From: Marinobacter excellens HL-55
GTDB lineage: Bacteria; Pseudomonadota; Gammaproteobacteria; Pseudomonadales; Oleiphilaceae
NCBI GenBank assembly: GCA_001314845.1
Contig: LJZQ01000016.1
Span: forward strand, 1 to 64,000
Direction of reading: 5' to 3'
DNA length: 64,000 nt
The position numbers and the translations under genes were made by a program. Shown here one piece after another: positions 1 to 64,000 of the stretch (position 1 is the stretch's first letter; the number at the start of each line of letters is the position of its first letter). The notes under the pieces are model-generated. The model saw only the letters and a program-made list of their open reading frames with translations. It did no database searches and had not been told where the DNA came from.

Positions 1-1
1 C

Positions 2-118
2 TTCACCAGATTGGCAAATGGTGAGATCTGGTTGTTGGTGATCTACAAGAAGGCCGTCAAGGAGAACATACCCGCGCATATCCTGAAGTCGATTCGTGAG
101 GTACTGGAAAATGAGTAA
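2..118 (+). CDS. Type II toxin, RelE/HigB family (3' part only)
   Basis: Reading frame open from the window edge, ending in TAA at 116-118. The 38 visible residues (ending SIREVLENE) include a typical RelE/HigB end strand with a basic IYKKAVKENI stretch. The stop overlaps the ATG of the following helix-turn-helix gene at 111, the toxin-then-antitoxin order of HigBA-type systems. RelE/HigB toxins cleave mRNA on the ribosome. The family call rests on the C-terminal fragment plus the neighbour; the N-terminal part lies outside the window. Confidence 0.6.
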   Translation, partial: FTRLANGEIWLLVIYKKAVKENIPAHILKSIREVLENE

Positions 119-410
119 TGAGACTCTGAGCGCTGAGGAGCTTGGCAACAAGCTGCTTCAATCCGTTAAAGAAATGAAAGCGGGCAAAGCCGCACGAGTC
201 AGTCGTGTGGAGCCCAACGAGGTCGCAGAAGCGCGTGGCAAAACTGGCCTCACGCAGCGAGAGTTTGCCGAGGTACTCCATATTTCTCCGCGTACCTTGC
301 AGGAATGGGAGCAGGGGCGACGTAAACCCTCAGGGCCGGCAAAGGCACTCATTGAGATTGCGTTTCGTCATCCGGAAGTTATTCGGGAAGACCTCGAACT
401 CAGGGGTTAA
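111..410 (+). CDS. HTH antitoxin, HigA/NadS-like
   Basis: 99-residue protein with an XRE/Cro-type helix-turn-helix in its second half (TGLTQREFAEVLHISPRTLQ, followed by EWEQGRRKPSG), the usual DNA-binding element of HigA and NadS antitoxins. I start at ATG 111, which overlaps the toxin stop by 8 bases; a GTG at 96 is also in frame. It should neutralise the toxin encoded just upstream and repress the pair. The stop codon abuts the attC at 408, so the pair forms one cassette. Confidence 0.8.
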   Translation: MSNETLSAEELGNKLLQSVKEMKAGKAARVSRVEPNEVAEARGKTGLTQREFAEVLHISPRTLQEWEQGRRKPSGPAKALIEIAFRHPEVIREDLELRG

Positions 411-473
411 CAAGGTGGTCAACGGGACGCCAACTACGCTGCGCTCCGTTGTCGCCCATTACCGCTGGCGTTA
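408..473 (+). repeat. attC site 1
   Basis: Starts TAACAAG and ends GGCGTTA, with an imperfect inverted-repeat interior containing a GCTGCGCTCC segment seen in several other sites here. It closes the first toxin-antitoxin cassette and precedes the retron cassette. Confidence 0.75.
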
Positions 474-533
474 CAAATCAATGGTCAGGTTCGTTGGATT
501 GACTAAAAGAGAGGGAAGAGGTAGCTTTCTGCT

Positions 534-681
534 GTCACCTAGCGATTATGGGCTTAGGCCCATCGGAACACGAGTCGTGTTCTGCCTCTGGATTTTTAGC
601 TTTCTGGCGTTACTTCCTTTGACGGAAGGCGCTAGTCAGCGCCTTCCGTCAAAGGAAGTAACGCGTGCTTAAGTAGGTGAC
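534..681 (+). ncRNA. Retron msr-msd RNA
   Basis: The outer ends pair perfectly: GTCACCTA at 534-541 (a1) with TAGGTGAC at 674-681 (a2). Directly after a1 comes AGC, so G542 is the probable branching guanosine, matching the TAGCGA context of Ec86. The msr part carries two hairpins: 548-553/558-563 with a TTAG loop, and 566-571/577-582. The msd part is a 27-bp perfect stem (607-633 with 638-664) with the tetranucleotide loop AGTC. The RNA ends 8 bases before the effector ATG, the order msr-msd, effector, RT known from Eco1/Ec86. It serves as template and primer for the reverse transcriptase. Seen directly: all pairings. Inferred: the branch base and msDNA ends. Confidence 0.88.
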
Positions 682-689
682 AACTTACA

Positions 690-1607
690 ATGCTTCATGA
701 AATTAGACATAAAAGACTGGTACATGACCGTCTAAGCGCGCTGAGACGGTCAATTAACTCCGGTCGTGTTCTTCTTCCCCCTACTATTGCCCGTTTCGTT
801 TTTTTGTGCGGAGCTAATAAATCAAAAGATGAAATATCAGAGCGACGTAGAGCGCTCATGGATTTTTCTGACAAACACCTGCCTCATACATATTTTTTTC
901 TGGCAGAAAGAATGTTTTCAACACTAAAGGAAGAGGGCCATAAAGAAAATCTTCTTGATGTTGAGCATTTGATTTCTGATTTCTCTGATTACGTCCTGAT
1001 CGTTTTGGAAAGCCCGAGTTCGTTCACCGAACTGGGAGCATTCTCTCATCGGACTTTGCGTGAAAAACTTGTCATCATAAACGACGAGAAGTTTAAAGAC
1101 GAAGAGTCTTTTATAAACCTCGGGCCGATTAAAGCTATCAATGAGTCGTCAGGCCCGGAAAGAATTATTTGTTATAAGATGAGCAATGATGGCATATGGT
1201 CAAAGGATGCGATCGGAGATACGTTTTATAAGATATATAATCTTTTTCAAAAGCCTTTGAAGTCCAAGTCAAAATCCGCAAAGCTAGAGTCCCTACATCC
1301 AGGCGATTCGTTCGATAAGTATTCTGCGATGTTCTTACATGATTTAGTATTCTTGTCGGGGCCTCTCACCCATAAGGAAGTAATAGAGTTATTAATACAG
1401 CTCTTTGGCAAGTCAAACTTTAATAACGTCTCTAAGCTCTTAGCAATTCTCTGCGCTTTTGGTTCAATTGAAAGAAACGCGAAAGGTCTTTATCGATCAA
1501 AAAGGTCGGATTGTTACTATAAATATAATTTCGATTTGTCTCCTTTTATAGCTGTTTTTCGGAATTACGCGCAAAGAAAATACCCGGAAAGACTTTATGC
1601 GTATTGA
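690..1607 (+). CDS. Retron effector, nucleoside deoxyribosyltransferase-like (RcaT-type)
   Basis: 305 residues. The N-terminal half resembles a nucleoside deoxyribosyltransferase fold: FVFLCGANKS near residues 37-46, then HLISDFSDYVLIVLESPSSF followed by TELGAF, where the Glu of TELG is in the position of the catalytic acid. The C-terminal third (about 200-305) looks like a winged helix (GPLTHKEVIELLIQLFG). This two-part layout and length match the Eco1/Ec86 retron toxin, which is held inactive by the RT-msDNA filament and, when released on phage infection, attacks NAD-type nucleotides. It lies between the msr-msd RNA and the RT, overlapping the RT start by 11 bases. AT-rich codon use sets it apart from the chromosomal genes and suggests transfer. 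Confidence 0.78.
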   Translation: MLHEIRHKRLVHDRLSALRRSINSGRVLLPPTIARFVFLCGANKSKDEISERRRALMDFSDKHLPHTYFFLAERMFSTLKEEGHKENLLDVEHLISDFSDYVLIVLESPSSFTELGAFSHRTLREKLVIINDEKFKDEESFINLGPIKAINESSGPERIICYKMSNDGIWSKDAIGDTFYKIYNLFQKPLKSKSKSAKLESLHPGDSFDKYSAMFLHDLVFLSGPLTHKEVIELLIQLFGKSNFNNVSKLLAILCAFGSIERNAKGLYRSKRSDCYYKYNFDLSPFIAVFRNYAQRKYPERLYAY

Positions 1608-2538
1608 AGAAGTGATCTCAAGAGACCTTAAGGTTCCAGAAAGCCTCATCAATGAGGCAATTTCTGGAGCTAGAGTTCGAGTAAAGAAGTTTCAAATTCC
1701 TAAAAGATCCGGTGGTTCTAGAGAAATTTTCCATCCATCGAAAAAGCTTAAGGTTATCCAGTATTGGTTGATGCATTAGGTATTTAACAATATGCCCCTA
1801 AGCGATGCTGCGATGGCATATAGAGAGGGGATCTCGATACTACATAATGCCAGAGCCCATTCGTTGAACCGGTACTTCTTAAGAATGGATTTCAAAGATT
1901 TTTTTCCTAGCATACGCTTCGAAGATGTCGAATCTCATATTAAAGCGTGGCACCGAAATTTCAAACCCGAATGGGACTTGAACGATAAATCACTAGAATT
2001 TATTAACCAGTCTTGTTTTTTTAAGAATGATAGATTAGCAGTTGGGTATCCGTCGTCCCCTGCTATTAGTAACATAGTTATGAGGGATATTGACTCCAAG
2101 ATTCTCAACGAAATTGGGTCAGAGAAATATGGGAACGTCGTATATACTAGGTATGCTGATGATATGGTTTTTTCGACTAATCAAAAGGGGGCTTGCAAGG
2201 AAATAATAAAGGCTGTTAAGGAAATTGTTAGTGTTTGCAAGTCTCCTGTTTTGGAAATAAATGAATCGAAAACGCGCTTAGGTAGTAGCACGGGCGGATC
2301 GGCTTCGGTTACTGGGCTAAAGATCTGTTCAGACGGCCGTATCACTATAAATCGCAAGCATAAGGATCATATTAGATTAATGCTTAGCCTCTTTTCAAAA
2401 GGTAAGCTTGATCCAAAGGAAGTACCATCGCTAGCTGGGCACTTAGCTTACTGTCATTATGTAGCCCCAGATTTCTACTCCGGGTTGTCCAGTAAGTTCT
2501 TCAAAGAAATACATCAAGTTCGGACTATGGATTTGTAA
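1597..2538 (+). pseudogene. Retron reverse transcriptase with an in-frame TAG
   Basis: One frame from ATG 1597 to TAA 2536-2538 (313 codons, normal for a retron RT), interrupted by TAG at 1777-1779 (codon 61). Both sides read as RT. Upstream is the N-terminal region with KKFQIPKRSGGSREIFHP; downstream are the retron-specific NARAH motif, MDFKDFFPS (motif A), GYPSSPAISN, the catalytic YTRYADDMVFS, and VTG (retron motif) in SASVTGLK. The break falls in the WLMH-stop-VF segment where retron RTs normally have an acidic or basic residue, so a single substitution such as GAG to TAG would explain it. It could be a null allele, a readthrough site or a sequence error. The last codon overlaps attC site 2. 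Confidence 0.85.
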
Positions 2539-2607
2539 CAATCGGCTGCACAGCGACCGATTTTCCGCCGCTTCGCGGCTCCAAACCGGCGCGTGAGCCG
2601 GGCGTTA
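2536..2607 (+). repeat. attC site 2
   Basis: TAACAAT through GGGCGTTA, 72 bases, with a CCGCCGCTTCGCGGCTCC central hairpin. Nearly identical to the sites at 3718 and 5073. It ends the retron cassette. Confidence 0.85.
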
Positions 2608-2633
2608 TACACATAAAAGCAAAGGGGAACACC

Positions 2634-2969
2634 GTGGGAAGTAGCAAGCAATCGCTCGTAAAACTCAGCGCGATCATAGAGCAGCATTCGGCAAATCAAA
2701 CAGATATGCCATTTCGCAACATGTTTGCTACTGCTTGCTATCTCTCCGTGATTGGTGAGGACCTTGCGGCTAGAAAGCAGCTTAAAAGCCTTTTCGACTG
2801 GTTAGGCTGGGATGATCGGCGAACCTATTTTAGCGCCATTCTTGAGTCCTTATCGGAGTTCGCCCCGAAGTATGCGTCTGAAATAGCTGCTAACCAGGAA
2901 ATCAATAAAATCTTTTACAGAGTTGAGGCTTCGGCTGGTTCAGCCTCTGACTCAACGGATAATGTATAA
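2634..2969 (+). CDS. Hypothetical cassette protein
   Basis: 111 residues, start GTG 2634 chosen because AAAGGGG lies 8-13 bases upstream. No transmembrane segment and no motif I recognise. It is predicted mostly helical, with a SLFDWLGWDDRRTYF segment and a low-complexity SAGSASDS tail. It is a single-gene cassette bounded by attC sites at 2536 and 2967. Function unknown. Confidence 0.6.
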   Translation: MGSSKQSLVKLSAIIEQHSANQTDMPFRNMFATACYLSVIGEDLAARKQLKSLFDWLGWDDRRTYFSAILESLSEFAPKYASEIAANQEINKIFYRVEASAGSASDSTDNV

Positions 2970-3044
2970 CCAGGGCAGGCACGGCGACGCCCACTACATT
3001 GCGCCTTCGGCTCCACTCCGTGGTCGCGCATGCTGCGAGCGTTA
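2967..3044 (+). repeat. attC site 3
   Basis: TAACCAG through AGCGTTA, 78 bases, overlapping the stop codon of the preceding gene. The interior differs from the 2536/3718/5073 family. Confidence 0.7.
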
Positions 3045-3073
3045 TGCCCCTCTTTCATTGTCCTTTGCCATAC

Positions 3074-3106
3074 ATTAACGCTTGACGTTATTAACGCTCT
3101 GCGTCA
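3074..3106 (+). promoter_or_regulatory. Probable higBA promoter/operator
   Basis: ATTAACGCT occurs at 3074-3082 and again at 3090-3098, and TGACG (3083-3087) is mirrored by CGTCA (3102-3106). A TTGACG hexamer at 3082-3087 could be a -35 element. The position just upstream of higB (ATG 3117) fits HigA autoregulation. Inferred from repeats only. Confidence 0.4.
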
Positions 3107-3116
3107 CCATTCCTTT

Positions 3117-3395
3117 ATGATCATATCGTTCAAGTGTAAGGATACCGAGAAGCTGGCAGGCGGACGCCGCGTCAGACGCTTTGTCAATTTCGAGCGCGTT
3201 GCCTTGAGGAAGATCCGGCAACTCCAGGCTGCAAGTCAGCTTGATGATCTTAAAGTACCGCCCGGCAATATGTTGGAGCCGTTGCATGGTGATCGCGAGG
3301 GTCAGCACAGCATTCGAATCAACAGGCAGTTCCGGGTTTGCTTCCGCTGGACCAAGGCTGGTGCGGAAGATGTCGAAATTGTCGATTACCATTAG
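3117..3395 (+). CDS. higB: HigB-type mRNA interferase toxin
   Basis: 92 residues, normal for HigB/RelE-like killer proteins. MIISFKCKDTEKL opens the fold; RRFVNFERVALRKI, PPGNMLEPLHGDREGQHSIR and QFRVCFRW are the conserved segments of the plasmid-maintenance killer family, ending in VEIVDYH. These toxins cut mRNA in the ribosomal A site. ATG 3117 is chosen because it gives the family-standard N terminus; an in-frame upstream extension would run through the attC. The antitoxin gene starts 10 bases downstream behind a strong AGGAGGTG. Confidence 0.9.
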   Translation: MIISFKCKDTEKLAGGRRVRRFVNFERVALRKIRQLQAASQLDDLKVPPGNMLEPLHGDREGQHSIRINRQFRVCFRWTKAGAEDVEIVDYH

Positions 3396-3405
3396 GAGGT
3401 GACTC

Positions 3406-3720
3406 ATGCGCAACATTGAAGCTGTAACGCCAGGCGAGTTACTGAAGGAAGAGTTTCTTGAGCCAATGGGTATTTCTCAATACCGTTTGGCCAAAGAAAT
3501 TGGGGTGCCTGCTCAGAGAATCGGCCAGATTATTGCTGGAAAGCGTTCGATAACCGCAGACACGGACCTGCGACTTTGTCGCTTCTTTGGTTTGTCCAAT
3601 GGCTATTGGTTGCGAGCTCAGGCGGCCTACGACACTGAGATTGCGGAAGATGCCCTTGAGGATCAACTGAAGAACATTCGTCCGTGGAGTGCTGTATCAG
3701 AAATCGGGCACAGGGCATAA
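3406..3720 (+). CDS. higA: HigA-type antitoxin
   Basis: 104 residues. TPGELLKEEFLEPMGISQYR then LAKEIGVPAQRIGQIIAGKR is the classic HigA opening and XRE helix-turn-helix (roughly residues 9-60), followed by a helical dimerisation region containing SNGYWLRAQAAYD. It binds and neutralises HigB and represses the pair. The ribosome-binding site AGGAGGTG at about 3394 is unusually strong, in line with the need for antitoxin excess. The stop lies inside attC site 4. Confidence 0.92.
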   Translation: MRNIEAVTPGELLKEEFLEPMGISQYRLAKEIGVPAQRIGQIIAGKRSITADTDLRLCRFFGLSNGYWLRAQAAYDTEIAEDALEDQLKNIRPWSAVSEIGHRA

Positions 3721-3789
3721 CCAACGGCTGCACAGCGACCGATTTTCCGCCGCTTCGCGGCTCCAAACCGGCGCGTGAGCCGGGCGTTA
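3718..3789 (+). repeat. attC site 4
   Basis: TAACCAA through GGGCGTTA, 72 bases. Matches site 2 at nearly every base after the first few positions. Ends the higBA cassette. Confidence 0.85.
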
Positions 3790-3793
3790 TGCC

Positions 3794-4090
3794 CTAAAGC
3801 AAATGTCCTTCTGGCAGCATTCGCTTGTGCAGAATGCGGATAATTTCGACACCATTTTCCGAGGCTAGCCGATAAAAAATGATGTGGCTCCCTTGTCGAT
3901 AATTTCGGTAGCCAAGGCTTATTTCATCGCAGGTTTGCCCCAGGTTCGGATTCTCACCGAGAAGGTAGAAGCACTGATCGAACCGAAGAATGTAGTGGTT
4001 TCGTTGATCTCGGCCCCATTTACGTTCCGTGTTAATCGCAATAGATTTGAGGTCAGCTTTTGCCTTCCTGGAAAGCTTGAAATTCGGCAT
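3794..4090 (-). CDS. parE: ParE toxin (RelE/ParE superfamily)
   Basis: 98 residues on the minus strand. FKLSRKAKADLKSIAINTER, then YILRFDQCFYLLGENPNLG and YRQGSHIIFYRL, are the standard ParE segments, with a terminal RILHKRML. ParE toxins poison DNA gyrase. The start ATG shares one base with the parD stop, the usual translational coupling. The cassette is reversed relative to the array, so expression must come from its own promoter. Confidence 0.92.
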   Translation of the reverse strand: MPNFKLSRKAKADLKSIAINTERKWGRDQRNHYILRFDQCFYLLGENPNLGQTCDEISLGYRNYRQGSHIIFYRLASENGVEIIRILHKRMLPEGHLL

Positions 4091-4329
4091 CAGTGTCCTT
4101 CGTTGTCCAGTTCACGAATAAACGAGTCATAGGAGTAGTCCTCAAAACCACTATCCTCACCTTCCTTGAGCAGTTTGCGGAGCGTGATCAAGCGGGTTTC
4201 GGATTCTTCAAGCAGGCGCAAGCCGGCACGAACGACTTCGCTGGTTGAACTGTATCGGCCATTTTTGAGTTGTTCCGCAATGAACGCGTCAAAATGTTGG
4301 CCTAGAGTGATGCTGGTATTTTTTTGCAC
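4090..4329 (-). CDS. parD: ParD antitoxin
   Basis: 79 residues. TSITLGQHFDAFIAEQLKNG then RYSSTSEVVRAGLRLLEE is the ribbon-helix-helix domain of the ParD/CopG family. The acidic C-terminal tail (EGEDSGFEDYSYDSFIREL) would wrap ParE. First gene of the reversed parDE pair; a perfect palindrome lies about 20 bases upstream of its start and is the probable autoregulatory operator. Confidence 0.92.
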   Translation of the reverse strand: MQKNTSITLGQHFDAFIAEQLKNGRYSSTSEVVRAGLRLLEESETRLITLRKLLKEGEDSGFEDYSYDSFIRELDNEGH

Positions 4330-4345
4330 GGTGCCACCTCACTAG

Positions 4346-4360
4346 TACCAATAATTGGTA
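4346..4360 (-). promoter_or_regulatory. parDE operator palindrome
   Basis: TACCAAT, one base, ATTGGTA: a perfect 7-bp inverted repeat 17 bases upstream of parD. The position and symmetry fit binding by the ParD ribbon-helix-helix dimer. Binding is inferred. Confidence 0.5.
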
Positions 4361-4379
4361 TATTTTGGTTCAGGTGACA

Positions 4380-4422
4380 TAACAATGCAATCCACGCGAC
4401 AAGCGCGTGATTGCTGGCGTTA
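4380..4422 (+). repeat. attC site 5 (short)
   Basis: Only 43 bases: TAACAAT through GGCGTTA. The stem CAATCCACGCG/CGCGTGATTG pairs with one unpaired C, matching the extrahelical-base design of attC sites. It is shorter than the usual attC range. Confidence 0.6.
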
Positions 4423-4821
4423 TGTTTCTCTCAGAGCGGGCTCAAGTCCAAGGTGATCGACAAAAGGGATAAAGTCGCGATCTAGAAACAGCAGTGGTAG
4501 CTCTCTCTCTATGCAGAAGGTCGCGATGATCACGTCGGCAGTTTTTCGGATGGTGATGCCCCTTTTGCGGAGAGCCCGATAATTGTCAGCGCAAACAACT
4601 GCCATGTCTTTGCCAAACATTTCATACTGTTCCAGCGAGAGCAGGCTTTGTTTGGTCTGACGATAGTGTTTGTCGTTGCGGATGCCTTGCAGGATTTCCA
4701 GAAATATAAGGTCGCCGATAGCGACGGATCCGTGGATTATTGAGGCATCCAACAGGTCAGTGTGCGGGTTTTTGACGCCATTGAAATAGTCGATCCAGAC
4801 GCTGGTATCAACCAATATCAT
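4420..4821 (-). CDS. vapC: VapC-family PIN-domain ribonuclease toxin
   Basis: 133 residues. The PIN active-site acids are visible: D5 (MILVDTSVWIDYF), E42 (FLEILQG), D96 (TADVIIA) and D114/D116 (FLDRDF). VapC toxins cleave tRNA or rRNA. The gene overlaps the 3' end of the vapB-type gene by 4 bases (ATGA). The cassette runs against the array direction. No key residue is missing. Confidence 0.93.
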   Translation of the reverse strand: MILVDTSVWIDYFNGVKNPHTDLLDASIIHGSVAIGDLIFLEILQGIRNDKHYRQTKQSLLSLEQYEMFGKDMAVVCADNYRALRKRGITIRKTADVIIATFCIERELPLLFLDRDFIPFVDHLGLEPALRET

Positions 4822-5012
4822 CCGGCGCTCCGCATTTCATCCAGGTCGCCTTCCCACTTGATTTTGCCTCGTAGCTTTCGAATCTCCTGCTGCTTGCTAA
4901 GCTGGACCAGAAGTTTCAGGCCTTGCTCAACGGCCTCTTTTTTGGTTTCGTAGCCGGAGGCTTTGAGGGCTTCGGCCATCAACTGGTCGTCGATGACAAT
5001 GTTAGTTCTCAT
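4818..5012 (-). CDS. vapB: VapB-family antitoxin
   Basis: 64 residues from ATG 5012: MRTNIVIDDQLMAEALKASG, then ETKKEAVEQGLKLL. This is the short ribbon-helix-helix form common with PIN toxins (DUF2191/VapB type). A tryptophan and acidic residues in the tail (KWEGDLDEMR) would contact VapC. The longer upstream extension is rejected because it would read through the operator palindrome at 5023-5050. Confidence 0.9.
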   Translation of the reverse strand: MRTNIVIDDQLMAEALKASGYETKKEAVEQGLKLLVQLSKQQEIRKLRGKIKWEGDLDEMRSAG

Positions 5013-5022
5013 GTCGCACCTA

Positions 5023-5050
5023 TGTGTATGGATGTCGATTTCCATACACA
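5023..5050 (-). promoter_or_regulatory. vapBC operator palindrome
   Basis: TGTGTATGGA and TCCATACACA form a perfect 10-bp inverted repeat around an 8-base spacer, ending 11 bases upstream of the vapB start. This is a typical autoregulatory site for a VapBC complex. Function inferred. Confidence 0.6.
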
Positions 5051-5072
5051 ATCTAGCACTCCAAAGAGAACA

Positions 5073-5144
5073 TAACAATCGGCTGCACAGTGACCGATTT
5101 TCTGCCGCTTCGCGGCTCCCAAACGGCGCATGAGCCGGGCGTTA
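5073..5144 (+). repeat. attC site 6
   Basis: TAACAAT through GGGCGTTA, 72 bases. Same family as sites 2 and 4, with a few substitutions in the central hairpin. Confidence 0.85.
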
Positions 5145-5153
5145 AGTTCTATT

Positions 5154-5170
5154 GTTGCGTGGTGCGCAAC
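5154..5170 (+). promoter_or_regulatory. higBA operator-like palindrome
   Basis: GTTGCG, 5 bases, CGCAAC: a perfect 6-bp inverted repeat 16 bases upstream of the second higB ATG. A TAATAT at 5175-5180 could be the -10 box, so a bound HigA would block the promoter. Inferred from position. Confidence 0.45.
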
Positions 5171-5186
5171 ATGCTAATATTCCCTC

Positions 5187-5464
5187 ATGATTAAATCATT
5201 CCGTCACAAAGGACTGAAGCGGTTTTACTCGACCGGCCACACGTCCGGCATAGACCCGGCCATGCCAAGAAGCTGCGTATGCAGCTGGTTGCTCTGGATA
5301 CGGCGACTTCAGTGGAAGACATGGATATCCCGGGTTTTCGGCTTCATCCATTGAAGGGCAAAGACAAAGGCCGGTGGTCGATTAGGGTTAATGGAAATTG
5401 GCGTATGACGTTCGAATTCCAGGACGGCAACGCCTACATTCTTGATTATGAGGATTATCACTAA
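5187..5464 (+). pseudogene. higB: HigB toxin gene with a one-base frameshift
   Basis: ATG 5187 begins MIKSFRHKGLKRFYSTGHTS then GIDPA, a standard HigB start. After GACCCGGCC at about 5258-5266 the family sequence resumes in another frame: HAKKLRMQLVALDTA, then DIPGFRLHPLKG, GRWSIRVNGNWRMTFEF and ILDYEDYH to the stop at 5462-5464. Total length 278 bases is one short of 93 codons, so a single C appears to be lost from a CCC run. The antitoxin behind it is intact. Either a toxin-dead allele or a sequencing error. A shorter product from ATG 5279 could still be made but lacks the first third. Confidence 0.85.
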
Positions 5465-5757
5465 TGACTATGCATAATCCGCCGCATCCTGGCGAATTCA
5501 TTCGCGAGGTGTACTTGGAGCCTTTCGGTATCAGCTCTCGCCAGCTTGCTTCCAGTTTGGGCGTTTCACCTTCTACGTTGTCTCGGCTGCTCAAAGGGGA
5601 TAGTGGCATTAGCCCTGAAATGTCTCTGCGGCTGTCGAAGGTTCTCGGGCGTACTCCTGAGAGCTGGTTGGCTATGCAAGATATGTATGACCTATGGGTG
5701 GCTCGCGGCACAGTCAATCTGGATGGTATTCACCGCCTGGACTTCGAAGCAGCTTAA
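5464..5757 (+). CDS. higA: HigA-type antitoxin
   Basis: 97 residues. [20 protein letters not shown] then [20 protein letters not shown] is the HigA signature with an XRE helix-turn-helix, followed by [20 protein letters not shown]. The ATG overlaps the end of the broken higB stop (TAATG). Intact and presumably still a repressor of its own operator even if its toxin is dead. Confidence 0.92.
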
Positions 5758-5819
5758 CCAGTGGCTGTTGTCGGACGCGTCTGCGCTGGCGCTCCGGCAC
5801 GCCGCAAAGCTAAGCGTTA
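5755..5819 (+). repeat. attC site 7
   Basis: TAACCAG through AGCGTTA, 65 bases. Resembles site 12 in its CCAGTGGCTGTTG start and AAGCGTTA end, so these two form a second attC family. Confidence 0.8.
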
Positions 5820-5829
5820 AGTGTCTATT

Positions 5830-6138
5830 ATGGATGAAATTTTAGTCATAGCGATTGGCTCCGGAATCGTTTCGCTTTTCCTTTTGACCAAGGTTTGGCG
5901 AAGCAACGAGCATCTTGCATTCAAGATTGCCGTTAGCTGCGTGACTGTCATGCCGATAGTTGGACCGGTCTTCTATTTTTTCGTAGCCAACAACACGCCA
6001 CCCCAAGATCGTTGCCTCCAGAATGAAGGGCCTCGGGGTGAATATGCACACCGTTGGCTCAGCGTGAAGCCTCTGTACCAGGACATCATTGACGAAAAAA
6101 AGGCGGATGATGGGGCGCAGCATCGTGAAAACACTTAA
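5830..6138 (+). CDS. Small membrane protein, PLDc_N-like
   Basis: 102 residues from ATG 5830 (a GTG at 5821 is also possible). Two hydrophobic segments, about residues 4-22 (ILVIAIGSGIVSLFLLTKVW) and 33-52 (IAVSCVTVMPIVGPVFYFFV), with a PIVGPVFYF-type turn as in the two-helix N-terminal domain of cardiolipin synthases (PLDc_N). The hydrophilic tail is charged. It has no catalytic phospholipase domain. Single-gene cassette of unknown role. Confidence 0.6.
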   Translation: MDEILVIAIGSGIVSLFLLTKVWRSNEHLAFKIAVSCVTVMPIVGPVFYFFVANNTPPQDRCLQNEGPRGEYAHRWLSVKPLYQDIIDEKKADDGAQHRENT

Positions 6139-6210
6139 CCAATCGCTTAAGTACGTTCCCGGCCTGAAGACCGTCCACCGGACGTCCCGCTGCGCTCCGC
6201 ATTGGGTCAT
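6136..6210 (+). repeat. attC site 8 (degenerate)
   Basis: Starts TAACCAA right at the end of the preceding gene and contains the GCTGCGCTCC segment, but ends in GGGTCAT rather than GCGTTA. Likely a decayed or divergent attC. Confidence 0.5.
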
Positions 6211-6213
6211 CGT

Positions 6214-6540
6214 ATGAAGAAGCTATTTTTTTGGTCGTTCATTCTGTTTTTCGTGTTTGCGCAGTCCTACTTTATCTATGCGCTACACCAACCAGAGGCC
6301 GCCAAGTCATTTACGCAACTCTGGTATAGTTTTGGGGTAGAGCAGACTGCCTACTCGGAGTTCGTTTTCCGGACGATTCAGTGGTGGGTGGTATTGCCTA
6401 TTCTGTGTCTCGGCTTGGCCTTTTCAGCACTGTTTCGCGTATCCAAATGGTTGCCATTCACCGCAATCTCCGTGAGCTTTGCCGGTACAGTCGCTCTTTA
6501 CTGGTCTGCGTATGCGCCAGCATTGCTTGTGTACGTTTAA
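6214..6540 (+). CDS. Small integral membrane protein
   Basis: 108 residues from ATG 6214. Three hydrophobic segments, near residues 3-22 (LFFWSFILFFVFAQSYFIYA), 55-75 (WWVVLPILCLGLAFSALF) and 82-105. No family recognised. Cassette gene between attC-like sites at 6136 and 6545. Function unknown. Confidence 0.6.
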   Translation: MKKLFFWSFILFFVFAQSYFIYALHQPEAAKSFTQLWYSFGVEQTAYSEFVFRTIQWWVVLPILCLGLAFSALFRVSKWLPFTAISVSFAGTVALYWSAYAPALLVYV

Positions 6541-6544
6541 GGCC

Positions 6545-6611
6545 TAACAAGGCCCTGAAGGTTGTTCCGGGCCGATGGCCCTCCACCGACCGCCGCTAAA
6601 CAACGGTGTTG
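6545..6611 (+). repeat. attC site 9
   Basis: TAACAAG through GTGTTGG. The right core has one or two changes from GCGTTAG. The GGCCCTGAAGGTTGTTC interior is of a third family. Confidence 0.65.
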
Positions 6612-6629
6612 GGCTCCAAAGGAATCGTC

Positions 6630-7091
6630 GTGCAAACATTAGAGCTAAAAATCCCGCCAGTTGTTCAGGTGCTTGTTACGGCCGGCTTTATGTGGACATT
6701 GGCGGTCACTGTGCCGAGTCTTGGTTTCACTTTGTCCGCATCTTCGCTGATAGCGCTGGTGTTTGCGGCAATTGGTGTTGCTTTTGCGTTACTTGGCGTA
6801 TTGGCATTTCGGTCCGCGGGCACAACCGTCGACCCGCGAGTGCCAGATCAATCCGTTAGCCTTGTCGTTCGCGGGGTCTATCGAATAAGTCGAAATCCGA
6901 TGTACGTTGGTTTCTTGCTTGTTCTGATTGCTTGGGGAATTTTTCTGAGCAATCTAGCAAGTCTTGTGCTGCTTCCGACATTCGTTATTTTTATGAACCG
7001 GTTTCAGATCGTCCCGGAGGAGCGGCACATGCGAGAGAAGTTTGGTGAGGCTTACCGTCAGTATGAAGCAGAGGTGCGCCGGTGGATTTGA
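6630..7091 (+). CDS. Isoprenylcysteine carboxyl methyltransferase-like membrane protein
   Basis: 153 residues from GTG 6630, chosen because AAAGGA sits 8-13 bases upstream; a GTG at 6606 would lie inside the attC. Four hydrophobic segments, and the conserved family core near residues 78-95 (RGVYRISRNPMYVGFLLV) with a C-terminal PEERHMREKFGEAYRQYEAE containing the EE..L/M..FG..Y.Y motif that binds S-adenosylmethionine. This places it in the ICMT/PEMT membrane methyltransferase superfamily. The substrate cannot be told; bacterial relatives act on lipids or small molecules. Confidence 0.85.
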   Translation: MQTLELKIPPVVQVLVTAGFMWTLAVTVPSLGFTLSASSLIALVFAAIGVAFALLGVLAFRSAGTTVDPRVPDQSVSLVVRGVYRISRNPMYVGFLLVLIAWGIFLSNLASLVLLPTFVIFMNRFQIVPEERHMREKFGEAYRQYEAEVRRWI

Positions 7092-7094
7092 GGC

Positions 7095-7174
7095 CCAACA
7101 AGTTATTCAAGTTCGTTACCGGCCTGGCGTCAGTCCACCGGACGATCCTGTCGGCACGCTGGATTTTGGCGTTA
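7095..7174 (+). repeat. attC site 10
   Basis: CCCAACAAG through GGCGTTA, 80 bases, overlapping little of the preceding gene. Its ACCGGCCTG...CAGTCCACCGGACG interior resembles sites 8 and 9. Confidence 0.75.
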
Positions 7175-7199
7175 TGTGGCAACTCGTGAAGAGAGTTGA

Positions 7200-7345
7200 A
7201 TGACGAAAAAATTTACCGAAGTGAAGGAAAAGCTTCTAAGTACGGCGTACCCGCGTTTGCTCGGGGTGCAATAAAGTTGCTGATACTGCTTGGTAATATG
7301 TGGTTTGGGCTTTTCATTTTCTCACTCCAGCCATGTGCTTCGTAG
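7200..7345 (+). pseudogene. Possible frameshifted 48-residue cassette ORF
   Basis: ATG 7200 gives MTKKFTEVKEKLL, after which the open frame changes at about 7238 to KYGVPAFARGAIKLLILLGN and on to a membrane-type end QPCAS with TAG at 7343. Restoring one A in the CTAAG run would join the two into a plausible small one-helix protein. Alternatively, the cassette may hold no functional gene. Evidence is only the compatible halves and their position between attC sites. Confidence 0.4.
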
Positions 7346-7355
7346 ACCAAGCACA

Positions 7356-7421
7356 TAACCAGTGGGTGATGCTGACCGTTACTACGCTGCGCTCCGTCCC
7401 GGCAGCTTGCCCAAGGCGTTA
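7356..7421 (+). repeat. attC site 11
   Basis: TAACCAG through GGCGTTA, 66 bases, with the CTACGCTGCGCTCCG central segment. Confidence 0.8.
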
Positions 7422-7457
7422 TGTGCATTTCACCCACAGGCTATGGAAGGGGGTCTG

Positions 7458-7859
7458 ATGACTGATCGTTTCGGTTCTTGTTTGTGCGGCACTGTGAGCT
7501 TTGAGGTAAAAGGTGATTTCGACAGCTTTTACCTGTGTCATTGTGAGCACTGCCAAAAAGATACAGGTTCGGCTTATGCAGCAAATCTATTCTCAAGTTC
7601 AGCTCAATTGGTCTGGCAGTCTGGTGCAGATGCTGTGACTTCCTTTACGCTTCCAGGTACTCGTCACCACAAGAGCTTTTGTAAGTTGTGTGGTTCAGCA
7701 TTACCAAGCACTCAGATAGCAGGCTTGCTCGTCGTTCCTGCAGGGTGTTTGGATACTGAAATCACCATGTTGCCAACTGCGCACATCTTTTTATCCAGCA
7801 AGGCTGCCTGGGATGGGGAGTTGGGGGAGGTGCCAAAGTTCGAGGGGCTGCCAGCTTGA
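7458..7859 (+). CDS. GFA/CENP-V-type zinc-binding protein
   Basis: 133 residues from ATG 7458 behind a GGAAGGGGG ribosome-binding site. Cysteine clusters of the GFA fold are all present: C8-x-C10-G (GSCLCGTVSF), C27-H-C29-E-H-C32 (YLCHCEHCQK) and a later CKLCGSALP pair. The name comes from glutathione-dependent formaldehyde-activating enzymes, but most members, including cassette-borne ones, have no proven reaction. Soluble, with no signal peptide. Confidence 0.88.
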   Translation: MTDRFGSCLCGTVSFEVKGDFDSFYLCHCEHCQKDTGSAYAANLFSSSAQLVWQSGADAVTSFTLPGTRHHKSFCKLCGSALPSTQIAGLLVVPAGCLDTEITMLPTAHIFLSSKAAWDGELGEVPKFEGLPA

Positions 7860-7871
7860 GCTGTCATCACA

Positions 7872-7934
7872 TAACCAGTGGCTGTTGGCGGACGTACCTA
7901 CGCTGCGCTCCGGAATGCCCAAAGCCAAGCGTTA
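7872..7934 (+). repeat. attC site 12
   Basis: TAACCAG through AAGCGTTA, 63 bases; closely resembles site 7. Last clear attC of the array. Confidence 0.8.
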
Positions 7935-8249
7935 AATGCCGGTGATAGCCAGATCTAGAGCTCCAACAATCTGGTCTTTAAAATGTGACAGGGAGCCGAT
8001 GGGATTCTTGAGATGCTTTTCAGGCACCGAGGAAATTTGCGGCGTTAATAGCAGCAGCTCCTGATCGGCAAAGCTGATTTTCGGAGTGAGTCCTTGCATG
8101 GCTTCGCCACCAAAGGCAGAGCGTTTGCCCAAAGGAATAACGATGCGAGTTGCCAGATCGTTCAGGAGGCTGCCTTGAATATCGACAAGGTAAGGGTAGT
8201 GCGCTTTGCTGGTTTTACTTGGGTTGGGGTACACATCAAACTGTGCCAT
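7932..8249 (-). CDS. ccdB: CcdB toxin (gyrase poison)
   Basis: 105 residues from ATG 8249. AQFDVYPNPSKTSKAHYPYL then VDIQGSLLNDL, RIVIPL and the C-terminal KDQIVGALDLAITGI match CcdB almost end to end; the terminal G-I residues needed for gyrase poisoning are present. The ATG overlaps the ccdA stop. Minus-strand cassette next to the array end. Confidence 0.95.
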   Translation of the reverse strand: MAQFDVYPNPSKTSKAHYPYLVDIQGSLLNDLATRIVIPLGKRSAFGGEAMQGLTPKISFADQELLLLTPQISSVPEKHLKNPIGSLSHFKDQIVGALDLAITGI

Positions 8250-8494
8250 CAGAACTCCCTGAATTCCTCGCCGAAGCATCCATGTTGTTCGACAAAATCG
8301 TTGTAACTTTTTATCGCAGTACGATTTTCCTCAATCCATTGCGCTGCTTCGCGCTTCGAAAGCTCTTCTCTTAGAGCTCGTTCCAGGGTTGCAGACAAGT
8401 TAATGTTCAGTTCCCGGGTCTTGCGTAGCAGATCGCTATTGATTGAGAGGTTCGCGGCTTTTTTGGGCGCGGCTGCATTGTAGAGTTCGGCCAT
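8249..8494 (-). CDS. ccdA: CcdA antitoxin
   Basis: 81 residues from ATG 8494. NLSINSDLLRKTRELNINLS is the CcdA ribbon-helix-helix, with the CcdB-binding tail EAAQWIEENRTAIKSYNDFV and FGEEFREF at the end. The longer frame upstream is rejected because it reads through the palindrome at 8535-8554. Sits immediately before ccdB and should repress both. Confidence 0.94.
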   Translation of the reverse strand: MAELYNAAAPKKAANLSINSDLLRKTRELNINLSATLERALREELSKREAAQWIEENRTAIKSYNDFVEQHGCFGEEFREF

Positions 8495-8534
8495 GGGGAC
8501 CTCCAAGTAGCTTTTAAGCATAAAGTCTGAGCCT

Positions 8535-8554
8535 ATGCGCACAGTAATGCGCAT
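8535..8554 (-). promoter_or_regulatory. ccdAB operator-like palindrome
   Basis: ATGCGCA, 6 bases, TGCGCAT: a perfect 7-bp inverted repeat 40 bases upstream of ccdA. Probable CcdAB autoregulatory site, by position. Confidence 0.45.
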
Positions 8555-8568
8555 GGGCTCATTCTACG

Positions 8569-9882
8569 TTACTGCAGTTCGTTGGCAAAGCGCTCTACCG
8601 CCTCTACCACCTGTTTGGCGCCTTCCTGGATTTCTACAATCACGGCACCAGCCTGGTTGGCCAGTTCGAGGCCTTGCTCTGCTTTCTCTCGCGTGTTGAA
8701 CATCTGGTTCATAACATCATCTGAGAGCACCTGATTTTTCTCGACAACGCTGACAATCTCTTCTGTGGCCTTACTGGTACGAGCGGCTAACTGCCGCACT
8801 TCGTCGGCAACGACGGCAAATCCACGGCCCTGTTCACCAGCCCTGGCGGCCTCAATAGCGGCGTTTAGGGCCAACAGGTTGGTTTGCTCGGCAATACCAC
8901 CGATGGTTTGCACGATGGCGTTTATCTGGAGGGATTGTTTGCTTAGCGCTTCAATGCTTTCGGTAGCTGCCTGCATTTGTGCCGCTATCTGCTGCATGGT
9001 CTCGACCGTTGTTTGGACTACTGTCGTGCCCTTTTGGGCACTTACATCCGTTTGTTGTGAGACGTCGTACGCGACGCTCGCGCCTTCGCGTACCTGCGCT
9101 TCACGTGCCACCTCGTCCGTCACCACGCTGGCAAACTTCACAATCTTACAAAGGTTGTCTTTGGCATCGAAAACCGGATTATAGGTGGCCTCGAGCCACA
9201 CCTCGGCACCACGACTGTCGATTCGCTTGAAGCGGTCCGCCACGTACTCTCCGCTGTTCAGCTTTTTCCAGAAAGCGGCGTACTCAGGCGAGGCGGTTTC
9301 CTCCGGTGTACAGAACATGCGGTGGTGCTTGCCAACGAGTTGATCAAGCCGGTACCCCATGGCCCGTAGGAACTGATCGTTCGCGGTGATCACGGTGCCG
9401 TCGAGGTTAAATTGAATGACCGCGGTGGAGCGAATCAGTGCATCAATGAAGGCTTCACTCTCTTTTGTGCCCTCTATTGTTTCAGTTACGTCCCGGGCAT
9501 AACCCTGAATGTAAGCGAGCTTGCCGTCTGCACCGCGAATCGGAAACCAATGGACGTTAAGCCAAATAAGCGGGCCTTTTGCGCTGAAGTAGCGGTAGTT
9601 GTCGCTGACAGGCGCGAACTCTGCGATTGCCTTGTTGAAGTTGTGGAAACAGGCCAGTTTGGCGACGTAGGGTGGGACCAGCGACGACAGGGGCTGACCC
9701 ACCAGCTGCTCTTGCCGGTAACCGAGAGCATCGGCAAAATGCTGGTTTACGTCCGAAACGCAGAGGTCAGAATTAAGCCTTATCGACAGCATGCCCCGGT
9801 CCATCTGCGCCGTCAGTTGGCGCATCATTGCCAACTCGGCGCGCTGAGCTTCGAGTTCATTTTTTAGCCGGCTATTAAACAT
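8569..9882 (-). CDS. Soluble PAS-PAS-MCP signalling protein (BdlA-like)
   Basis: 437 residues with no transmembrane segment. Short N-terminal coil, then two PAS domains: about 25-140 ([28 protein letters not shown]) and 150-260 ([20 protein letters not shown]). The C terminus is the chemoreceptor signalling hairpin with the invariant tip [20 protein letters not shown]. Length and layout match P. aeruginosa BdlA, which drives biofilm dispersal; here the role is inferred. PAS domains could bind haem or FAD and sense redox. A single gene, first non-cassette gene after the integron, convergent with nothing and followed by acyl-CoA dehydrogenase genes on the same strand. Confidence 0.85.
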
Positions 9883-9984
9883 CAGGAAACTCCAACGAAA
9901 GACAGTCCTGGGTTAACGGCAGCCGAAGCAAGCTCTTGAGCTGTGCTCCGGCATTTAATGCCGTTCCTGGCATCTGTTTCGCGT

Positions 9985-11190
9985 TTATTTGAGTTCCTTT
10001 GAACTCAGCCCCAGCACCCTTCGGGCAATGACCAGTTGCTGAATTTGCTGGGTGCCTTCAAAGATATCCAGAATCTTTGAGTCGCGGGCCCATTTTTCCA
10101 GCAGTTCGTCTTCGGTGTAGCCCAGGCTGCCGGCCAGTTCTACACAGCGCAGTGTGATGGCGTTACCAACGCGCCCCGCCTTGGCTTTGCAGATGGACGC
10201 CTCCAAAGTGTTGGCTTTTTTGTTGTCGGCCATCCAGGCAGCTTTTATAGCCAGCCAGTAGGCGGCTTCCCACTCGGCTTCCATTCGATAGACTTCCGCT
10301 TCCACGGCGGAGCAGTTATCCACCGGTTTGCCATAGTCGTAGGTCATGCTGTTCTTGAGCAGCTCTTTGATGCGCTCCAGAGAGGCTCGGGCGCAGCCGA
10401 TGGCCATCGCTGCCACCAGTGGCCGGGTGTTGTCGAAGGTTTCCATCACCCCGGCAAAGCCCTTTTTAGTGTCGATCTCAGGGCTGCCTAGCAGGTTGTC
10501 TGCCGGTACCCGGCAATCTGTGAAGTTGATGGCTGCGGTGTCGGAGGCGCGGATGCCGAGTTTCTTCTCCAGCCGCGCCAGGTCCATGCCCGGGGTCCCC
10601 CAATCCACCACAAACGACTTGATGGCCGCCCGGCCCAGTTTCGGGTCCAGTGAGGCCCACACCACTACGCAGTCGGCGCGGGCGCCGGAGGTCACATAGA
10701 TCTTCTCACCGTTCAGTACATAGTGATCACCGTCTTTACGGGCGGTGGTGCGAATGGCCGCGGAATCCGAGCCGCACCCCGGTTCGGTGATGGCCATGGC
10801 GGCCCATTTGCCTTTGAACCGTTCCAGCTGCTCATCGTTGGCCACGGCGGCAATGGCGGCATTACCGAGGCCCTGGCGCGGCATGGCCAGCAGGAAGCCG
10901 GTATCGCCGTAGCACATTTCCATGGCGCCCAGGCAAACGCCCATGTTGGCACCGTTCTTCACGCTGCCGTCGTCCTGCACCTTGCCACGGCCGGTGGTGG
11001 TGGCGCCGGCGGAATTGGGGGGGTCACCTTCATTGAAGCCGTCCAGTACCGACGCCAGCATGTCCAGTTCTTTCGGATACTCGTGCTCGCCCCGGTCGTA
11101 CTTGCGGGAGATCGGGCGCAGGGTGCTGCGGGCCACCTGATAGGCGTTGTTGATCAGCGGTCGGAACTTCTTGGGAATGTCGATGTTCAT
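9985..11190 (-). CDS. Acyl-CoA dehydrogenase
   Basis: 401 residues, normal for the family. FAD/substrate regions visible: AAMAITEPGCGSDSAAIRTT (residues about 130-150), NGEKIYVTSGARAD, and the C-terminal ILDIFEGTQQIQQLVIARR, where the Glu of FEGT is the catalytic base of the MCAD/SCAD-type enzymes. It oxidises acyl-CoA to enoyl-CoA in fatty acid breakdown, passing electrons to ETF. The 15-base gap from the second dehydrogenase gene upstream implies one operon. Chain-length preference unknown. Confidence 0.93.
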   Translation of the reverse strand: MNIDIPKKFRPLINNAYQVARSTLRPISRKYDRGEHEYPKELDMLASVLDGFNEGDPPNSAGATTTGRGKVQDDGSVKNGANMGVCLGAMEMCYGDTGFLLAMPRQGLGNAAIAAVANDEQLERFKGKWAAMAITEPGCGSDSAAIRTTARKDGDHYVLNGEKIYVTSGARADCVVVWASLDPKLGRAAIKSFVVDWGTPGMDLARLEKKLGIRASDTAAINFTDCRVPADNLLGSPEIDTKKGFAGVMETFDNTRPLVAAMAIGCARASLERIKELLKNSMTYDYGKPVDNCSAVEAEVYRMEAEWEAAYWLAIKAAWMADNKKANTLEASICKAKAGRVGNAITLRCVELAGSLGYTEDELLEKWARDSKILDIFEGTQQIQQLVIARRVLGLSSKELK

Positions 11191-11204
11191 GGGTGTGTCC
11201 CTCC

Positions 11205-12539
11205 TTACAGGTGCAGGCCGCCAAAGGCGACACCGATGGCACGCAGATCCCGGTACCAGCGTTCTACCGGGTATTCGTGGGTAAAGCCGTGGCCACCCAG
11301 CAACTGAACGCCGTCGGTGCCGATTTTCATGGCCTTGTCTTTGACCAGGGTGCGCGCCAGGTGCGCCTCACGCTGGAATGACTTGCCCTGTTCGGCCCGG
11401 CAGGCGGCGCGGTAGGTGAGCATGCGCATCGACTCCAGCTCGATGGCGATGTCGGCAATCATGAACGCCACTGCCTGGCGATGACTGATGGGCTCGCCAA
11501 AGGCGGTGCGGTCATTGCAGTAGGGCACCACGTAGTCGAGCACGGACTGACAGGTGCCGATGGCGAGACCGCACCAGGCCAGGGTGCCCAGGTCGACAAA
11601 GGCGCGGTAATCGAAGTCGCTGGTGCCCAGGCGGTTTTCTGCGAGTACCCGAACATTGTTCAGTTTAAGCGGCCTCTGAGCACTGGCACGGATGCCCATG
11701 GAGGGATCGTCGCCGGCGGTCAGGCCATCGCTGCCGCCTTCTACGATGAATACGGCTGGGCCTTGTTCGGTCTGGGCTGCAATCAGAAAGATCTCAGCTT
11801 CGGCGGCCAGCGGTACCAGGGACTTCTCACCATTGAGCACATAGTGGCTGCCGTCTTTGCGGGCGGTGGTGTGCAGGGTCATGGGGTCGAACAGCGGGCG
11901 CGGCTCACAAATCGCGATGGTGGCTTTGGGTGGGCTTTCTTCGGCAAAGGTACTCAGATACTTGCTCTGCTGTTGAGCGGTACCCCATTGGGTGAGTGCA
12001 TTGGCAACCCCCATCGGGGCCAGGATGGCCACTGCCTGGCCCATGTCGCCGTAGGCCAGGTCTTCGGCCACCAGCATGCTGGTGACGGTGGAGCGCTCGG
12101 TGGCAGCCCCACCGAGGGATTCCGGCACGGCAAAGAAGTTGAGCCCGAGGTCAAGGGCCTGGGCAATCACCTCGTCGCTGGTTTGTTGGTTGACGTCTGC
12201 CTGCTCTGCCTGGTTGCGCAGCACATCTCGAGCAAAAGACTGCACGCTGTCGCGGATCATTTGCTGCTCATCGGTGATGCCCAGGTCAAACAGGTCGCGG
12301 CTGTGGCCCGGCGCATTCAGGCGCGCCGGCTTGCGGGCGGGGTTACCGGAGTTGAAGGCGCGGGCGGTGGTGGTGATGGCCTGAAAACCGCTTTTGGTCA
12401 GCGTGTAGGCAAGTCGTTCTACGGTCTTGCGCATTCCGATCCTGTCCAGTATTTCTGAGCCGGACAGGCGATTCAGCGCGGTCAGCGCATAGCCAACTGC
12501 ATCTTTTGCCATGGGGTTCTGCCTCATTGTTGTGTCCAT
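11205..12539 (-). CDS. Acyl-CoA dehydrogenase-like protein lacking the usual catalytic Glu
   Basis: 444 residues. An N-terminal extension of about 85 residues precedes a dehydrogenase domain: LFDLGITDEQQMIRDSVQSF, KATIAICEP, NGEKSLVPLAAEAE and QLLGGHGFTHEYPVERWYRD. The end is RAIGVAFGGLHL, so the FEGT-type glutamate found in its partner is absent and the protein stops there. The base may lie elsewhere, as in isovaleryl-type enzymes, or the protein may be a non-catalytic partner forming a heteromer with the next gene, as some paired FadE proteins do. Transcribed first in the two-gene operon. Confidence 0.85.
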   Translation of the reverse strand: MDTTMRQNPMAKDAVGYALTALNRLSGSEILDRIGMRKTVERLAYTLTKSGFQAITTTARAFNSGNPARKPARLNAPGHSRDLFDLGITDEQQMIRDSVQSFARDVLRNQAEQADVNQQTSDEVIAQALDLGLNFFAVPESLGGAATERSTVTSMLVAEDLAYGDMGQAVAILAPMGVANALTQWGTAQQQSKYLSTFAEESPPKATIAICEPRPLFDPMTLHTTARKDGSHYVLNGEKSLVPLAAEAEIFLIAAQTEQGPAVFIVEGGSDGLTAGDDPSMGIRASAQRPLKLNNVRVLAENRLGTSDFDYRAFVDLGTLAWCGLAIGTCQSVLDYVVPYCNDRTAFGEPISHRQAVAFMIADIAIELESMRMLTYRAACRAEQGKSFQREAHLARTLVKDKAMKIGTDGVQLLGGHGFTHEYPVERWYRDLRAIGVAFGGLHL

Positions 12540-12730
12540 CGCTCTCGATTATGGACCTTAGAGGCTCAGTCACATTGACCAACGCGACCGTTGGGTCGGG
12601 CCAATTTGCAACTGATTAGATGTTATGAGTCTAGTGATTTGAGTTGACGCAGAGGGGGGGGAGGTGCCTCGCATAATAAAATCGCGTTAATTCGCGTACC
12701 ATACGCCCAATTTCTTTAATGTAGAAAACC

Positions 12731-13015
12731 ATGGCCATCCCTATTCTCGATGTAACTAATTCTGTTGTGACCTGTTCAAACTGTCAGGCTTGTTGCTGCC
12801 GCCTGGAAGTATTGATTATCAGCGATACCGGTGTTCCTGATCGTCACATTACGTTTGACGAGTGGGGCGGTGAAAGCATGTTGCGCCTGGAGGACGGATG
12901 GTGCTCAGCTTTGGACCGCAATACTTTTATGTGCACGATTTATGAAAACCGGCCATGGATTTGCCGTGAGTTTGAAATGGGGTCTTATGAGTGTCGGGAA
13001 GAAAGAAACCGTTAA
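12731..13015 (+). CDS. YkgJ-family cysteine-cluster protein
   Basis: 94 residues. The CSNCQACCCRLE motif near residues 15-25 and a later WCSALDRNTFMCTIYENRPW then ICREF give the CxxCxxCC...C...C pattern of the YkgJ/UPF0153 family, thought to bind zinc or iron-sulfur. Small and soluble. ATG 12731 gives the family-standard start. Single gene, divergent from the acyl-CoA dehydrogenases. Function in the cell unknown. Confidence 0.88.
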   Translation: MAIPILDVTNSVVTCSNCQACCCRLEVLIISDTGVPDRHITFDEWGGESMLRLEDGWCSALDRNTFMCTIYENRPWICREFEMGSYECREERNR

Positions 13016-13220
13016 CTGTAGCTGCAATCGCGACAGGCTAAGCGCGCCAGCGAACAGACGGCCTGATAGCTCAAGCGTAGCTTAGGTTCACATCATGAAT
13101 TCCACGTCTGGTGGTGATTCAGTTCTCTTCAGGGTAATGATGCCCGGAAGGGGAGCTTTGATGCAGCAGTTAATCCGGGCGTTTTGCCCGAAAGACATAC
13201 CAGATTTGAAGGAGATTGCT

Positions 13221-13736
13221 ATGAAAAAGCTATATTCACTTGCTTTTTATGCACTGGTTGCGCCCGCTATGACCTTGGGTGCAGGTTCCGTGCTGGCTGA
13301 ACAATCTGCTGAACGTCAAAAGCAGGGTGCCCAGAATTACCAGCAGGGCGCTGATAAGTCAGACCCGCAGAACGCGGCCGACCGTTTGGGCCAGCGTGAT
13401 CAGGCAGGCCAGCGCGGCCAGTCCGGCATGCAAACCCGTAGCTACATCAGCGCCGTTCCGGCTGAAGGGCGGCAGGCGAGCGAACTGATGGGTGCTGAAG
13501 TTCGAACCGCAGACGATGAAAATATCGGTTCGGTCAATGATCTTATTATCGATAAGGACGGTCAGGTTGTGGCGATTGTCGTCAGCGTCGGTGGATTCCT
13601 GGGAATGGGCGAGAAAGACGTCGCCATTGCCTGGGACAACGTAACGCAAACCGGCACCGCTGATGAGCAGGAACTGCTGATTGACTCAACTCGTGATGAG
13701 CTGAGTTCTGCGCCAGAGTTTGAACGGCAGGATTGA
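13221..13736 (+). CDS. Exported PRC-barrel domain protein
   Basis: 171 residues from ATG 13221, behind AAGGAG. Signal peptide MKKLYSLAFYALVAPAMTLG with likely cleavage after VLA near residue 26, then a Gln/Asp-rich linker (QGAQNYQQGADKSD). The PRC barrel occupies about residues 90-160: ELMGAEVRTADDENIGSVND and DGQVVAIVVSVGGFLGMGEK. Such periplasmic PRC proteins are common near stress-response genes in Halomonas and Marinobacter. Binding partner unknown. Upstream in-frame starts would lack a ribosome-binding site. Confidence 0.88.
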   Translation: MKKLYSLAFYALVAPAMTLGAGSVLAEQSAERQKQGAQNYQQGADKSDPQNAADRLGQRDQAGQRGQSGMQTRSYISAVPAEGRQASELMGAEVRTADDENIGSVNDLIIDKDGQVVAIVVSVGGFLGMGEKDVAIAWDNVTQTGTADEQELLIDSTRDELSSAPEFERQD

Positions 13737-13913
13737 ATTCCAGCATCCCGCTTTTAAATAAAGTGGCTTGAAGCAATACTGGAATGATTACAACGGTAGG
13801 GGCGAAAGCCTCCGCCGTTTCTGTGCAGGCCAACGGGGATTTGAAAAGGCGGCAGTCAAGCGCTGCCCGCCCGGTATTCAGTGCTCCTCATCCAACTAGC
13901 GCATTCAAACGCC

Positions 13914-14978
13914 ATGAAAATTGTCCTGGTCGTACTGGCTCTTGTGCCGGTCATTGCTACAGCTCTGCCACTTTTGCGTTTTGACCAATGGTGGATTCGA
14001 GTTTTCGATTTTCCCAGGGGGCAGATTGCCCTCGCAGGCATTGCCATTATTGTTGTCTATCTCTATTTCTGGAACCCCCGCAGAGTTACCGAATCGGTTG
14101 TTCTGGGGCTTTTGGTATTGGCCGTCGTATACCAGGCCATCAAGATGTTTCCATACACCAGGCTGATGCCCAAGCAGGTTCTGGCAACCGAGTCGCACAC
14201 GGAGGGTGCTCATGTCAGGCTGCTTGTGGCAAACGTTTTGATGGGCAACCGGAACGCAGAGGCCTTTCTGGAGATTGTTCGCAATTATGAGCCTGACCTG
14301 ATCTTGACCATGGAGACAGATCATTGGTGGGAACGCGCTCTAAGGCCACTTGAAGAAGAGTACCCGCACACGCTCAAGAACCCGCTCGACAATACCTACG
14401 GTATGCTCGTGCACAGCCGGCTGGCGCTGGTTGATCCTGAAATCCGGTTTATTCTCCAGGACACAATCCCGTCGATGCATATGCAGGTGGTGTTGTCATC
14501 CCGCATCCGGGTCTAACTTCACTGTGTTCATCCTGCCCCCCCTAATCCTGACTACGCCACTGAGACCACGGAGCGCGATGCCGAGGTGCTGATTATCGGG
14601 CGCGAGGTGGATTCCCGTGACAAGCCAACCATCGTTGCCGGAGACTTTAACGATGTCGCCTGGTCGCGAACGACGAAGCTCTTTCAGAAAGCCAGTGGTT
14701 TGCTTGACCCCCGCGTTGGCCGGGGCATGTTCAACACCTTCAATGCCAGGAACCCGCTTTTACGCTGGCCACTCGATCACGTGTTTCATTCCAATCATTT
14801 CAAGCTGGTCCGAATGGCCAGAGGGCCGGCCTGGGGATCGAACCATTTTCCCATTTTCATTGAACTGAGCCTAGAGTCGGGCGCAGAAGCCGAACAGGAA
14901 GAACCGGATATGAGCCATTCGGAAGAGGCGCAGGTGGAGGCAAAGATCGAAGAGGGCGAACAGCAGAAGGACGAATGA
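13914..14978 (+). pseudogene. Membrane-anchored endonuclease/exonuclease/phosphatase protein, interrupted
   Basis: One frame of 354 codons with a TAA at 14514-14516. The first part has three hydrophobic segments (MKIVLVVLALVPVIATALPL, IALAGIAIIVVYLYFW and VVLGLLVLAVVYQAI) and the start of an EEP fold (VRLLVANVLMGNRNAEAFLE, DLILTMETD). The second part has IVAGDFNDVAWS, PLDHVFHS and WGSNHFPIFIEL, the catalytic end. Around the stop, GTCTAACTTCAC looks like a GTC-AAC-TTC-CAC original with one base gained and one lost, so flanking frames still match. The short acidic tail (EEAQVEAKIEEGEQQ) is intact. It may be a dead gene, or the reads may be wrong at this point. Confidence 0.82.
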
Positions 14979-15251
14979 ACCGGTCAGGAACGTGCGACCT
15001 GGTGTTAAGCCTGTCTTCGAATAGTGGGCAGCGTGGCAACGCACAGTCGGTGCACCAGGGATGGTCGATTACCGGACCGTAAGGCGGCGATCCAGACTGC
15101 TATCGATAGTGCGGTAACGCACGGTGATCAAGGTGATGCGATTATATGCTCCATGAGCTGGCGCCCTGAGCGTCGTAATTTTCTGGAGAAATATCATGGG
15201 CACTAACGGTCAGCAGGGCATCATCCTCAACGTCGTCGTGTGCGTCGATGG
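14979..15251 (+). other. No clear gene; possible coding remnant
   Basis: 273 bases between two broken genes. A frame at 15024-15206 ends in RKAAIQTAIDSAVTHGDQGD then AIICSMSWRPERRNF, which faintly resembles the small DUF2188 family (repeated helix then strand), but its beginning is in another frame. I treat it as decayed sequence. No terminator or tRNA seen. Confidence 0.3.
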
Positions 15252-16166
15252 TCAGTTGACGGGCGGGAAGCTGTTCCGGCTGAAATGACGATGGGCGGCG
15301 ACTGCCTTGATGAATGCCGCCGCGATCCTCGACCGCATCACTACCGTCGGGTAACACCAACGCATCGAACAGAAAGCCCGGGGCGTTCTCAATCGACTTG
15401 TCGGCTTCTACTTTTTCGCCGGAATCACCAACGAACATGCCCACCCTTGGCCCAACGAAATGAACGACGGCTCCAGCGCCCGTCAATGCGCCGAACAGAT
15501 CGACGAGAGACGCATGGTGTACGCCATCGTCGACCAGCACAGCTATCTGCCGGGTGCGAATACCGGCGTGATTTTGCCTTTCTTGGCGAACGGTGCCGCA
15601 CGGGTGACTTTGGCGAACGAATCGTAGGCTTCGAAATAGCCGTGCGCGGCGGAGCCGCGGGCGTGGACGATTCGCTCCGGGATGCGTTCGTGATCAAAAT
15701 GAGTGATTTTTTCTCGCAGAATGAAATCCTCGAGTAACGAGGGCCCGCGCAATCCGGCTTTCAACGAGTTCTGGTTGTCGCCAATGGGTACACCTTGATT
15801 GGTGGTCAGCGCTTGGTCACTGGCATCGACCCGAACCCGGTCGAGCGATGCGACGTTCGCATTGGTGCCCAGCCATGCCGCACTTCCGGTCTTGCCGTTT
15901 GTTGTTTCTTCAGTTGTGGTGCTTGCGGTTATGGCAATTGAATCCGGCTCTGTCGTTCGTCCGGTTGGCGGCGCTGCTGCGTTGTCGTTACCGTGTTCGG
16001 CCGCTTTATTGTTGTTGTAGGGCATTGCGGCTGCCAAACTGTCATTTGCGTGGGCTTGTTTTGCGACTATGTCGTTGGTTCTGAGCACGCCGTCAGAGGT
16101 TTGGCGTCGGTTGCCATTGCTTTTTTTTGCTTGCGATGGCTGAACAGATTTCTTGTTGGCAGACAT
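15252..16166 (-). pseudogene. katE: katE catalase remnant with internal deletions
   Basis: The gene starts at ATG 16166 behind GGAG. The product opens with a low-complexity N-terminal tail, then the clear HPII-catalase segment [40 protein letters not shown]. At about 15541-15560 ([10 protein letters not shown]) the sequence jumps, in a different frame, into the C-terminal flavodoxin-like domain ([58 protein letters not shown]). A second jump then leads to AAFIKAVAAHRHFSRN and TGA at 15252-15254. About 430 codons, including the haem-binding core, are missing; full HPII is about 750 residues. No catalase activity is possible. Confidence 0.85.
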
Positions 16167-16287
16167 GGTGTTCTCCAGCGAGGTAGGGAGTGTGGACAAT
16201 CGGAATGACGTTTGGTCCGCCAGTCGTGTTGTATTCTTATTCCGCCATTGAATTCCATAACGGAGCCCTTGAGTCCGACAGCAGGGG

Positions 16288-19200
16288 TTAACTCAGACTA
16301 ACTTCAACAAAGTGTTCCTGGCGGTCGTCTACCAGTGGGATTCTCTCGCTGGGGCATGGGTTGCCGTCCAGCATCATCAGGGTGACATTTCCATTGGCCT
16401 TACCACTGCACTTGATGGTGATGTGATAGACGGTGCTGCCAAAGCGGTAATGAATCTTGTAGCTCTCCCAATCGGCCGGAACGCAGGGTTCGATCCGCAG
16501 ATGGTCCCCCTCCAGTTGCAGCCCCAGCAGGGTTTCCACGGTCAGTCGGTACATCCAGCCGGCCGCACCTGTGTACCAGGTCCAGCCGCCCCGGCCGGTG
16601 TGCGGCGATACACCGTAGATATCCGCACACATGACGTAGGGCTCAACCTTGTAACGTTCGATGGCTTCAGGTGTGTTGCCGTGGTTAACCGGATTGAGCA
16701 TGGCGAAAAACTCCCAGGCCCGGTCGGTGTCGCCCAGCATGGCAAAGGCCATGGTGGTCCAGATGGCAGCATGGGTATATTGCCCGCCGTTTTCGCGCAC
16801 ACCGGGGATATACCCTTTGATGTAACCGGGCTCCAGCGCTGATGTATCGAAGGGCGGGTCAAGTAGCTGGATGATCTGCTTGTCGCGCCTTACCAGACGC
16901 TCATCTACCGCCATCATCGCCTGCCGGCTTCGCTGCGGGTCACCGCTTTTTGAGATAACAGACCAGCTCTGGCTGATCGAATCGATCTGACATTCGTCGT
17001 TACTGCTGGAACCCAACGGTGTGCCGTCATCGAACCAGGCGCGCCGGTACCAGTCGCCATCCCAGGCCTGGGCTTCGATGTTACTGCGCAGTTGGGCCGC
17101 CTGGTTTCCGCACAATGTGGCAAACTCCTGGTCATCGCGGTCTCGGGCAAGGCCACTAAACAGCTCCAGGTTTTCAATCAGAAACCAGGCCAGCCAAACG
17201 CTCTCGCCGCGACCGTCTTTGCCCACAAGATTCATACCGTCGTTCCAGTCGCCGCAGCCCATTAGTGGTAACTGGTGAGGACCGAAGCGCAGGCCGTATT
17301 TGAGGGCGCGCACGCAGTGCTCGTAAAGGCTGGCGGCCTGCACCGAGCGTTGAGGCTGGTCATAATAAGCCTCCTCTTCGGCGTATAGTTCACGCCCTTC
17401 CAGGAAGTGAATCGGTTCGTCAAGTACCGCTTTATCACCGGTCGTCCGGACGTAACGGCAGGTGGCGTAGGGTAGCCACAAATAGTCGTCAGAAAAATGG
17501 GTGCGTACGCCCTGTCCGTTGGGTGGGTGCCACCAGTGTTGAACGTCACCTTTGAGGAATTGTCTGCCGGCGTGCCGGATCAACTGCTGGCGGGCCAGCC
17601 AGGGCGTGGTGTGGATCAGTGCCATGGTGTCTTGCAGCTGGTCCCGGAAACCGTAGGCGCCGCCGGACTGATAGTAGCCACTGCGGCCCCACAACCTGCA
17701 TGACAGGGTCTGGTACACCAGCCAGCCGTTGGCCAATACGTTCAGCGCAAGGTCGGGGGTATCGACGCTGACCGCCCCAAGGGTGCGATTCCAGTGTTCC
17801 CAGACAGCTTCGAGCGCCTGCCGCGCGCCGGCCTGCCCGCCGAACTGCTGAACAAGGTGCCGGGCTTCATCGGCATTACCTGCAGCGCCGAAGATAAAAA
17901 CGATCTCACGTTCCTGACCAGCGTCCAGCTTGATCCGGGTCTGGATAGCGGCACATGGGTCGAGACCCGCACCGGTTTTACCGGAGAGCCGTTTGCGGCG
18001 CATCGCCGCCGGATTGGCGAGCACGCCGTTGCGACCAATGAATTCGGTGCGATTGCCGCTGACCGACTGGTCGCGTTCGCTGGCCTGGGCAAACACCACC
18101 CGGTTGGCACATTCCCGACCGTAGGCATTGCGGGCAAAGAGTGCGCCCGTGTGCAAGTCCACTTCGGTAACAATGTGCATCAGGTTGGCGTGTCGCCATT
18201 CACCGAGCACCAACTCCCAGTAACCGGTGAGCGACAGGCTGCGGGCACGCTTTGACTCGTTGCGCAGTTTGATCACCGCAAACTTGACTGGAGCATCCAT
18301 GGCAACATAGGTGGACAGTTCCGAGGCAATGCCGGCCTCCAGGTGCTCAAAGACACTGTAGCCAAAGCCATGCCGGCACACATAGCCGGAGCGCCCGCTG
18401 GCAGGCAAGGGAGTTGGCGACCAGAAGGCGCCGGATTCCTCATCACGGAGGTAGAGAGCTTCGCCGCTGCAGTCGGAGACCGGGTCGTTGTGCCAGGGGG
18501 TCAGACGAAATTCGTGGGCATTTTCCACCCAGGTGTAAGCACTACCGCTTTCGCTGACGACGGTGCCGATGTGCGGGCTGGCGATGACGTTGGCCCAGGG
18601 CGCGGGGGTGGTCTGTCCGGGTTCCAGAGTAACGACGTATTCATGGCCATCTGGAGTGAATCCGCCCAGGCCATTGCTGAAAATCCGCTCACGGGGTGCC
18701 AGTGGCTCAGGCGGTCTGGTGCTGGCCGGGCGCGAGAGCTCCAGCAGGTCTGAGGCGCGTTCGGGTGACACCCGGCGATCCACTTGTTCGATCAGGGTTT
18801 CCGCGGTGTCGCTGAAAACGATGCGGGCAACGGTTTGCAGCAGCACTCGTTCGTCTTCGGACAGCTCTTCAGCGCGCCTCACGAAGATGCCGCCGGGTTT
18901 GTCTATCACCTGCGCCTCAGGCCCGGCATTGACCAGCCCCATAATCAGATCCTGCAGCACCGCGCGATAACCGGAAAAACCCTCGTTGACGATCACCAGG
19001 TCTGCGGCAAGGCCTTTCATGCGCCAGTAGGCGTGGGCCTGCATGACCTGCTTGACCAGATCAATGCGGTTTACATCGCCGATCAGCAGCAGAACGATGG
19101 GCAGGTCGCCTGAGATGGCAAAACGCCACAATCCGGACTGGCCCAGCTGATTGCGGGCAATAACACTTGGTGCCGCACGACGCAAAGCGTTGCCGTAAAT

Positions 19201-22200
19201 GACCGAACTGGCCAGACGGCCAAAGATCTGTGCGTCGGCTTCGGTGGCGTTCAGGTGCCGCAGCACTTCCTGACTCTGAAACCAGGCCATTTCGAACGCC
19301 CGCTCAACAAAGTGGCGATCACCGTATTTTTCGATCAGGGCAAGGGCGGCCTCGCGGGTATCCGCAATGCCGGAAATGATTTGCACGCTTGCTGATTCAT
19401 CCGGTGGCAAGGTCAGGGTTCTGCGAATTGCCACGATTGGGTCCAGTACTGCTCCCTGCGTGTTCGACAGGGCTGATGCGTCAGGCATTCTGTCCAGCAT
19501 TGCAGGATTGGCCACCGTTCGCCCGCGCCCTATGAAGCGGGCACGGTCGGTTTCATAGGTTGGCGGGCAGGCAACCGAGCCTGGTGCGGCCATCAGATGA
19601 AACATCCAGGGCACCTGTTCACCTGGTGTCCGCGGGCGCCGAGTGCAGAGTATGGCTTGATGGTCAGGCAGGATCTCGGTCTGAACGAACAGGTTGCTGA
19701 AGGAGCGGTGCGCCAGATCGGCGGTCAGTGGTGCCATGACCACCTCGGCAAAGCTCGTTACCTCTATGTGGCGGGTACGCGATGACTGGTTGGTGAGCGT
19801 GACCCGGCGGATCTCCACGTCGTCTTCCGGAGACACGCTGATCTCGGTATGGGCTTCAATGTTGTGGTCGCGCCGGCGGTATTCTGCGCGTGCCTGCACG
19901 AAGATCGCTTCGTAGTAATCGGCAGGGCTCAGAGTTGGCTGGTGTGCTGTGGACCAGTAGTTTCCGGTGTCGCAATCACGCAGGTAGATGAAGGTGCCCC
20001 AGCCATCGGAGGTGGCGTCCTCGCGCCAGCGGGTAATGGCGAGATCGTGCCAGCGGCTGGTGCCTCCACCGGCATGGGTCGCCATAACGTGATAGCGACC
20101 GTTAGACAGTAGATGAACTTCTGGCAGACGTGTGTCGGGGTCAGTAAACACCCGCATGATCGCACCGACCTCCGCGATGGGCGGGCGAGCGGCCGCGTTG
20201 ACCTCGGCTGCGTGTGGGTGCAGCGTGTCCCCCTTCTTCGGTACCCGCTCCTGCAGCAGCAGCTCGGTCGACCGCACGAGCGGATCAGACATAAAGCGTC
20301 TCTGCATCGGCTGATTGAACAAGACATGGGCAAAGGCCAGCAGGCTCATGCCCTGGTGGTGTGCCATGAAGGTTTCGACGATGGCATTCGGTTTGCCGCG
20401 GGGTACCCGGGTCGGAGTGTAGTCGATGGCTTCGTAAAAACCGTAGGCGCCGAGAAATCCTTGTTCGGCCAACGTCTGCAGGTTGCGGCAAGCCTCGGAT
20501 GGCATCACCATCAGTGCCAGTGCGCTGGCGTAGGGTGCGATCACAAGATCATCGCCGAGACCACGCTTGAAGCCGAGACCGGGCACTCCGAACGCCCGGT
20601 ACTGGTAGACCTGATTGAAGTCGGTGGCGTTGTAACAGGATTCGGAGATACCCCAGGGCACGGCCCGTTGACGTCCATATTCGATCTGACGCGAGACAGC
20701 GGCCTTGCAGGTCTGTTCCAACAGCGTGTTGGCGTAGCTTGGCATGATCAGGTGCGGCATCAGGTATTCGAACATCGAGCCACTCCACGATATCAGGCTG
20801 ACGTCGCCGCCATGACTGGTCAGCAGACGGCCGAGTGCGAACCAGTGCTTTTGCGGCAACTGCCCCTGAGCAATCAGTAGAAAACTGGCCAGGCGCGCTT
20901 CTGAGGCCAGCAAATCGTAACAGGCAGGGTCCCTGCGCCGTTCGCTGACGTCGAAACCGATGGTCAGTAAACCGCTGCCGACATCGTAGAGAAACTCGAA
21001 ATCCATCTCAGCCAGAACGCGGCATCGATCGGTCAGATCGTCGATGAGATCGAGTTGTGACCGGGCACCCGGGCTTTGCGCGTCGGCCAGCTCCGCCCGG
21101 GTTGGCAGGCCATTGCCTTGCCAGGACTCCGGCACCAGAAATCTGAGTTCATCGCGCAGAGCATGCATTTGATGATCGAACGCTTTGGCCCAATAGACCC
21201 GCTCATCGTCCATATCGCCATTAACCGGCAGTGAGGCCAACAGCGCTCCTCCGGTGTCGGCGATCCTGTCCAGTGCGTTCATGGCCTCCGCCAGGGTCTG
21301 CGGTGGACCTTCCAGCGTCAGTGCGTGCAGGGTGTCTCGCAGCATTCGAAGGTTTTCGGTGCGCTCGGGGTGGGGAAAGACGGGAACCTGTTCAGTCAGT
21401 ACGTTCAGAGTGTCTTGCAGCCCCTGCAATGCGTTGGCTGACATCACCGGCAGGTTTTTCAATTCGGCCAGGCCCGCTTGCAGCGTGAGCAGGCTTCCGG
21501 CCAGGTTGCCGCTGTCCACCGATGAAACGTATTGCGGATGCAGCGGTTGCAATGTTCGGGTGTCATACCAGTTAAAAAGATGTCCGCGGTAACGCTCCAA
21601 CTGCTCAATGGTGGTGATTGATTTACCAATGCGGTGCAGGTATTCACCGACCGTGAGATAGCCGAAATCTACCGCCGCCAGATCGGCCAGCAGCGACATG
21701 CCAATGTTGGTGGGTGAGGTACGCGACGCGATGGCCGGAGCCGGATGGATCTGGAAGTTATCGGGCGGCAGCCAGTTGTCTTCCGGACCGACAAAGTCTG
21801 CGAAGTAGCGCCAGGTGCGGCGGGCCGATGTTCGCAGGAAGAGCTGTTGGTCGACGCTCAAATCTGGTCTGGGAGTAGCCAGTGGCTGGCTGATCCACCA
21901 ACCAATAGCCGGCGCCACCAACCACAACATCAGGAAAGGGCTGGCGATAAGCCATACTGTCGGATGGCTGCCCGTGATAACCAGCACGATGCTCAGTGCC
22001 ACAGCAAGCGCCGGGGCAATCCACATTTCCCGGATATAGTCCGCCAGTGTGCGGCAAGCGTTGCGGTGCGCGTAGGCGGGTAGTTGCCATAACAACAAGC
22101 CGCGCCGGGTGAACGGCATGCGTGCACCTGACCGAAAGATCGCGCCGAGACTGATCCTCGTATCGTAAGGTAAAAAAGCCAGTGTCAGCAAAGCCACGGT

Positions 22201-24819
22201 GATCGGGCGGCCTGCGGATGTTCCGATGCGATTGAGGTAGACCAGCCAGTCGCATTGTTCTGGCTTGTGCATCAGATCAATCAGGGTTGACAACAGAACT
22301 GGCAAGAACACCACGATGATGACCACCAGGGGCCAGCCCCAGACCGGCCCGGGTCCGATCAGCCATCCTGCCACCAACAGGGTGAGCAACGCCGGAGCCA
22401 CCAGGCTGCGTCTCAGATTGTCGAAAATTTTCCACAGCGACAGCGCCGATAGCGGATTGGTCTGCCGCTTGGTTGGCCTGCCGTCCTCGCCGGGTGGTCC
22501 CGGCACCCGTGGCATTAGCCAGCCGGCAAGCTGCCAGTCGCCCCGTATCCAGCGGTGGCGGCGGCTGGATTCAATGGCGATGCTGGCGGGCAGTTCCTCG
22601 ATGAGGTCGATGTCGGTCACCAGGGCCGAACGGGCGTAACCGCTTTCCAGCAGGTCATGACTGAGAATCAGGTTTTCCGGAAAGCGTCCGTCCACGGCCT
22701 GACGGAACGCGTCGACATTGTAGATACCCTTGCCGATGAACGAGCCTTCGCCAAAGACATCCTGATAGACATCCGACACCTGGCGAGTGTAGGGATCGAG
22801 CCCTGCATCACCGGCAAACAGTTTGGCAAAGCGTGACCGTCTGGCACTGACCAGGCTTATGGAAGCACGGGGTTGCAGGATGGCGTAGCCTTCGACGATA
22901 CGGCCTTTGGCGTCGTCATAGACCGGACGGTTGAGTGGGTGCGCCATATTGCCGACCAAGGCGCGTGCGGCATCACGGGGTAGCTGGGTGTCGGTATCCA
23001 GAGTAATGACGTACTGGATCGAGTCCAGCACAGACGAATCACCAACGACCTCGGAGAAGGCCGTTTCTGCCTCGCCTCTGAGCCGCGCATTGAACTGCTC
23101 AAGCTTGCCGCGCTTGCGCTCATAGCCCATCCATACCTTTTCGTATGAGTTCCACAAGCGCGGGCGATGAAAGAGGTAAAAGATGCAGGGGCGATCGTCA
23201 CGGTAGGTTGCGTTGAGGGCCTCGATCCCGGATCGCGCGTGGGCAAGCAATGTGTCATCGTTCGGCATGACTTCTTCGGGTGCGTCGTTAAAATCCGTCA
23301 ATAGCGCAAAATACAGGTTGGGGTCGCGATTGCCGAGATAACGTATTTCCAGGGCTTCGAGCAAATGATCGATGTCCTGCGCATTGCTCAGCAAGGTTGG
23401 CACAATCGCCATGCTACGGTGCTCGCTGGGTATGCCGGATGAAAAATCCAGACGTGGCAGTGTTCTTGGTGGCACCAACAGCGTGACCATCATATTGACC
23501 AGGGCAACTGCCAACGCTGAGAGGCCAACCACACCCACAACCCCGAAGAACCAGAAGTGCCAGTCAGGGGCAGAGAACCCATCGAACAGATGCATTGCAA
23601 CCGTGGTGGCCAGCAACGTCAAAAACAGGATCGGGCCAAGATACAGGGACAGGCGGGCAGACCGACAAGCCCGCCTGGCGCTGGTTGTCAGCGACGGCTG
23701 GCAGCTTGCCGATTGTTCGAGCATCGGTCGGCCACTGTCGATCAGGTAGAAACCAACATGGGCGCTACGGTGTTGCGGGCCGTGTTTGACGGCGGCTGCC
23801 CGGGCGAGGGCGACTGCTTTACGGGCAACCGCAATTTCACCACAGGTACTGCCCCGCGCGATGTCCTCAATCGCATGCCGGTAGCGGTCGCGGGTGTCGA
23901 AATCCTGCCGGGCATGGGTGCCTGATGGGTCTTCGCACAGGACTTTTTCGACGACACTGAGGGATTCGACATAGTGCTTCCAGTCCATGGAACCAATAAA
24001 ACGCAGGCTGCCAATGCTGTTAGCGATGGAGATCTGATTGGCTGCGTCAGTTCGGCCGGCGGCTGCCGACAGATTGGTGGCAGTTACTCCCTGTTCGAGT
24101 AGCTTTTGCTCAACCCAGGTCTGCACGAACGCCATGGCCGGCCCCTGCGCCTGAAGCCGATCATAGAACTCTTCTACAAACGGCGCGGTCAGGGGTACAT
24201 CGGCGTGGGCAAATTCGGCCAGCAGCTGAATCAACAGTTTTGGATCACTTTCTGCAGTGGCCAGCATGCGGTCCGCCCATCGAATGGCCGCATCGCGCTC
24301 TTCGCGCCGCTGGGCAATGCGCACACCCACGCGTCGCAGGTTTTCCAGCAGCGCCAGTTGCAGCATGATGGGGAAAGCCCATAACTCCCCCAGCCTAAGG
24401 GGTTCTGCCGCCTGATAGGCAGCAATGAATTGAGTCACGTTGTCACTATCAACGCGGCCGTCCATGTGAGAGATCAGTTCAAGCGCCAGGTCGTAGATCC
24501 GGGGAAATCCCGCCAAGCTGCCCTCAGCCAGACGAGGCAACTGCCGACTGTAGCCGCGGGGGAGGTGTCGGCGGGCGAGACTTATCTGCTGCTCGATCAG
24601 ATAGAAGTTGTCCAGCAGCCAGGCCTCTGTCGGTATGATGCGCTGTCCTGTGGTTGCTGCTGCTGTGACAACGTCGTACGCCTCCATCAGCACACGTGCA
24701 TTGTCCGCCAAACGCGGCAGAAGCCGGTCAGGCCCCGGTTGCGGGTCTATCCGATGGCGGCCGGCCAGGGTGAGGGCGTGGCGTTTTAGCTGTTCAATGC
24801 TGAACAATTCCGCTCGCAA
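16288..24819 (-). CDS. ndvB: Cyclic beta-1,2-glucan synthase (NdvB/Cgs type)
   Basis: 2,843 residues, the same size as NdvB of rhizobia. Order: N-terminal region; membrane segments near residues 395-460; a GT84 glycosyltransferase domain with the DTDT motif at about 605-612 and [13 protein letters not shown] near 755; further membrane helices about 800-980; a glycoamylase-like domain ([11 protein letters not shown] near 1343, GISESCYN); then a carbohydrate-binding and GH94 phosphorylase region containing [12 protein letters not shown] near 2391, [11 protein letters not shown] near 2526 and [18 protein letters not shown]. It polymerises UDP-glucose on the inner membrane and closes the ring; the product is a periplasmic osmoregulatory glucan. 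Monocistronic. No frame breaks seen. Confidence 0.93.
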
Positions 24820-25090
24820 TAGCTCGGTATCCCGGTCGTGGCGCAGCTCGTTCCCGGTCTGTGCCGAGAAACTGAATATTTTGATGGCTTTTGCTCCTTG
24901 CCAGACCGCAGACAGTTAACGATTTTCATGCCGACAGCCAGACCCGTCTGTGCGATACCGAACGTTCGCTAAGTTGGTTACCGCACCGACCGTGATAATG
25001 AATCGAACTACCTTGGGCTTGTACCTGCTGCCCGGCCTAGTCCCGGGCATCAGGAAATATCAATAAGGACTATCGATTGGAGATCAGCGC

Positions 25091-25252
25091 ATGAAGAACG
25101 ATCCGGTTAAAGGAAGTTCCAAGGAAGACGGCCGAAAATCCAGAGATGACGCCCAGAAGATGGCCGAGGAAGAGAAAGCAAAAAACAAGGGAAAAGCCGA
25201 CAAGCGGGGCGATAAGGGTGGCACAGTGTTGGGAGAGATCAATGACAACTAA
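25091..25252 (+). CDS. Small highly charged protein
   Basis: 53 residues, about half Lys, Asp, Glu and Arg (KGSSKEDGRKSRDDAQKMAE), predicted disordered, ending VLGEINDN. The stop overlaps the next gene's ATG at 25242. It resembles stress-induced hydrophilic proteins in composition only. The coupled membrane protein gene and the ribosome-binding site make it a likely real gene. Confidence 0.6.
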   Translation: MKNDPVKGSSKEDGRKSRDDAQKMAEEEKAKNKGKADKRGDKGGTVLGEINDN

Positions 25253-25457
25253 TCGAACCCTGGCTCTGGTTTTGTTGGTGGTCGGTGCGATATTGCTGTT
25301 CTTTGCGTATCAGTCGTCCCAGAGCGTTGGCGATCAGGTGACGGAAGCAGTCACCGGGCGATTCACGGACTCCACCACCTGGTTTCTGATTCTTGGCGCG
25401 GCCGCTGCCGTGGCGGGTGTCGGACTACTGTTGTTCGGTAAGTCCCCACAAAGATAA
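25242..25457 (+). CDS. DUF3185-type two-helix membrane protein
   Basis: 71 residues from ATG 25242: TLALVLLVVGAILLFFAYQS, a short polar stretch QSVGDQVTEAVTGRFTDSTT, then WFLILGAAAAVAGVGLLLFG. This is the layout of the DUF3185 family. The start overlaps the end of the small charged gene, and the PerM-like gene follows 14 bases on, so the three are likely one operon. Role unknown, possibly envelope stress. Confidence 0.85.
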   Translation: MTTNRTLALVLLVVGAILLFFAYQSSQSVGDQVTEAVTGRFTDSTTWFLILGAAAAVAGVGLLLFGKSPQR

Positions 25458-25471
25458 CGCAGGAATCCGCA

Positions 25472-26677
25472 ATGCCTGAGGACGTGCAGGAACCCCGGGA
25501 TGCTGGCGCCAGGGTTGCCGGTCAGAGCCTGCCGCCCGTGCCTGAGGGCAAGCGATTGTTCAACGTTGTTGAGCTTCGCCTGTTCCGCTACACGGCGGTT
25601 CTGCTGTCTCTGGTCGTGTTAACGGCGCTGGCCGCCCTGATTGTATGGTCGTTGGTCTGGATGCTGGATGTGTTTTATAACCTGTTGCTGGCTCTGGCAT
25701 TGGCAGGAGTCTTGGCGCTGGTGCTGTATCCGGTAGTGGAGTTTCTGCAATCCCGGCTTCACATACCCCGTTTTCTGGCGATCATGCTGTTGCTGATCGC
25801 CTTCTTTGCCGGAATCGGCAGCCTTATATTCATGCTTGTGCCTACGTTGATCGGCCAAATCGTTGAATTGATGACCGCCTTGCCCGAGACCTTGGCGCGC
25901 TGGCAGGCCCACTTTTCCCATTACTTCCCGGAACTCAGCAGGATGGTTTCGTCGGGTTTGGATAATAGCTCCAGCGAAGAGTCTGTGCCTGTAATTGCCG
26001 ATCCCGGTACCACCATTTTGTCCTATCTGGGTGTGTTGGCTGGTATCAGCTTTGTGCCTCTGTTTCTGTTTTTTATGCTGCTGTCGGGCAATCTGCTTCG
26101 AGGGCAGGCGTCTGAATTGCTGTCTGTGTTCAGCAGTCACACCCAGCAGAAGGTCCTGTATTTCATGGATGTGTTCGTTGGCTATGTCACCGCGTTTTTT
26201 CGGGGGCAGCTTATCATTGCTGTCTGCATGGGCGTTCTGTATGCCTTTAGCTTTACTGTCATCGGCCTCGACTTCGGCTTGCTCGCAGGGCTGGTGTTGG
26301 GATTGCTGAATATTGTTCCGTTTCTGGGCACTCTTATCGGTCTGTTGGTGATTCTGCCGATCGCCTATTTTCAGCAGGATGGGGGCCTGAATCTGCTGCT
26401 GTTGGGGCTAATGGCCTTCGCTTTCGTGCAGTTGATCGAAAGCTGGCTGTTGACGCCAAAGATCATGGCTAACCGCTCGGGCCTGCACCCAGCGGTGGTT
26501 GTTATATCCCTGTTGTTCTGGGGCACCGCCCTGGGCGGGATTATAGGGATGGTGCTCGCGGTGCCGTTAACGGCGTTCTTTGTCGCCATCTGGAGCGAGA
26601 TCAAGGCCAGCCTTTTACACGCGTTGAGCAACGGAGATGACAATTTATCTGCGTCGATGGACGATTCCGGGGGTTGA
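25472..26677 (+). CDS. AI-2E/PerM-family membrane transporter
   Basis: 401 residues, eight or so hydrophobic segments in the AI-2E pattern: two pairs near residues 35-85, one near 90-120, a long soluble loop about 130-190 (LMTALPETLARWQAHFSHYF), then LFLFFMLLSGNLLRGQ and GLVLGLLNIVPFLGTLIGLL with the family signature NIVPFLGT, and HPAVVVISLLFWGTALGGI. Families of this type export small molecules or ions; the exact substrate is not known. Confidence 0.9.
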   Translation: MPEDVQEPRDAGARVAGQSLPPVPEGKRLFNVVELRLFRYTAVLLSLVVLTALAALIVWSLVWMLDVFYNLLLALALAGVLALVLYPVVEFLQSRLHIPRFLAIMLLLIAFFAGIGSLIFMLVPTLIGQIVELMTALPETLARWQAHFSHYFPELSRMVSSGLDNSSSEESVPVIADPGTTILSYLGVLAGISFVPLFLFFMLLSGNLLRGQASELLSVFSSHTQQKVLYFMDVFVGYVTAFFRGQLIIAVCMGVLYAFSFTVIGLDFGLLAGLVLGLLNIVPFLGTLIGLLVILPIAYFQQDGGLNLLLLGLMAFAFVQLIESWLLTPKIMANRSGLHPAVVVISLLFWGTALGGIIGMVLAVPLTAFFVAIWSEIKASLLHALSNGDDNLSASMDDSGG

Positions 26678-26741
26678 GGTTGGCCAGTAAAGGTGTATAA
26701 ATTCAGGCTAATCCAAGCCCTACCGAATATGGGAGAAGTTG

Positions 26742-27620
26742 ATGAGTGATCCGTCCTATACGCCACCGAAAGTGTGGACCTGGAATTCCGAAAGCGGTAA
26801 CAAGTTTTCCAATATCAACCGCCCGATCGCTGGTCCTACCCATGACAAGGAATTGCCGGTCGGTGAGCATCCGTTCCAGCTGTATTCGCTGGCGACGCCT
26901 AACGGGGTGAAAGCCACAATCATGTTCGAAGAATTGCTCGAACTCGGCATCCGGGAAGCGGAGTATGACGCCTGGCTGATCAACATCATGGAGGGCGATC
27001 AGTTCAGCAGTGGCTTTGTTAATGTGAACCCCAACTCCAAAATTCCAGCCATGCTGGATCGCAGTATGGATCCGGCCATCCGGGTGTTTGAGTCCGGCTC
27101 GATTCTGTTGTATCTGGCCGAGAAGTTCGGCAGATTTCTGCCCACCGAAGCGGGCAAGCGGACCGAGGCGTTGAACTGGCTGTTCTGGCAAATGGGGAGC
27201 GCACCATTCCTGGGTGGTGGATTCGGGCATTTCTATGCCTATGCACCGGAAAAGTATGAATACCCGATCAATCGCTATGCCATGGAGGTAAAGCGCCAGC
27301 TTGATGTGTTGGACCGCCAGTTGGCCGAGAATCGATATGTTGCCGGTGACGACTATTCCATCGCTGACATGGCGATCTGGCCCTGGTATGGCGCACTGGT
27401 CAAGAACATGGTTTACGAGGCAGCAGAGTTCCTTGAGGCTCACACCTACACCAATGTGGTGCGCTGGACCGACGAACTGGCACAGAGGCCTGCGGTAAAG
27501 CGCGGCCGGATGGTCAACAAGGCCTGGGGTGACCTGTCCTCTCAATTGCATGAGCGCCACGATGCCAGCGATTTCGAGTTGCGGACTCAGGATAAGCTGG
27601 AAGGCAGCGAATCAAACTAG
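26742..27620 (+). CDS. yghU: YghU-type glutathione S-transferase
   Basis: 292 residues, typical length for YghU, a GST-like disulfide-bond oxidoreductase. The N-terminal tail (PPKVWTWNSESGNKFSNINR) precedes a thioredoxin-like domain (PFQLYSLATPNGVKATIMFE, NPNSKIPAM) and an all-helical GST domain (WLFWQMGSAPFLGGGFGHFY, YSIADMAIWPWYG). ATG 26742 chosen; the GST N-terminus is family-standard. It uses glutathione as reductant; the cellular substrate is unknown. Confidence 0.93.
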   Translation: MSDPSYTPPKVWTWNSESGNKFSNINRPIAGPTHDKELPVGEHPFQLYSLATPNGVKATIMFEELLELGIREAEYDAWLINIMEGDQFSSGFVNVNPNSKIPAMLDRSMDPAIRVFESGSILLYLAEKFGRFLPTEAGKRTEALNWLFWQMGSAPFLGGGFGHFYAYAPEKYEYPINRYAMEVKRQLDVLDRQLAENRYVAGDDYSIADMAIWPWYGALVKNMVYEAAEFLEAHTYTNVVRWTDELAQRPAVKRGRMVNKAWGDLSSQLHERHDASDFELRTQDKLEGSESN

Positions 27621-27636
27621 AGCGAGGGCGGCCTGG

Positions 27637-27885
27637 CTATTTTGGCCTCCGGTCGCCTTCCATGATTTTCGCTACGAAGACGGACTTTCCATAGGTTTCG
27701 AAGGACCACCGCAGGGTGTCGGACAGCACTTTCATGACGTCATCGTAGTCACCGAAAATTTCGGTACTCATACGTCCCGGGTGGACTTCGAGTCCTGTTT
27801 GTTCAAGGCGCTCAATCAGATCCCAGATCGGCTGCTTGTAATCGTCTTTGAGCGGATAGCAGCTCAGTTGCACAGAAAGATACAC
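27637..27885 (-). CDS. YkoF/thiamine-binding-type small protein
   Basis: 82 residues from GTG 27885, chosen because GGGAGG lies 7 bases upstream on the minus strand. YLSVQLSCYPLKDDYKQPIW and the short ferredoxin-like fold with GDYDDVMKVLSDTLRWSFET match the YkoF/MTH1187 family, which bind thiamine-like molecules. Convergent with yghU and 44 bases from the end of ggt in the same direction as ggt. Partner of thiamine salvage is inferred only from family. Confidence 0.7.
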   Translation of the reverse strand: MYLSVQLSCYPLKDDYKQPIWDLIERLEQTGLEVHPGRMSTEIFGDYDDVMKVLSDTLRWSFETYGKSVFVAKIMEGDRRPK

Positions 27886-27929
27886 GGTATGCCTCCCAAG
27901 TAGTCTGAGGCGGGTCAATGCCCGCCGGA

Positions 27930-29693
27930 TTAAAAGCCCATCGCCGATGAAGTGCTTCGGCGTGGGTCTGCACCACCATAAAGGGTGCCGTCGTCGCCAA
28001 TCATAATGCTCTGGATCGCGCCCATGGCAGTGCTGGTGCTGATCTTATGTCCTTTTGCCTCCAGCAAGCGAATGGTGTCTGGGCTGATGCCTTGCTCAAC
28101 GCGGATCTCATCTGGCATCCACTGATGATGTATTCGAGGGGCAGCAACTGCTGTTTGTATGTTCATATTATGGTCGATCACGTTCATCAGAACCTGAAGG
28201 GTGGTTGTAATAATGCGCGAGCCGCCCGGGCTGCCGGTAACCAGGTAGTTGCGTCCATCCCTGCGCACGATCGTCGGCGACATGGAGCTGAGCATGCGTT
28301 TGCCCGGTTCGATTTTGTTGGCTTCGCCACCCATCAATCCATAGGCATTTGCCTCGCCCGGTTTGGCGCTGAAATCATCCATTTCGTTGTTGAGCAGAAA
28401 ACCGGCTCCCGCGACGGTAATGCCGGAGCCGTAACTGAAATTGATGGTGTAGGTGTTGGAAACGGCATTGCCCCAGCGGTCGACGACCGAGAAATGGGTG
28501 GTTTCCGGGCTTTCCCAGGCGGCCGGCTGGCCGGGTTTTATGTCGCTGGCTGGCCGGGCTTTGTTCGGGTTGATGCCTTTTCTTAGCTCCGCGGCATAGT
28601 CTTTGCTGATCAGGCCGCTCAGAGGAACGTCTACAAAATCAGTGTCGCCAAGGTATTCCGATCGATCGGCGTAGGCGAGTTTCATTGCCTCGGCCATGTG
28701 GTGCAGGGTGTCCGCTGAATTGTGCCCCATATCACCGATGTCGTAGTGCTCAAGAATGTTCAGGATCTGGATGATATGAATGCCGCCCGACGAGGGTGGT
28801 GACATGGAGAAGATATCGAACCCCCGGTAACTTCCCTGCACCGGTTTACGGATGGCGGGTTGGTAGTTTTTCAGGTCGTCCAACGTGATCAATCCATTGT
28901 GCCGCTGCATCTCATCGACGATCAGGCGGGCGGTTTCACCCTCATAAAAGCCTTTGATACCGTTATCAGCAATACGCTGTAAGGTGGCGGCAAGTTCCGG
29001 TTGAGTGAACACTTCGCCAGGTTGTGGTGCCGAACCGTCCTCCTTATAAAAGGTGGCTTTAGTGGCGGGCCAGCGTTGTAGGCGGTCCCTGGCTTGTTCC
29101 AGACCTTCGGTAAAGCGGTGTGGTACCACAAAGCCGTCCCGGGCCAGGCGAATGGCGGGCGCCAGCGCCTCGCCAAGGGAAATGGTGCCGTGCCGCTCAA
29201 GCGCCAGGGCGAGTCCGGCCACGGTGCCTGGCACGCCAGCGGCCTGATGGCTGAATCGGCTCAATTGGTTGACGACATTGCCGTCCTCGTCCTGAAACAT
29301 GGTTTCGCTTGCCGCCGCCGGTGCAGTCTCACGGTAGTCGATCGCTTCCGGGGCGGCACCGTCACCGGGTGAATACAGCAAGAAACCACCACCGCCGATG
29401 TTGCCAGAGCGGGGTTGGGTAACGGCCAATGCAAAACCGGCGGTGACTGAGGCATCAATGGCGTTGCCGCCTTCCTTTAGAACCTGAAGCGCGAGATCTG
29501 TGGCCAGGGTATGACTGGTGGCAACCATGCCCTGGCGAGCTTGCGCAGGGTGAAAACGTTCACCTTCCAGAATGGCCTGGTCGTTGGCGTGAGCGAAAAC
29601 TGCCAACACCGATAGTAGCAAGCTGACTGTCGTGCCCCACAGGCTCCTTGAGGGCAGTTTTGTGCGGGGTCGGTAGATGGCTCTGTATAACAT
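27930..29693 (-). CDS. ggt: Gamma-glutamyltranspeptidase
   Basis: 587 residues. An N-terminal signal segment (SLWGTTVSLLLSVLAVFAHA) exports it to the periplasm. The large-subunit start GMVATSHTLATDLALQVLKE, the processing site before Thr 398 (ESPETTHFSVVD), and the small-subunit glycine loop SSMSPTIV are all present; the Thr is the self-cleavage nucleophile and catalytic residue. It breaks glutathione at the gamma bond, feeding the Cys and Glu salvage. The C-terminal small subunit ends GGADPRRSTSSAMGF. No frame problem. Confidence 0.95.
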   Translation of the reverse strand: MLYRAIYRPRTKLPSRSLWGTTVSLLLSVLAVFAHANDQAILEGERFHPAQARQGMVATSHTLATDLALQVLKEGGNAIDASVTAGFALAVTQPRSGNIGGGGFLLYSPGDGAAPEAIDYRETAPAAASETMFQDEDGNVVNQLSRFSHQAAGVPGTVAGLALALERHGTISLGEALAPAIRLARDGFVVPHRFTEGLEQARDRLQRWPATKATFYKEDGSAPQPGEVFTQPELAATLQRIADNGIKGFYEGETARLIVDEMQRHNGLITLDDLKNYQPAIRKPVQGSYRGFDIFSMSPPSSGGIHIIQILNILEHYDIGDMGHNSADTLHHMAEAMKLAYADRSEYLGDTDFVDVPLSGLISKDYAAELRKGINPNKARPASDIKPGQPAAWESPETTHFSVVDRWGNAVSNTYTINFSYGSGITVAGAGFLLNNEMDDFSAKPGEANAYGLMGGEANKIEPGKRMLSSMSPTIVRRDGRNYLVTGSPGGSRIITTTLQVLMNVIDHNMNIQTAVAAPRIHHQWMPDEIRVEQGISPDTIRLLEAKGHKISTSTAMGAIQSIMIGDDGTLYGGADPRRSTSSAMGF

Positions 29694-29833
29694 CGGATTC
29701 CTCGTTTCTGGCTGCCAGATAGGCTATCATAGCCGGTCATTTTTACCGGTGCGTACGTCATTTCGTCACAGACGGTCGTTTGTGGTTTCTTGTCGCACCT
29801 GCTTTCCCGGATTCAAGTTAAGGAAAGGGTTTA

Positions 29834-30688
29834 ATGGAGCATACCTATCGTCTTGTTATTTCCTGCCCGGATCGGGTCGGGATTGTTGCCAAGGTGAGTA
29901 ATTTTCTGTCCACCTATAACGGCTGGATTACCGAGGCGAGCCACCATTCTGACACTCAGTCTGGCTGGTTTTTCATGCGTCATGAGATCAAGGCCGAATC
30001 GATTCCGTTCGGGCTGGATCAATTCCGGGCGGCGTTCGAGCCCATTGCCCGTGAATTCAACATGAGCTGGCACATTGCCGACTCGGCCCGCCCCAAGCGG
30101 GTGGTGTTGATGTGCAGCAAAGAATCCCATTGCCTGGCGGATTTATTACACCGCTGGCACAGCAAAGAGCTGAATGCCGAGATGGTTGCGGTGATCTCCA
30201 ATCACGACGATCTGCGCCGAATGGTGGAATGGCACGACATTCCCTATCACCATATCCCGGTGAGCAAGGAAAACAAGGCGGAAGCCTTTGGTCACATTGA
30301 AGATCTGCTGGCCAAGTATGATGTCGATGTTGTGGTGCTGGCCCGTTATATGCAAATTCTGCCGGCCGATCTGTGTGAAAAATACGCTGGTAAAGTGATC
30401 AATATTCATCACAGTTTTTTGCCGTCATTCGCGGGCGCCCGGCCGTATCACCAAGCCTACAGTCGGGGCGTCAAACTGATCGGAGCAACCTGCCATTACG
30501 TGACTCAGGACCTCGACGAGGGCCCGATCATCGAACAGGATGTGATTCGCATCAGCCACAGCGACTCCATCGATGACATGGTGCGCCTGGGCAAAGACGT
30601 GGAAAAGAACGTGTTGGCGCGGGGTTTGCGGTCGCATGTTGAAGACCGCGTGATTACCTACGAAAACAAGACCGTAGTGTTTGATTAA
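29834..30688 (+). CDS. purU: Formyltetrahydrofolate deformylase
   Basis: 284 residues with the two usual parts: an N-terminal ACT domain (TYRLVISCPDRVGIVAKVSN), about 1-80, and a formyl-transferase-like catalytic domain with NIHHSFLPSFAGARPYHQAY, HYVTQDLDEGPII. The catalytic His/Asp motif HSFLPSF is intact. It releases formate from 10-formyl-THF, controlling one-carbon balance and glycine effect. ATG 29834 follows AAGGAAAGGG. Confidence 0.96.
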   Translation: MEHTYRLVISCPDRVGIVAKVSNFLSTYNGWITEASHHSDTQSGWFFMRHEIKAESIPFGLDQFRAAFEPIAREFNMSWHIADSARPKRVVLMCSKESHCLADLLHRWHSKELNAEMVAVISNHDDLRRMVEWHDIPYHHIPVSKENKAEAFGHIEDLLAKYDVDVVVLARYMQILPADLCEKYAGKVINIHHSFLPSFAGARPYHQAYSRGVKLIGATCHYVTQDLDEGPIIEQDVIRISHSDSIDDMVRLGKDVEKNVLARGLRSHVEDRVITYENKTVVFD

Positions 30689-30814
30689 CGTGTCGCGAGA
30701 GCTGCCCCGGCCCGGTCTGGACTGTGGTATGCTGAGAGGCTTGTTGATGACTAAAGACGGGGCCCGGAAACGGTCCCGGGACGACTTCCAGATAACGCAA
30801 AGGAACCTTTCTCG

Positions 30815-33418
30815 ATGGGTGAGTTAGCCAAAGAGATCCTGCCGGTCAATATTGAAGACGAACTGAAACAGTCCTACCTCGATTACGCGATGAGCGTTAT
30901 CGTTGGCCGGGCCTTGCCGGATGTGCGCGACGGCCTCAAGCCGGTGCACCGCCGGGTGCTGTTCGCTATGTCCGAGTTGGGTAACGACTGGAACAAGGCG
31001 TACAAGAAATCTGCCCGTGTGGTGGGTGACGTCATCGGTAAATATCACCCCCACGGTGACTCTGCTGTTTACGACACCATCGTTCGAATGGCTCAGCCGT
31101 TTTCCTTGCGTTATCCGTTGGTGGATGGTCAGGGTAACTTCGGTTCCATCGATGGTGATAATGCGGCGGCCATGCGTTACACCGAAATTCGCATGGAGAA
31201 GATCGCCCATTCCCTGCTGGCGGACCTGGACAAAGAAACCGTTGATTTTGTTGATAACTACGACGGCACCGAGCGGATTCCGGAAGTTATGCCTACCCGG
31301 GTGCCTAACCTTCTGGTGAACGGTTCTTCGGGTATCGCCGTTGGTATGGCGACCAACATTCCGCCCCACAACCTGACGGAAGTCGTTAACGGTTGTCTGG
31401 CATTGATTGATAACCCGGACCTGACCATCGATGAGTTGATGGAGTTCATCCCGGGCCCCGATTTCCCGACCGACGGCATCATTAACGGCCGCGCGGGTAT
31501 TGTTGAGGCCTATCGCACGGGCCGCGGCCGTATCTACATCCGTGCCCGTCACGAAATTGAACATGACGACAAAACCAATCGTGATGCCGTCATCATTACT
31601 GAGTTGCCGTACCAGCTGAACAAGGCTCGCCTGATCGAGAAAATCGCCGAGCTGGTGAAAGAAAAACGCCTGGAAGGCATCACCGAGCTGCGGGACGAGT
31701 CTAATAAAGAAGGTATTCGGGTAGTGGTCGAGCTGCGCCGTGGTGAAAACCCGGAAGTTGTGGTCAACAACCTGTTTGCCCAGACTCAGCTGCAGACCGT
31801 GTTTGGTATTAACATGGTGGCGCTGATCAACGGCGAGCCGAAGATTCTTAACCTGAAGGAAATGCTCGACGCGTTCGTGCGTCACCGCCGTGAAGTGGTG
31901 ACCCGCCGGACCATCTACGAGCTCCGAAAAGCTCGGGAGCGTGGTCACATTCTTGAAGGTTTGACCGTTGCTCTGGCCAACATCGACGAGATGATTGAGC
32001 TGATCAAGTCTTCGCCGACCTCGGTTGAGGCTAAAGAGAAGCTGATGGCGAAAGGCTGGGCGCCGGGCAACGTCTTGGCGATGCTGGAGCGTGCGGGTGA
32101 AGACGCTTGCCGCCCGGATGATCTGCCGGAGATCTTTGGTCTGCGCGACGGCCTGTACTACATGTCGCCTGAGCAAACTCAGGCGATCCTGGATATGCGC
32201 TTGCACCGCCTGACCGGCCTGGAAACCGAAAAGCTCCAGAACGAGTATAAAGACATTCTCGAGAAGATTGCCGGTCTGCTTGAAATTCTGGGTGATCCGG
32301 ATCGGTTGATGCAGGTTATTCGTGAAGAGCTGGAAGCTGTGGTGACCGAGTTTGGCGATGTGCGTCGCACCGAAATCACCAGCTCCCAGCGTGACCTGAC
32401 CATTGCTGACCTGATTGATGAAGAAGATCTGGTGGTGACCATTTCTCACAGTGGTTATGCCAAGACTCAGGCTGTGGAAGACTATCAGGCTCAGCGTCGT
32501 GGTGGTCGTGGTAAAGCTGCGACGGCCATGAAAGATGAAGACTTTATTGAAAAGCTGCTGGTGGCCAATTCCCACGACACCATTTTGTGTTTCTCGAACA
32601 AGGGCAAAGTGTACTGGCTGAGAGTGTTTGAGATTCCGCGCGGCAGCCGTGGTTCCCGTGGTCGCCCGATGGTCAACATTCTGCCGTTGGACGAAGATGA
32701 GCGGATCACCACCTTCCTGCCGGTGCGGGACTACCCGGAAGATCAGTTTGTGCTGATGGCGACGTCGGCAGGCGTGGTGAAGAAGACCCCGTTGCCGAAC
32801 TTTTCCCGCCCGCGCAGCAGTGGTTTGATCGCTCTGAACCTGGACGAAGGCGATACCCTGATCGGTGCTGCCATCACAGATGGTAACGCTGAAATCATGC
32901 TGTTCTCCACCGCCGGTAAAGCCGTGCGCTTCAAGGAAGGTCAGGTGAGACCCATGAGCCGGACGGCTCGTGGTGTTCGCGGTATCAAAATGCAGGGTGA
33001 TCACCACGTGGTGTCGCTGATTATTCCGCAGGACGGTGGTGTCATTCTGACGGCCAGCGAACATGGTTACGGTAAGCGCACCGCGATTGACGAGTTTCCG
33101 GCCTACAGTCGTGGTAGTCAGGGTGTTATTGCCATGCAGTGCTCCGACCGTAACGGTAACCTGGTGACTGCGCTGCAGTTGTTTGAAGGCGACGAGATGA
33201 TGTTGATCTCGGACAAAGGCACGCTGGTGCGGACTCGCACAGACGAAGTGTCTGTGCTTAGCCGGAACACTCAGGGCGTGCGCCTGATTCGTCTGGCTCA
33301 GGAAGATGAGCGACTGGTGGGAGTTGAACGTATCGCTGAATCTGATGATGACGGCGTTGATGCGGGTGCAGATTTGGATGCAGACGCAGGCGCAGAAGGC
33401 GAGGACACGGAAGAATGA
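30815..33418 (+). CDS. gyrA: DNA gyrase subunit A
   Basis: 867 residues. The breakage-reunion domain carries [19 protein letters not shown] with Ser83 and Asp87 both present and the active-site Tyr122 ([11 protein letters not shown]), so the quinolone-resistance positions are wild type. The six-bladed C-terminal barrel contains the GyrA-box QRRGGRGK. The C terminus is Asp/Glu-rich ([19 protein letters not shown]). Pairs with GyrB to introduce negative supercoils. It overlaps serC by 4 bases, an unusually tight join, and starts the aromatic biosynthesis run. Confidence 0.98.
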
Positions 33419-34497
33419 GCAGAGCGTTTAATTTCTGTGCCGGCCCGGCCACTTTGCCAGACGCCGTGCTGAAGCAGGCGCGGGACGAGATGCTGGACTG
33501 GCGCGGCACGGGCATGTCGGTGATGGAGATGAGTCACCGTAGCGATGATTTCATCTCTATTGCCGAAACGGCGGAGAAAGACCTGCGGGAACTCGCAGGG
33601 GTCTCAGACGACTACGCCGTGCTGTTTATGCAGGGAGGTGCGTCCAGCCAGTTTGCCACCATTCCCTTGAATCTGCTGGGCGATAAAGCCTCTGCAGATT
33701 ATGTGAATACCGGCATCTGGTCCAAAAAGGCGATTTCCGAAGCCAAGCGCTACGGTGGTGTTAATGTGGTGGCCAGCTCGGAAGACAGCGGTTTTACGAC
33801 AATTCCGGACCAGTCGGTTTGGGACACCCGTGCCGATGCTGCCTATCTGCACTACACGCCGAACGAAACCATTGGCGGTCTGGAATATGATTTTGTGCCG
33901 GACAGCGGCAGTGTGCCGCTGGTGGCGGACATGTCGTCCACCATGCTGTCCCGTCCGGTGGACGTGTCTAAGTTCGGTTTGATCTATGCCGGTGCGCAGA
34001 AAAACATCGGGCCATCCGGCCTGGTGGTGGTCATCATTCGCAAGGATCTGTTGGGCAAGGCCCGAAAAGAAACCCCGACGATGATGAACTATCAGGTGAT
34101 GGCTGAAAACGGCTCTATGTATAACACGCCCTCTACCTACTCCTGGTACCTTGCGGGTCTGGTGTTCCAGTGGCTGAAAGAGCAGGGCGGCGTGGCGGCC
34201 ATGGGCGAAATTAACGCCCGTAAGGCCAGGAAGCTGTACGACTTTATCGATACCAATGACTTTTATGCCAACCCGATCGATCCCCGTTTCCGCTCCTGGA
34301 TGAACGTACCGTTCACACTGGCGGATGACGCTTTGAATGGTGCTTTCCTGAAGGGCGCGGACGCTCGTGGCTTGCTCAATCTTCAAGGGCATCGTTCAGT
34401 CGGTGGCATGCGGGCCAGCATCTATAACGCCATGCCAGAGGCGGGTGTGGATGCGCTGATCCAGTATATGACGGAATTCGCGAAGGAACGGGGCTGA
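33415..34497 (+). CDS. serC: Phosphoserine aminotransferase
   Basis: 360 residues. [20 protein letters not shown] is the SerC start, GGASSQF and [13 protein letters not shown] follow, and the PLP lysine lies in [16 protein letters not shown]. The C-terminal substrate loop [16 protein letters not shown] is intact. Makes phosphoserine for serine and also acts in pyridoxal phosphate synthesis. Second gene of the gyrA-serC-pheA-hisC-tyrA/aroA-cmk run. Confidence 0.97.
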
Positions 34498-34499
34498 TC

Positions 34500-35597
34500 A
34501 TGACAGACGAGAAGACCCGCCTGGGCGAACTTCGGGACGAGATTGACAGTCTTGATCAGCAGATCATGGCGCTGATCAGTGCCCGGGCCAAGTGTGCCCA
34601 GGAAGTGGCCCATGTGAAAATGGCGGCGAATCCTGGCCAGGACGTGTTTTTTTACCGTCCTGAGCGGGAGGCGCAGGTGCTAAGACGCATTAAGGAGAAC
34701 AATCCCGGACCACTTCCGGCTGAGGAAATGGCCCGCCTGTTCCGCGAGATTATGTCCGCCTGCCTGGCGCTCGAAAAACCGATGCACATTGCCTTTCTGG
34801 GGCCTGTCGGTACCTTTACCCAGGCGGCAGCGCTCAAGCATTTCGGCCATTCCGTTATCAGTGTGCCGTTGCCTGCCATCGATGCCGTATTCCGCGAAGT
34901 GGAATCCGGTGCTGCGCAGTACGGTGTAGTGCCCGTGGAGAATTCCACAGAGGGCATGGTCAACCATACCCTGGACATGTTCATGTCTTCACCGCTGAAG
35001 ATCTGCGGCGAAGTGCAGTTGCGTATACATCACCACTTGCTGGTCTCGCCCAAGCACAAAGATCAGGAAATTACCCGTATCTATTCCCATCAGCAGTCCT
35101 TCGCCCAGTGCCGGCAGTGGCTGGACACGCATCGCTACGGAATAGAACGAGTGACGGTCTCCAGTAACGCCGAAGCGGCCCGCCGCGCGGCAGCCGAGCC
35201 CGGTACGGCGGCGATTGCCGGCGACATGGCGCAGGAGCTGTACGGGCTGGTCAAACTGGCAAACAGCATTGAGGATCGTCCCGATAACACTACTCGCTTC
35301 CTGATCATTGGTCGCGAAGAAGTCCCGGCCAGTGGCCAGGATAAATCGTCTGTTCTCGTGTCGATGCGCAATAAGCCTGGTGCGTTGTACCAGTTGTTGG
35401 AACCTTTCCATCGCCACGGTATCAGCCTGACTCGTATCGAAACCCGGCCATCACCCAGTGGCACCTGGGCCTACGTGTTCTACATCGATTTCGAAGGACA
35501 CATGGACGATGAGTTGGCGCGTAAAGTGTTGTCCGAAGTTGACGAAGAAGCGGTGGAGCTAAAACGTTTGGGCTCATACCCAATTGGTGTGCTCTAA
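34500..35597 (+). CDS. pheA: Bifunctional chorismate mutase / prephenate dehydratase
   Basis: 365 residues. Chorismate-mutase helix domain about 5-90 (LGELRDEIDSLDQQIMALIS), prephenate dehydratase about 95-275 (IAFLGPVGTFTQAAALKHFG, PVENSTEGMVNHTLDMF, with the catalytic Thr of DNTTRFLII) and an ACT domain from about 285 (SVLVSMRNKPGALYQLLEPF, LTRIETRPS) for phenylalanine feedback. First committed steps to phenylalanine. Two-base gap from serC. Confidence 0.97.
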   Translation: MTDEKTRLGELRDEIDSLDQQIMALISARAKCAQEVAHVKMAANPGQDVFFYRPEREAQVLRRIKENNPGPLPAEEMARLFREIMSACLALEKPMHIAFLGPVGTFTQAAALKHFGHSVISVPLPAIDAVFREVESGAAQYGVVPVENSTEGMVNHTLDMFMSSPLKICGEVQLRIHHHLLVSPKHKDQEITRIYSHQQSFAQCRQWLDTHRYGIERVTVSSNAEAARRAAAEPGTAAIAGDMAQELYGLVKLANSIEDRPDNTTRFLIIGREEVPASGQDKSSVLVSMRNKPGALYQLLEPFHRHGISLTRIETRPSPSGTWAYVFYIDFEGHMDDELARKVLSEVDEEAVELKRLGSYPIGVL

Positions 35598-35629
35598 AGC
35601 CAGACAGATCTGACCCGGAGGAGAGTTGA

Positions 35630-36754
35630 ATGGCAGTGGATTACCAGAGTCTTGCGGTAAAAGGTGTTCAGGCTCTGTCTCCGTATCAGCCCGGCAAGCC
35701 CATTGAGGAGCTTGCCCGCGAGCTGGGGTTAAACCCCGCGGAGATCATCAAGCTGGCCAGTAATGAAAACCCTCTGGGGCCCAGTGAGAAGGCTCAGGCG
35801 GCAGCTCGTAAGGCGCTGGAGGAGCTGTGTCTTTACCCGGACGGTAATGGCTTTGATCTTAAACAGGCGCTTGCCAATCGGTTTGGCGTGGCCATGAGCC
35901 AGATTACGCTCGGCAACGGTTCCAATGATGTGCTGGAAGTGATCGCCCGATGCTTTGCCGACCGCGACAGCGAAGTGGTGTTTTCCCAGTACGCTTTTGC
36001 GGTCTATCCCATCGTTACTCAGGCCATCGGTGCCAAGGGCATTTCAGTCCCTGCCAAAGAGTGGGGTCATGATCTCGACGCCATGGCGGCAGCGGTCACC
36101 GAACGCACCAAGCTGGTGTTTGTAGCCAATCCGAACAACCCGACAGGTACGGTACACACGGCAGACGCGATTGAAGCGTTTCTGGACCGCATTCCGGAGC
36201 AGGTGTTGGTGGTTCTGGACGAAGCTTACTGTGAATACCTGACCGGCGATGAATTCCCGGATGGCATCAAGCTGCTTGATCGCTACCCGAACCTGATTGT
36301 TTGCCGCACCTTCTCCAAAGCCTGGGGCCTGGCCGCACTGCGGGTTGGCTACAGCATCAGCTCTGCGGCCATTGCCGATGTGCTGAACCGGGTGCGCCAG
36401 CCATTCAACGTCGATTCGATAGCGTTGGCCGCGGCAACGGCGGTTCTGGGTGACGAGGCCTACCTGAACCGGTCTCGTGAGGTGAATGCAGCGGGTTTGC
36501 GTCAGCTCGCCGATGGCTTTGACCGTATGGGGCTGCCGTATATTCCCTCGGCCGGCAATTTTATTGCGGTTGAAGTGGGCGAGCAGGCGGCCGGAATCTA
36601 TCAGTCATTGCTCTCTCATGGCGTGATTGTTCGGCCTGTTGCTGGCTACGGTATGCCCGGTCATCTTCGGGTATCGGTTGGCTTGCCAGAGGAGAACGAG
36701 CGTTTTCTGGATGCTCTGGCGCAATCGTTGGTCTCGGCCGGCCAGGGGGGCTAA
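35630..36754 (+). CDS. hisC: Histidinol-phosphate / aromatic aminotransferase
   Basis: 374 residues, fold-type I PLP enzyme: NENPLGPSEKAQAAARKALE, LGNGSNDVLE, VFVANPNNPTGT, and the PLP lysine in CRTFSKAWGLAALRVGY. In Pseudomonas-type genomes this second HisC sits between pheA and tyrA and can serve phenylalanine/tyrosine transamination as well as histidine. Its place in the operon supports that aromatic role; the assignment between the two is inferred. Confidence 0.93.
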   Translation: MAVDYQSLAVKGVQALSPYQPGKPIEELARELGLNPAEIIKLASNENPLGPSEKAQAAARKALEELCLYPDGNGFDLKQALANRFGVAMSQITLGNGSNDVLEVIARCFADRDSEVVFSQYAFAVYPIVTQAIGAKGISVPAKEWGHDLDAMAAAVTERTKLVFVANPNNPTGTVHTADAIEAFLDRIPEQVLVVLDEAYCEYLTGDEFPDGIKLLDRYPNLIVCRTFSKAWGLAALRVGYSISSAAIADVLNRVRQPFNVDSIALAAATAVLGDEAYLNRSREVNAAGLRQLADGFDRMGLPYIPSAGNFIAVEVGEQAAGIYQSLLSHGVIVRPVAGYGMPGHLRVSVGLPEENERFLDALAQSLVSAGQGG

Positions 36755-36755
36755 C

Positions 36756-38984
36756 GTGGCCGATAGCGAGCCTTTGTTCAAGCGCGTTGCAATCATCGGT
36801 CTTGGGCTGATTGGTGGCTCTCTGGCCAGTGCCATTCGCAAGCATCGCCTTGCAGGCGTGGTCACCGGGTTTGATCAAAGAGCCGATGAGCTGGCTCTGG
36901 GGGTTGAGCTAGGCGTTATAGATGAGGCGGCTTCGAGTCTGGAGCAGGCCGTCAAAGGCAGTGATCTTGTGGTGCTTGCCGTGCCGGTGCGGGCAACCCG
37001 AACGGTGTTGGCGCAGATCCAGCCCTGGCTTGCCGATCATGCAATACTGTCTGACGTGGGTAGCACCAAAAGCAGTTTTGTCACCGATGTTGAAGCGGTA
37101 TTTGGCAAAGTTTCCCCGCGAGTCATACCCGGCCACCCGATTGCGGGCTCCGAGAAAAGCGGCATCCGCGCTGCCAATCCAGATTTGTTTGCGCATCACA
37201 AAGTGATCCTGACTCCCGCAGACAACACCGATGCGGACAGTCTGGCAAGGCTGAAAAGCCTTTGGGAAAGCACCGGGGCGATGGTGCTGACCATGTCAGT
37301 GGCGTATCACGATGAAGTGCTGGCGGCCACCAGCCATTTACCACATCTCATTGCCTTCTCTCTGGTAGATACTCTGGCAGGTGAAGACGAAAACATGGAC
37401 ATCTTCCGGTATGCGGCCGGTGGCTTCCGGGATTTTACCCGCATTGCTGCCAGTGATCCGGTGATGTGGCATGACATTTTTCTGTCAAACCGCGACGCAG
37501 TGCTGCGCGTGATTGACCATTTTACCCAAGACCTGGATCTGCTCAGGGGCGCCATTGCCAGCGGCGATGGCGCTACTTTGCTTCGGGTTTTCAGTCGTGC
37601 CAAAGCGGCACGGGAACACTTTTCAAAGATGCTTTCAGGGCAGGCGTACGTGACTAACAACAGTGATCAGCAAGTTATCTTTCAGATGAATCCCGGCGGC
37701 TCCGTTCGCGGTGATATTCGGGTTCCAGGCGACAAGTCCATGTCTCATCGTTCCATCATGCTGGGCGCTCTGGCAGAGGGGATCACTGAGGTTAAAGGAT
37801 TTCTCGAGGGCGAAGACAGTCTCGCGACCCTGCAGGCGTTTCGGGATATGGGTGTGACCATTGAGGGGCCGGAAGACGGTTTTGTCCGGATTCATGGCGT
37901 TGGCATGAAGGGGTTGCAGGCCCCGCGTGGTCCGCTTTATCTGGGTAATTCTGGCACCGCCATGCGCCTGTTTTCCGGCTTGCTGGCGGCGCAGGCCTTT
38001 GACTCCGAATTGACGGGCGATGCCAGTCTGTCCAAGCGCCCGATGGGGCGGGTTGCGGACCCCTTGCGTGCCATGGGTGCGGTAATTGACACCGCTGAAG
38101 GTGGCCGACCACCCCTGAAAATCCGTGGCGGACAGACATTGACCGGCATCCATTATGACATGCCGGTAGCCAGCGCTCAGGTCAAGTCATGCCTGTTACT
38201 AGCAGGTCTCTACGCCGAAGGCGTGACCTCGGTAACGGAACCCGCGCCGACCCGTGATCATACCGAACGAATGCTGCAGGGTTTCGGCTACCACGTGCAC
38301 CGGGATGGACCGACCGCCAGTGTCACCGGTGGCGGCAAGCTCGACGCCTGCGCCATTGACGTACCGGCGGATATCTCCTCGGCTGCGTTTTTTATGGTCG
38401 CTGCCAGCATTGCGCCGGGCTCTGATCTGACTCTGCGTCACGTCGGCATGAACCCGACCCGTGTTGGCGTCATCAATATCCTCCGTCAGATGGGCGCCAA
38501 TATTGAGGTGCTGGATGAGCGTGTGATCGGTGGCGAGCCAGTCGCTGATTTGAGAGTGCGTTCTGCCGACTTGCAGGGCATCGACATTCCGGAAGATCAG
38601 GTGCCGTTGGCGATTGATGAGTTCCCGGTGCTGTTTATCGCGGCGACCTGTGCCAACGGGCGTACTGTGCTTCGCGGCGCTGAAGAATTGAGAGTCAAGG
38701 AAAGTGATCGTATTCAGGTAATGGCCGATGGCCTCGCCGCCTTGGGCGTTGAGTCCACGGTGACACCGGATGGCATTATTATTGAGGGTGGCCAGACCAT
38801 TGGTGGCGGCACGGTTGAAAGCCACGAAGACCACCGGATTTCCATGTCGTTTGCGGTGGCGTCACTGCGGGCAACCGGTCCGATCACGATTAACGATTGC
38901 TCGAACGTTGCCACGTCGTTCCCCGGCTTTGTTGAGTTGGCAAAACAGACAGGTATTCAAATCAGTACAGAAGGCACTTCATGA
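36756..38984 (+). CDS. tyrA-aroA: Fused prephenate dehydrogenase / EPSP synthase
   Basis: 742 residues from GTG 36756, one base after the hisC stop. The first ~290 residues are TyrA with [20 protein letters not shown] (NAD Rossmann), DVGSTKS and [14 protein letters not shown]. From about 315 the AroA fold begins: [35 protein letters not shown], and near the end [10 protein letters not shown] and the HEDHRISMS loop. This fusion is characteristic of Pseudomonas and Marinobacter-type genomes. Steps: prephenate to arogenate/4-hydroxyphenylpyruvate, and shikimate-3-P to EPSP. The ACT domain of some TyrAs is absent. Confidence 0.97.
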
Positions 38985-39664
38985 TGGTAGATAGTCAGGC
39001 ACCGGTCATTGCTGTTGACGGCCCGGGCGGCTCCGGCAAGGGTACGATTACCCAGATGCTGGCCCGCAAACTGGGTTGGCACTTGCTGGACAGCGGGGCT
39101 CTCTATCGACTGACGGCGCTGGCTGCGCTGCGCCAGGGCGTGGCTCTGGAGGATGAGACCAGACTGGTGAAAGTGGCCGCGACGCTTGACGTGTCGTTCG
39201 AGCCCACCGAAGAAGGGCAGCCGGTTCGGGTGATGTTGGCCGGCGAAGATGTGACCTCAGATATTCGCACAGAGGCTTGCGGTAATAATGCGTCACGGGT
39301 TGCGGTAATGCAGCCGGTACGCGACGCGTTACTTCAACGCCAGCGGGATTTCCGCCAGTTGCCTGGCCTGGTGGCCGATGGTCGCGACATGGGAACGGTG
39401 GTTTTCCCGGATGCCCCGGTCAAGGTCTTTTTGACCGCAAGTGCCGAAGAACGGGCAAGACGACGTTACAATCAGTTGAAGGAAGCGGGGGTCGATGTTA
39501 ACATTGATGCCGTTTTAGAAGAGATACGGGTACGCGATGAACGTGACATGAACCGTTCTGCTGCCCCTCTCAAGCCTGCAGATGATGCGCAAGTCATTGA
39601 TTCTACGGGTTTGAGTATCAAGGAGGTGCTAGACAGGTGCATGGCCGTTGCAGGTCAGGCCTGA
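38981..39664 (+). CDS. cmk: Cytidylate kinase
   Basis: 227 residues, ATP P-loop [40 protein letters not shown] and the C-terminal lid [14 protein letters not shown]. Phosphorylates CMP/dCMP. The ATG overlaps the aroA stop, so translation is coupled. Normally sits next to rpsA, as here. Confidence 0.97.
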
Positions 39665-39795
39665 CTACACCTTTTTGTCGTTGGAAAGCCGGAAACAGCG
39701 TAAACCTGCCAGCCGCTGGCTGATTCCGGAAAACATTAACAGACCGTGTTGCTGGTGACACGGAGCACACTTGCGTTGATCATATAGGGCACATA

Positions 39796-41487
39796 ATGAG
39801 CGAGAGCTTTGCGGATCTTTTCGAAGAAAGTTTGAAAGAAATCGATATGCAACCGGGTTCCATCGTCCAGGGAACCATCGTTGATATCGATAACGACTGG
39901 GTCACCGTTAACGCCGGACTGAAGTCCGAGGGCGTTATCCCCGCCTCCCAGTTCCTGAACGAAAAAGGCGAGATGGAAGTTCAAATCGGCGACGTTGTCG
40001 ACGTGGCTCTCGATGCAGTGGAAGACGGTTTCGGTGAAACCCGTCTGTCCCGTGAGAAGGCCAAGCGCGCTGAAGCCTGGAAGGTACTCGAGAAGTCCTT
40101 CGAAGCTGAAGAAGTGGTCAAGGGCATCATCAACGGCAAGGTCAAAGGTGGTTTCACTGTTGATCTGGCTGGCATCCGTGCCTTCCTGCCGGGCTCCTTG
40201 GTAGACGTTCGTCCGGTTCGCGATACCGCGCACCTGGAGAACAAAGAACTCGAGTTCAAGGTTATCAAGCTCGACCAGAAGCGTAACAACGTGGTTGTTT
40301 CTCGCCGCGCCGTTCTGGAAGCTGAAAACAGCGAGCAGCGTGATGCTCTGCTGGAAACCCTGACCGAAGGTCTGGAAATCAAAGGTATCGTCAAGAACCT
40401 GACCGACTACGGCGCGTTCGTAGATCTGGGTGGTGTTGACGGCCTGCTGCACATCACTGACATGGCGTGGAAGCGTATCAAGCATCCGAGCGAAATCGTG
40501 AATGTGGGCGACGAAATCAATGTTAAGGTCCTGAAGTTTGATCGCGAGCGTAACCGTGTATCTCTGGGTCTGAAGCAGCTGGGCGAAGATCCCTGGGTCG
40601 AAATCAAGGCTCGTTACCCGGAAAGCGCTCGGGTTACTGCCCGCGTTACCAACCTGACAGACTACGGCTGCTTTGCCGAGCTGGAAGAGGGTGTTGAAGG
40701 TCTGGTTCACGTATCCGAAATGGATTGGACCAACAAGAACATCCATCCGTCCAAGGTTGTTCAGGTAGGTGACGAAGTTGAAGTGATGATTCTGGATATC
40801 GACGAAGAGCGTCGTCGTATTTCTCTGGGCATCAAGCAGTGTGTCTCCAATCCGTGGGAAGACTTCTCTGGCAACTTCAATAAAGGCGACCGTATCGCCG
40901 GTAAGATCAAGTCAATCACTGACTTCGGTATCTTTATCGGTCTGGACGGTGGCATCGACGGTCTGGTTCACCTGTCTGATATCAGCTGGAACGAGACTGG
41001 CGAAGAAGCCGTTCGTGAATACAAGAAGGGCGATGAAGTTGAAACCGTAATCCTGTCTGTTGACCCAGAGCGTGAGCGCATCTCACTGGGTATCAAGCAG
41101 TTGGAAAGCGATCCGTTTGCCGAGTTCGTTCAGCTGAACGACAAAGGCTCCATCGTTAAGGGTACCGTGTCTTCGGTTGACGCCAAAGGCGCCACTATTG
41201 CCCTGAACGAAGAAGTTGAAGCGGTACTGAAGGCCTCTGAAATCAGCCGTGATCGTGTCGAAGACGCGCGTAACGTCCTGAAGGAAGGCGAAGAAGTCGA
41301 AGCCAAGATCATCAGCATCGATCGCAAGAACCGCGTCATCAACCTGTCTGTTAAGTCCAAAGACGTTGAAGACGACAAGCAGGCGATTGAAACTGTTCGT
41401 GGCAAGACCGCAGAATCTTCTGGTGCGACCACCATCGGTGATCTCATCAAGGAGCAGATGCAGCAGCAAAACGCCAATAAAGACTGA
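39796..41487 (+). CDS. rpsA: 30S ribosomal protein S1
   Basis: 563 residues with six S1 repeats, the full enterobacterial/pseudomonad length; repeats end in the [14 protein letters not shown] pattern. Binds mRNA and docks leader regions on the 30S. Its own leader (131 bases from the cmk stop) is where S1 autoregulation would act; no specific structure is proved here. Followed by a strong terminator. Confidence 0.98.
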
Positions 41488-41503
41488 TATTCTTGTTGGT
41501 ATG

Positions 41504-41535
41504 AAAAAAACGGGCTCTAAGAGCCCGTTTTTTTT
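41504..41535 (+). terminator. Rho-independent terminator after rpsA
   Basis: ACGGGCTC, TAA loop, GAGCCCGT, preceded by seven A and followed by eight T. Perfect 8-bp core extending into A-T pairs, so it can also stop minus-strand transcription. Confidence 0.93.
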
Positions 41536-41619
41536 GTGTTTTTTTCTGGTTTGGCTAAACTAGAGGCACTGGACCCCGGTAATTGACTGCGGAATAATAA
41601 TGACAGAGGGAAACGCCTC

Positions 41620-41916
41620 ATGACGAAGTCCGAACTGGTTGAACTGATCGCCTCCAAGCAGACGCAGCTCTCCGTTAAAGATGTAGAGTTGGCGGTGAAA
41701 ACCGTGATTGAGCACATGTCTCAGGCTCTTGCGGATGGTCAACGAATTGAAATCAGGGGATTTGGTAGTTTTTCCCTTCACCATCGCGCGGCTCGTACTG
41801 GCCGTAATCCTAAAACCGGTGAGGCAGTGCAGTTGCCCGCGAAATTTGTTCCGCACTTCAAACCTGGGAAGGAATTGCGGGAACAGGTAAACGACAGCTT
41901 GAAAAAGGGCTTCTGA
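41620..41916 (+). CDS. ihfB: Integration host factor beta subunit
   Basis: 98 residues. The HU/IHF fold: [20 protein letters not shown], the beta-arm [20 protein letters not shown], then NPKTGE and [12 protein letters not shown]-bending partner of IHF alpha. Its last codons and stop are inside the first copy of a 25-base tandem duplication (41902-41951); the duplication adds no extra codons. Confidence 0.97.
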
Positions 41917-41951
41917 TCCCAGGTTCAAAAAGGGCTTCTGATCCCAGGTTC
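41902..41951 (+). repeat. Perfect tandem duplication, 25 bp x 2
   Basis: Copies at 41902-41926 and 41927-41951 are identical and include the last codons and TGA of ihfB, so a second KKGF-stop is encoded 25 bases on but not read. Looks like a recent slippage duplication. Confidence 0.9.
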
Positions 41952-42011
41952 CAGCAATCTGTAATGGAACATCGTACTATCGGGCATTGTCCCGTCTGGA
42001 GCAATTACGAC

Positions 42012-42314
42012 ATGGCAGGCCTGCAGAAGATCCTTATCACGCTACTGGTTCTGGCTCTTATACTCCTGGCGCTGGTATTTTCTCTGAATAATCAGATGGC
42101 GGTCTCGCTCAACTTTCTGGTGTTTGAAACCCAGCCCCATGGCGTTGCTGTCTGGATCATCATGTCATTTGTCATCGGGGCGCTGTTCGGGTTGTTGATC
42201 GCGCTTATGGCAACTTTCCGCACATCGGTTTCACGCCGGCATCTCAAGAAAAAGCTTGAGCGTACCGAGCAGGCATTAGAAAAATCCAGGGTACAGAACG
42301 ACCGGGCACTTTGA
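42012..42314 (+). CDS. lapA: LapA-family membrane protein
   Basis: 100 residues from ATG 42012. Two hydrophobic helices (ILITLLVLALILLALVFSLN and VAVWIIMSFVIGALFGLLIA) then a coiled tail (RRHLKKKLERTEQALEKSRV), the LapA/YciS (DUF1049) layout. Works with LapB in controlling LpxC stability and lipopolysaccharide synthesis. Stop overlaps the lapB ATG by one base. Confidence 0.9.
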   Translation: MAGLQKILITLLVLALILLALVFSLNNQMAVSLNFLVFETQPHGVAVWIIMSFVIGALFGLLIALMATFRTSVSRRHLKKKLERTEQALEKSRVQNDRAL

Positions 42315-43483
42315 TGGACATAGTTCTTCAGTGGCTGCTCCTGACAGTGGCCGTGGCGGCTGGCTGGGTTGCAGGCAGGTTTGGTAGCCGGAACGGGCGT
42401 TCCTCCAGAGCCATTTCAGACGAAGATTCCGTTCGGGATCGATTACAATTCCTGTTTACCAACTACTCCGACCAGGCGGTTGATAACTTTGTTCAGTCGC
42501 TGGCTGTTAATAAAGATACTGTCAGTCTGCACTTGTCGATCGGTACTCACTTTCGCAACAAAGGAGAAACCGACCGGGCTATCCTGATTCATCAAAACCT
42601 CCTGGCCCGGCCAGAGCTGCCGGCCCGTTACACGCCCCAGGTGACCCTGGAGCTGGCTATGGACTACCTAAATGCCGGCTTGCTTGACCGCGCCGAGGCT
42701 CTGTTTCATCAGTTGATGGGCGACCGGGAATACGGCCGGCGTGCGTCAGTCGCCTTGATTGAGCTTTATCAACAGGAGCGGGAATGGGCAAAGGCAGCCC
42801 AGGTAGCGCAGACCCTGACGCGTCGTGATGCGGATCCGGCCATGTTCAAAACGCTGGCTTATATTACCTGTGAGTTGTCAGATGCCGCATTGAAGAAAGA
42901 CGACCGTTGGGCGGCTCAGAAACTGGCAAAAGAGGCGCTTGATTACGACCGTTCCTGTGTTCGGGCAACCATGCTGCTGATGAAGCAGCAGATCCGGCAG
43001 GGCAACTTCCGCGAAGCCGGTAATCAAAGCCTCAAGGTGTTTGACCAGAATCCTGAGTTTGGGCCAGAAGCTGTAGACCGCTTGATGAAGCTGGAGCACG
43101 AACATGGCGACGTGGGTCGCCTGTTCAAAAAGTTAAAAAAGCTATACGAGCAACATCCCAGCACCAGTCTGTTGCTGGCATTGGTCGAGTCTGTTGAGCG
43201 CGCCTCTGGCCGCATGGCGGCTATTGATCTACTACGCCGGGAGCTGGAAGTGCGACCGTCTGTGCGTGGTCTTTTGCGGTTGGTAGAAATGGCCGGGTAC
43301 GAGAAAGGCATGAGCACCGACGAAGGTCGCCTGGTCAGCCGCATAGGCCACCTGATCCTCGCCAACCGTCCGATATACCGGTGTGTAAGCTGCGGCTTCT
43401 CTGGCCAGCAATTGCATTGGCTGTGTCCGAGCTGCAAACAATGGGAAACGGTACGACCCATTCAGGGCGTTGAAGCCGAATAA
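42314..43483 (+). CDS. lapB: Lipopolysaccharide assembly protein LapB
   Basis: 389 residues from ATG 42314. One N-terminal membrane helix (WLLLTVAVAAGWVAGRFG), a set of TPR repeats, and the C-terminal rubredoxin-type domain CVSCGFSGQQLHWLCPSC with four cysteines for a metal. LapB is the adaptor between FtsH and LpxC. Coupled to lapA. Confidence 0.95.
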   Translation: MDIVLQWLLLTVAVAAGWVAGRFGSRNGRSSRAISDEDSVRDRLQFLFTNYSDQAVDNFVQSLAVNKDTVSLHLSIGTHFRNKGETDRAILIHQNLLARPELPARYTPQVTLELAMDYLNAGLLDRAEALFHQLMGDREYGRRASVALIELYQQEREWAKAAQVAQTLTRRDADPAMFKTLAYITCELSDAALKKDDRWAAQKLAKEALDYDRSCVRATMLLMKQQIRQGNFREAGNQSLKVFDQNPEFGPEAVDRLMKLEHEHGDVGRLFKKLKKLYEQHPSTSLLLALVESVERASGRMAAIDLLRRELEVRPSVRGLLRLVEMAGYEKGMSTDEGRLVSRIGHLILANRPIYRCVSCGFSGQQLHWLCPSCKQWETVRPIQGVEAE

Positions 43484-43514
43484 TATTTAAACCTACTGAA
43501 CCGGAAGCCTGACT

Positions 43515-44225
43515 GTGCAAAACACCCATGATCCGAAGATTATCGTCGCCCTGGATTTTCCGTCCCAGAGTCCTGCCTTGGCCTTGGCGGATCAGCTCGA
43601 CCCCGGCAAATGCCGTCTGAAAGTCGGCAAAGAGTTGTTCACACGCTCTGGTCCGGCGTTGGTCAAGGTTCTTCAAGGCAAGGGTTTTGATGTCTTCCTG
43701 GATCTGAAATTCCACGATATTCCGAATACCACGTCCTCAGCGGTTGCTGCTGCAGCAGATCTGGGCGTATGGATGGTGAATGTCCATGCCTCGGGTGGTG
43801 AGAAGATGATGGTGGCCTGCCGTGAGCGCCTGGAGTCGTTTGGTGCCGATAAGCCACTGCTGATTGCAGTCACGGTGCTGACCAGCATGTCGGACGCAGA
43901 CCTGAGCGCTATAGGCATCACCGGGGGGGCGGAGGCTCATGTGTCCCGCCTGGCCACGCTGACCAAGAACTGCGGCCTCGACGGCGTAGTCTGCTCAGCC
44001 CAGGAGGCCCCGCGCCTGAAAGCAGAGCAGGGCGCCGACTTCCAGCTCATTACCCCCGGCATCCGCCCGCTGACTGCCGACAAAGGCGACCAGCAGCGTA
44101 TCATGACACCCACGGATGCCCTCAAAGCCGGCTCCGACTACCTCGTCATCGGCCGTCCAATCACCCAGGCTGCTGATCCTCTGGCTGCCCTCGAGGCCAT
44201 CCATGCTGAGGTGGTCTCGGCCTAA
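43515..44225 (+). CDS. pyrF: Orotidine-5'-phosphate decarboxylase
   Basis: 236 residues from GTG 43515. [20 protein letters not shown], the catalytic [20 protein letters not shown] with its Lys and Asp residues, and ITPGIRPL with [10 protein letters not shown] give a complete PyrF. Last step of UMP synthesis. Follows lapB by 31 bases, a layout shared with Pseudomonas. The end runs into the hairpin repeat at 44276. Confidence 0.97.
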
Positions 44226-44275
44226 CTCTGTTCGGGTGGTCGAGCCCAAGCCCTAGCCTGCTTGTTTGGGTGGAG

Positions 44276-44383
44276 GGCAGGGTGGGAAGGCCTTTCCAAA
44301 AAACGCTACGAGCACATCCCTGTGCGCTTCGCTCCGGCCATCCATGGCCTACGAGATTTTTGGAAAGGCCTTCCCACCCTGCC
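44276..44383 (+). repeat. Variable-arm hairpin repeat, copy 1
   Basis: A 27-bp perfect stem (44276-44302 with 44357-44383) around a 54-base core. Core sub-hairpins: GCACA-TCCC-TGTGC and GGCCAT-CC-ATGGCC. The core is shared with copies 2 and 3, the arms are not. Confidence 0.88.
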
Positions 44384-44485
44384 ATTCAAGCAGCGCCAGT
44401 ATAGTCATTACTGCACTTCGACTGCAGCCGTTACTACCTTCAACTCATTTCGAGTTTTCTTGGCGATACCTCCGTTGCCGGATAA

Positions 44486-44593
44486 GGGGCTGTGGGGGCT
44501 GGCTTCCAAAAATGTGCGGAGCCATGGATGGCGGAGCCCAAGCGCACATGGATGTGCTTGTAGCGTTTTTTGGGAGCCAGCCCCCACAGCCCC
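44486..44593 (-). repeat. Variable-arm hairpin repeat, copy 2
   Basis: Left arm 44486-44512 and right arm 44566-44593 pair with one G-T-type mismatch and a one-base slip. The core, read on the minus strand, matches the core of copies 1 and 3 with several differences, and its two sub-hairpins are kept by paired changes. Confidence 0.85.
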
Positions 44594-44665
44594 ACACCAC
44601 CTAAACGAGCAGGCTAGGGCCGGAGACCAGCAAAACAACCAGGTATGACAAGAAAATCAGGCAAG

Positions 44666-44703
44666 AAAAAAGCCCGCTAATTCATAGAACTAGCGGGCTT
44701 TTT
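44666..44703. terminator. Terminator between hairpin repeats and tRNA-Asn
   Basis: AGCCCGCTA and TAGCGGGCT stems with an 11-base loop, A tract before and T tract after, so it can act for both the rightward transcript and the leftward tRNA transcript. Confidence 0.85.
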
Positions 44704-44709
44704 GAATAG

Positions 44710-44785
44710 TGGCTCCCCGACCTGGGCTCGAACCAGGGACAAACGGATTAACAGTCCGTTGCTCTACCAACTGAGCTATCGGGGA
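44710..44785 (-). tRNA. tRNA-Asn (GTT)
   Basis: 76 bases including the encoded CCA. Acceptor arm TCCCCGA pairs with TCGGGGA, D loop AGCTCAGTTGGTAGAGC, anticodon loop CTGTTAA (GTT), T arm CCTGG-TTCGAGC-CCAGG. Identical over its length to the copy at 59428. Confidence 0.97.
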
Positions 44786-44855
44786 ACGTCGTCATGTGAC
44801 GAGGCGCGTATATTAAGTTGGCTATACCGCCTCGTCAAGTCTCTGACTAAAATTT

Positions 44856-46040
44856 TTAGCCAAGCGCCTTCTGCAAACGCTCAATGGCCTTTTCCAGGTT
44901 ATCCATGCTGGTGGCAAAGCTCAAACGCATGTGCCCGGGGCTGCCAAAGGCAGAGCCTGGAACCAGCGCAACGCCGGCTTCGGTCAGCAGCTTCTCGGCA
45001 AACTCCACGTCCGTGCTTACGCCGTCAGTGGCATCAATCGCGCCTTGAAAGCTTGGGAACACGTAGAAAGTACCGTCGCCGTTCAGGCAGTCAACGCCCG
45101 GCAGCTTGTTCAGTGCGTCAACCAGCCAGTCGTGGCGCTCTTTGAATGCTTTGACCATCTCACCCACACATTCCTGCGGGCCATCCAGGGCAGCTTGAGC
45201 AGCGGCCTGGGAGATAGAGGCCGGGTTGGAGGTGCTCTGGGACTGGATCTTCTTCATGGCGCCGATGATCTTGGCTGGGCCCGCTGCATAGCCGATGCGC
45301 CAGCCTGTCATCGAGTAGGCCTTGGATACGCCGTTGAGCACGAAGGTACGGTCGTAAAGTTCCGGTGTGGCGTTCAGGATGTTGCAGAACGGCTTACCGG
45401 TCCAGAGGATCGGCTCGTACATGTCGTCAGTGGCGATCATGATGTTCGGGTGCTTTTTAAGCACTTCGCCAATCGCCTGGAGCTCTTCCAGACTGTACGC
45501 CATGCCGCTGGGGTTAGAGGGGCTGTTGATCACGAACAGACGGGTACGCTCGGTAATTGCGTTTTCCAGCTGTTCCGGGGTGATCTTGAAGCGGGTTTCG
45601 GCGCCCGTTTCGATGATTACCGGTTTGCCTTCGGCAACCAGAACCATATCCGGGTAGGATACCCAGTAAGGCGCAGGAATGATGGCTTCGTCACCGGCGT
45701 TCAGGGTGGCCAGTGCAAGGTTGAAAAAGCTCTGTTTGCCACCACTGCTTACCAGAATCTGGTTGGCTTCGTAATCCAGGCCGTTGTCACGTTTGAACTT
45801 CGCAATAATCGCTTTCTTCAGCGCAGGCGTACCATCTACAGCGGTGTATTTGGTCTGGCCGTTATTGATGGCCTCGATTGCGGCCTGTTTGATGTGCTGA
45901 GGGGTGTCGAAGTCTGGCTCGCCCGCACCCAGGCCAATGATGTCCTGGCCAGCAGCACGAAGCTCGGCTGCTTTGTTGGTAACTGCGAGAGTAGGGGAAG
46001 GCTTGATCGCCTGTACTCGGCTGGAAAGTTGAAGGTCCAA
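44856..46040 (-). CDS. Aspartate/aromatic aminotransferase, class I
   Basis: 394 residues. DIIGLGAGEPDFDTPQHIKQ, NSPSNPSGMAYSLEEL and the PLP lysine in LNGVSKAYSMTGWRIGYAAG place it in the AspC-type I-gamma group. Transfers amino groups between aspartate or aromatic amino acids and 2-oxoglutarate. Divergent from uvrB. Exact substrate range not determined. Confidence 0.93.
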   Translation of the reverse strand: MDLQLSSRVQAIKPSPTLAVTNKAAELRAAGQDIIGLGAGEPDFDTPQHIKQAAIEAINNGQTKYTAVDGTPALKKAIIAKFKRDNGLDYEANQILVSSGGKQSFFNLALATLNAGDEAIIPAPYWVSYPDMVLVAEGKPVIIETGAETRFKITPEQLENAITERTRLFVINSPSNPSGMAYSLEELQAIGEVLKKHPNIMIATDDMYEPILWTGKPFCNILNATPELYDRTFVLNGVSKAYSMTGWRIGYAAGPAKIIGAMKKIQSQSTSNPASISQAAAQAALDGPQECVGEMVKAFKERHDWLVDALNKLPGVDCLNGDGTFYVFPSFQGAIDATDGVSTDVEFAEKLLTEAGVALVPGSAFGSPGHMRLSFATSMDNLEKAIERLQKALG

Positions 46041-46226
46041 ACTTGAGCTCCTTAAAGCTGCTTCTTAGGGGCGGCGATCGGCAGGGCAGGAGCCAGACGT
46101 CCTGGCTGATATTTCACCCAGCCGTCGATCGTACGGATGGTATCATGAAGCAGCATTATCGCTAAATTTCTTATAGGTGCTGTCCGTATAGCGGCGGTGC
46201 TGATGCCTGGAGGTTAGTTGCCAGTT

Positions 46227-48284
46227 ATGGCCAGTAAAACACCCAATGCCGCCAAAGAGAGTGCGTTTCGCGTTGATTCCCCCTATCAGCCTGCAGGTGA
46301 TCAGCCCAAGGCCATCGCTGGACTGGTTGACGGCATTCATTCGGGCCTGGCGCACCAGACGCTGCTGGGTGTAACCGGTTCGGGTAAAACCTTCACGATT
46401 GCCAATGTTATCCAGCAGGTTCAGCGGCCGACCATTGTCATGGCGCACAACAAAACGTTGGCAGCCCAGCTTTATGGAGAGTTCAAGGAGTTCTTCCCGG
46501 ATAACGCCGTAGAGTACTTTGTGTCTTACTACGATTATTATCAGCCGGAGGCCTATGTGCCTTCGTCTGATACGTTCATCGAGAAGGACGCCTCCATTAA
46601 CGAACACATCGAGCAAATGCGGCTGTCGGCGACCAAGGCGCTGCTTGAGCGGCCAGATGCGATCATTGTGGCCTCTGTGTCGTCTATTTACGGCCTGGGC
46701 GACCCGCAGTCGTACATGAAGATGATGCTGCACCTCGATCGTGGCGATCCGGTGGATCAGCGCTCTATTTTGCGCCGGTTGGCGGAACTTCAGTACACCC
46801 GCAACGACATCGAGTTTCACCGGGCCAATTACCGAGTGCGGGGGGATGTGATTGATGTGTTTCCGGCAGAATCCGAACGCGAGGCCGTTCGAATTGAGTT
46901 GTTTGATGATGAAGTGGAACAGCTGAGCTATTTCGATCCACTGACCGGTGAAGTTCTGCGCCGTGTGCCCCGGGTGACCATCTATCCCAAGTCTCATTAC
47001 GTCACGCCCCGGCAGAAGGTGCTGGATGCGGTTGAGCATATTAAGGTAGAGCTGGATGAGCGGCTCAAGGTACTGCGCGACAACCAGAGGTTGGTGGAAG
47101 CCCAACGGCTGGAGGAGCGCACCCGCTACGACATTGAGATGATGCTTGAGTTGGGTTACTGCAACGGCATTGAAAACTACTCACGCTATCTGTCTGGTCG
47201 CACACCGGGCGAGCCGCCACCCACATTGTTTGATTACCTGCCGGCGAATGCCCTGCTGGTGGTAGATGAGTCCCACGTGACCATTTCCCAGATCGGGGCC
47301 ATGTATAAAGGTGACCGCTCGAGAAAGGAAACCCTGGTGGAGTACGGTTTCCGGCTGCCATCGGCACTGGACAACCGCCCCATGCGCTTTGAGGAATGGG
47401 AGCGGATTGCACCGCAAATGATCTTTGTGTCTGCTACCCCCGGCAACTACGAAGCGCAGCATGCCGGCCAGGTGGTAGAACAGGTGGTCAGGCCTACGGG
47501 CCTGCTGGATCCGGTGATCGAAGTGCGGCCGGCGTCTACCCAGGTGGACGATCTGTTGTCTGAAATCCACAAACGGGTCGCGGTTAAAGAGCGGGTGCTG
47601 GTGACCACGCTGACCAAACGCATGGCAGAGGACTTGACCGACTTCCTGATGGAACACGATATCCGGGTGCGTTACCTACACTCGGACATCGATACCGTGG
47701 AGCGGGTGGAAATCATCCGGGATCTGCGCCGGGGCGAGTTCGATGTGCTGGTGGGCATCAACTTGTTGCGGGAAGGGCTGGATATGCCCGAGGTGTCGTT
47801 GGTGGCCATTCTGGACGCAGACAAAGAAGGCTTTCTGCGCAGTGAGCGGTCGCTGATCCAGACCATTGGTCGTGCGGCCCGTAACGTCAACGGCAGGGCG
47901 ATTCTGTATGGCGACCGGATAACCGGCTCCATGCAACGTGCGCTTGATGAAACCGAACGCCGCCGTGAAAAGCAGCAGGCCCATAATGAAACCCATGGCA
48001 TTACGCCCACCGGCCTGAACAAGAAAATTGCCGATATTATGGAAGGTGCTACTGGCGGCGGTCGCGGGCGTCGGAAGGCGGACAGACCCGGCCAGAAAGC
48101 TGCCGAAGAAGCGGAAGATTATCTGGTCAAGGCTGGCAAGCGCTCGCCGCAGGATCTGCTTAAGGAAGTGGCCCGCCTGGAAGACGAAATGTACAAAGCC
48201 GCTGGCGATCTTGATTTCGAGACCGCTGCCAGGCTGCGGGACCAGATTTCCGAGCTTAAAGAGGCGGCTATTCGTACCAGCTGA
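46227..48284 (+). CDS. uvrB: Excinuclease ABC subunit B
   Basis: 685 residues from ATG 46227. [20 protein letters not shown], the P-loop [10 protein letters not shown], the beta-hairpin region [20 protein letters not shown], helicase motifs [10 protein letters not shown] and [20 protein letters not shown], and a C-terminal UVR domain ([20 protein letters not shown]) that contacts UvrC. Nucleotide-excision repair. No LexA box was found upstream. Confidence 0.98.
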
Positions 48285-49406
48285 TCAGTGACGTTTAGGG
48301 CCAACGATCACAGCGGCCTGCAACGGTTGATTGCGGCCGTAGCTCGACATTTTTCCGAATACCCGTTTGTCGATGGGCAGATACTGCTTATCGGCAACGG
48401 TTTCGCCCTCTTCAACGTCGATCTCCGGGTCGTGCAGGTACACAAAGTCGTCGTCCATGGCGCAGACAGTGACCCAATGCGGTACCCGGCTGCGGTTCAA
48501 TTGCCAGGTGCTGATCAGGATGACCGGAATCTGGCCTTTGTGCAAAGCGGATTCCATGGCTTCCAGCGTGAGCGGGTCATGGTGTAGCTGAATGCCGGTC
48601 TGGCCGATGTCGTGCAGAAAGCCTTCATGCACCAGTTCCAGCACCCGCTTTTTATCATCATTTCGTACCGTGTCTTTAAACAGCGCTCCCTCCTGGCTGA
48701 TCCAGGCGCTGGCTTCAAAACCGCGATGCCAGGCCGACAGCGCCAGGCCGTGTGGGCCGCAACCCCCATGGCCGGCCAGCATGAAAATGGTGGTGGCCTC
48801 GCGCCAGATTTTCAGCTCTTCCAGGGTGTTCAGTGTTTGATGCTCATCCAGTGCCGCCATAGCCATAATCAGAGCCGAGGGGCCACAGGTGAACTCGGTG
48901 GTTTGCGGGTAATAGGGCACCGGCAGGTATTCACGGGAGGGCTCGTAGTACAGGATCCGGCGCTCAAAACGCAGCGCCGTGCCGTGGTCTTCGTAGTAGT
49001 CCCGGTAAGTGCCGAACTGGCGATAACCCAGGCGACGATAAAGGTTGATGGCGCCGGCGTTGTCTTCCCGCACTTCCAGGCGCATCACGATACGGTCAGC
49101 ATCGACGGCTTCTTTTTCGGCTTCACGCACCAGCATTTCGCCCACCCCACGGCCTCGCACGGAGGGCGACACCGCAATCGAGTAGATTCTGGCCAGACGG
49201 GTGGCTGCATTCATCAAGACCAGGCAGTAACCCACCAGCTCGGAATCCTGCTCGGCAACGATCAGCCGGTCTCGGGGCATTTCAAGAAATCGCCGGAAGC
49301 TCCGGCGTGAAATACGGTCTTCACTGAAGCAGCGGTTTTCCAGTTGCACCAAAGGGGTCAGGTCGTCGGCGACGGCTTGTCGAAGCAGTACATCAGGCAT
49401 AAACAT
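48285..49406 (-). CDS. GNAT acetyltransferase fused to a C39-like peptidase
   Basis: 373 residues from ATG 49406. First half is a RimI-like GNAT domain: VLLRQAVADDLTPLVQLENR, YSIAVSPSVRGRGVGEMLVR (acetyl-CoA loop) and AINLYRRLGYRQFGTYRDYY. Second half is a papain-like C39 fold with Cys174 in EFTCGPSALIMAMAAL and His310 in VPHWVTVCAMDD followed by LHDPEI. It faces the RimK-like ligase gene across about 190 bases. The pairing of GNAT, papain-like peptidase and ATP-grasp ligase is one proposed by comparative genomics for making and trimming modified peptides; no function has been shown here. No signal peptide. Confidence 0.88.
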   Translation of the reverse strand: MFMPDVLLRQAVADDLTPLVQLENRCFSEDRISRRSFRRFLEMPRDRLIVAEQDSELVGYCLVLMNAATRLARIYSIAVSPSVRGRGVGEMLVREAEKEAVDADRIVMRLEVREDNAGAINLYRRLGYRQFGTYRDYYEDHGTALRFERRILYYEPSREYLPVPYYPQTTEFTCGPSALIMAMAALDEHQTLNTLEELKIWREATTIFMLAGHGGCGPHGLALSAWHRGFEASAWISQEGALFKDTVRNDDKKRVLELVHEGFLHDIGQTGIQLHHDPLTLEAMESALHKGQIPVILISTWQLNRSRVPHWVTVCAMDDDFVYLHDPEIDVEEGETVADKQYLPIDKRVFGKMSSYGRNQPLQAAVIVGPKRH

Positions 49407-49598
49407 CAAACCCCGGGGCGTAAAGAGAGCGGGAAGCTGGCGAGCACTTCCTCCGCAGCTATTATGGTAGAGACAGGTGGGTTTCGATAGCGGTCAATCA
49501 TGCGTAAAGCACGCATCACTGGCTGATTGTGGAGTTGCCTGTGGCGGCGTATTGTGGCGCCCATTACCCGGCTGAACCTTCAGGGAGGAATGCCATCT

Positions 49599-51098
49599 AT
49601 GTCCCGTTTGTTAATCGTTGTGGATCGAGCCAAAGATTGGGCGCCTTATTATCCCAGTGAAGATGTTCTGACGTTTGATGAGTATCTGAAGTTTACCGCA
49701 CCGGCCAACAGCCGTGTGCGGGTCATCAATCTGTGTCAGAGCGCAAAATATCTGAGCCGTGGCTACTACTGTTCGCTGCTGGCTGAAGCCCGTGGCCACC
49801 ATGTGGTGCCGTCGGTCATGACCCTTAACGATTTGAGTCGGAAGGGGCTGTTTTCTCTGGAGCTGGAAGAGCTGGACCACAGCGTCATTCAATGGCTGGA
49901 AAAGGAAGCCAAGGAAATTGACCCCTCCATTGATGACCGGGACGCTACCCATGAAGTGCGCATACGCACCTATTTTGGCCAGGCCGAACATCCGGACCTG
50001 AAACCGGTGGCTCGTGCGCTGTTCGATCGGTTCCCGTGTCCGCTTTTGGAGGTGGTGTTCCGCCATCGCAAACAGTGGCAGATTGAGTCCATGAAGCCTG
50101 CCGGTCCGGCTGATCTGGATGAGCGTGAGCAGGATCTGTTTGCGGCCGCCCTGGACCGTTTCAGCAGCATGGTCTGGCGCAAGCCCAGAACGCGCAGGCG
50201 CTATCGGTTTGACTTGGCGATGTTGGTGAACCCGGAAGAGGAAATGCCACCCAGTGACGAAGCCGCGCTCAAGCGCTTCGAGCGGGCAGGTCGCAAACTG
50301 GGCATCAATGTCGAGCGGATTACCCGTCGGGACTATATGCGCCTGCCGGAATACGACGGTTTGTTTATTCGTGAAACCACCGCCATCGACCATCACACCT
50401 ACCGCTTTGCCCGTAAGGCAGAGGCCGAAGGCATGGTGGTGATTGATGATCCGGTGTCTATCCTGCGTTGCACCAACAAGGTGTTTCTGGCGGACTTGTT
50501 GAAGAACAACAAGGTGCCAACACCCAAGACGATGATCCTCTCCAAAGATCAGAAAGACGCCGTTGAACAGGTGTCGAGTGAGCTGGGCTTTCCGGTGGTG
50601 ATCAAGATTCCGGACGGCGCTTTCTCTCGTGGCGTGGCCAAGGCGAAGGATGAAAAAGAGCTGAAGGCCGGGCTCAAGGAACTGTTCAAGCAGTCGGCCC
50701 TGGTGTTGGCCCAGGAGTATTTTTACACCGATTACGACTGGCGCATTGGTGTGCTGGGTGGTCGGGCGATCTATGCCTGCAAATACCTGATGGTGAAAGG
50801 GCATTGGCAGATCTACCAGCATGGCGGCCCGGCCATAGAGAGCGGGGGCTTTGAAACCATGCCAACCTATGAAGTGCCCCGGAACGTTATTCAGGCTGCA
50901 CTCAACTCCACCCGACTGATTGGCAACGGCCTGTATGGTGTGGATATCAAGCAGTCCGGCAATCGGGTGGCTGTGATCGAGGTGAACGACAACCCCAGTA
51001 TCGATTCCGGTGTGGAAGATAAATTCTTGGGTGGCGAACTCTACACTCTGGTCATGCAGGAATTTCTTTCCCGCATGGAAGAGAATCGCCGCCGGTAA
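49599..51098 (+). CDS. RimK-family ATP-grasp ligase with N-terminal extension
   Basis: 499 residues from ATG 49599 behind GGGAGGA. About 285 N-terminal residues of a family-specific domain (LLIVVDRAKDWAPYYPSEDV, AKYLSRGYYCSLLAEARGHH) precede an ATP-grasp core: GLFIRETTAIDHHTYRFARK, PVVIKIPDGAFSRGVAKAKD (glycine-rich ATP loop), YFYTDYDWRIGVLGGRAIYA and VAVIEVNDNPSID, the metal-binding end. ATP-grasp RimK enzymes join amino acids, usually glutamate, to proteins or peptides. Divergent from the GNAT-peptidase. Substrate unknown. Confidence 0.9.
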   Translation: MSRLLIVVDRAKDWAPYYPSEDVLTFDEYLKFTAPANSRVRVINLCQSAKYLSRGYYCSLLAEARGHHVVPSVMTLNDLSRKGLFSLELEELDHSVIQWLEKEAKEIDPSIDDRDATHEVRIRTYFGQAEHPDLKPVARALFDRFPCPLLEVVFRHRKQWQIESMKPAGPADLDEREQDLFAAALDRFSSMVWRKPRTRRRYRFDLAMLVNPEEEMPPSDEAALKRFERAGRKLGINVERITRRDYMRLPEYDGLFIRETTAIDHHTYRFARKAEAEGMVVIDDPVSILRCTNKVFLADLLKNNKVPTPKTMILSKDQKDAVEQVSSELGFPVVIKIPDGAFSRGVAKAKDEKELKAGLKELFKQSALVLAQEYFYTDYDWRIGVLGGRAIYACKYLMVKGHWQIYQHGGPAIESGGFETMPTYEVPRNVIQAALNSTRLIGNGLYGVDIKQSGNRVAVIEVNDNPSIDSGVEDKFLGGELYTLVMQEFLSRMEENRRR

Positions 51099-51114
51099 GG
51101 TCTGCGCCGATCTA

Positions 51115-52278
51115 TCAGTTGGCGGCCACCCACACGCGAACGCTGCCAAACCAGGGGTGGTCAGCCAGCAACTCCCGCACGCGGTTGTTGGTCAGTTCCG
51201 GGGCGGGGTGGTGTTCATCGACAAAGATTTCCAGGTGAACGCGGTTTTTCAGATAATGCAGACGCAGTTTACTGTGGGGAGGCAGATCGCCCAGTGCCAG
51301 TGAGATCTGGTCTCGAATCTCCTCCCGGGAAGGTAGGCCTGGCTCGGTAGAGTGCGGGTACTTCTCGTCGTTTTCAGCGTCGATATGGAAGTTGATGTCT
51401 TTGATGTTGCCCATCGCCTCGCGCATACCCGCCACCACCTTCATGCCGATCTGGTGGCCTTCAGAGACGCTGATCTCAGGCCGAACGACCAGGTGAACAT
51501 CCAATAGAATGTCGTGCCCCATTCGGCGGCTGCGAAGCTCATGTATGTTGCGTACGCCGGCGGTGTCCATGGCAATGGCGCGGAGCATATTGGTGTCTTC
51601 TTCTGACAAGCCGGTATCGACCAGTTCTTTTACGCTGTCCCAGGTGAACTTCCAGCCTATGTGAATGATGATGAGCGCAATCACCACGGCAGCGACCACA
51701 TCAAGCCACGCAAACCCAAGCATCGCGCCGACCGTCGACACCAGCACGACAACCGAAGAAAACGCATCAGTGCGGCTGTGCCATGCGTTGGCAATGATCA
51801 GGTCTGAGCGGATACGAATACCAACACGGCGGGTGTACCGGTAAATCCACTCCTTGCCAACCACAGAAACCGCAGCGGCCACCAAAACCGGCCAGCCGGG
51901 GACCTTGAGTTCCTGGCCCGCAAGTAACCGAAGAATGTTCTCCCAAGCCAATGCTGCGCCCACGGCAATCAGAATACTGCCGAGCAGCAGGGTGCCGAGG
52001 GTTTCTATGCGTTGGTGGCCGTATGGGTGGTCAGCGTCCGGCTCTTTGCGCGATAGTCGCATCACTGCCAATACCACCCAATCCGAAACGACGTCGGTAA
52101 AAGAGTGGATGCCGTCTACTAATAACGCCTGGGAATTAAAGAGCGTGCCGCCAATGACTTTGATGACGCCAAGAAATGCATCCAGAACCATCCCAATAAT
52201 CGTGACTCTGGAGGCTGCATGTTTTTCTTTGTCGAGATCCGGTTTAGGGCTGTGATGGCGTTCTGAAGGCTTGTCCAT
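51115..52278 (-). CDS. Cation diffusion facilitator metal exporter
   Basis: 387 residues. Membrane segments begin at VTIIGMVLDAFLGVIKVIGG; the metal sites are HSFTDVVSDW and HSRTDAFSSV; HPYGHQRIETLG is the CDF signature. The C-terminal cytoplasmic domain (MGHDILLDVHLVVRPEISVS) is followed by an additional ~70 residues including LPPHSKLRLHYLKNRVHLEI. Exports Zn, Fe or Mn against protons; metal not decidable. The gene convergently ends 16 bases from the ATP-grasp gene. Confidence 0.93.
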   Translation of the reverse strand: MDKPSERHHSPKPDLDKEKHAASRVTIIGMVLDAFLGVIKVIGGTLFNSQALLVDGIHSFTDVVSDWVVLAVMRLSRKEPDADHPYGHQRIETLGTLLLGSILIAVGAALAWENILRLLAGQELKVPGWPVLVAAAVSVVGKEWIYRYTRRVGIRIRSDLIIANAWHSRTDAFSSVVVLVSTVGAMLGFAWLDVVAAVVIALIIIHIGWKFTWDSVKELVDTGLSEEDTNMLRAIAMDTAGVRNIHELRSRRMGHDILLDVHLVVRPEISVSEGHQIGMKVVAGMREAMGNIKDINFHIDAENDEKYPHSTEPGLPSREEIRDQISLALGDLPPHSKLRLHYLKNRVHLEIFVDEHHPAPELTNNRVRELLADHPWFGSVRVWVAAN

Positions 52279-52681
52279 GGGTAAAATATCCGGGGCGATC
52301 GCTGTTGTGTCAGTATAGCGTCAAGAACAATGCAATAGGGCTTGATTTATTAAGAATTGCAGATCGATTTATGCACATGATGACAAACCGTTTACCAGCT
52401 AGCATTTTGTTACAATTGCCGTCAATTCTTATTTTAATCTTTGTAAGATGTTGAATTTAAACGATAAAAAGACTGATCAAAAAATGATCAATCTGTAGAT
52501 TGGCGCAGTTATCAAGGGGTGGAAACGTTTGCCCCGACCTTTTCAACAGGTTTATCCACAGATTCCGTGGAAAAGCCTCGCCAGCCTTGTGAACATGGGG
52601 CTTCAGGATACATTTTCCGGTTCCGGAGGATGGTGTGGACAACTTCCGGTATAATCCCGCCACCCTCAGGCAAGGAACTTG
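52279..52681. other. 403-base intergenic region with DnaA-box-like sites
   Basis: AT-rich in its left part and with no ORF. TTATCCACA (52552-52560) is a perfect DnaA box; the reverse complement of TTGTCCACA at 52634-52642 differs at one base. TATAAT at 52650-52655 is a likely -10 for pyrD. No other clear feature. Confidence 0.6.
52552..52560 (+). promoter_or_regulatory. DnaA box
   Basis: Exact TTATCCACA, 122 bases upstream of pyrD. With a near-match at 52634 it could make pyrD responsive to DnaA, but single boxes occur by chance. Confidence 0.45.
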
Positions 52682-53722
52682 ATGATGTACGGCGTTCTAA
52701 GAAATCTGTTGTTTCGGCTATCCCCGGAACAGGCCCACAATGTGGCTCTCAGCACTCTCGATATCGCTCAGAAATTGGGTATGTTGAATGTTTTTTCAAA
52801 GCATCCGGCGCCGTGCCCGGTTAACGTGATGGGGTTGGAGTTTCCGAATCCGGTCGGGCTTGCCGCTGGACTGGACAAAAATGCGGACCACTTGAATGCC
52901 TTGGGTGCGCTGGGGTTTGGATTTATCGAAGTAGGAACGGTAACGCCTCTGGCGCAGCCAGGCAATCCGAAGCCTCGGATGTTCCGCCTGCCTGAGCATC
53001 AGGCCATTATTAACCGGATGGGCTTTAATAACGAGGGCCTGGCTCATCTGGTAAAAAATGTTGAACATCGGCACTACAAAGGTGTTCTGGGGATCAACGT
53101 AGGCAAGAACAAAGATACCCCGAACGAGGAATCTGAACAGGATTACCGTAAAGGTATCGCCGGGGTATACGCACTGGCGGACTACATCACTGTGAATGTG
53201 TCCTCACCCAATACCCCAGGGCTGAGAGATCTGCAATTCGGTGACTCATTAAAGCAGCTGCTTTTTGCCATCAAGGATGAGCAGGCTCGTTGCCACAAAA
53301 CTCACGGGCGTTATGTGCCGATCGCGGTAAAAATCGCCCCGGATATGGACGACGACGGCATCCTGTTTGTTGCCAAAGCGTTGCTTGAAGCGGGTCTGGA
53401 TGGTGTGATCGCTACCAATACAACCATCAGCCGAGACGCCGTGAAAGGCCATCGCCATGAGCAGGAAGCGGGCGGGCTCAGTGGTGCGCCGGTTCGCGAG
53501 GCATCGCTGCGGGTTATCGAAGGGCTTTACGCTGAGCTCGGTGATCGTTTGCCAATTATCGGCGTGGGCGGTATCTGTGATGGTGAAAGTGCGGCTGAAA
53601 AAATCCGTGCGGGCGCGAAACTGGTCCAGATCTACACTGGTTTCATTTATAAAGGCCCAGATTTGATTCAAGAGGCGGTTGAGGCGATCAGGGTAGAACA
53701 GCAGAAAATTCGGGGGCGGTAA
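52682..53722 (+). CDS. pyrD: Dihydroorotate dehydrogenase (class 2)
   Basis: 346 residues from ATG 52682 (52685 equally possible). A short N-terminal membrane-association helix region precedes the FMN barrel: NPVGLAAGLDKNADHLNALG, INRMGFNNEGL, NVSSPNTPGLRDLQ with the catalytic Ser, and GGLSGAPVREASLRVIEGLY. Quinone-linked, on the inner membrane, in pyrimidine synthesis. Ribosome-binding site AAGGA. Confidence 0.97.
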   Translation: MMYGVLRNLLFRLSPEQAHNVALSTLDIAQKLGMLNVFSKHPAPCPVNVMGLEFPNPVGLAAGLDKNADHLNALGALGFGFIEVGTVTPLAQPGNPKPRMFRLPEHQAIINRMGFNNEGLAHLVKNVEHRHYKGVLGINVGKNKDTPNEESEQDYRKGIAGVYALADYITVNVSSPNTPGLRDLQFGDSLKQLLFAIKDEQARCHKTHGRYVPIAVKIAPDMDDDGILFVAKALLEAGLDGVIATNTTISRDAVKGHRHEQEAGGLSGAPVREASLRVIEGLYAELGDRLPIIGVGGICDGESAAEKIRAGAKLVQIYTGFIYKGPDLIQEAVEAIRVEQQKIRGR

Positions 53723-53730
53723 AAAAAGGT

Positions 53731-53768
53731 GGGCCCGCTAAGCGGGCCCTTGCGGGGAACGAACCCCG
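53731..53768. terminator. Stem-loops between pyrD and rmf
   Basis: GGGCCCGCT/AGCGGGCCC followed by CGGGG/CCCCG. Seven A lie on the pyrD side, so on the minus strand the first stem is followed by a T run and may end leftward transcription from rmf. Confidence 0.6.
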
Positions 53769-53893
53769 TGGCGCTTCTTCGCATGGTACGGGGCGGGAGG
53801 CCCCGTTTCGGTTGCTCGGAATACTGCGTCTAATTGTGTTGTTAATGTGTGAAAAAAACAGATCAAGTTAAACGGGGTAGGCCAACACCGACT

Positions 53894-54106
53894 TTACGTT
53901 GCGGTTACGTTGGCTAACTTGTGGATGCCGGAGACGCCGGTCATGCCCTCCCAGTTATCTGTGCGGCCTTCTCGCCACCCATTCAACCATTCCTGACGCC
54001 CTTCTGGTTGATCAATCGGGCAGCTGTCTTTTGATTTGCCGGACACGCCAGCGAGATAACCCCGCTTGAATGCACGAGCGTACATATCTCTCTTCTGTCT
54101 TTTCAT
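53894..54106 (-). CDS. rmf: Ribosome modulation factor
   Basis: 70 residues from ATG 54106: MKRQKRDMYARAFKRGYLAG, then CPIDQPEGRQEWLNGWREGR, the RMF hallmark. Dimerises 70S ribosomes to inactive 100S in stationary phase. Normal length plus a short tail. Sits between pyrD and rlmKL as in Pseudomonas. Upstream starts lack a ribosome-binding site. Confidence 0.95.
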   Translation of the reverse strand: MKRQKRDMYARAFKRGYLAGVSGKSKDSCPIDQPEGRQEWLNGWREGRTDNWEGMTGVSGIHKLANVTAT

Positions 54107-54430
54107 GCCGTTCCTCACTGATGGATTAACAGAAAATCGTGTACACATCTGCAGTGACCGCGGCAAAGTAGGTACCCATCCGGGATAACCCACTATTGCC
54201 AGCTCCGGTCAGAGCAGTCAGGATCCTGTTAACGGAAGCATTGTTTATTGAGCTTCCGGAACGACGCGTCAACTACAAGGTAAGACGAACCTTGCGCGGA
54301 TGTACACTATTTATTTCGTCTATGTGAAGCTTTTCTTATAGGTTTGTGAAATAACGATGACAGCCCTACTATGGGTTTTGCTGCTTTTCCGGCGGCTTAC
54401 CGGCTTTATCCAGAAAACCAGGAGTTGATT
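54107..54430. other. Intergenic region rmf-rlmKL
   Basis: 324 bases with no gene. It should hold divergent promoters for rmf (left) and rlmKL (right). I see no palindrome, repeat or riboswitch in it. Confidence 0.5.
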
Positions 54431-56605
54431 TTGTCAAAGCATGTCTTTTTTGTAACCTGCCCGAAGGGCGTTGAGTATCTCCTGGGTGATGAACTGGAGA
54501 GCTTTGGCCTGGCACAGGTGCGCAATGCTCCGGCAGGTGTCTGGGTTGAGGGTGAGCTGGAAGCCGGCTACCGCGCCTGTATGTGGTCGCGTCTGGCTAA
54601 TCGGGTGATTCTGCACATTGCGGAAGTGGATGCCCGAAGCGCTGACGAACTTTATGACGGCGTAGTAGCACTGGACTGGCAAGCACACATCCCGGCAGGC
54701 GGTAGTTTCCGGGTCAATTTTCTGGGACAAAATGAAGAGCTGCGTAACACCCAGTTTGGCGCCCAGAAAGTCAAAGACGGAATCGTAGACAGCATCCGTG
54801 GAGCCGGTGCGGCGAGACCTGCTGTTGCCCAGAAAGATCCCGATGTGACGATTTCTGCCCGTCTTAACCGCGGCCGGCTAGCGGTTGGCCTCGATCTTAG
54901 CGGCCACAGCCTGCACATGCGGGGCTATCGCACCGAGCAGGGGCTTGCGCCACTTAAAGAGAATCTTGCGGCTGCGTTGTTGTTGCGTGCCGGTTGGCCC
55001 GAAATTGCCGCCGCTGGCGGTGATTTTGTTGACCCTATGTGCGGCTCGGGAACCTTGCTTATTGAAGCCGCTTTGATGGCTCTGGATATCGCGCCGGGTC
55101 GCAAGCAGGATCGGTTCGGATTCGAAAAATGGCCGGGCCACCAGCCGGAACTCTGGCTTGGTGTGCGTCAGGAAGCTGAACGCCGGGCCTACGATGGCAA
55201 GCAGGGGCGTGTGCCTGTTTTTGCCGGATTTGACCAAGACGCCCGCGTTCTGGATACCGCCTGGAGGAATATTCAACGGGCCGGGCTTGAAGGCATCGTG
55301 AACGTTGAAACCCGCTCGTTGGCAGAGTTCGCTCGCCAGGAGGCTTGGGCCGAGCAAGGGCTGGTCTTGACGAATCCTCCGTATGGCGAGCGTCTGAGCG
55401 AACGTAGTCAGTTGGCTGGTATCTATCAGAGCCTGGGCGAAGTGGTTATCCGCGAGCTCTCCGGCTGGCGCCTGGCGGTGTTTACCGGTGCTCCGGAATT
55501 CGGCAAGTCTGTGGGCCTGCGCAGTTTTAAGCAGTACAACCTGTTCAACGGCAAGCTGCCGGCACAGTTATTGTTGTTTGAGGTGCGTGCTGAAAACGCC
55601 ATGGTGCCGAGAGATCCGGCTGCGGCTGGTCAGATCATGCCGCGCATTGCGAATCCGGAGCGCGCAGATATGCTGCGCAACCGTCTGAAAAAGAACATCA
55701 AGACGATCGGCCAATGGGCCAGAAAACAGAACATCGGCTGCTACCGTTTGTACGACGCCGACATGCCGGAATACGCCCTGGCGATCGACATCTATGAGGG
55801 CAGGGTGCACGTTCAGGAATACCTGGCACCCAAATCCATCGACGAAAAAGCGGCCCGAGAGCGCCTGGCCGAGGCCATGGCAGTTATCCCGGACGTTCTG
55901 GAAATTGACCCACAAGACATGGTGTGCAAACAGCGCCAGCGCCAGAGCGGCACCAAGCAGTACGAAAAGCAGGCAGCGACGGGTGAATACCTTAATGTGC
56001 AGGAGCATGGCTGCACGCTGAAAGTGAACCTGAAGGATTATCTGGACACCGGCCTATTCCTGGACCACCGCCCGGTTCGCCACTGGATACAGCAGCATGC
56101 TCAGGGCAAGCGGTTCCTGAACCTGTTCTGCTACACCGGTGCGGCCACCGTACACGCGGCCGTAGGCGGCGCCAGCCGCTCCCTGAGCCTGGACATGTCG
56201 AAGACTTACGTTAACTGGGCCATCGACAACCTGGCGCTGAACCGCGCGGACTTGCGAAAGCATGTTGTCGAGCAGGCGGATTGCCTGGCCTGGCTGTCGG
56301 ACAGACGAACCGCAAACCAGACCTTTGACCTGATCTTCATGGACCCCCCGACCTTCTCCAATTCGGCCCGCATGGCTGGCGTGCTGGATGTCCAGCGGGA
56401 TCACGGCGTCCTGGTGAGGCAGTGTATGGAGCGGTTATCCAGCGATGGCCTGCTGATTTTTTCCAACAACTTCCGCAAGTTCAAACTGGACGACGATCTG
56501 GCGCAGGAATTTGAAGTCAAAGACGTAACCGCTAGTACTCTGGATAAGGATTTCCAGCGTAATCAGAAGATTCACAGCTGCTGGCACATCCAACACCGGA
56601 CGTAA
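54431..56605 (+). CDS. rlmKL: 23S rRNA (m2G2445/m7G2069) methyltransferase RlmKL
   Basis: 724 residues. TTG 54431 chosen: AGGAG lies at 54420-54424 and SKHVFFVTCPKGVEYLLGDE matches the family start; an ATG at 54371 adds an unlikely extension. THUMP region in the first ~150 residues, an RlmL methylase domain with DPMCGSGTLLIEAAL and LTNPPYGERL, then the RlmK domain with GKRFLNLFCYTGAATVHAAV and DLIFMDPPTFSNS. The two halves methylate two guanines of 23S rRNA. Followed by hairpin repeat copy 3. Confidence 0.96.
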   Translation: MSKHVFFVTCPKGVEYLLGDELESFGLAQVRNAPAGVWVEGELEAGYRACMWSRLANRVILHIAEVDARSADELYDGVVALDWQAHIPAGGSFRVNFLGQNEELRNTQFGAQKVKDGIVDSIRGAGAARPAVAQKDPDVTISARLNRGRLAVGLDLSGHSLHMRGYRTEQGLAPLKENLAAALLLRAGWPEIAAAGGDFVDPMCGSGTLLIEAALMALDIAPGRKQDRFGFEKWPGHQPELWLGVRQEAERRAYDGKQGRVPVFAGFDQDARVLDTAWRNIQRAGLEGIVNVETRSLAEFARQEAWAEQGLVLTNPPYGERLSERSQLAGIYQSLGEVVIRELSGWRLAVFTGAPEFGKSVGLRSFKQYNLFNGKLPAQLLLFEVRAENAMVPRDPAAAGQIMPRIANPERADMLRNRLKKNIKTIGQWARKQNIGCYRLYDADMPEYALAIDIYEGRVHVQEYLAPKSIDEKAARERLAEAMAVIPDVLEIDPQDMVCKQRQRQSGTKQYEKQAATGEYLNVQEHGCTLKVNLKDYLDTGLFLDHRPVRHWIQQHAQGKRFLNLFCYTGAATVHAAVGGASRSLSLDMSKTYVNWAIDNLALNRADLRKHVVEQADCLAWLSDRRTANQTFDLIFMDPPTFSNSARMAGVLDVQRDHGVLVRQCMERLSSDGLLIFSNNFRKFKLDDDLAQEFEVKDVTASTLDKDFQRNQKIHSCWHIQHRT

Positions 56606-56616
56606 CATTCGGGGAG

Positions 56617-56726
56617 GAGGCAGGTGGGGGCCTCTTTCCTGGAAACGCTACGAGCACATCCCTGTGCGCTTCGCTCCGGCCATCCATGGCCTCCGAGATT
56701 CCAGGAAAGAGGCCCCCACCTGCCTC
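56617..56726 (+). repeat. Variable-arm hairpin repeat, copy 3
   Basis: 28-bp perfect stem (56617-56644 with 56699-56726) around a core whose first 47 bases from CGCTACGAGC are identical to copy 1. Arms share no sequence with copies 1 or 2. It lies between convergent rlmKL and the outer-membrane-protein gene. Confidence 0.88.
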
Positions 56727-56771
56727 AGCTGGCTTTGGCGTGGGAGTCTTGACGGCAGAGTGGGCTGCTTT

Positions 56772-57377
56772 TCAGAACTCGTAACGCAACCCGGAAGAAA
56801 ACTGAAAGGTATTGGCACTGCTGCCGGTGTCCTTGAACAAACGCCCGCCTTCGAACACCAGAAACGTATTGTCCAGAACCTCGAAATCTACCCCCGCCAG
56901 CCAGCTGATACTGAAACTGCTGTCAGGATAATCGCCTTCGATGTCCCGAAACTGGGCGTTGTAGCCCTCCTCACGGTTGGCCAGGGTGGCCTCGCCTTTG
57001 ACGTGGGTAAACCCTGCCTGGGCATAGATGTTGGCATAACTGGTGACCGGGTAGTGCAAGCCCATATACCAACTGGCGAAGTAATCGATGGCCAGAGAGA
57101 GGTCGCCGGGAGAAACGTCGGCGTCTTTGAAGCCGCCACCAAGGCGGATCTCGGCGTGAATCAAATCATTCAGGTGGCCACCGATAACGATCGAGCCGGC
57201 CTGACCCCAGGCATCTTCTTTGGTGTTTTCGCCAATGGAGCGGTGTTCCAGGGCGGTCACCAGAAGCCCGACGTAATGTTTGTCAGAGCGTGGAGTTTCC
57301 TGCGCCTGGCTGGCCAGGGGTGTCAGGGAAAGTGCCATCAGGCTGGGGGTGAGGAAACATAATGCGACCTTGTTCAT
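56772..57377 (-). CDS. YfaZ-like outer membrane beta-barrel protein
   Basis: 201 residues from ATG 57377. Signal peptide MNKVALCFLTPSLMALSLTP then LASQA, and alternating strands through to a C-terminal SSGLRYEF ending in Phe, the signal for BAM insertion. Features such as LAIDYFASWYMGLHYPVTSY and YANIYAQAGFTHVKG resemble the YfaZ family. Probably a small eight-stranded barrel of unknown job. Convergent with rlmKL. Confidence 0.8.
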   Translation of the reverse strand: MNKVALCFLTPSLMALSLTPLASQAQETPRSDKHYVGLLVTALEHRSIGENTKEDAWGQAGSIVIGGHLNDLIHAEIRLGGGFKDADVSPGDLSLAIDYFASWYMGLHYPVTSYANIYAQAGFTHVKGEATLANREEGYNAQFRDIEGDYPDSSFSISWLAGVDFEVLDNTFLVFEGGRLFKDTGSSANTFQFSSGLRYEF

Positions 57378-57483
57378 TATTATCCGGCTTCCTGTCAGTA
57401 ACGGTGCTGACGCCAGATTCTGCCTTGTGTAACGCTTTGTTACGCAGACGCCGGTCACACTTCCCTGTGACAGAGCGGCGGGC

Positions 57484-57969
57484 TTACAGGTCTGCCAGCA
57501 GGCCCTGTTCCTGTGCCAGCATCAATAGCGCATAGACACCATTCTCGGGCAGTTGGGGTTCTAGGCCTTCATCAATCATCAGCTGGCGGCGGCGGTCTTC
57601 GATGGTGTCGCTGTCCAGATCGCTGATCAGTTCTGAGATGGGAGCTATTTCAAACGGCGCATCCTGGCTAACGGCGCTAAAAATCAGGTCGATGAGGACT
57701 TCATCCGGGTCCATGCCATCCACGTATGCTGTCTGGTCTGGCAGGTCTTGATGCAGCTCCTGAACAAGTTCAAGCAGCGGTACGCCCTGTTCTTCGAGGT
57801 ACAGCAGATCAATGTCGCCAAGATCGCCGTCTTCTGGCAGCCAGTCGTCTTCAGGGGCAATAACCACGGTTTTCATCTGCCCGTCTGCCAGCGACCAGGC
57901 CATGGCAATGGGGAAGAGGGCGTCGTCAGTCTGACAGTACTCGATGTCCAGAAAACGGGGTATCGACAC
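57484..57969 (-). CDS. Conserved hypothetical protein, exonuclease-like start
   Basis: 161 residues. The N terminus [20 protein letters not shown] carries a D-x-E as in DEDD exonucleases, followed by [20 protein letters not shown]. The remainder is very acidic and helical ([20 protein letters not shown]) with no second or third catalytic motif I can place. Resemblance may be superficial. Divergent from the aminopeptidase gene 114 bases away. Confidence 0.65.
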
Positions 57970-58083
57970 AATAGACTCCGGTTAAGATCACAAGTTGAGT
58001 ATAGGGACAATCCGTCGCCCTGTAGGAGCGGCTGCGGCTTCATGCCATACTGTAGCGGCCATTATCAAGCAATCAGGAAGATC

Positions 58084-59373
58084 ATGGAACACACTGAATT
58101 TAATAATGACTTGATTCAATTTCTGAATGCCTCACCCACACCCTGGCACGCGGTGAATACCATGAAAGCCCGCCTGGATGCGGCCGGTTTCCAGCCCCTG
58201 GACGAGCGTGAAGAGTGGGCTCTTGAGCAAGGGAAAGGCTATTACGCGATTCGTAATGGCTCATCCATTATTGCTTTTCGCACCGGCATCCACGATGTGG
58301 TGAGATCAGGCATTCGCATGGTCGGTGCTCACACAGACAGCCCCTGCCTGAAAGTGAAGCCGAATCCGGAACTTCGCCGCAAGGGCTATTTCCAGTTGGG
58401 GGTTGAAGTCTACGGGGGCGTACTGCTGAACCCATGGTTTGACCGGGATCTGTCGTTGGCCGGCCGGGTGACCGTGCTGGATGATGCCGGCAAGGTCCAG
58501 GATACATTGATCAACTTCCGTAAGCCGGTGGCCATCATTCCCAGCCTGGCCATTCATCTGGACCGCGAAGCCAACAGCAATCGCTCAGTCAACGCCCAGA
58601 CCGACCTGCCGCCGGTGATCATGCAGGTGCCCGAGACGGACACCACCGCGTTCAGCGATTTGCTGCGCGAGCAGGTTGCTAGTGAATCCGGTGTAAAAGT
58701 CCGCAAAGTGCTGGGCTACGAGCTCAGTTTCTACGATGCCCAAGGCGCCTCGTATGTCGGCCTGCGGGAAGACTTCCTGGCCTCTGCCCGGCTGGACAAC
58801 CTGCTTAGCTGCTATATCGGCCTGCAGTCATTATTGAATACCTCCGGCGACGAAGCAGCCCTGCTGGTGTGCAACGATCACGAAGAAGTGGGCAGCATGT
58901 CTGCTGAAGGTGCGCAGGGACCATTCCTTGCCACCGTGCTTGAGCGCTGGTGTGGTGCTGGCAAAGGCCGCGCCATAGCGCATTCGATGATGATCTCTGC
59001 CGACAACGCCCATGGTGTTCATCCTAACTTCATGGACAAGCACGACGAAAACCACGGTCCGATTCTTAACCAGGGCCCGGTGATCAAGGTCAATCATAAT
59101 CAGCGTTATGCCACCAACAGCCGCTCAGCGGCCTTGTATCGCCACATCAGTGACGAACTGGGTCTGCCGCACCAAACCTTTGTGGTGCGCAGCGACATGG
59201 GCTGTGGGAGTACCATTGGCCCACTGACCGCCGGTAATCTGGGTGTAACCACGCTGGATATTGGTGTGCCACAGTTTGCCATGCACTCCATTCGTGAGTT
59301 GGTAGGCACCGCAGACGGCTACACCCTGTACCAGGTTCTGAGAGAGTTCATGCAACGGGCGGAAGTGTTCTGA
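58084..59373 (+). CDS. apeB: M18 family aspartyl aminopeptidase
   Basis: 429 residues from ATG 58084. [58 protein letters not shown] and [14 protein letters not shown] give the two-zinc site (H, D, E, D, H). Forms a dodecamer that removes acidic N-terminal residues from peptides; cytosolic. No anomalies. Confidence 0.95.
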
Positions 59374-59384
59374 GGCAGAAAGCA

Positions 59385-59418
59385 AAAAGCCGCTGATTGA
59401 GAACAATCAGCGGCTTTT
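59385..59418. terminator. Bidirectional terminator apeB / tRNA-Asn
   Basis: AAAAGCCGCTGATTG and CAATCAGCGGCTTTT, a perfect 15-bp stem with an AGAA loop. Poly-T tails on both strands, placed between the convergent aminopeptidase gene and the leftward tRNA. Confidence 0.92.
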
Positions 59419-59427
59419 CAGAATAAG

Positions 59428-59503
59428 TGGCTCCCCGACCTGGGCTCGAACCAGGGACAAACGGATTAACAGTCCGTTGCTCTACCAACTGAGCTATCGG
59501 GGA
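59428..59503 (-). tRNA. tRNA-Asn (GTT), second copy
   Basis: 76 bases including CCA, the same sequence and strand as the tRNA at 44710. Anticodon GTT. A second copy 14.7 kb away. Confidence 0.97.
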
Positions 59504-59540
59504 ACAGCATCAATACGCGGCGCATAGTAAGGTCTTTGAT

Positions 59541-60545
59541 TTGCCTCGTCAACCCCCTGAAATAAAAGGTCAAAATTTGCACATATCCAGCCAATCTCCG
59601 TACCGACCACCGGTCTGGTTGCGTAACGGGCATATTCAGTCGGTCTGGCAAACGCTGTTTCGAAACGTGTCCATGCCCGCTCCGGAGACCGCCGTTATTG
59701 CCACGCCCGATGACGACGAGTTGCATCTGGACTGGTACCGTCAGGGCAGTGAGCGCCTCGCCATCATCTCCCATGGTCTGGAAGGCCACAGCCGCCGGCC
59801 TTACGTGCTTGGGCTGGCAAGGGCGCTGATGGCCGACGGTTGGGACGTACTGGCCTGGAATTTCCGCTCCTGCGGTGGCGTGATGAACCACCAACCCAGG
59901 TTCTACCACAGCGGCGCCACCGAAGATCTCCACGCCGTTGTCAGCCACGCCCTGGCAGGCAGCTACAACAACGTCTTTTTGTCTGGCTTCAGCATGGGAG
60001 GTAATCTGACACTGCTTTACCTTGCGCAACAAAGCGAACAGATTGACAGCCGAATCAGCGGCGCTGTCACCTACTCAGTCCCCGCAGACCTCGCCGGCAG
60101 CGCCGACATGCTGGCACTGCCCAGCCGCAAGATCTACATGCAGCGATTTTTGAGAGACCTGCACGGTAAAATGCAGGAAAAAGCCGAACGCTTCCCCGGC
60201 CTGATTGACGTCAGCGGCTTCGAAAAAATCCGCAATTTCCACCAGTTCGACAACCGCTACACCGCGCCCCTGCACGGCTTCAAAGACGCTCACGATTACT
60301 GGGCCAATTGCTCAGCATTGTTCCGATTGAAAGACATCCGCGTACCGGCCCTGATGGTCAACGCCGCCGATGATCCGTTCCTGTCACCACAATGTTTTCC
60401 GGAATCTCGAAAGATTCTGGGTGCTCATGTGAAGGTGGAAGTGCCGAAGTGGGGAGGGCATGTAGGTTTTGTGGAACACGCCAGAGACGGTTACTACTGG
60501 TCAGAAAGAAGGGCATTGGATTTCGTAAGAAGCGGCTTCAGCTGA
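59541..60545 (+). CDS. YheT-family alpha/beta hydrolase
   Basis: 334 residues from TTG 59541; no ATG precedes the conserved region, and AAGG is visible upstream. PPVWLRNGHIQSVWQTLFRN, the oxyanion region LAIISHGLEGHSRRPYVLGL, the nucleophile VFLSGFSMGGNLTLLYLAQQ (GFSMGG), Asp in VNAADDPFLSP and the His in WGGHVGFVEH. Catalytic triad complete. Its start lies 38 bases from the divergent tRNA promoter side. The 3' end overlaps tesA by 52 bases. Confidence 0.92.
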   Translation: MPRQPPEIKGQNLHISSQSPYRPPVWLRNGHIQSVWQTLFRNVSMPAPETAVIATPDDDELHLDWYRQGSERLAIISHGLEGHSRRPYVLGLARALMADGWDVLAWNFRSCGGVMNHQPRFYHSGATEDLHAVVSHALAGSYNNVFLSGFSMGGNLTLLYLAQQSEQIDSRISGAVTYSVPADLAGSADMLALPSRKIYMQRFLRDLHGKMQEKAERFPGLIDVSGFEKIRNFHQFDNRYTAPLHGFKDAHDYWANCSALFRLKDIRVPALMVNAADDPFLSPQCFPESRKILGAHVKVEVPKWGGHVGFVEHARDGYYWSERRALDFVRSGFS

Positions 60546-61147
60546 CCCCAGAGGTTTTCCAGTAACATGGGTTGAGCTTCCTCCGTCGGATGAATACCGT
60601 CGTCCTGCATCATCCCGCCCTCGTTGTAGATTCCTTCAAGAAAAAAAGGAACCAGAACCGCATCGTAGCGGTCAGACAGGTTCGGAAAGATATCCGCGAA
60701 CATTTGAGTGTAGCGCTGGCCATAATTGGGCGGAATTTGCATGCCCACAATCAAAGGTATTGCACCGTTATCCTGAACCAACTCGATCATCCGGGCCAGG
60801 TTAGATTCAATCACCTCCGGCGGAAAACCCCGCAGGCCATCATTGCCACCCAACTCAAGGATGACAACATCAGGCTTATTCTTGTCAAGCAAACCTGGCA
60901 GCCGCCGCAGACCACCATCCGTAGTCTCACCGCTGATGCTGGCATTCACCACGCGCCATGGCATGCCACGGTCTTCGAGACGATCCCGAAGCAGCTGCAC
61001 CCAAGCGGTCTCAGAGGGTACGCCATAAGCCGCACTCAAACTGTCTCCGACCACCAGTAGCGTATTCTGGCTGGCCAGAGCCGGCCAGCAAAGCAGCATA
61101 AATGCCAGGAATGCGATTGATCTGACGTACGCCGATATCGTATGCAT
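60494..61147 (-). CDS. tesA: Arylesterase/lysophospholipase TesA
   Basis: 217 residues. Signal peptide ends ...CWPALAS, then the GDSL block LLVVGDSLSAAYGVPSETAW, GETTDGGL, GGNDGLRG and the catalytic DDGIHPTEEAQ. Periplasmic thioesterase/esterase. Divergent from ybbA, the arrangement found in many Gammaproteobacteria. Its C terminus overlaps the YheT gene on the other strand. Confidence 0.95.
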   Translation of the reverse strand: MHTISAYVRSIAFLAFMLLCWPALASQNTLLVVGDSLSAAYGVPSETAWVQLLRDRLEDRGMPWRVVNASISGETTDGGLRRLPGLLDKNKPDVVILELGGNDGLRGFPPEVIESNLARMIELVQDNGAIPLIVGMQIPPNYGQRYTQMFADIFPNLSDRYDAVLVPFFLEGIYNEGGMMQDDGIHPTEEAQPMLLENLWGQLKPLLTKSNALLSDQ

Positions 61148-61204
61148 AGTAAATTCGTATACCCTTTACAGATTCAAAAATCAGAGCCAGACAACGGAGC
61201 CACC

Positions 61205-61933
61205 GTGAACCAGATGACGGATCTTAGCACTACCGACACCAGCCCCATGTTACGGGTGACGGATCTTTCCCACCGGGTAAGCCTGGAAACAGATACGTTG
61301 ACGATCTTGCAGGGGGTCAGTCTGGAAATCAATCGGGGAGAATCCGTAGCCATCGTTGGTCGTTCCGGGTCAGGCAAAACCACCCTCCTGGGATTGCTGG
61401 CGGGCCTCGACACGCCGACAGAAGGAACCGTATCGCTCGACGGTGCACAGATCAGCAGCCTCAGCGAAGATGAGCGTGCAAAGCTTAGAGCCAGCCGGGT
61501 TGGATTTGTGTTCCAGTCATTTCAGCTACTGCCAGCACTCAGTGCCCTCGAAAACGTGATGTTGCCGCTGGAATTGGCGGGTATGGAAGCGCCAGAGGTT
61601 CGAGCCAAGGAGTTGCTGGAGCGCGTGGGGCTGGGTGAACGTTTGAATCACACCCCACGCCAGCTATCCGGTGGCGAGCAGCAGCGAGTGGCCATCGCCC
61701 GGGCCTTTGCGTCAGATCCCGTGATTCTGTTTGCCGACGAACCCACCGGCAACCTTGATAACCGCACCGGTCAGGACGTGTCAGATCTGCTGATGGCGCT
61801 TAACCGGGAGCAGGGCACCACGTTGGTCATGGTTACCCACGATGAACACCTTGCGGCTCGCTGTGGTCGCCAGTTACATATCGAGGCCGGCATTTTGACA
61901 GAGCCGGAGTTGGCTCGGGAGCAGGCGAACTGA
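61205..61933 (+). CDS. ybbA: ABC transporter ATP-binding protein YbbA
   Basis: 242 residues from GTG 61205 (GGAG 5 bases upstream; ATG 61214 is the alternative). Walker [21 protein letters not shown], signature [20 protein letters not shown], Walker [13 protein letters not shown] and the switch His [10 protein letters not shown]. LolD/MacB-type subfamily. Its stop overlaps the permease ATG. Lipid-related or toxin-efflux transport is inferred from the tesA-ybbA-ybbP layout. Confidence 0.94.
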
Positions 61934-64000
61934 TGGCAGCCAAACAAAAACTGATGTCTGTGCGCCGGGATTGGCGCGAACGTGACGTTCGGGTTGTCCT
62001 GGTCGCACTGATCATCGCCGTTGCGACGGTTGCCACCATTGCTCTGTTCGCCAATCAGCTTCAGCGCACGCTGGTATCATCCGCCAGTTCCTTTCTTGCC
62101 GCTGACCGACAGCTGGAAGCCGAAAATGGCCGTCCGGTACCGCAAGAATGGATTGAAGAAGCCCGGGGCCGGGGCCTGGAGACTGGCCAGATGGTTGAAT
62201 TTTCCACCATGGTGTTCGGTGAAAGCGGGTTCCAGTTGGTTTCCGTCAAGGCGGTCAGTGACGAATACCCCTTGCGTGGCGAGATAGAAATACAGTCCGG
62301 CATGGATGATGCGAGACAGATTGTGGGCGCCGGCCCGGGCCGTGGCGAAATCTGGGTAAATCCCAGGTTGCTGCGCTTGCTGGAACTTGAAATCGGCGAC
62401 AGCCTTGAGGTCGGCAACCTTGAGCTGGAAATCACCAGCCTGCTGATTCGTGAGCCTGACGGAGGGTTCCGGCTATCGTCGCTGGCGCCGCGAGTGATGA
62501 TTCATGTCGATGATGTGGCCGGCACCGGTGTGATTCAGGATGGCAGCCGCGTTGAATACGTGTATCTGTTTGCCGGGGCGGAGAACGTTCTGGACGATTA
62601 CTATCAATGGTTGGAACCGCAAATGGAGCCCAGCCATGAATGGGAAGGCGTGCGCGATGGCGAAACCTTCTCTCGCTCGCTGGAGCGGGCTGAACGGTTC
62701 CTGTTGCTCGGTGGCAGTCTTGCGGTCCTGCTGGCTGCCGTAGCAGTCGCGGTGGCCAGTCGGCAATATGCGCTGTCTCAGCGCGACACGGTCGCCTTGC
62801 TGAAAACCCTTGGGTTGTCCAGCAAAGGTATTGGTGGTCTATATCTGCGCCGGCTGGCTCTTTGGGGTATTGCCGGAATGGTAGGCGGGCTGCTGGTGGC
62901 GTTGCCGTTGTTCTGGATTCTCGTGCAACTGTTAAGCGATGTGCTTGAGCAACCGGTGGACTTCTATCTCGATCCCACCGCACTGGTGCCTGCACTTTTT
63001 ACTGCTCTGGTGTCGCTGTTTGCTTTTGCGTACCCGCCCATTCGGCGTTTGCGGCACGTCGCCGCCATGCGGGTGTTACGTTCGCAACCCGGTGAAACCG
63101 GGCGTGAAGCTATTCCGGATCTGATTATTGCCATCCTTGCGGTGTTTGGCCTGGTCTGGTTGTACGCCGGCGAAGTGGCGCTGGTGGTGTCTTTGTTGGG
63201 TGGCCTGGTTATTTTGCTGGCGGTGCTGGCATTGCTTGGCGGCCTGATGGTCGCTGCATTGCGGCGAGTACGGGGTGGCGGTAATGCCTGGCGCCTGGCA
63301 CTGGTGGGACTGTACCGGCATCGGCAAGCCAGCATGGCGCAAATGGCGGTATTCGCGATGACGTTAATGCTCGCAGCCACCCTGATACTCGTACGGTCGT
63401 CCTTGCTGGATGACTGGCAGGCTCAACTGCCTGACAACGCCCCTAATCACTTTCTGATCAACATTGCACCGGAAGCGGTCGATGAAGTGGAAGCCTTCTG
63501 GGTAGAGCGAGACGCCCCCCTGGATACTCTGTACCCGATGGTTCGCGGCCGATTGACGGAGTTGAACGATCAGCCGGTGCAAGAAGCCGTCACTAAAGAT
63601 GAACGGGTCGGCGCGCTGAACCGGGAGCTCAACCTTACGTGGATGGCCCAGCTGCCAGCAGACAATGAAATTGTTGAGGGGACCTGGTTTGCCGATGGCG
63701 AAACCGAGGGTGTGTCTGTCGAAGCCGAGCTGGCGGAGCAGCTGGGGTTGATCATCGGTGACCAACTAACCTTTACCATCGGTTCTGAAACCGTTACGGA
63801 GCCCATTACAAGCATTCGAACGGTGCAGTGGGACAGCATGCGGCCTAATTTTTACATGGCTTTTCCTCCCGGAGGCGGGTTGACGGATATGCCGAGCACC
63901 TGGATTACCAGCTTCCACCTGGATGCCGACAACAAGGTTGCGCTGAACGAGTTTTCCCGGCGCTTTCCGACCGTATCGGTTTTGGAATTGGACCACATTA
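61933..64000 (+). CDS. ybbP: ABC permease YbbP (5' part)
   Basis: About 689 codons from ATG 61933 run off the window end. One N-terminal helix (VVLVALIIAVATVATIALFA), a large periplasmic loop, helices near residues 255-280 (LLLGGSLAVLLAAVAVAVAS), 315-335 and 350-370, a second set near 395-430 (LIIAILAVFGLVWLYAGEVA) and the start of another around 475-495. FtsX-type repeats of MacB-like exporters. Partner of the preceding ATPase; start overlaps its stop by one base. Confidence 0.94.
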   Translation, partial: MAAKQKLMSVRRDWRERDVRVVLVALIIAVATVATIALFANQLQRTLVSSASSFLAADRQLEAENGRPVPQEWIEEARGRGLETGQMVEFSTMVFGESGFQLVSVKAVSDEYPLRGEIEIQSGMDDARQIVGAGPGRGEIWVNPRLLRLLELEIGDSLEVGNLELEITSLLIREPDGGFRLSSLAPRVMIHVDDVAGTGVIQDGSRVEYVYLFAGAENVLDDYYQWLEPQMEPSHEWEGVRDGETFSRSLERAERFLLLGGSLAVLLAAVAVAVASRQYALSQRDTVALLKTLGLSSKGIGGLYLRRLALWGIAGMVGGLLVALPLFWILVQLLSDVLEQPVDFYLDPTALVPALFTALVSLFAFAYPPIRRLRHVAAMRVLRSQPGETGREAIPDLIIAILAVFGLVWLYAGEVALVVSLLGGLVILLAVLALLGGLMVAALRRVRGGGNAWRLALVGLYRHRQASMAQMAVFAMTLMLAATLILVRSSLLDDWQAQLPDNAPNHFLINIAPEAVDEVEAFWVERDAPLDTLYPMVRGRLTELNDQPVQEAVTKDERVGALNRELNLTWMAQLPADNEIVEGTWFADGETEGVSVEAELAEQLGLIIGDQLTFTIGSETVTEPITSIRTVQWDSMRPNFYMAFPPGGGLTDMPSTWITSFHLDADNKVALNEFSRRFPTVSVLELDHI

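Follow-up and report, generated by a model that had tools for sequence, protein, structure and literature searches.

The GNAT-DUF3335 fusion protein and the RLAN ligase encoded side by side in the window (the whole 64,000-nt stretch of Marinobacter excellens HL-55 DNA that was analysed) form a real unit. Computation established their domains, the conservation of their catalytic residues, the enzyme classes closest to them, their linkage and the exchange of partners. Among 276 genomes sampled in the class, 63 carried RLAN and 44 a full DUF3335. RLAN was also present in 43 of these 44, with the two genes adjacent in 41, against about 10 genomes with both predicted by independence. In a survey of the phylum, whose neighbourhoods cover 39 of 63 RLAN places, the ligase was found in 60/299 genomes; about one in five sampled genomes carries it, in class and phylum alike. 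Together with the family scores given below, the conserved pairing rules out chance. The initial annotation would have been refuted had the two genes been separated in the majority of genomes, which was not seen.

The arrangement varies between lineages: 78 of 119 pairs are divergent and 37 are tandem with the GNAT gene first, nine of the latter overlapping by 4 bp. In 171 of the 175 loci clear of contig edges, RLAN has one of three partners at its side (acetyltransferase, C39-like peptidase or GCS2 ligase). When 146 loci were compared, the tested flanking genes of the window reappeared only in six named Marinobacter loci, except for one 32% AspC-like match; the pair is therefore kept while its surroundings change. 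The 80 named loci were those that matched the window best, not a random sample, and their species may overlap with the other sampled genomes.

As described initially, a GNAT-C39 peptidase fusion is divergent from a RimK-like ATP-grasp ligase: both ORFs are present, and their features are listed in Table 1. ORFs were chosen individually and their starts trimmed by profile, without a gene finder. ATG 49400 or 49406 is the likely start of the fusion, TTG 49409 being also possible, and the ligase probably starts at ATG 49599, with AGGGAGGA directly upstream. Given these likely starts, on the minus and plus strands, respectively, about 198 bp separate the genes. The interval holds an inverted repeat, TGCGT-N5-ACGCA (49501-49515), kept in several Marinobacter, which is a possible operator.

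Table 1. Features of the locus, in window positions
Feature	Positions	Strand	Remarks
GNAT + DUF3335 (papain/C39-like peptidase) fusion	48285..49400	-	371 aa from ATG 49400; AlphaFold2 pLDDT 91.9
GNAT domain, residues 1-150, nearest RimI/Naa10-type N-terminal acetyltransferases	48951..49400	-	TIGR01575 score; VIA Z
DUF3335 papain-like peptidase domain with Q166, C172, H308, D324	48303..48920	-	PF11814 match
Divergent intergenic region	49401..49598	.	between both genes
RLAN + RimK-type ATP-grasp ligase, 499 aa	49599..51098	+	AlphaFold2 pLDDT 84.5, pTM 0.60
RLAN domain (PF14401)	49677..50147	+	conserved NLC(R)xxxYLxxGYYxSLLAEAR motif
Pre-ATP-grasp and ATP-grasp core, residues 200-499, RimK/LysX/ArgX-like	50196..51095	+	VIA Z

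In a Pfam profile search of the 374-aa ORF, PF00583 (Acetyltransf_1) matched residues 20-129 with 73.9 bits and PF11814 (DUF3335, 'Peptidase_C39 like') residues 164-369 with 277.4 bits against a cut-off of 25. The protein belongs to the GNAT-DUF3335 family, as judged by this fusion and by the presence of the Q/C/H/D catalytic set. Q166, C172 and H308 are identical in 112/112 GNAT-DUF3335 rows (the window protein counted in), and position 324 holds D in 103 rows and E in the other 9. The active-site cysteine and histidine first reported as Cys174 and His310 are intact, but their numbers become Cys172 and His308 when counted from ATG 49400. A double-glycine exporter peptidase was rejected, as Peptidase C39 (PF03412) reached only 17.1 bits against a cut-off of 22; Peptidase_C39_2 (PF13529) also fell short, with 21.5 bits against 24.

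In the GNAT domain, E109 and Y136 are invariant in the 112 rows, and Y121, which we take to match the residue proposed as general acid in RimI, is replaced by F in 17. The window GNAT passes the curated cut-off of the rimI profile TIGR01575 (89.7 against 86.4 bits), as do 3 of the 11 scored module GNAT proteins in all (the window's and those of loci L113 and L227), 8 of the 10 relatives being below. Its VIA Z to Ard1, RimI, Naa10, Naa30 and Naa60 is 20.6-22.6; of the best 17 entries in this range, 16 are RimI/Ard1/Naa-type, 9mto being placed there by name, and the remaining entry, 3f0a, is annotated as a putative acetyltransferase. Other GNATs come close behind (PaiA, VIA Z 20.2), and SpeG-type polyamine acetyltransferases occur in the Foldseek list. 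The domain thus appears nearest, by a small margin, to the N-terminal-acetylating RimI/Naa10 type, in PDB and Foldseek comparisons that were filled by the GNAT part of the fusion and barely cover the DUF3335 fold. It is probably not the genome's bS18 acetyltransferase, since a canonical RimI on another contig is a better match (125 bits), the window GNAT coming second with 92 bits.

The ligase carries PF14401 (RLAN, 165.7 bits, cut-off 25) followed by a RimK-type ATP-grasp, PF08443 (45.6 bits, cut-off 21), and is in this respect an RLAN-RimK ligase. Its large N-terminal domain had been called uncharacterised; we likewise know of no function for it, but it is already named in Pfam, and its motif (Table 1) is strongly conserved. 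The ATP-grasp residues, correctly described as intact, include E461, N463 and P466, present in 180/182 rows (the other two are gaps), and K294, K336 and R382, present in 180-181/182. On the model, the core appears nearest to RimK (7qys, VIA Z 28.6), LysX (3vpd, 27.4) and ArgX (3vpb, 27.0). All nine top VIA entries are of these three kinds (Z 26.9-28.6) and the best D-Ala-D-Ala ligase, from the next class, stands at 24.1, with one LysX protein at 23.8 only; in Foldseek, D-Ala-D-Ala ligases are interspersed among the RimK rows. Hits to the ATP-grasp part took up the PDB comparisons, which barely cover the RLAN fold. Among the best 50 VIA matches listed, no graspetide-type ligase was present.

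Profile scores stay below the curated cut-offs of the RimK family (TIGR00768, 84.9 against 143.4 bits) and of LysX (90.4 against 275.6 bits). The substrate loop is also altered: the NTxRGG/SNLHRGG segment of LysX and RimK is absent, and the ligase may therefore use another amino acid or acceptor than these enzymes. A canonical RimK elsewhere in the genome scores 281 bits, the window ligase being the second-best RimK match with 86 bits. Duplication of canonical RimK and RimI was rejected as a full account, because of the better matches to both elsewhere and the ligase score below the RimK cut-off.

The composition of the module is itself variable. At 47/182 RLAN loci a stand-alone related acetyltransferase is found and the peptidase is absent (a locus being GNAT-only if its acetyltransferase scores at most 380 bits with a custom profile). 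Presence or absence of the peptidase forces at least 5 changes on the tree, and no full DUF3335 was found elsewhere in the 7 class genomes with a GNAT-only RLAN locus. The DUF3335 peptidase is thus optional in the module. In one clade (12 RLAN loci), the acetyltransferase is replaced by a GCS2-type ligase and FGase, with a free-standing C39-like peptidase beside RLAN; GCS2 had no match in the genome under study. M14-fold zinc hydrolases are recurrent extra partners near the pair: DUF2817 accompanies 25 GNAT-DUF3335 loci and a further one at a contig end, and Peptidase_M14 accompanies 5. An AstE/AspA-like protein, and DUF2817 as well, adjoin RLAN in other loci, and DUF155 (RMND1 family) is a recurrent neighbour of the module. 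These natural variants, peptidase-less or with GCS2/FGase, offer ready material for comparing what each part contributes. An M20 peptidase, presumably ArgE-like, is found close to the pair in 9 loci of the class and 1 of the phylum, accompanied in 4 by a second arginine-type gene that we take to be ArgA-like; we read both as reflecting the shared gene order of one lineage.

We also searched for an adjacent precursor peptide by clustering the ORFs that encode 15-130 aa and lie no farther than 1.2 kb from the core genes in 141 labelled loci. Pairs more than 90% identical were left out, as were ORFs contained for the most part in a core gene or in another ORF of at least 200 aa. No small ORF conserved across loci was found in this range. 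Five groups of at least 3 loci (6, 3, 3, 3 and 3) were obtained, each confined to one architecture and four of them in GNAT-only loci. An adjacent precursor was rejected on this basis, though a precursor gene may lie farther away.

Taken together, these results lead us to favour, with rather less than even confidence, a module that would cleave a single polypeptide, cap its N-terminus and extend its C-terminus; the polypeptide, a protein or a peptide of ribosomal origin, would be encoded elsewhere. The DUF3335 papain-like domain would first cleave the polypeptide to create a new amino end, and the fused RimI/Naa10-type GNAT would then acetylate the exposed alpha-amine. The RLAN ligase, with RLAN as the target-recognising part, would use ATP to activate the carboxylate at the opposite end and attach an amino acid, which the M14-fold zinc hydrolases (DUF2817, Peptidase_M14), where present, could take off again. 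Here we infer the order of the steps, one molecule common to both enzymes, an amino acid as the added residue and reversal by the hydrolases. RimK extends bS6, and LysX and ArgX extend LysW; all modify protein carboxyl ends.

The polypeptide reading is supported by the nearest classes of both enzymes (N-terminal type for the GNAT, RimK/LysX/ArgX for the ligase), by the appearance of these neighbours as second-best RimI and RimK matches, and by the recurrent coupling of the pair and its carboxypeptidase-fold neighbours. It is weakened because small N-acyl peptides are also made by enzymes of these folds, because the analysis turned up neither a candidate substrate nor a conserved small ORF next to the pair, because only 3/11 module GNATs pass the rimI cut-off and Y121 is F in 17/112, and because the RimK and LysX profile scores are below cut-off and Foldseek mixes in D-Ala-D-Ala ligases. 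The initial annotation had suggested synthesis and trimming of a peptide modification or small peptide. The genes do belong together and their activities fit, but the peptidase, absent at 47/182 RLAN loci, is not a required third activity. That proposal is refined here by the N-terminus-type GNAT, the RimK/LysX/ArgX-like ligase, the M14-fold extra partners and the second, GCS2/FGase form; placing the GNAT and the ligase core in classes turns a vague 'peptide modification' into a concrete expectation, an N-acetylated and C-extended terminus or an N-acyl peptide. No product or substrate of the pair was found in the open-licence literature searched, in agreement with the earlier statement that none is established.

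An N-acetylated small peptide of the NAAG kind is almost as probable. The GNAT would acetylate a short peptide or a single amino acid; a second residue would be added by the RLAN ligase, much as RIMKLA/B do in making N-acetylaspartylglutamate or as in the GNAT plus ATP-grasp system for N-acetylglutaminylglutamine; and the papain-like and M14-fold enzymes would recycle the product; in the second form, included in this same estimate, a GCS2 ligase would start the chain by a gamma-glutamyl bond, as GCS2 ligases do in glutathione synthesis, and FGase would open an N-acyl-glutamate. The clade combining GCS2, FGase and a free-standing C39-like peptidase with RLAN points this way, as do the DUF2817 and AstE/AspA-like proteins adjoining RLAN in other loci, the absence of a conserved small ORF beside the pair in the 141 labelled loci and the altered substrate loop. 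However, the GNAT is closest to protein N-terminal acetyltransferases and the ligase to protein-end ligases, the conserved papain-like peptidase suggests a longer peptide, and GCS2 is without a match in this genome. For the 12 GCS2/FGase loci, which lack the acetyltransferase, a small gamma-glutamyl-type peptide fits at least as well as a polypeptide.

Within the polypeptide reading, actin and tubulin offer an analogy. Actin is processed by the protease ACTMAP and the acetyltransferase NAA80, and tubulin by TTL/TTLL ATP-grasp ligases together with two kinds of eraser, papain-like (VASH-type) and M14 (CCP-type). It is conceivable, though we consider it unlikely, that the module is a bacterial counterpart of such tail-processing kits, performing write-and-erase cutting, N-acetylation and C-extension on the ends of one conserved cellular protein; the recurrent DUF155 neighbour suggests a possible link to translation.

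Maturation of a RiPP, in which the ligase would modify a leader-bearing precursor, the peptidase remove the leader and the GNAT cap the product by analogy with microviridin-type graspetides, seems improbable: graspetide biosynthesis does bring ATP-grasp ligases together with a GNAT and a leader peptidase, according to PMC13039773 and PMC8939145, but no small ORF conserved across architectures was found within 1.2 kb in the 141 labelled loci and no exporter was recognised among the annotated recurring neighbours. The microviridin 'bifunctional protease' of PMC13039773 was rejected as a parallel, being an AplP homologue and not a GNAT-C39 protein. Least probable of all, two proteins sharing a regulator or history could act on unrelated substrates, as the divergent and not co-transcribed genes of the window would allow, but the tandem, often overlapping arrangement in other lineages, the loss of flanking synteny around the pair and the co-occurrence in 43/44 genomes argue against it.

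Among known systems, that for N-acetylglutaminylglutamine (NAGGN) likewise combines a GNAT, an ATP-grasp and a peptidase partner, the GNAT and ATP-grasp being fused in one protein. The NAGGN synthetase profile TIGR03103 gave 35.4 bits against a cut-off of 569, over GNAT residues 66-135 only. The mammalian NAA/NAAG (N-acetylaspartylglutamate) pathway is a parallel kit of GNAT (NAT8L), RimK-like ligase (RIMKLA/B), peptidase (GCPII) and AspA-fold deacylase (ASPA), with a GNAT class and a peptidase fold unlike those of the window pair, homology being compared at the superfamily level only; PMC8836185 gives background on parts of this pathway. RimK (the bS6--L-glutamate ligase) and LysX/ArgX (the LysW carrier-protein ligases) share the ATP-grasp core fold and conserved E/N residues with the window ligase and are its best fold matches. 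The window ligase differs by an extra 200-residue RLAN part, scores below both cut-offs and another substrate loop, and the canonical RimK is present separately. RimI/Naa10-type enzymes resemble the window GNAT in fold (Z about 22), in the rimI score over the cut-off and in E109 and Y136, whereas the window GNAT is fused to a papain-like peptidase and a canonical RimI is present separately. The pairing itself is not new: a GNAT-peptidase C39 and RLAN-RimK system of the same proteins was reportedly predicted by Iyer et al. in 2009 by comparative genomics, and the window pair does not differ from it in kind. A passage of PMC10318531 cites that work (as its reference 74) for this system. Beyond the account in this passage, we describe the peptidase-less form, coexisting paralogous pairs and the association with DUF2817, M14 and DUF155.

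The acetyltransferase/peptidase fusion and the RLAN ligase are closely linked across the class. In an even sample of 276 class genomes, RLAN occurs in 63 and full DUF3335 (E below 1e-70; 5 weaker matches left out) in 44. RLAN is also present in 43 of these 44, where about 10 would be expected under independence, and in 41 of the 43 the two genes are adjacent, that is, within 4 kb. The genes lie each at contig ends in genome G178 and on separate contigs in G054, and a single class genome (G137) carries DUF3335 without RLAN. RLAN was found in none of 14 control genomes and in 60 of the 299 genomes of the phylum sample. Conservation of the pair, raised in the initial annotation, thus holds across the class.

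Gene order varies. The 119 acetyltransferase/ligase pairs measured at class and named loci include 78 divergent pairs and 1 convergent pair; of the tandem pairs, 37 begin with the acetyltransferase gene and 3 with the ligase gene. Measured from gene starts trimmed by profile, the tandem gaps span -8 to 67 bp, and the commonest value is -4 (9/37), an overlap that would be the usual sign of coupled translation.

Features of the module and its surroundings in the window
Feature	Position	Strand	Description
GNAT-DUF3335 fusion	48285-49400	-	371 residues from ATG 49400; GNAT and papain-like DUF3335 domains
RLAN + RimK-type ATP-grasp ligase	49599-51098	+	499 residues
TGCGT-N5-ACGCA	49501-49515		perfect inverted repeat in the gap between the divergent genes
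ORF, presumably RMF-like	53894-54193		flanked by pyrD and rlmKL; the ligase is about 3 kb away

With flanking genes named from their sequences, we take uvrB to be convergent with the GNAT-DUF3335 gene, whose end falls one base past it, and a cation-efflux-type gene to be convergent on the ligase gene, with pyrD, a gene for an RMF-like protein (ribosome modulation factor) and rlmKL beyond. These neighbours recur solely in six named Marinobacter loci among 146 compared (flanks of about 5 kb), one AspC-like match (32%) excepted; in the same comparison the RMF-like gene is near the module at Marinobacter loci only. Among the named ligase matches listed, the top one shares 89% identity (M. profundi and others), in a listing from which records very near the window may be absent; judged by sequence, the window's genome is close to Marinobacter. 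No second exact copy of the inverted repeat occurs in the window, for which 0.12 copies are expected and 12 of 100 shuffled versions contain one. The repeat is found in the corresponding gap of loci L129, L130, L131 and L132, imperfectly in L128 and L133, and is a possible candidate for a genus-level operator.

We fetched 182 RLAN loci (63 class, window included, 80 named and 39 phylum). GNAT-DUF3335 is present at 112, a stand-alone GNAT at 47, a second form at 12 and none of these at 11, 7 of them cut short by a contig edge. Because the 80 named loci are those matching the window best, the totals should not be read as frequencies. In the class sample by itself the counts are 41, 7, 12 and 3, respectively, and its 7 GNAT-only genomes yielded no full DUF3335 elsewhere. 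In a FastTree phylogeny built from 141 ligases, all loci of the second form fall into a single clade (support 100). The GNAT-only label changes 9 times, and supported branches force at least 5 of these changes; the exact count is unsure because some long branches meet. Three genomes of the window's order (G324, G328, G401; loci L232-L237) carry two RLAN ligases each, one beside GNAT-DUF3335 and the other beside GNAT alone, providing a natural side-by-side comparison. Together, the GNAT-only loci, the repeated label changes and the mixed paralogous pairs indicate that the acetyltransferase-ligase link outlasts the peptidase domain. The pairing first proposed stands, while the 47 loci with a stand-alone GNAT speak against the peptidase as its fixed part.

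The acetyltransferase is missing from the 12 class loci of the second form. A free-standing peptidase and a GCS2-family ligase are encoded at 11 loci each, and a protein of the N-formylglutamate amidohydrolase (FGase) family at 10. The peptidase (Pfam Peptidase_C39_2 in the one member scanned) is related to DUF3335 as judged by profile comparison (probability 95.6, E 1.2e-08, 155 columns) and by the common segments Q..TCGP, H(W/F)V and DP. GCS2 may substitute for the acetyltransferase here, because both would attach an acyl group to an amine. No GCS2 match was found in the window's genome.

Other neighbours recur. DUF2817 (PF10994), presumably a member of the M14-like fold group, is found no more than 4 kb away at 25 GNAT-DUF3335 loci and at one locus on a contig end; it often sits between the acetyltransferase and ligase genes. 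It is full-length in 10 class-sample genomes, 3 of which have RLAN, adjacent in 3/3; the window's genome gave a weak match only, and no solved structure matching DUF2817 by sequence was found. Peptidase_M14, similar to carboxypeptidases A and T, is within 4 kb at 5 loci, and one GNAT-only locus has a nearby protein with weak Peptidase_M14, DUF2817 and AstE/AspA matches. DUF155 (PF02582), the RMND1 family, which in eukaryotes is linked to mitochondrial translation, is encoded no more than 4 kb from the ligase at 14 loci (L137, L145, L204, L215, L219, L229, L231, L243 and six class loci), spanning different lineages and both forms of the module. One Peptidase_M14, one DUF155 and two DUF2817 members were scanned with Pfam, the others being assigned by custom profiles. 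At L078, L104 and L123, in three genomes of one family, an acidic-ended protein of about 69 aa with a weak DUF3545 match adjoins the ligase (near 4.5-4.8 kb).

The window's GNAT scores over the rimI profile cut-off (89.7 vs 86.4), which 2 of 10 relatives scored pass and 8 miss, two by less than 1 bit. The AlphaFold2 model of GNAT-DUF3335 (pLDDT 91.9) best matches solved structures of Ard1, RimI, Naa10, Naa30 and Naa60 (Z 20.6-22.6), with other GNATs close behind (polyamine acetyltransferase PaiA, Z 20.2); the best single PDB sequence match is 3owc, an uncharacterised acetyltransferase. E109 and Y136 are each present in 112/112 fused proteins and 46/48 stand-alone rows, and at position 121, 94 of the fused proteins have Y and 17 have F (numbering from ATG 49400); we assume for E109, Y121 and Y136 the roles known from RimI/Naa10. 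In the ligase model (pLDDT 84.5, pTM 0.60), residues 200-499 best match RimK (Z 28.6 to 27.0), with LysX at 27.4 (3vpd) and 23.8 (other entries) and ArgX at 27.0; D-Ala-D-Ala ligases rank next (24.1 and below). Foldseek likewise places RimK first, D-Ala-D-Ala ligases being interspersed from rank 12, and of 9 sequences found by the profile, 7 are RimK or LysX and 2 are D-Ala-D-Ala ligases. The genome's best RimK-family and RimI matches lie elsewhere, on contigs C2 (281 bits) and C27 (125 bits), the ligase (86 bits) and the GNAT (92 bits) coming second, respectively.

What this evidence says is that the two enzymes resemble these groups and that both work together. Because both nearest groups act on protein ends, we tentatively prefer a reading in which a single polypeptide, encoded elsewhere, is modified at both ends, GNAT-DUF3335 and the ligase acting on opposite ends. 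A close but somewhat less probable alternative is synthesis of a small N-acyl peptide along the lines of NAAG or NAGGN, since compounds of this type are made by the same enzyme kit and the GCS2/FGase form has a metabolic look. RiPP maturation is improbable, as no conserved small ORF adjoins the pair among the 141 loci searched.

Iyer et al. 2009 reportedly predicted the pairing already, together with a likely role involving peptides. We found no functional study of this pair in the open-licence literature searched, nor did we meet there the form without a peptidase, the paralogous pairs, the NAT-class assignment or the DUF2817/DUF155 association; some of these four points may already stand in Iyer et al. 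2009. A section of a 2023 survey (PMC10318531) describes DUF3335 proteins as often fused to GNAT domains, which might be peptide ligases or acetylate, and cites Iyer et al. 2009. In the ligases themselves, the RLAN segment NLCRSYxYLSxGYYCSLLAEARGHxVIPS is extremely conserved, and HWQIYxH...SGG stands where LysX has NTxRGG and RimK SNLHRGG, a replacement suggesting that the substrate is probably not that of LysX or RimK.
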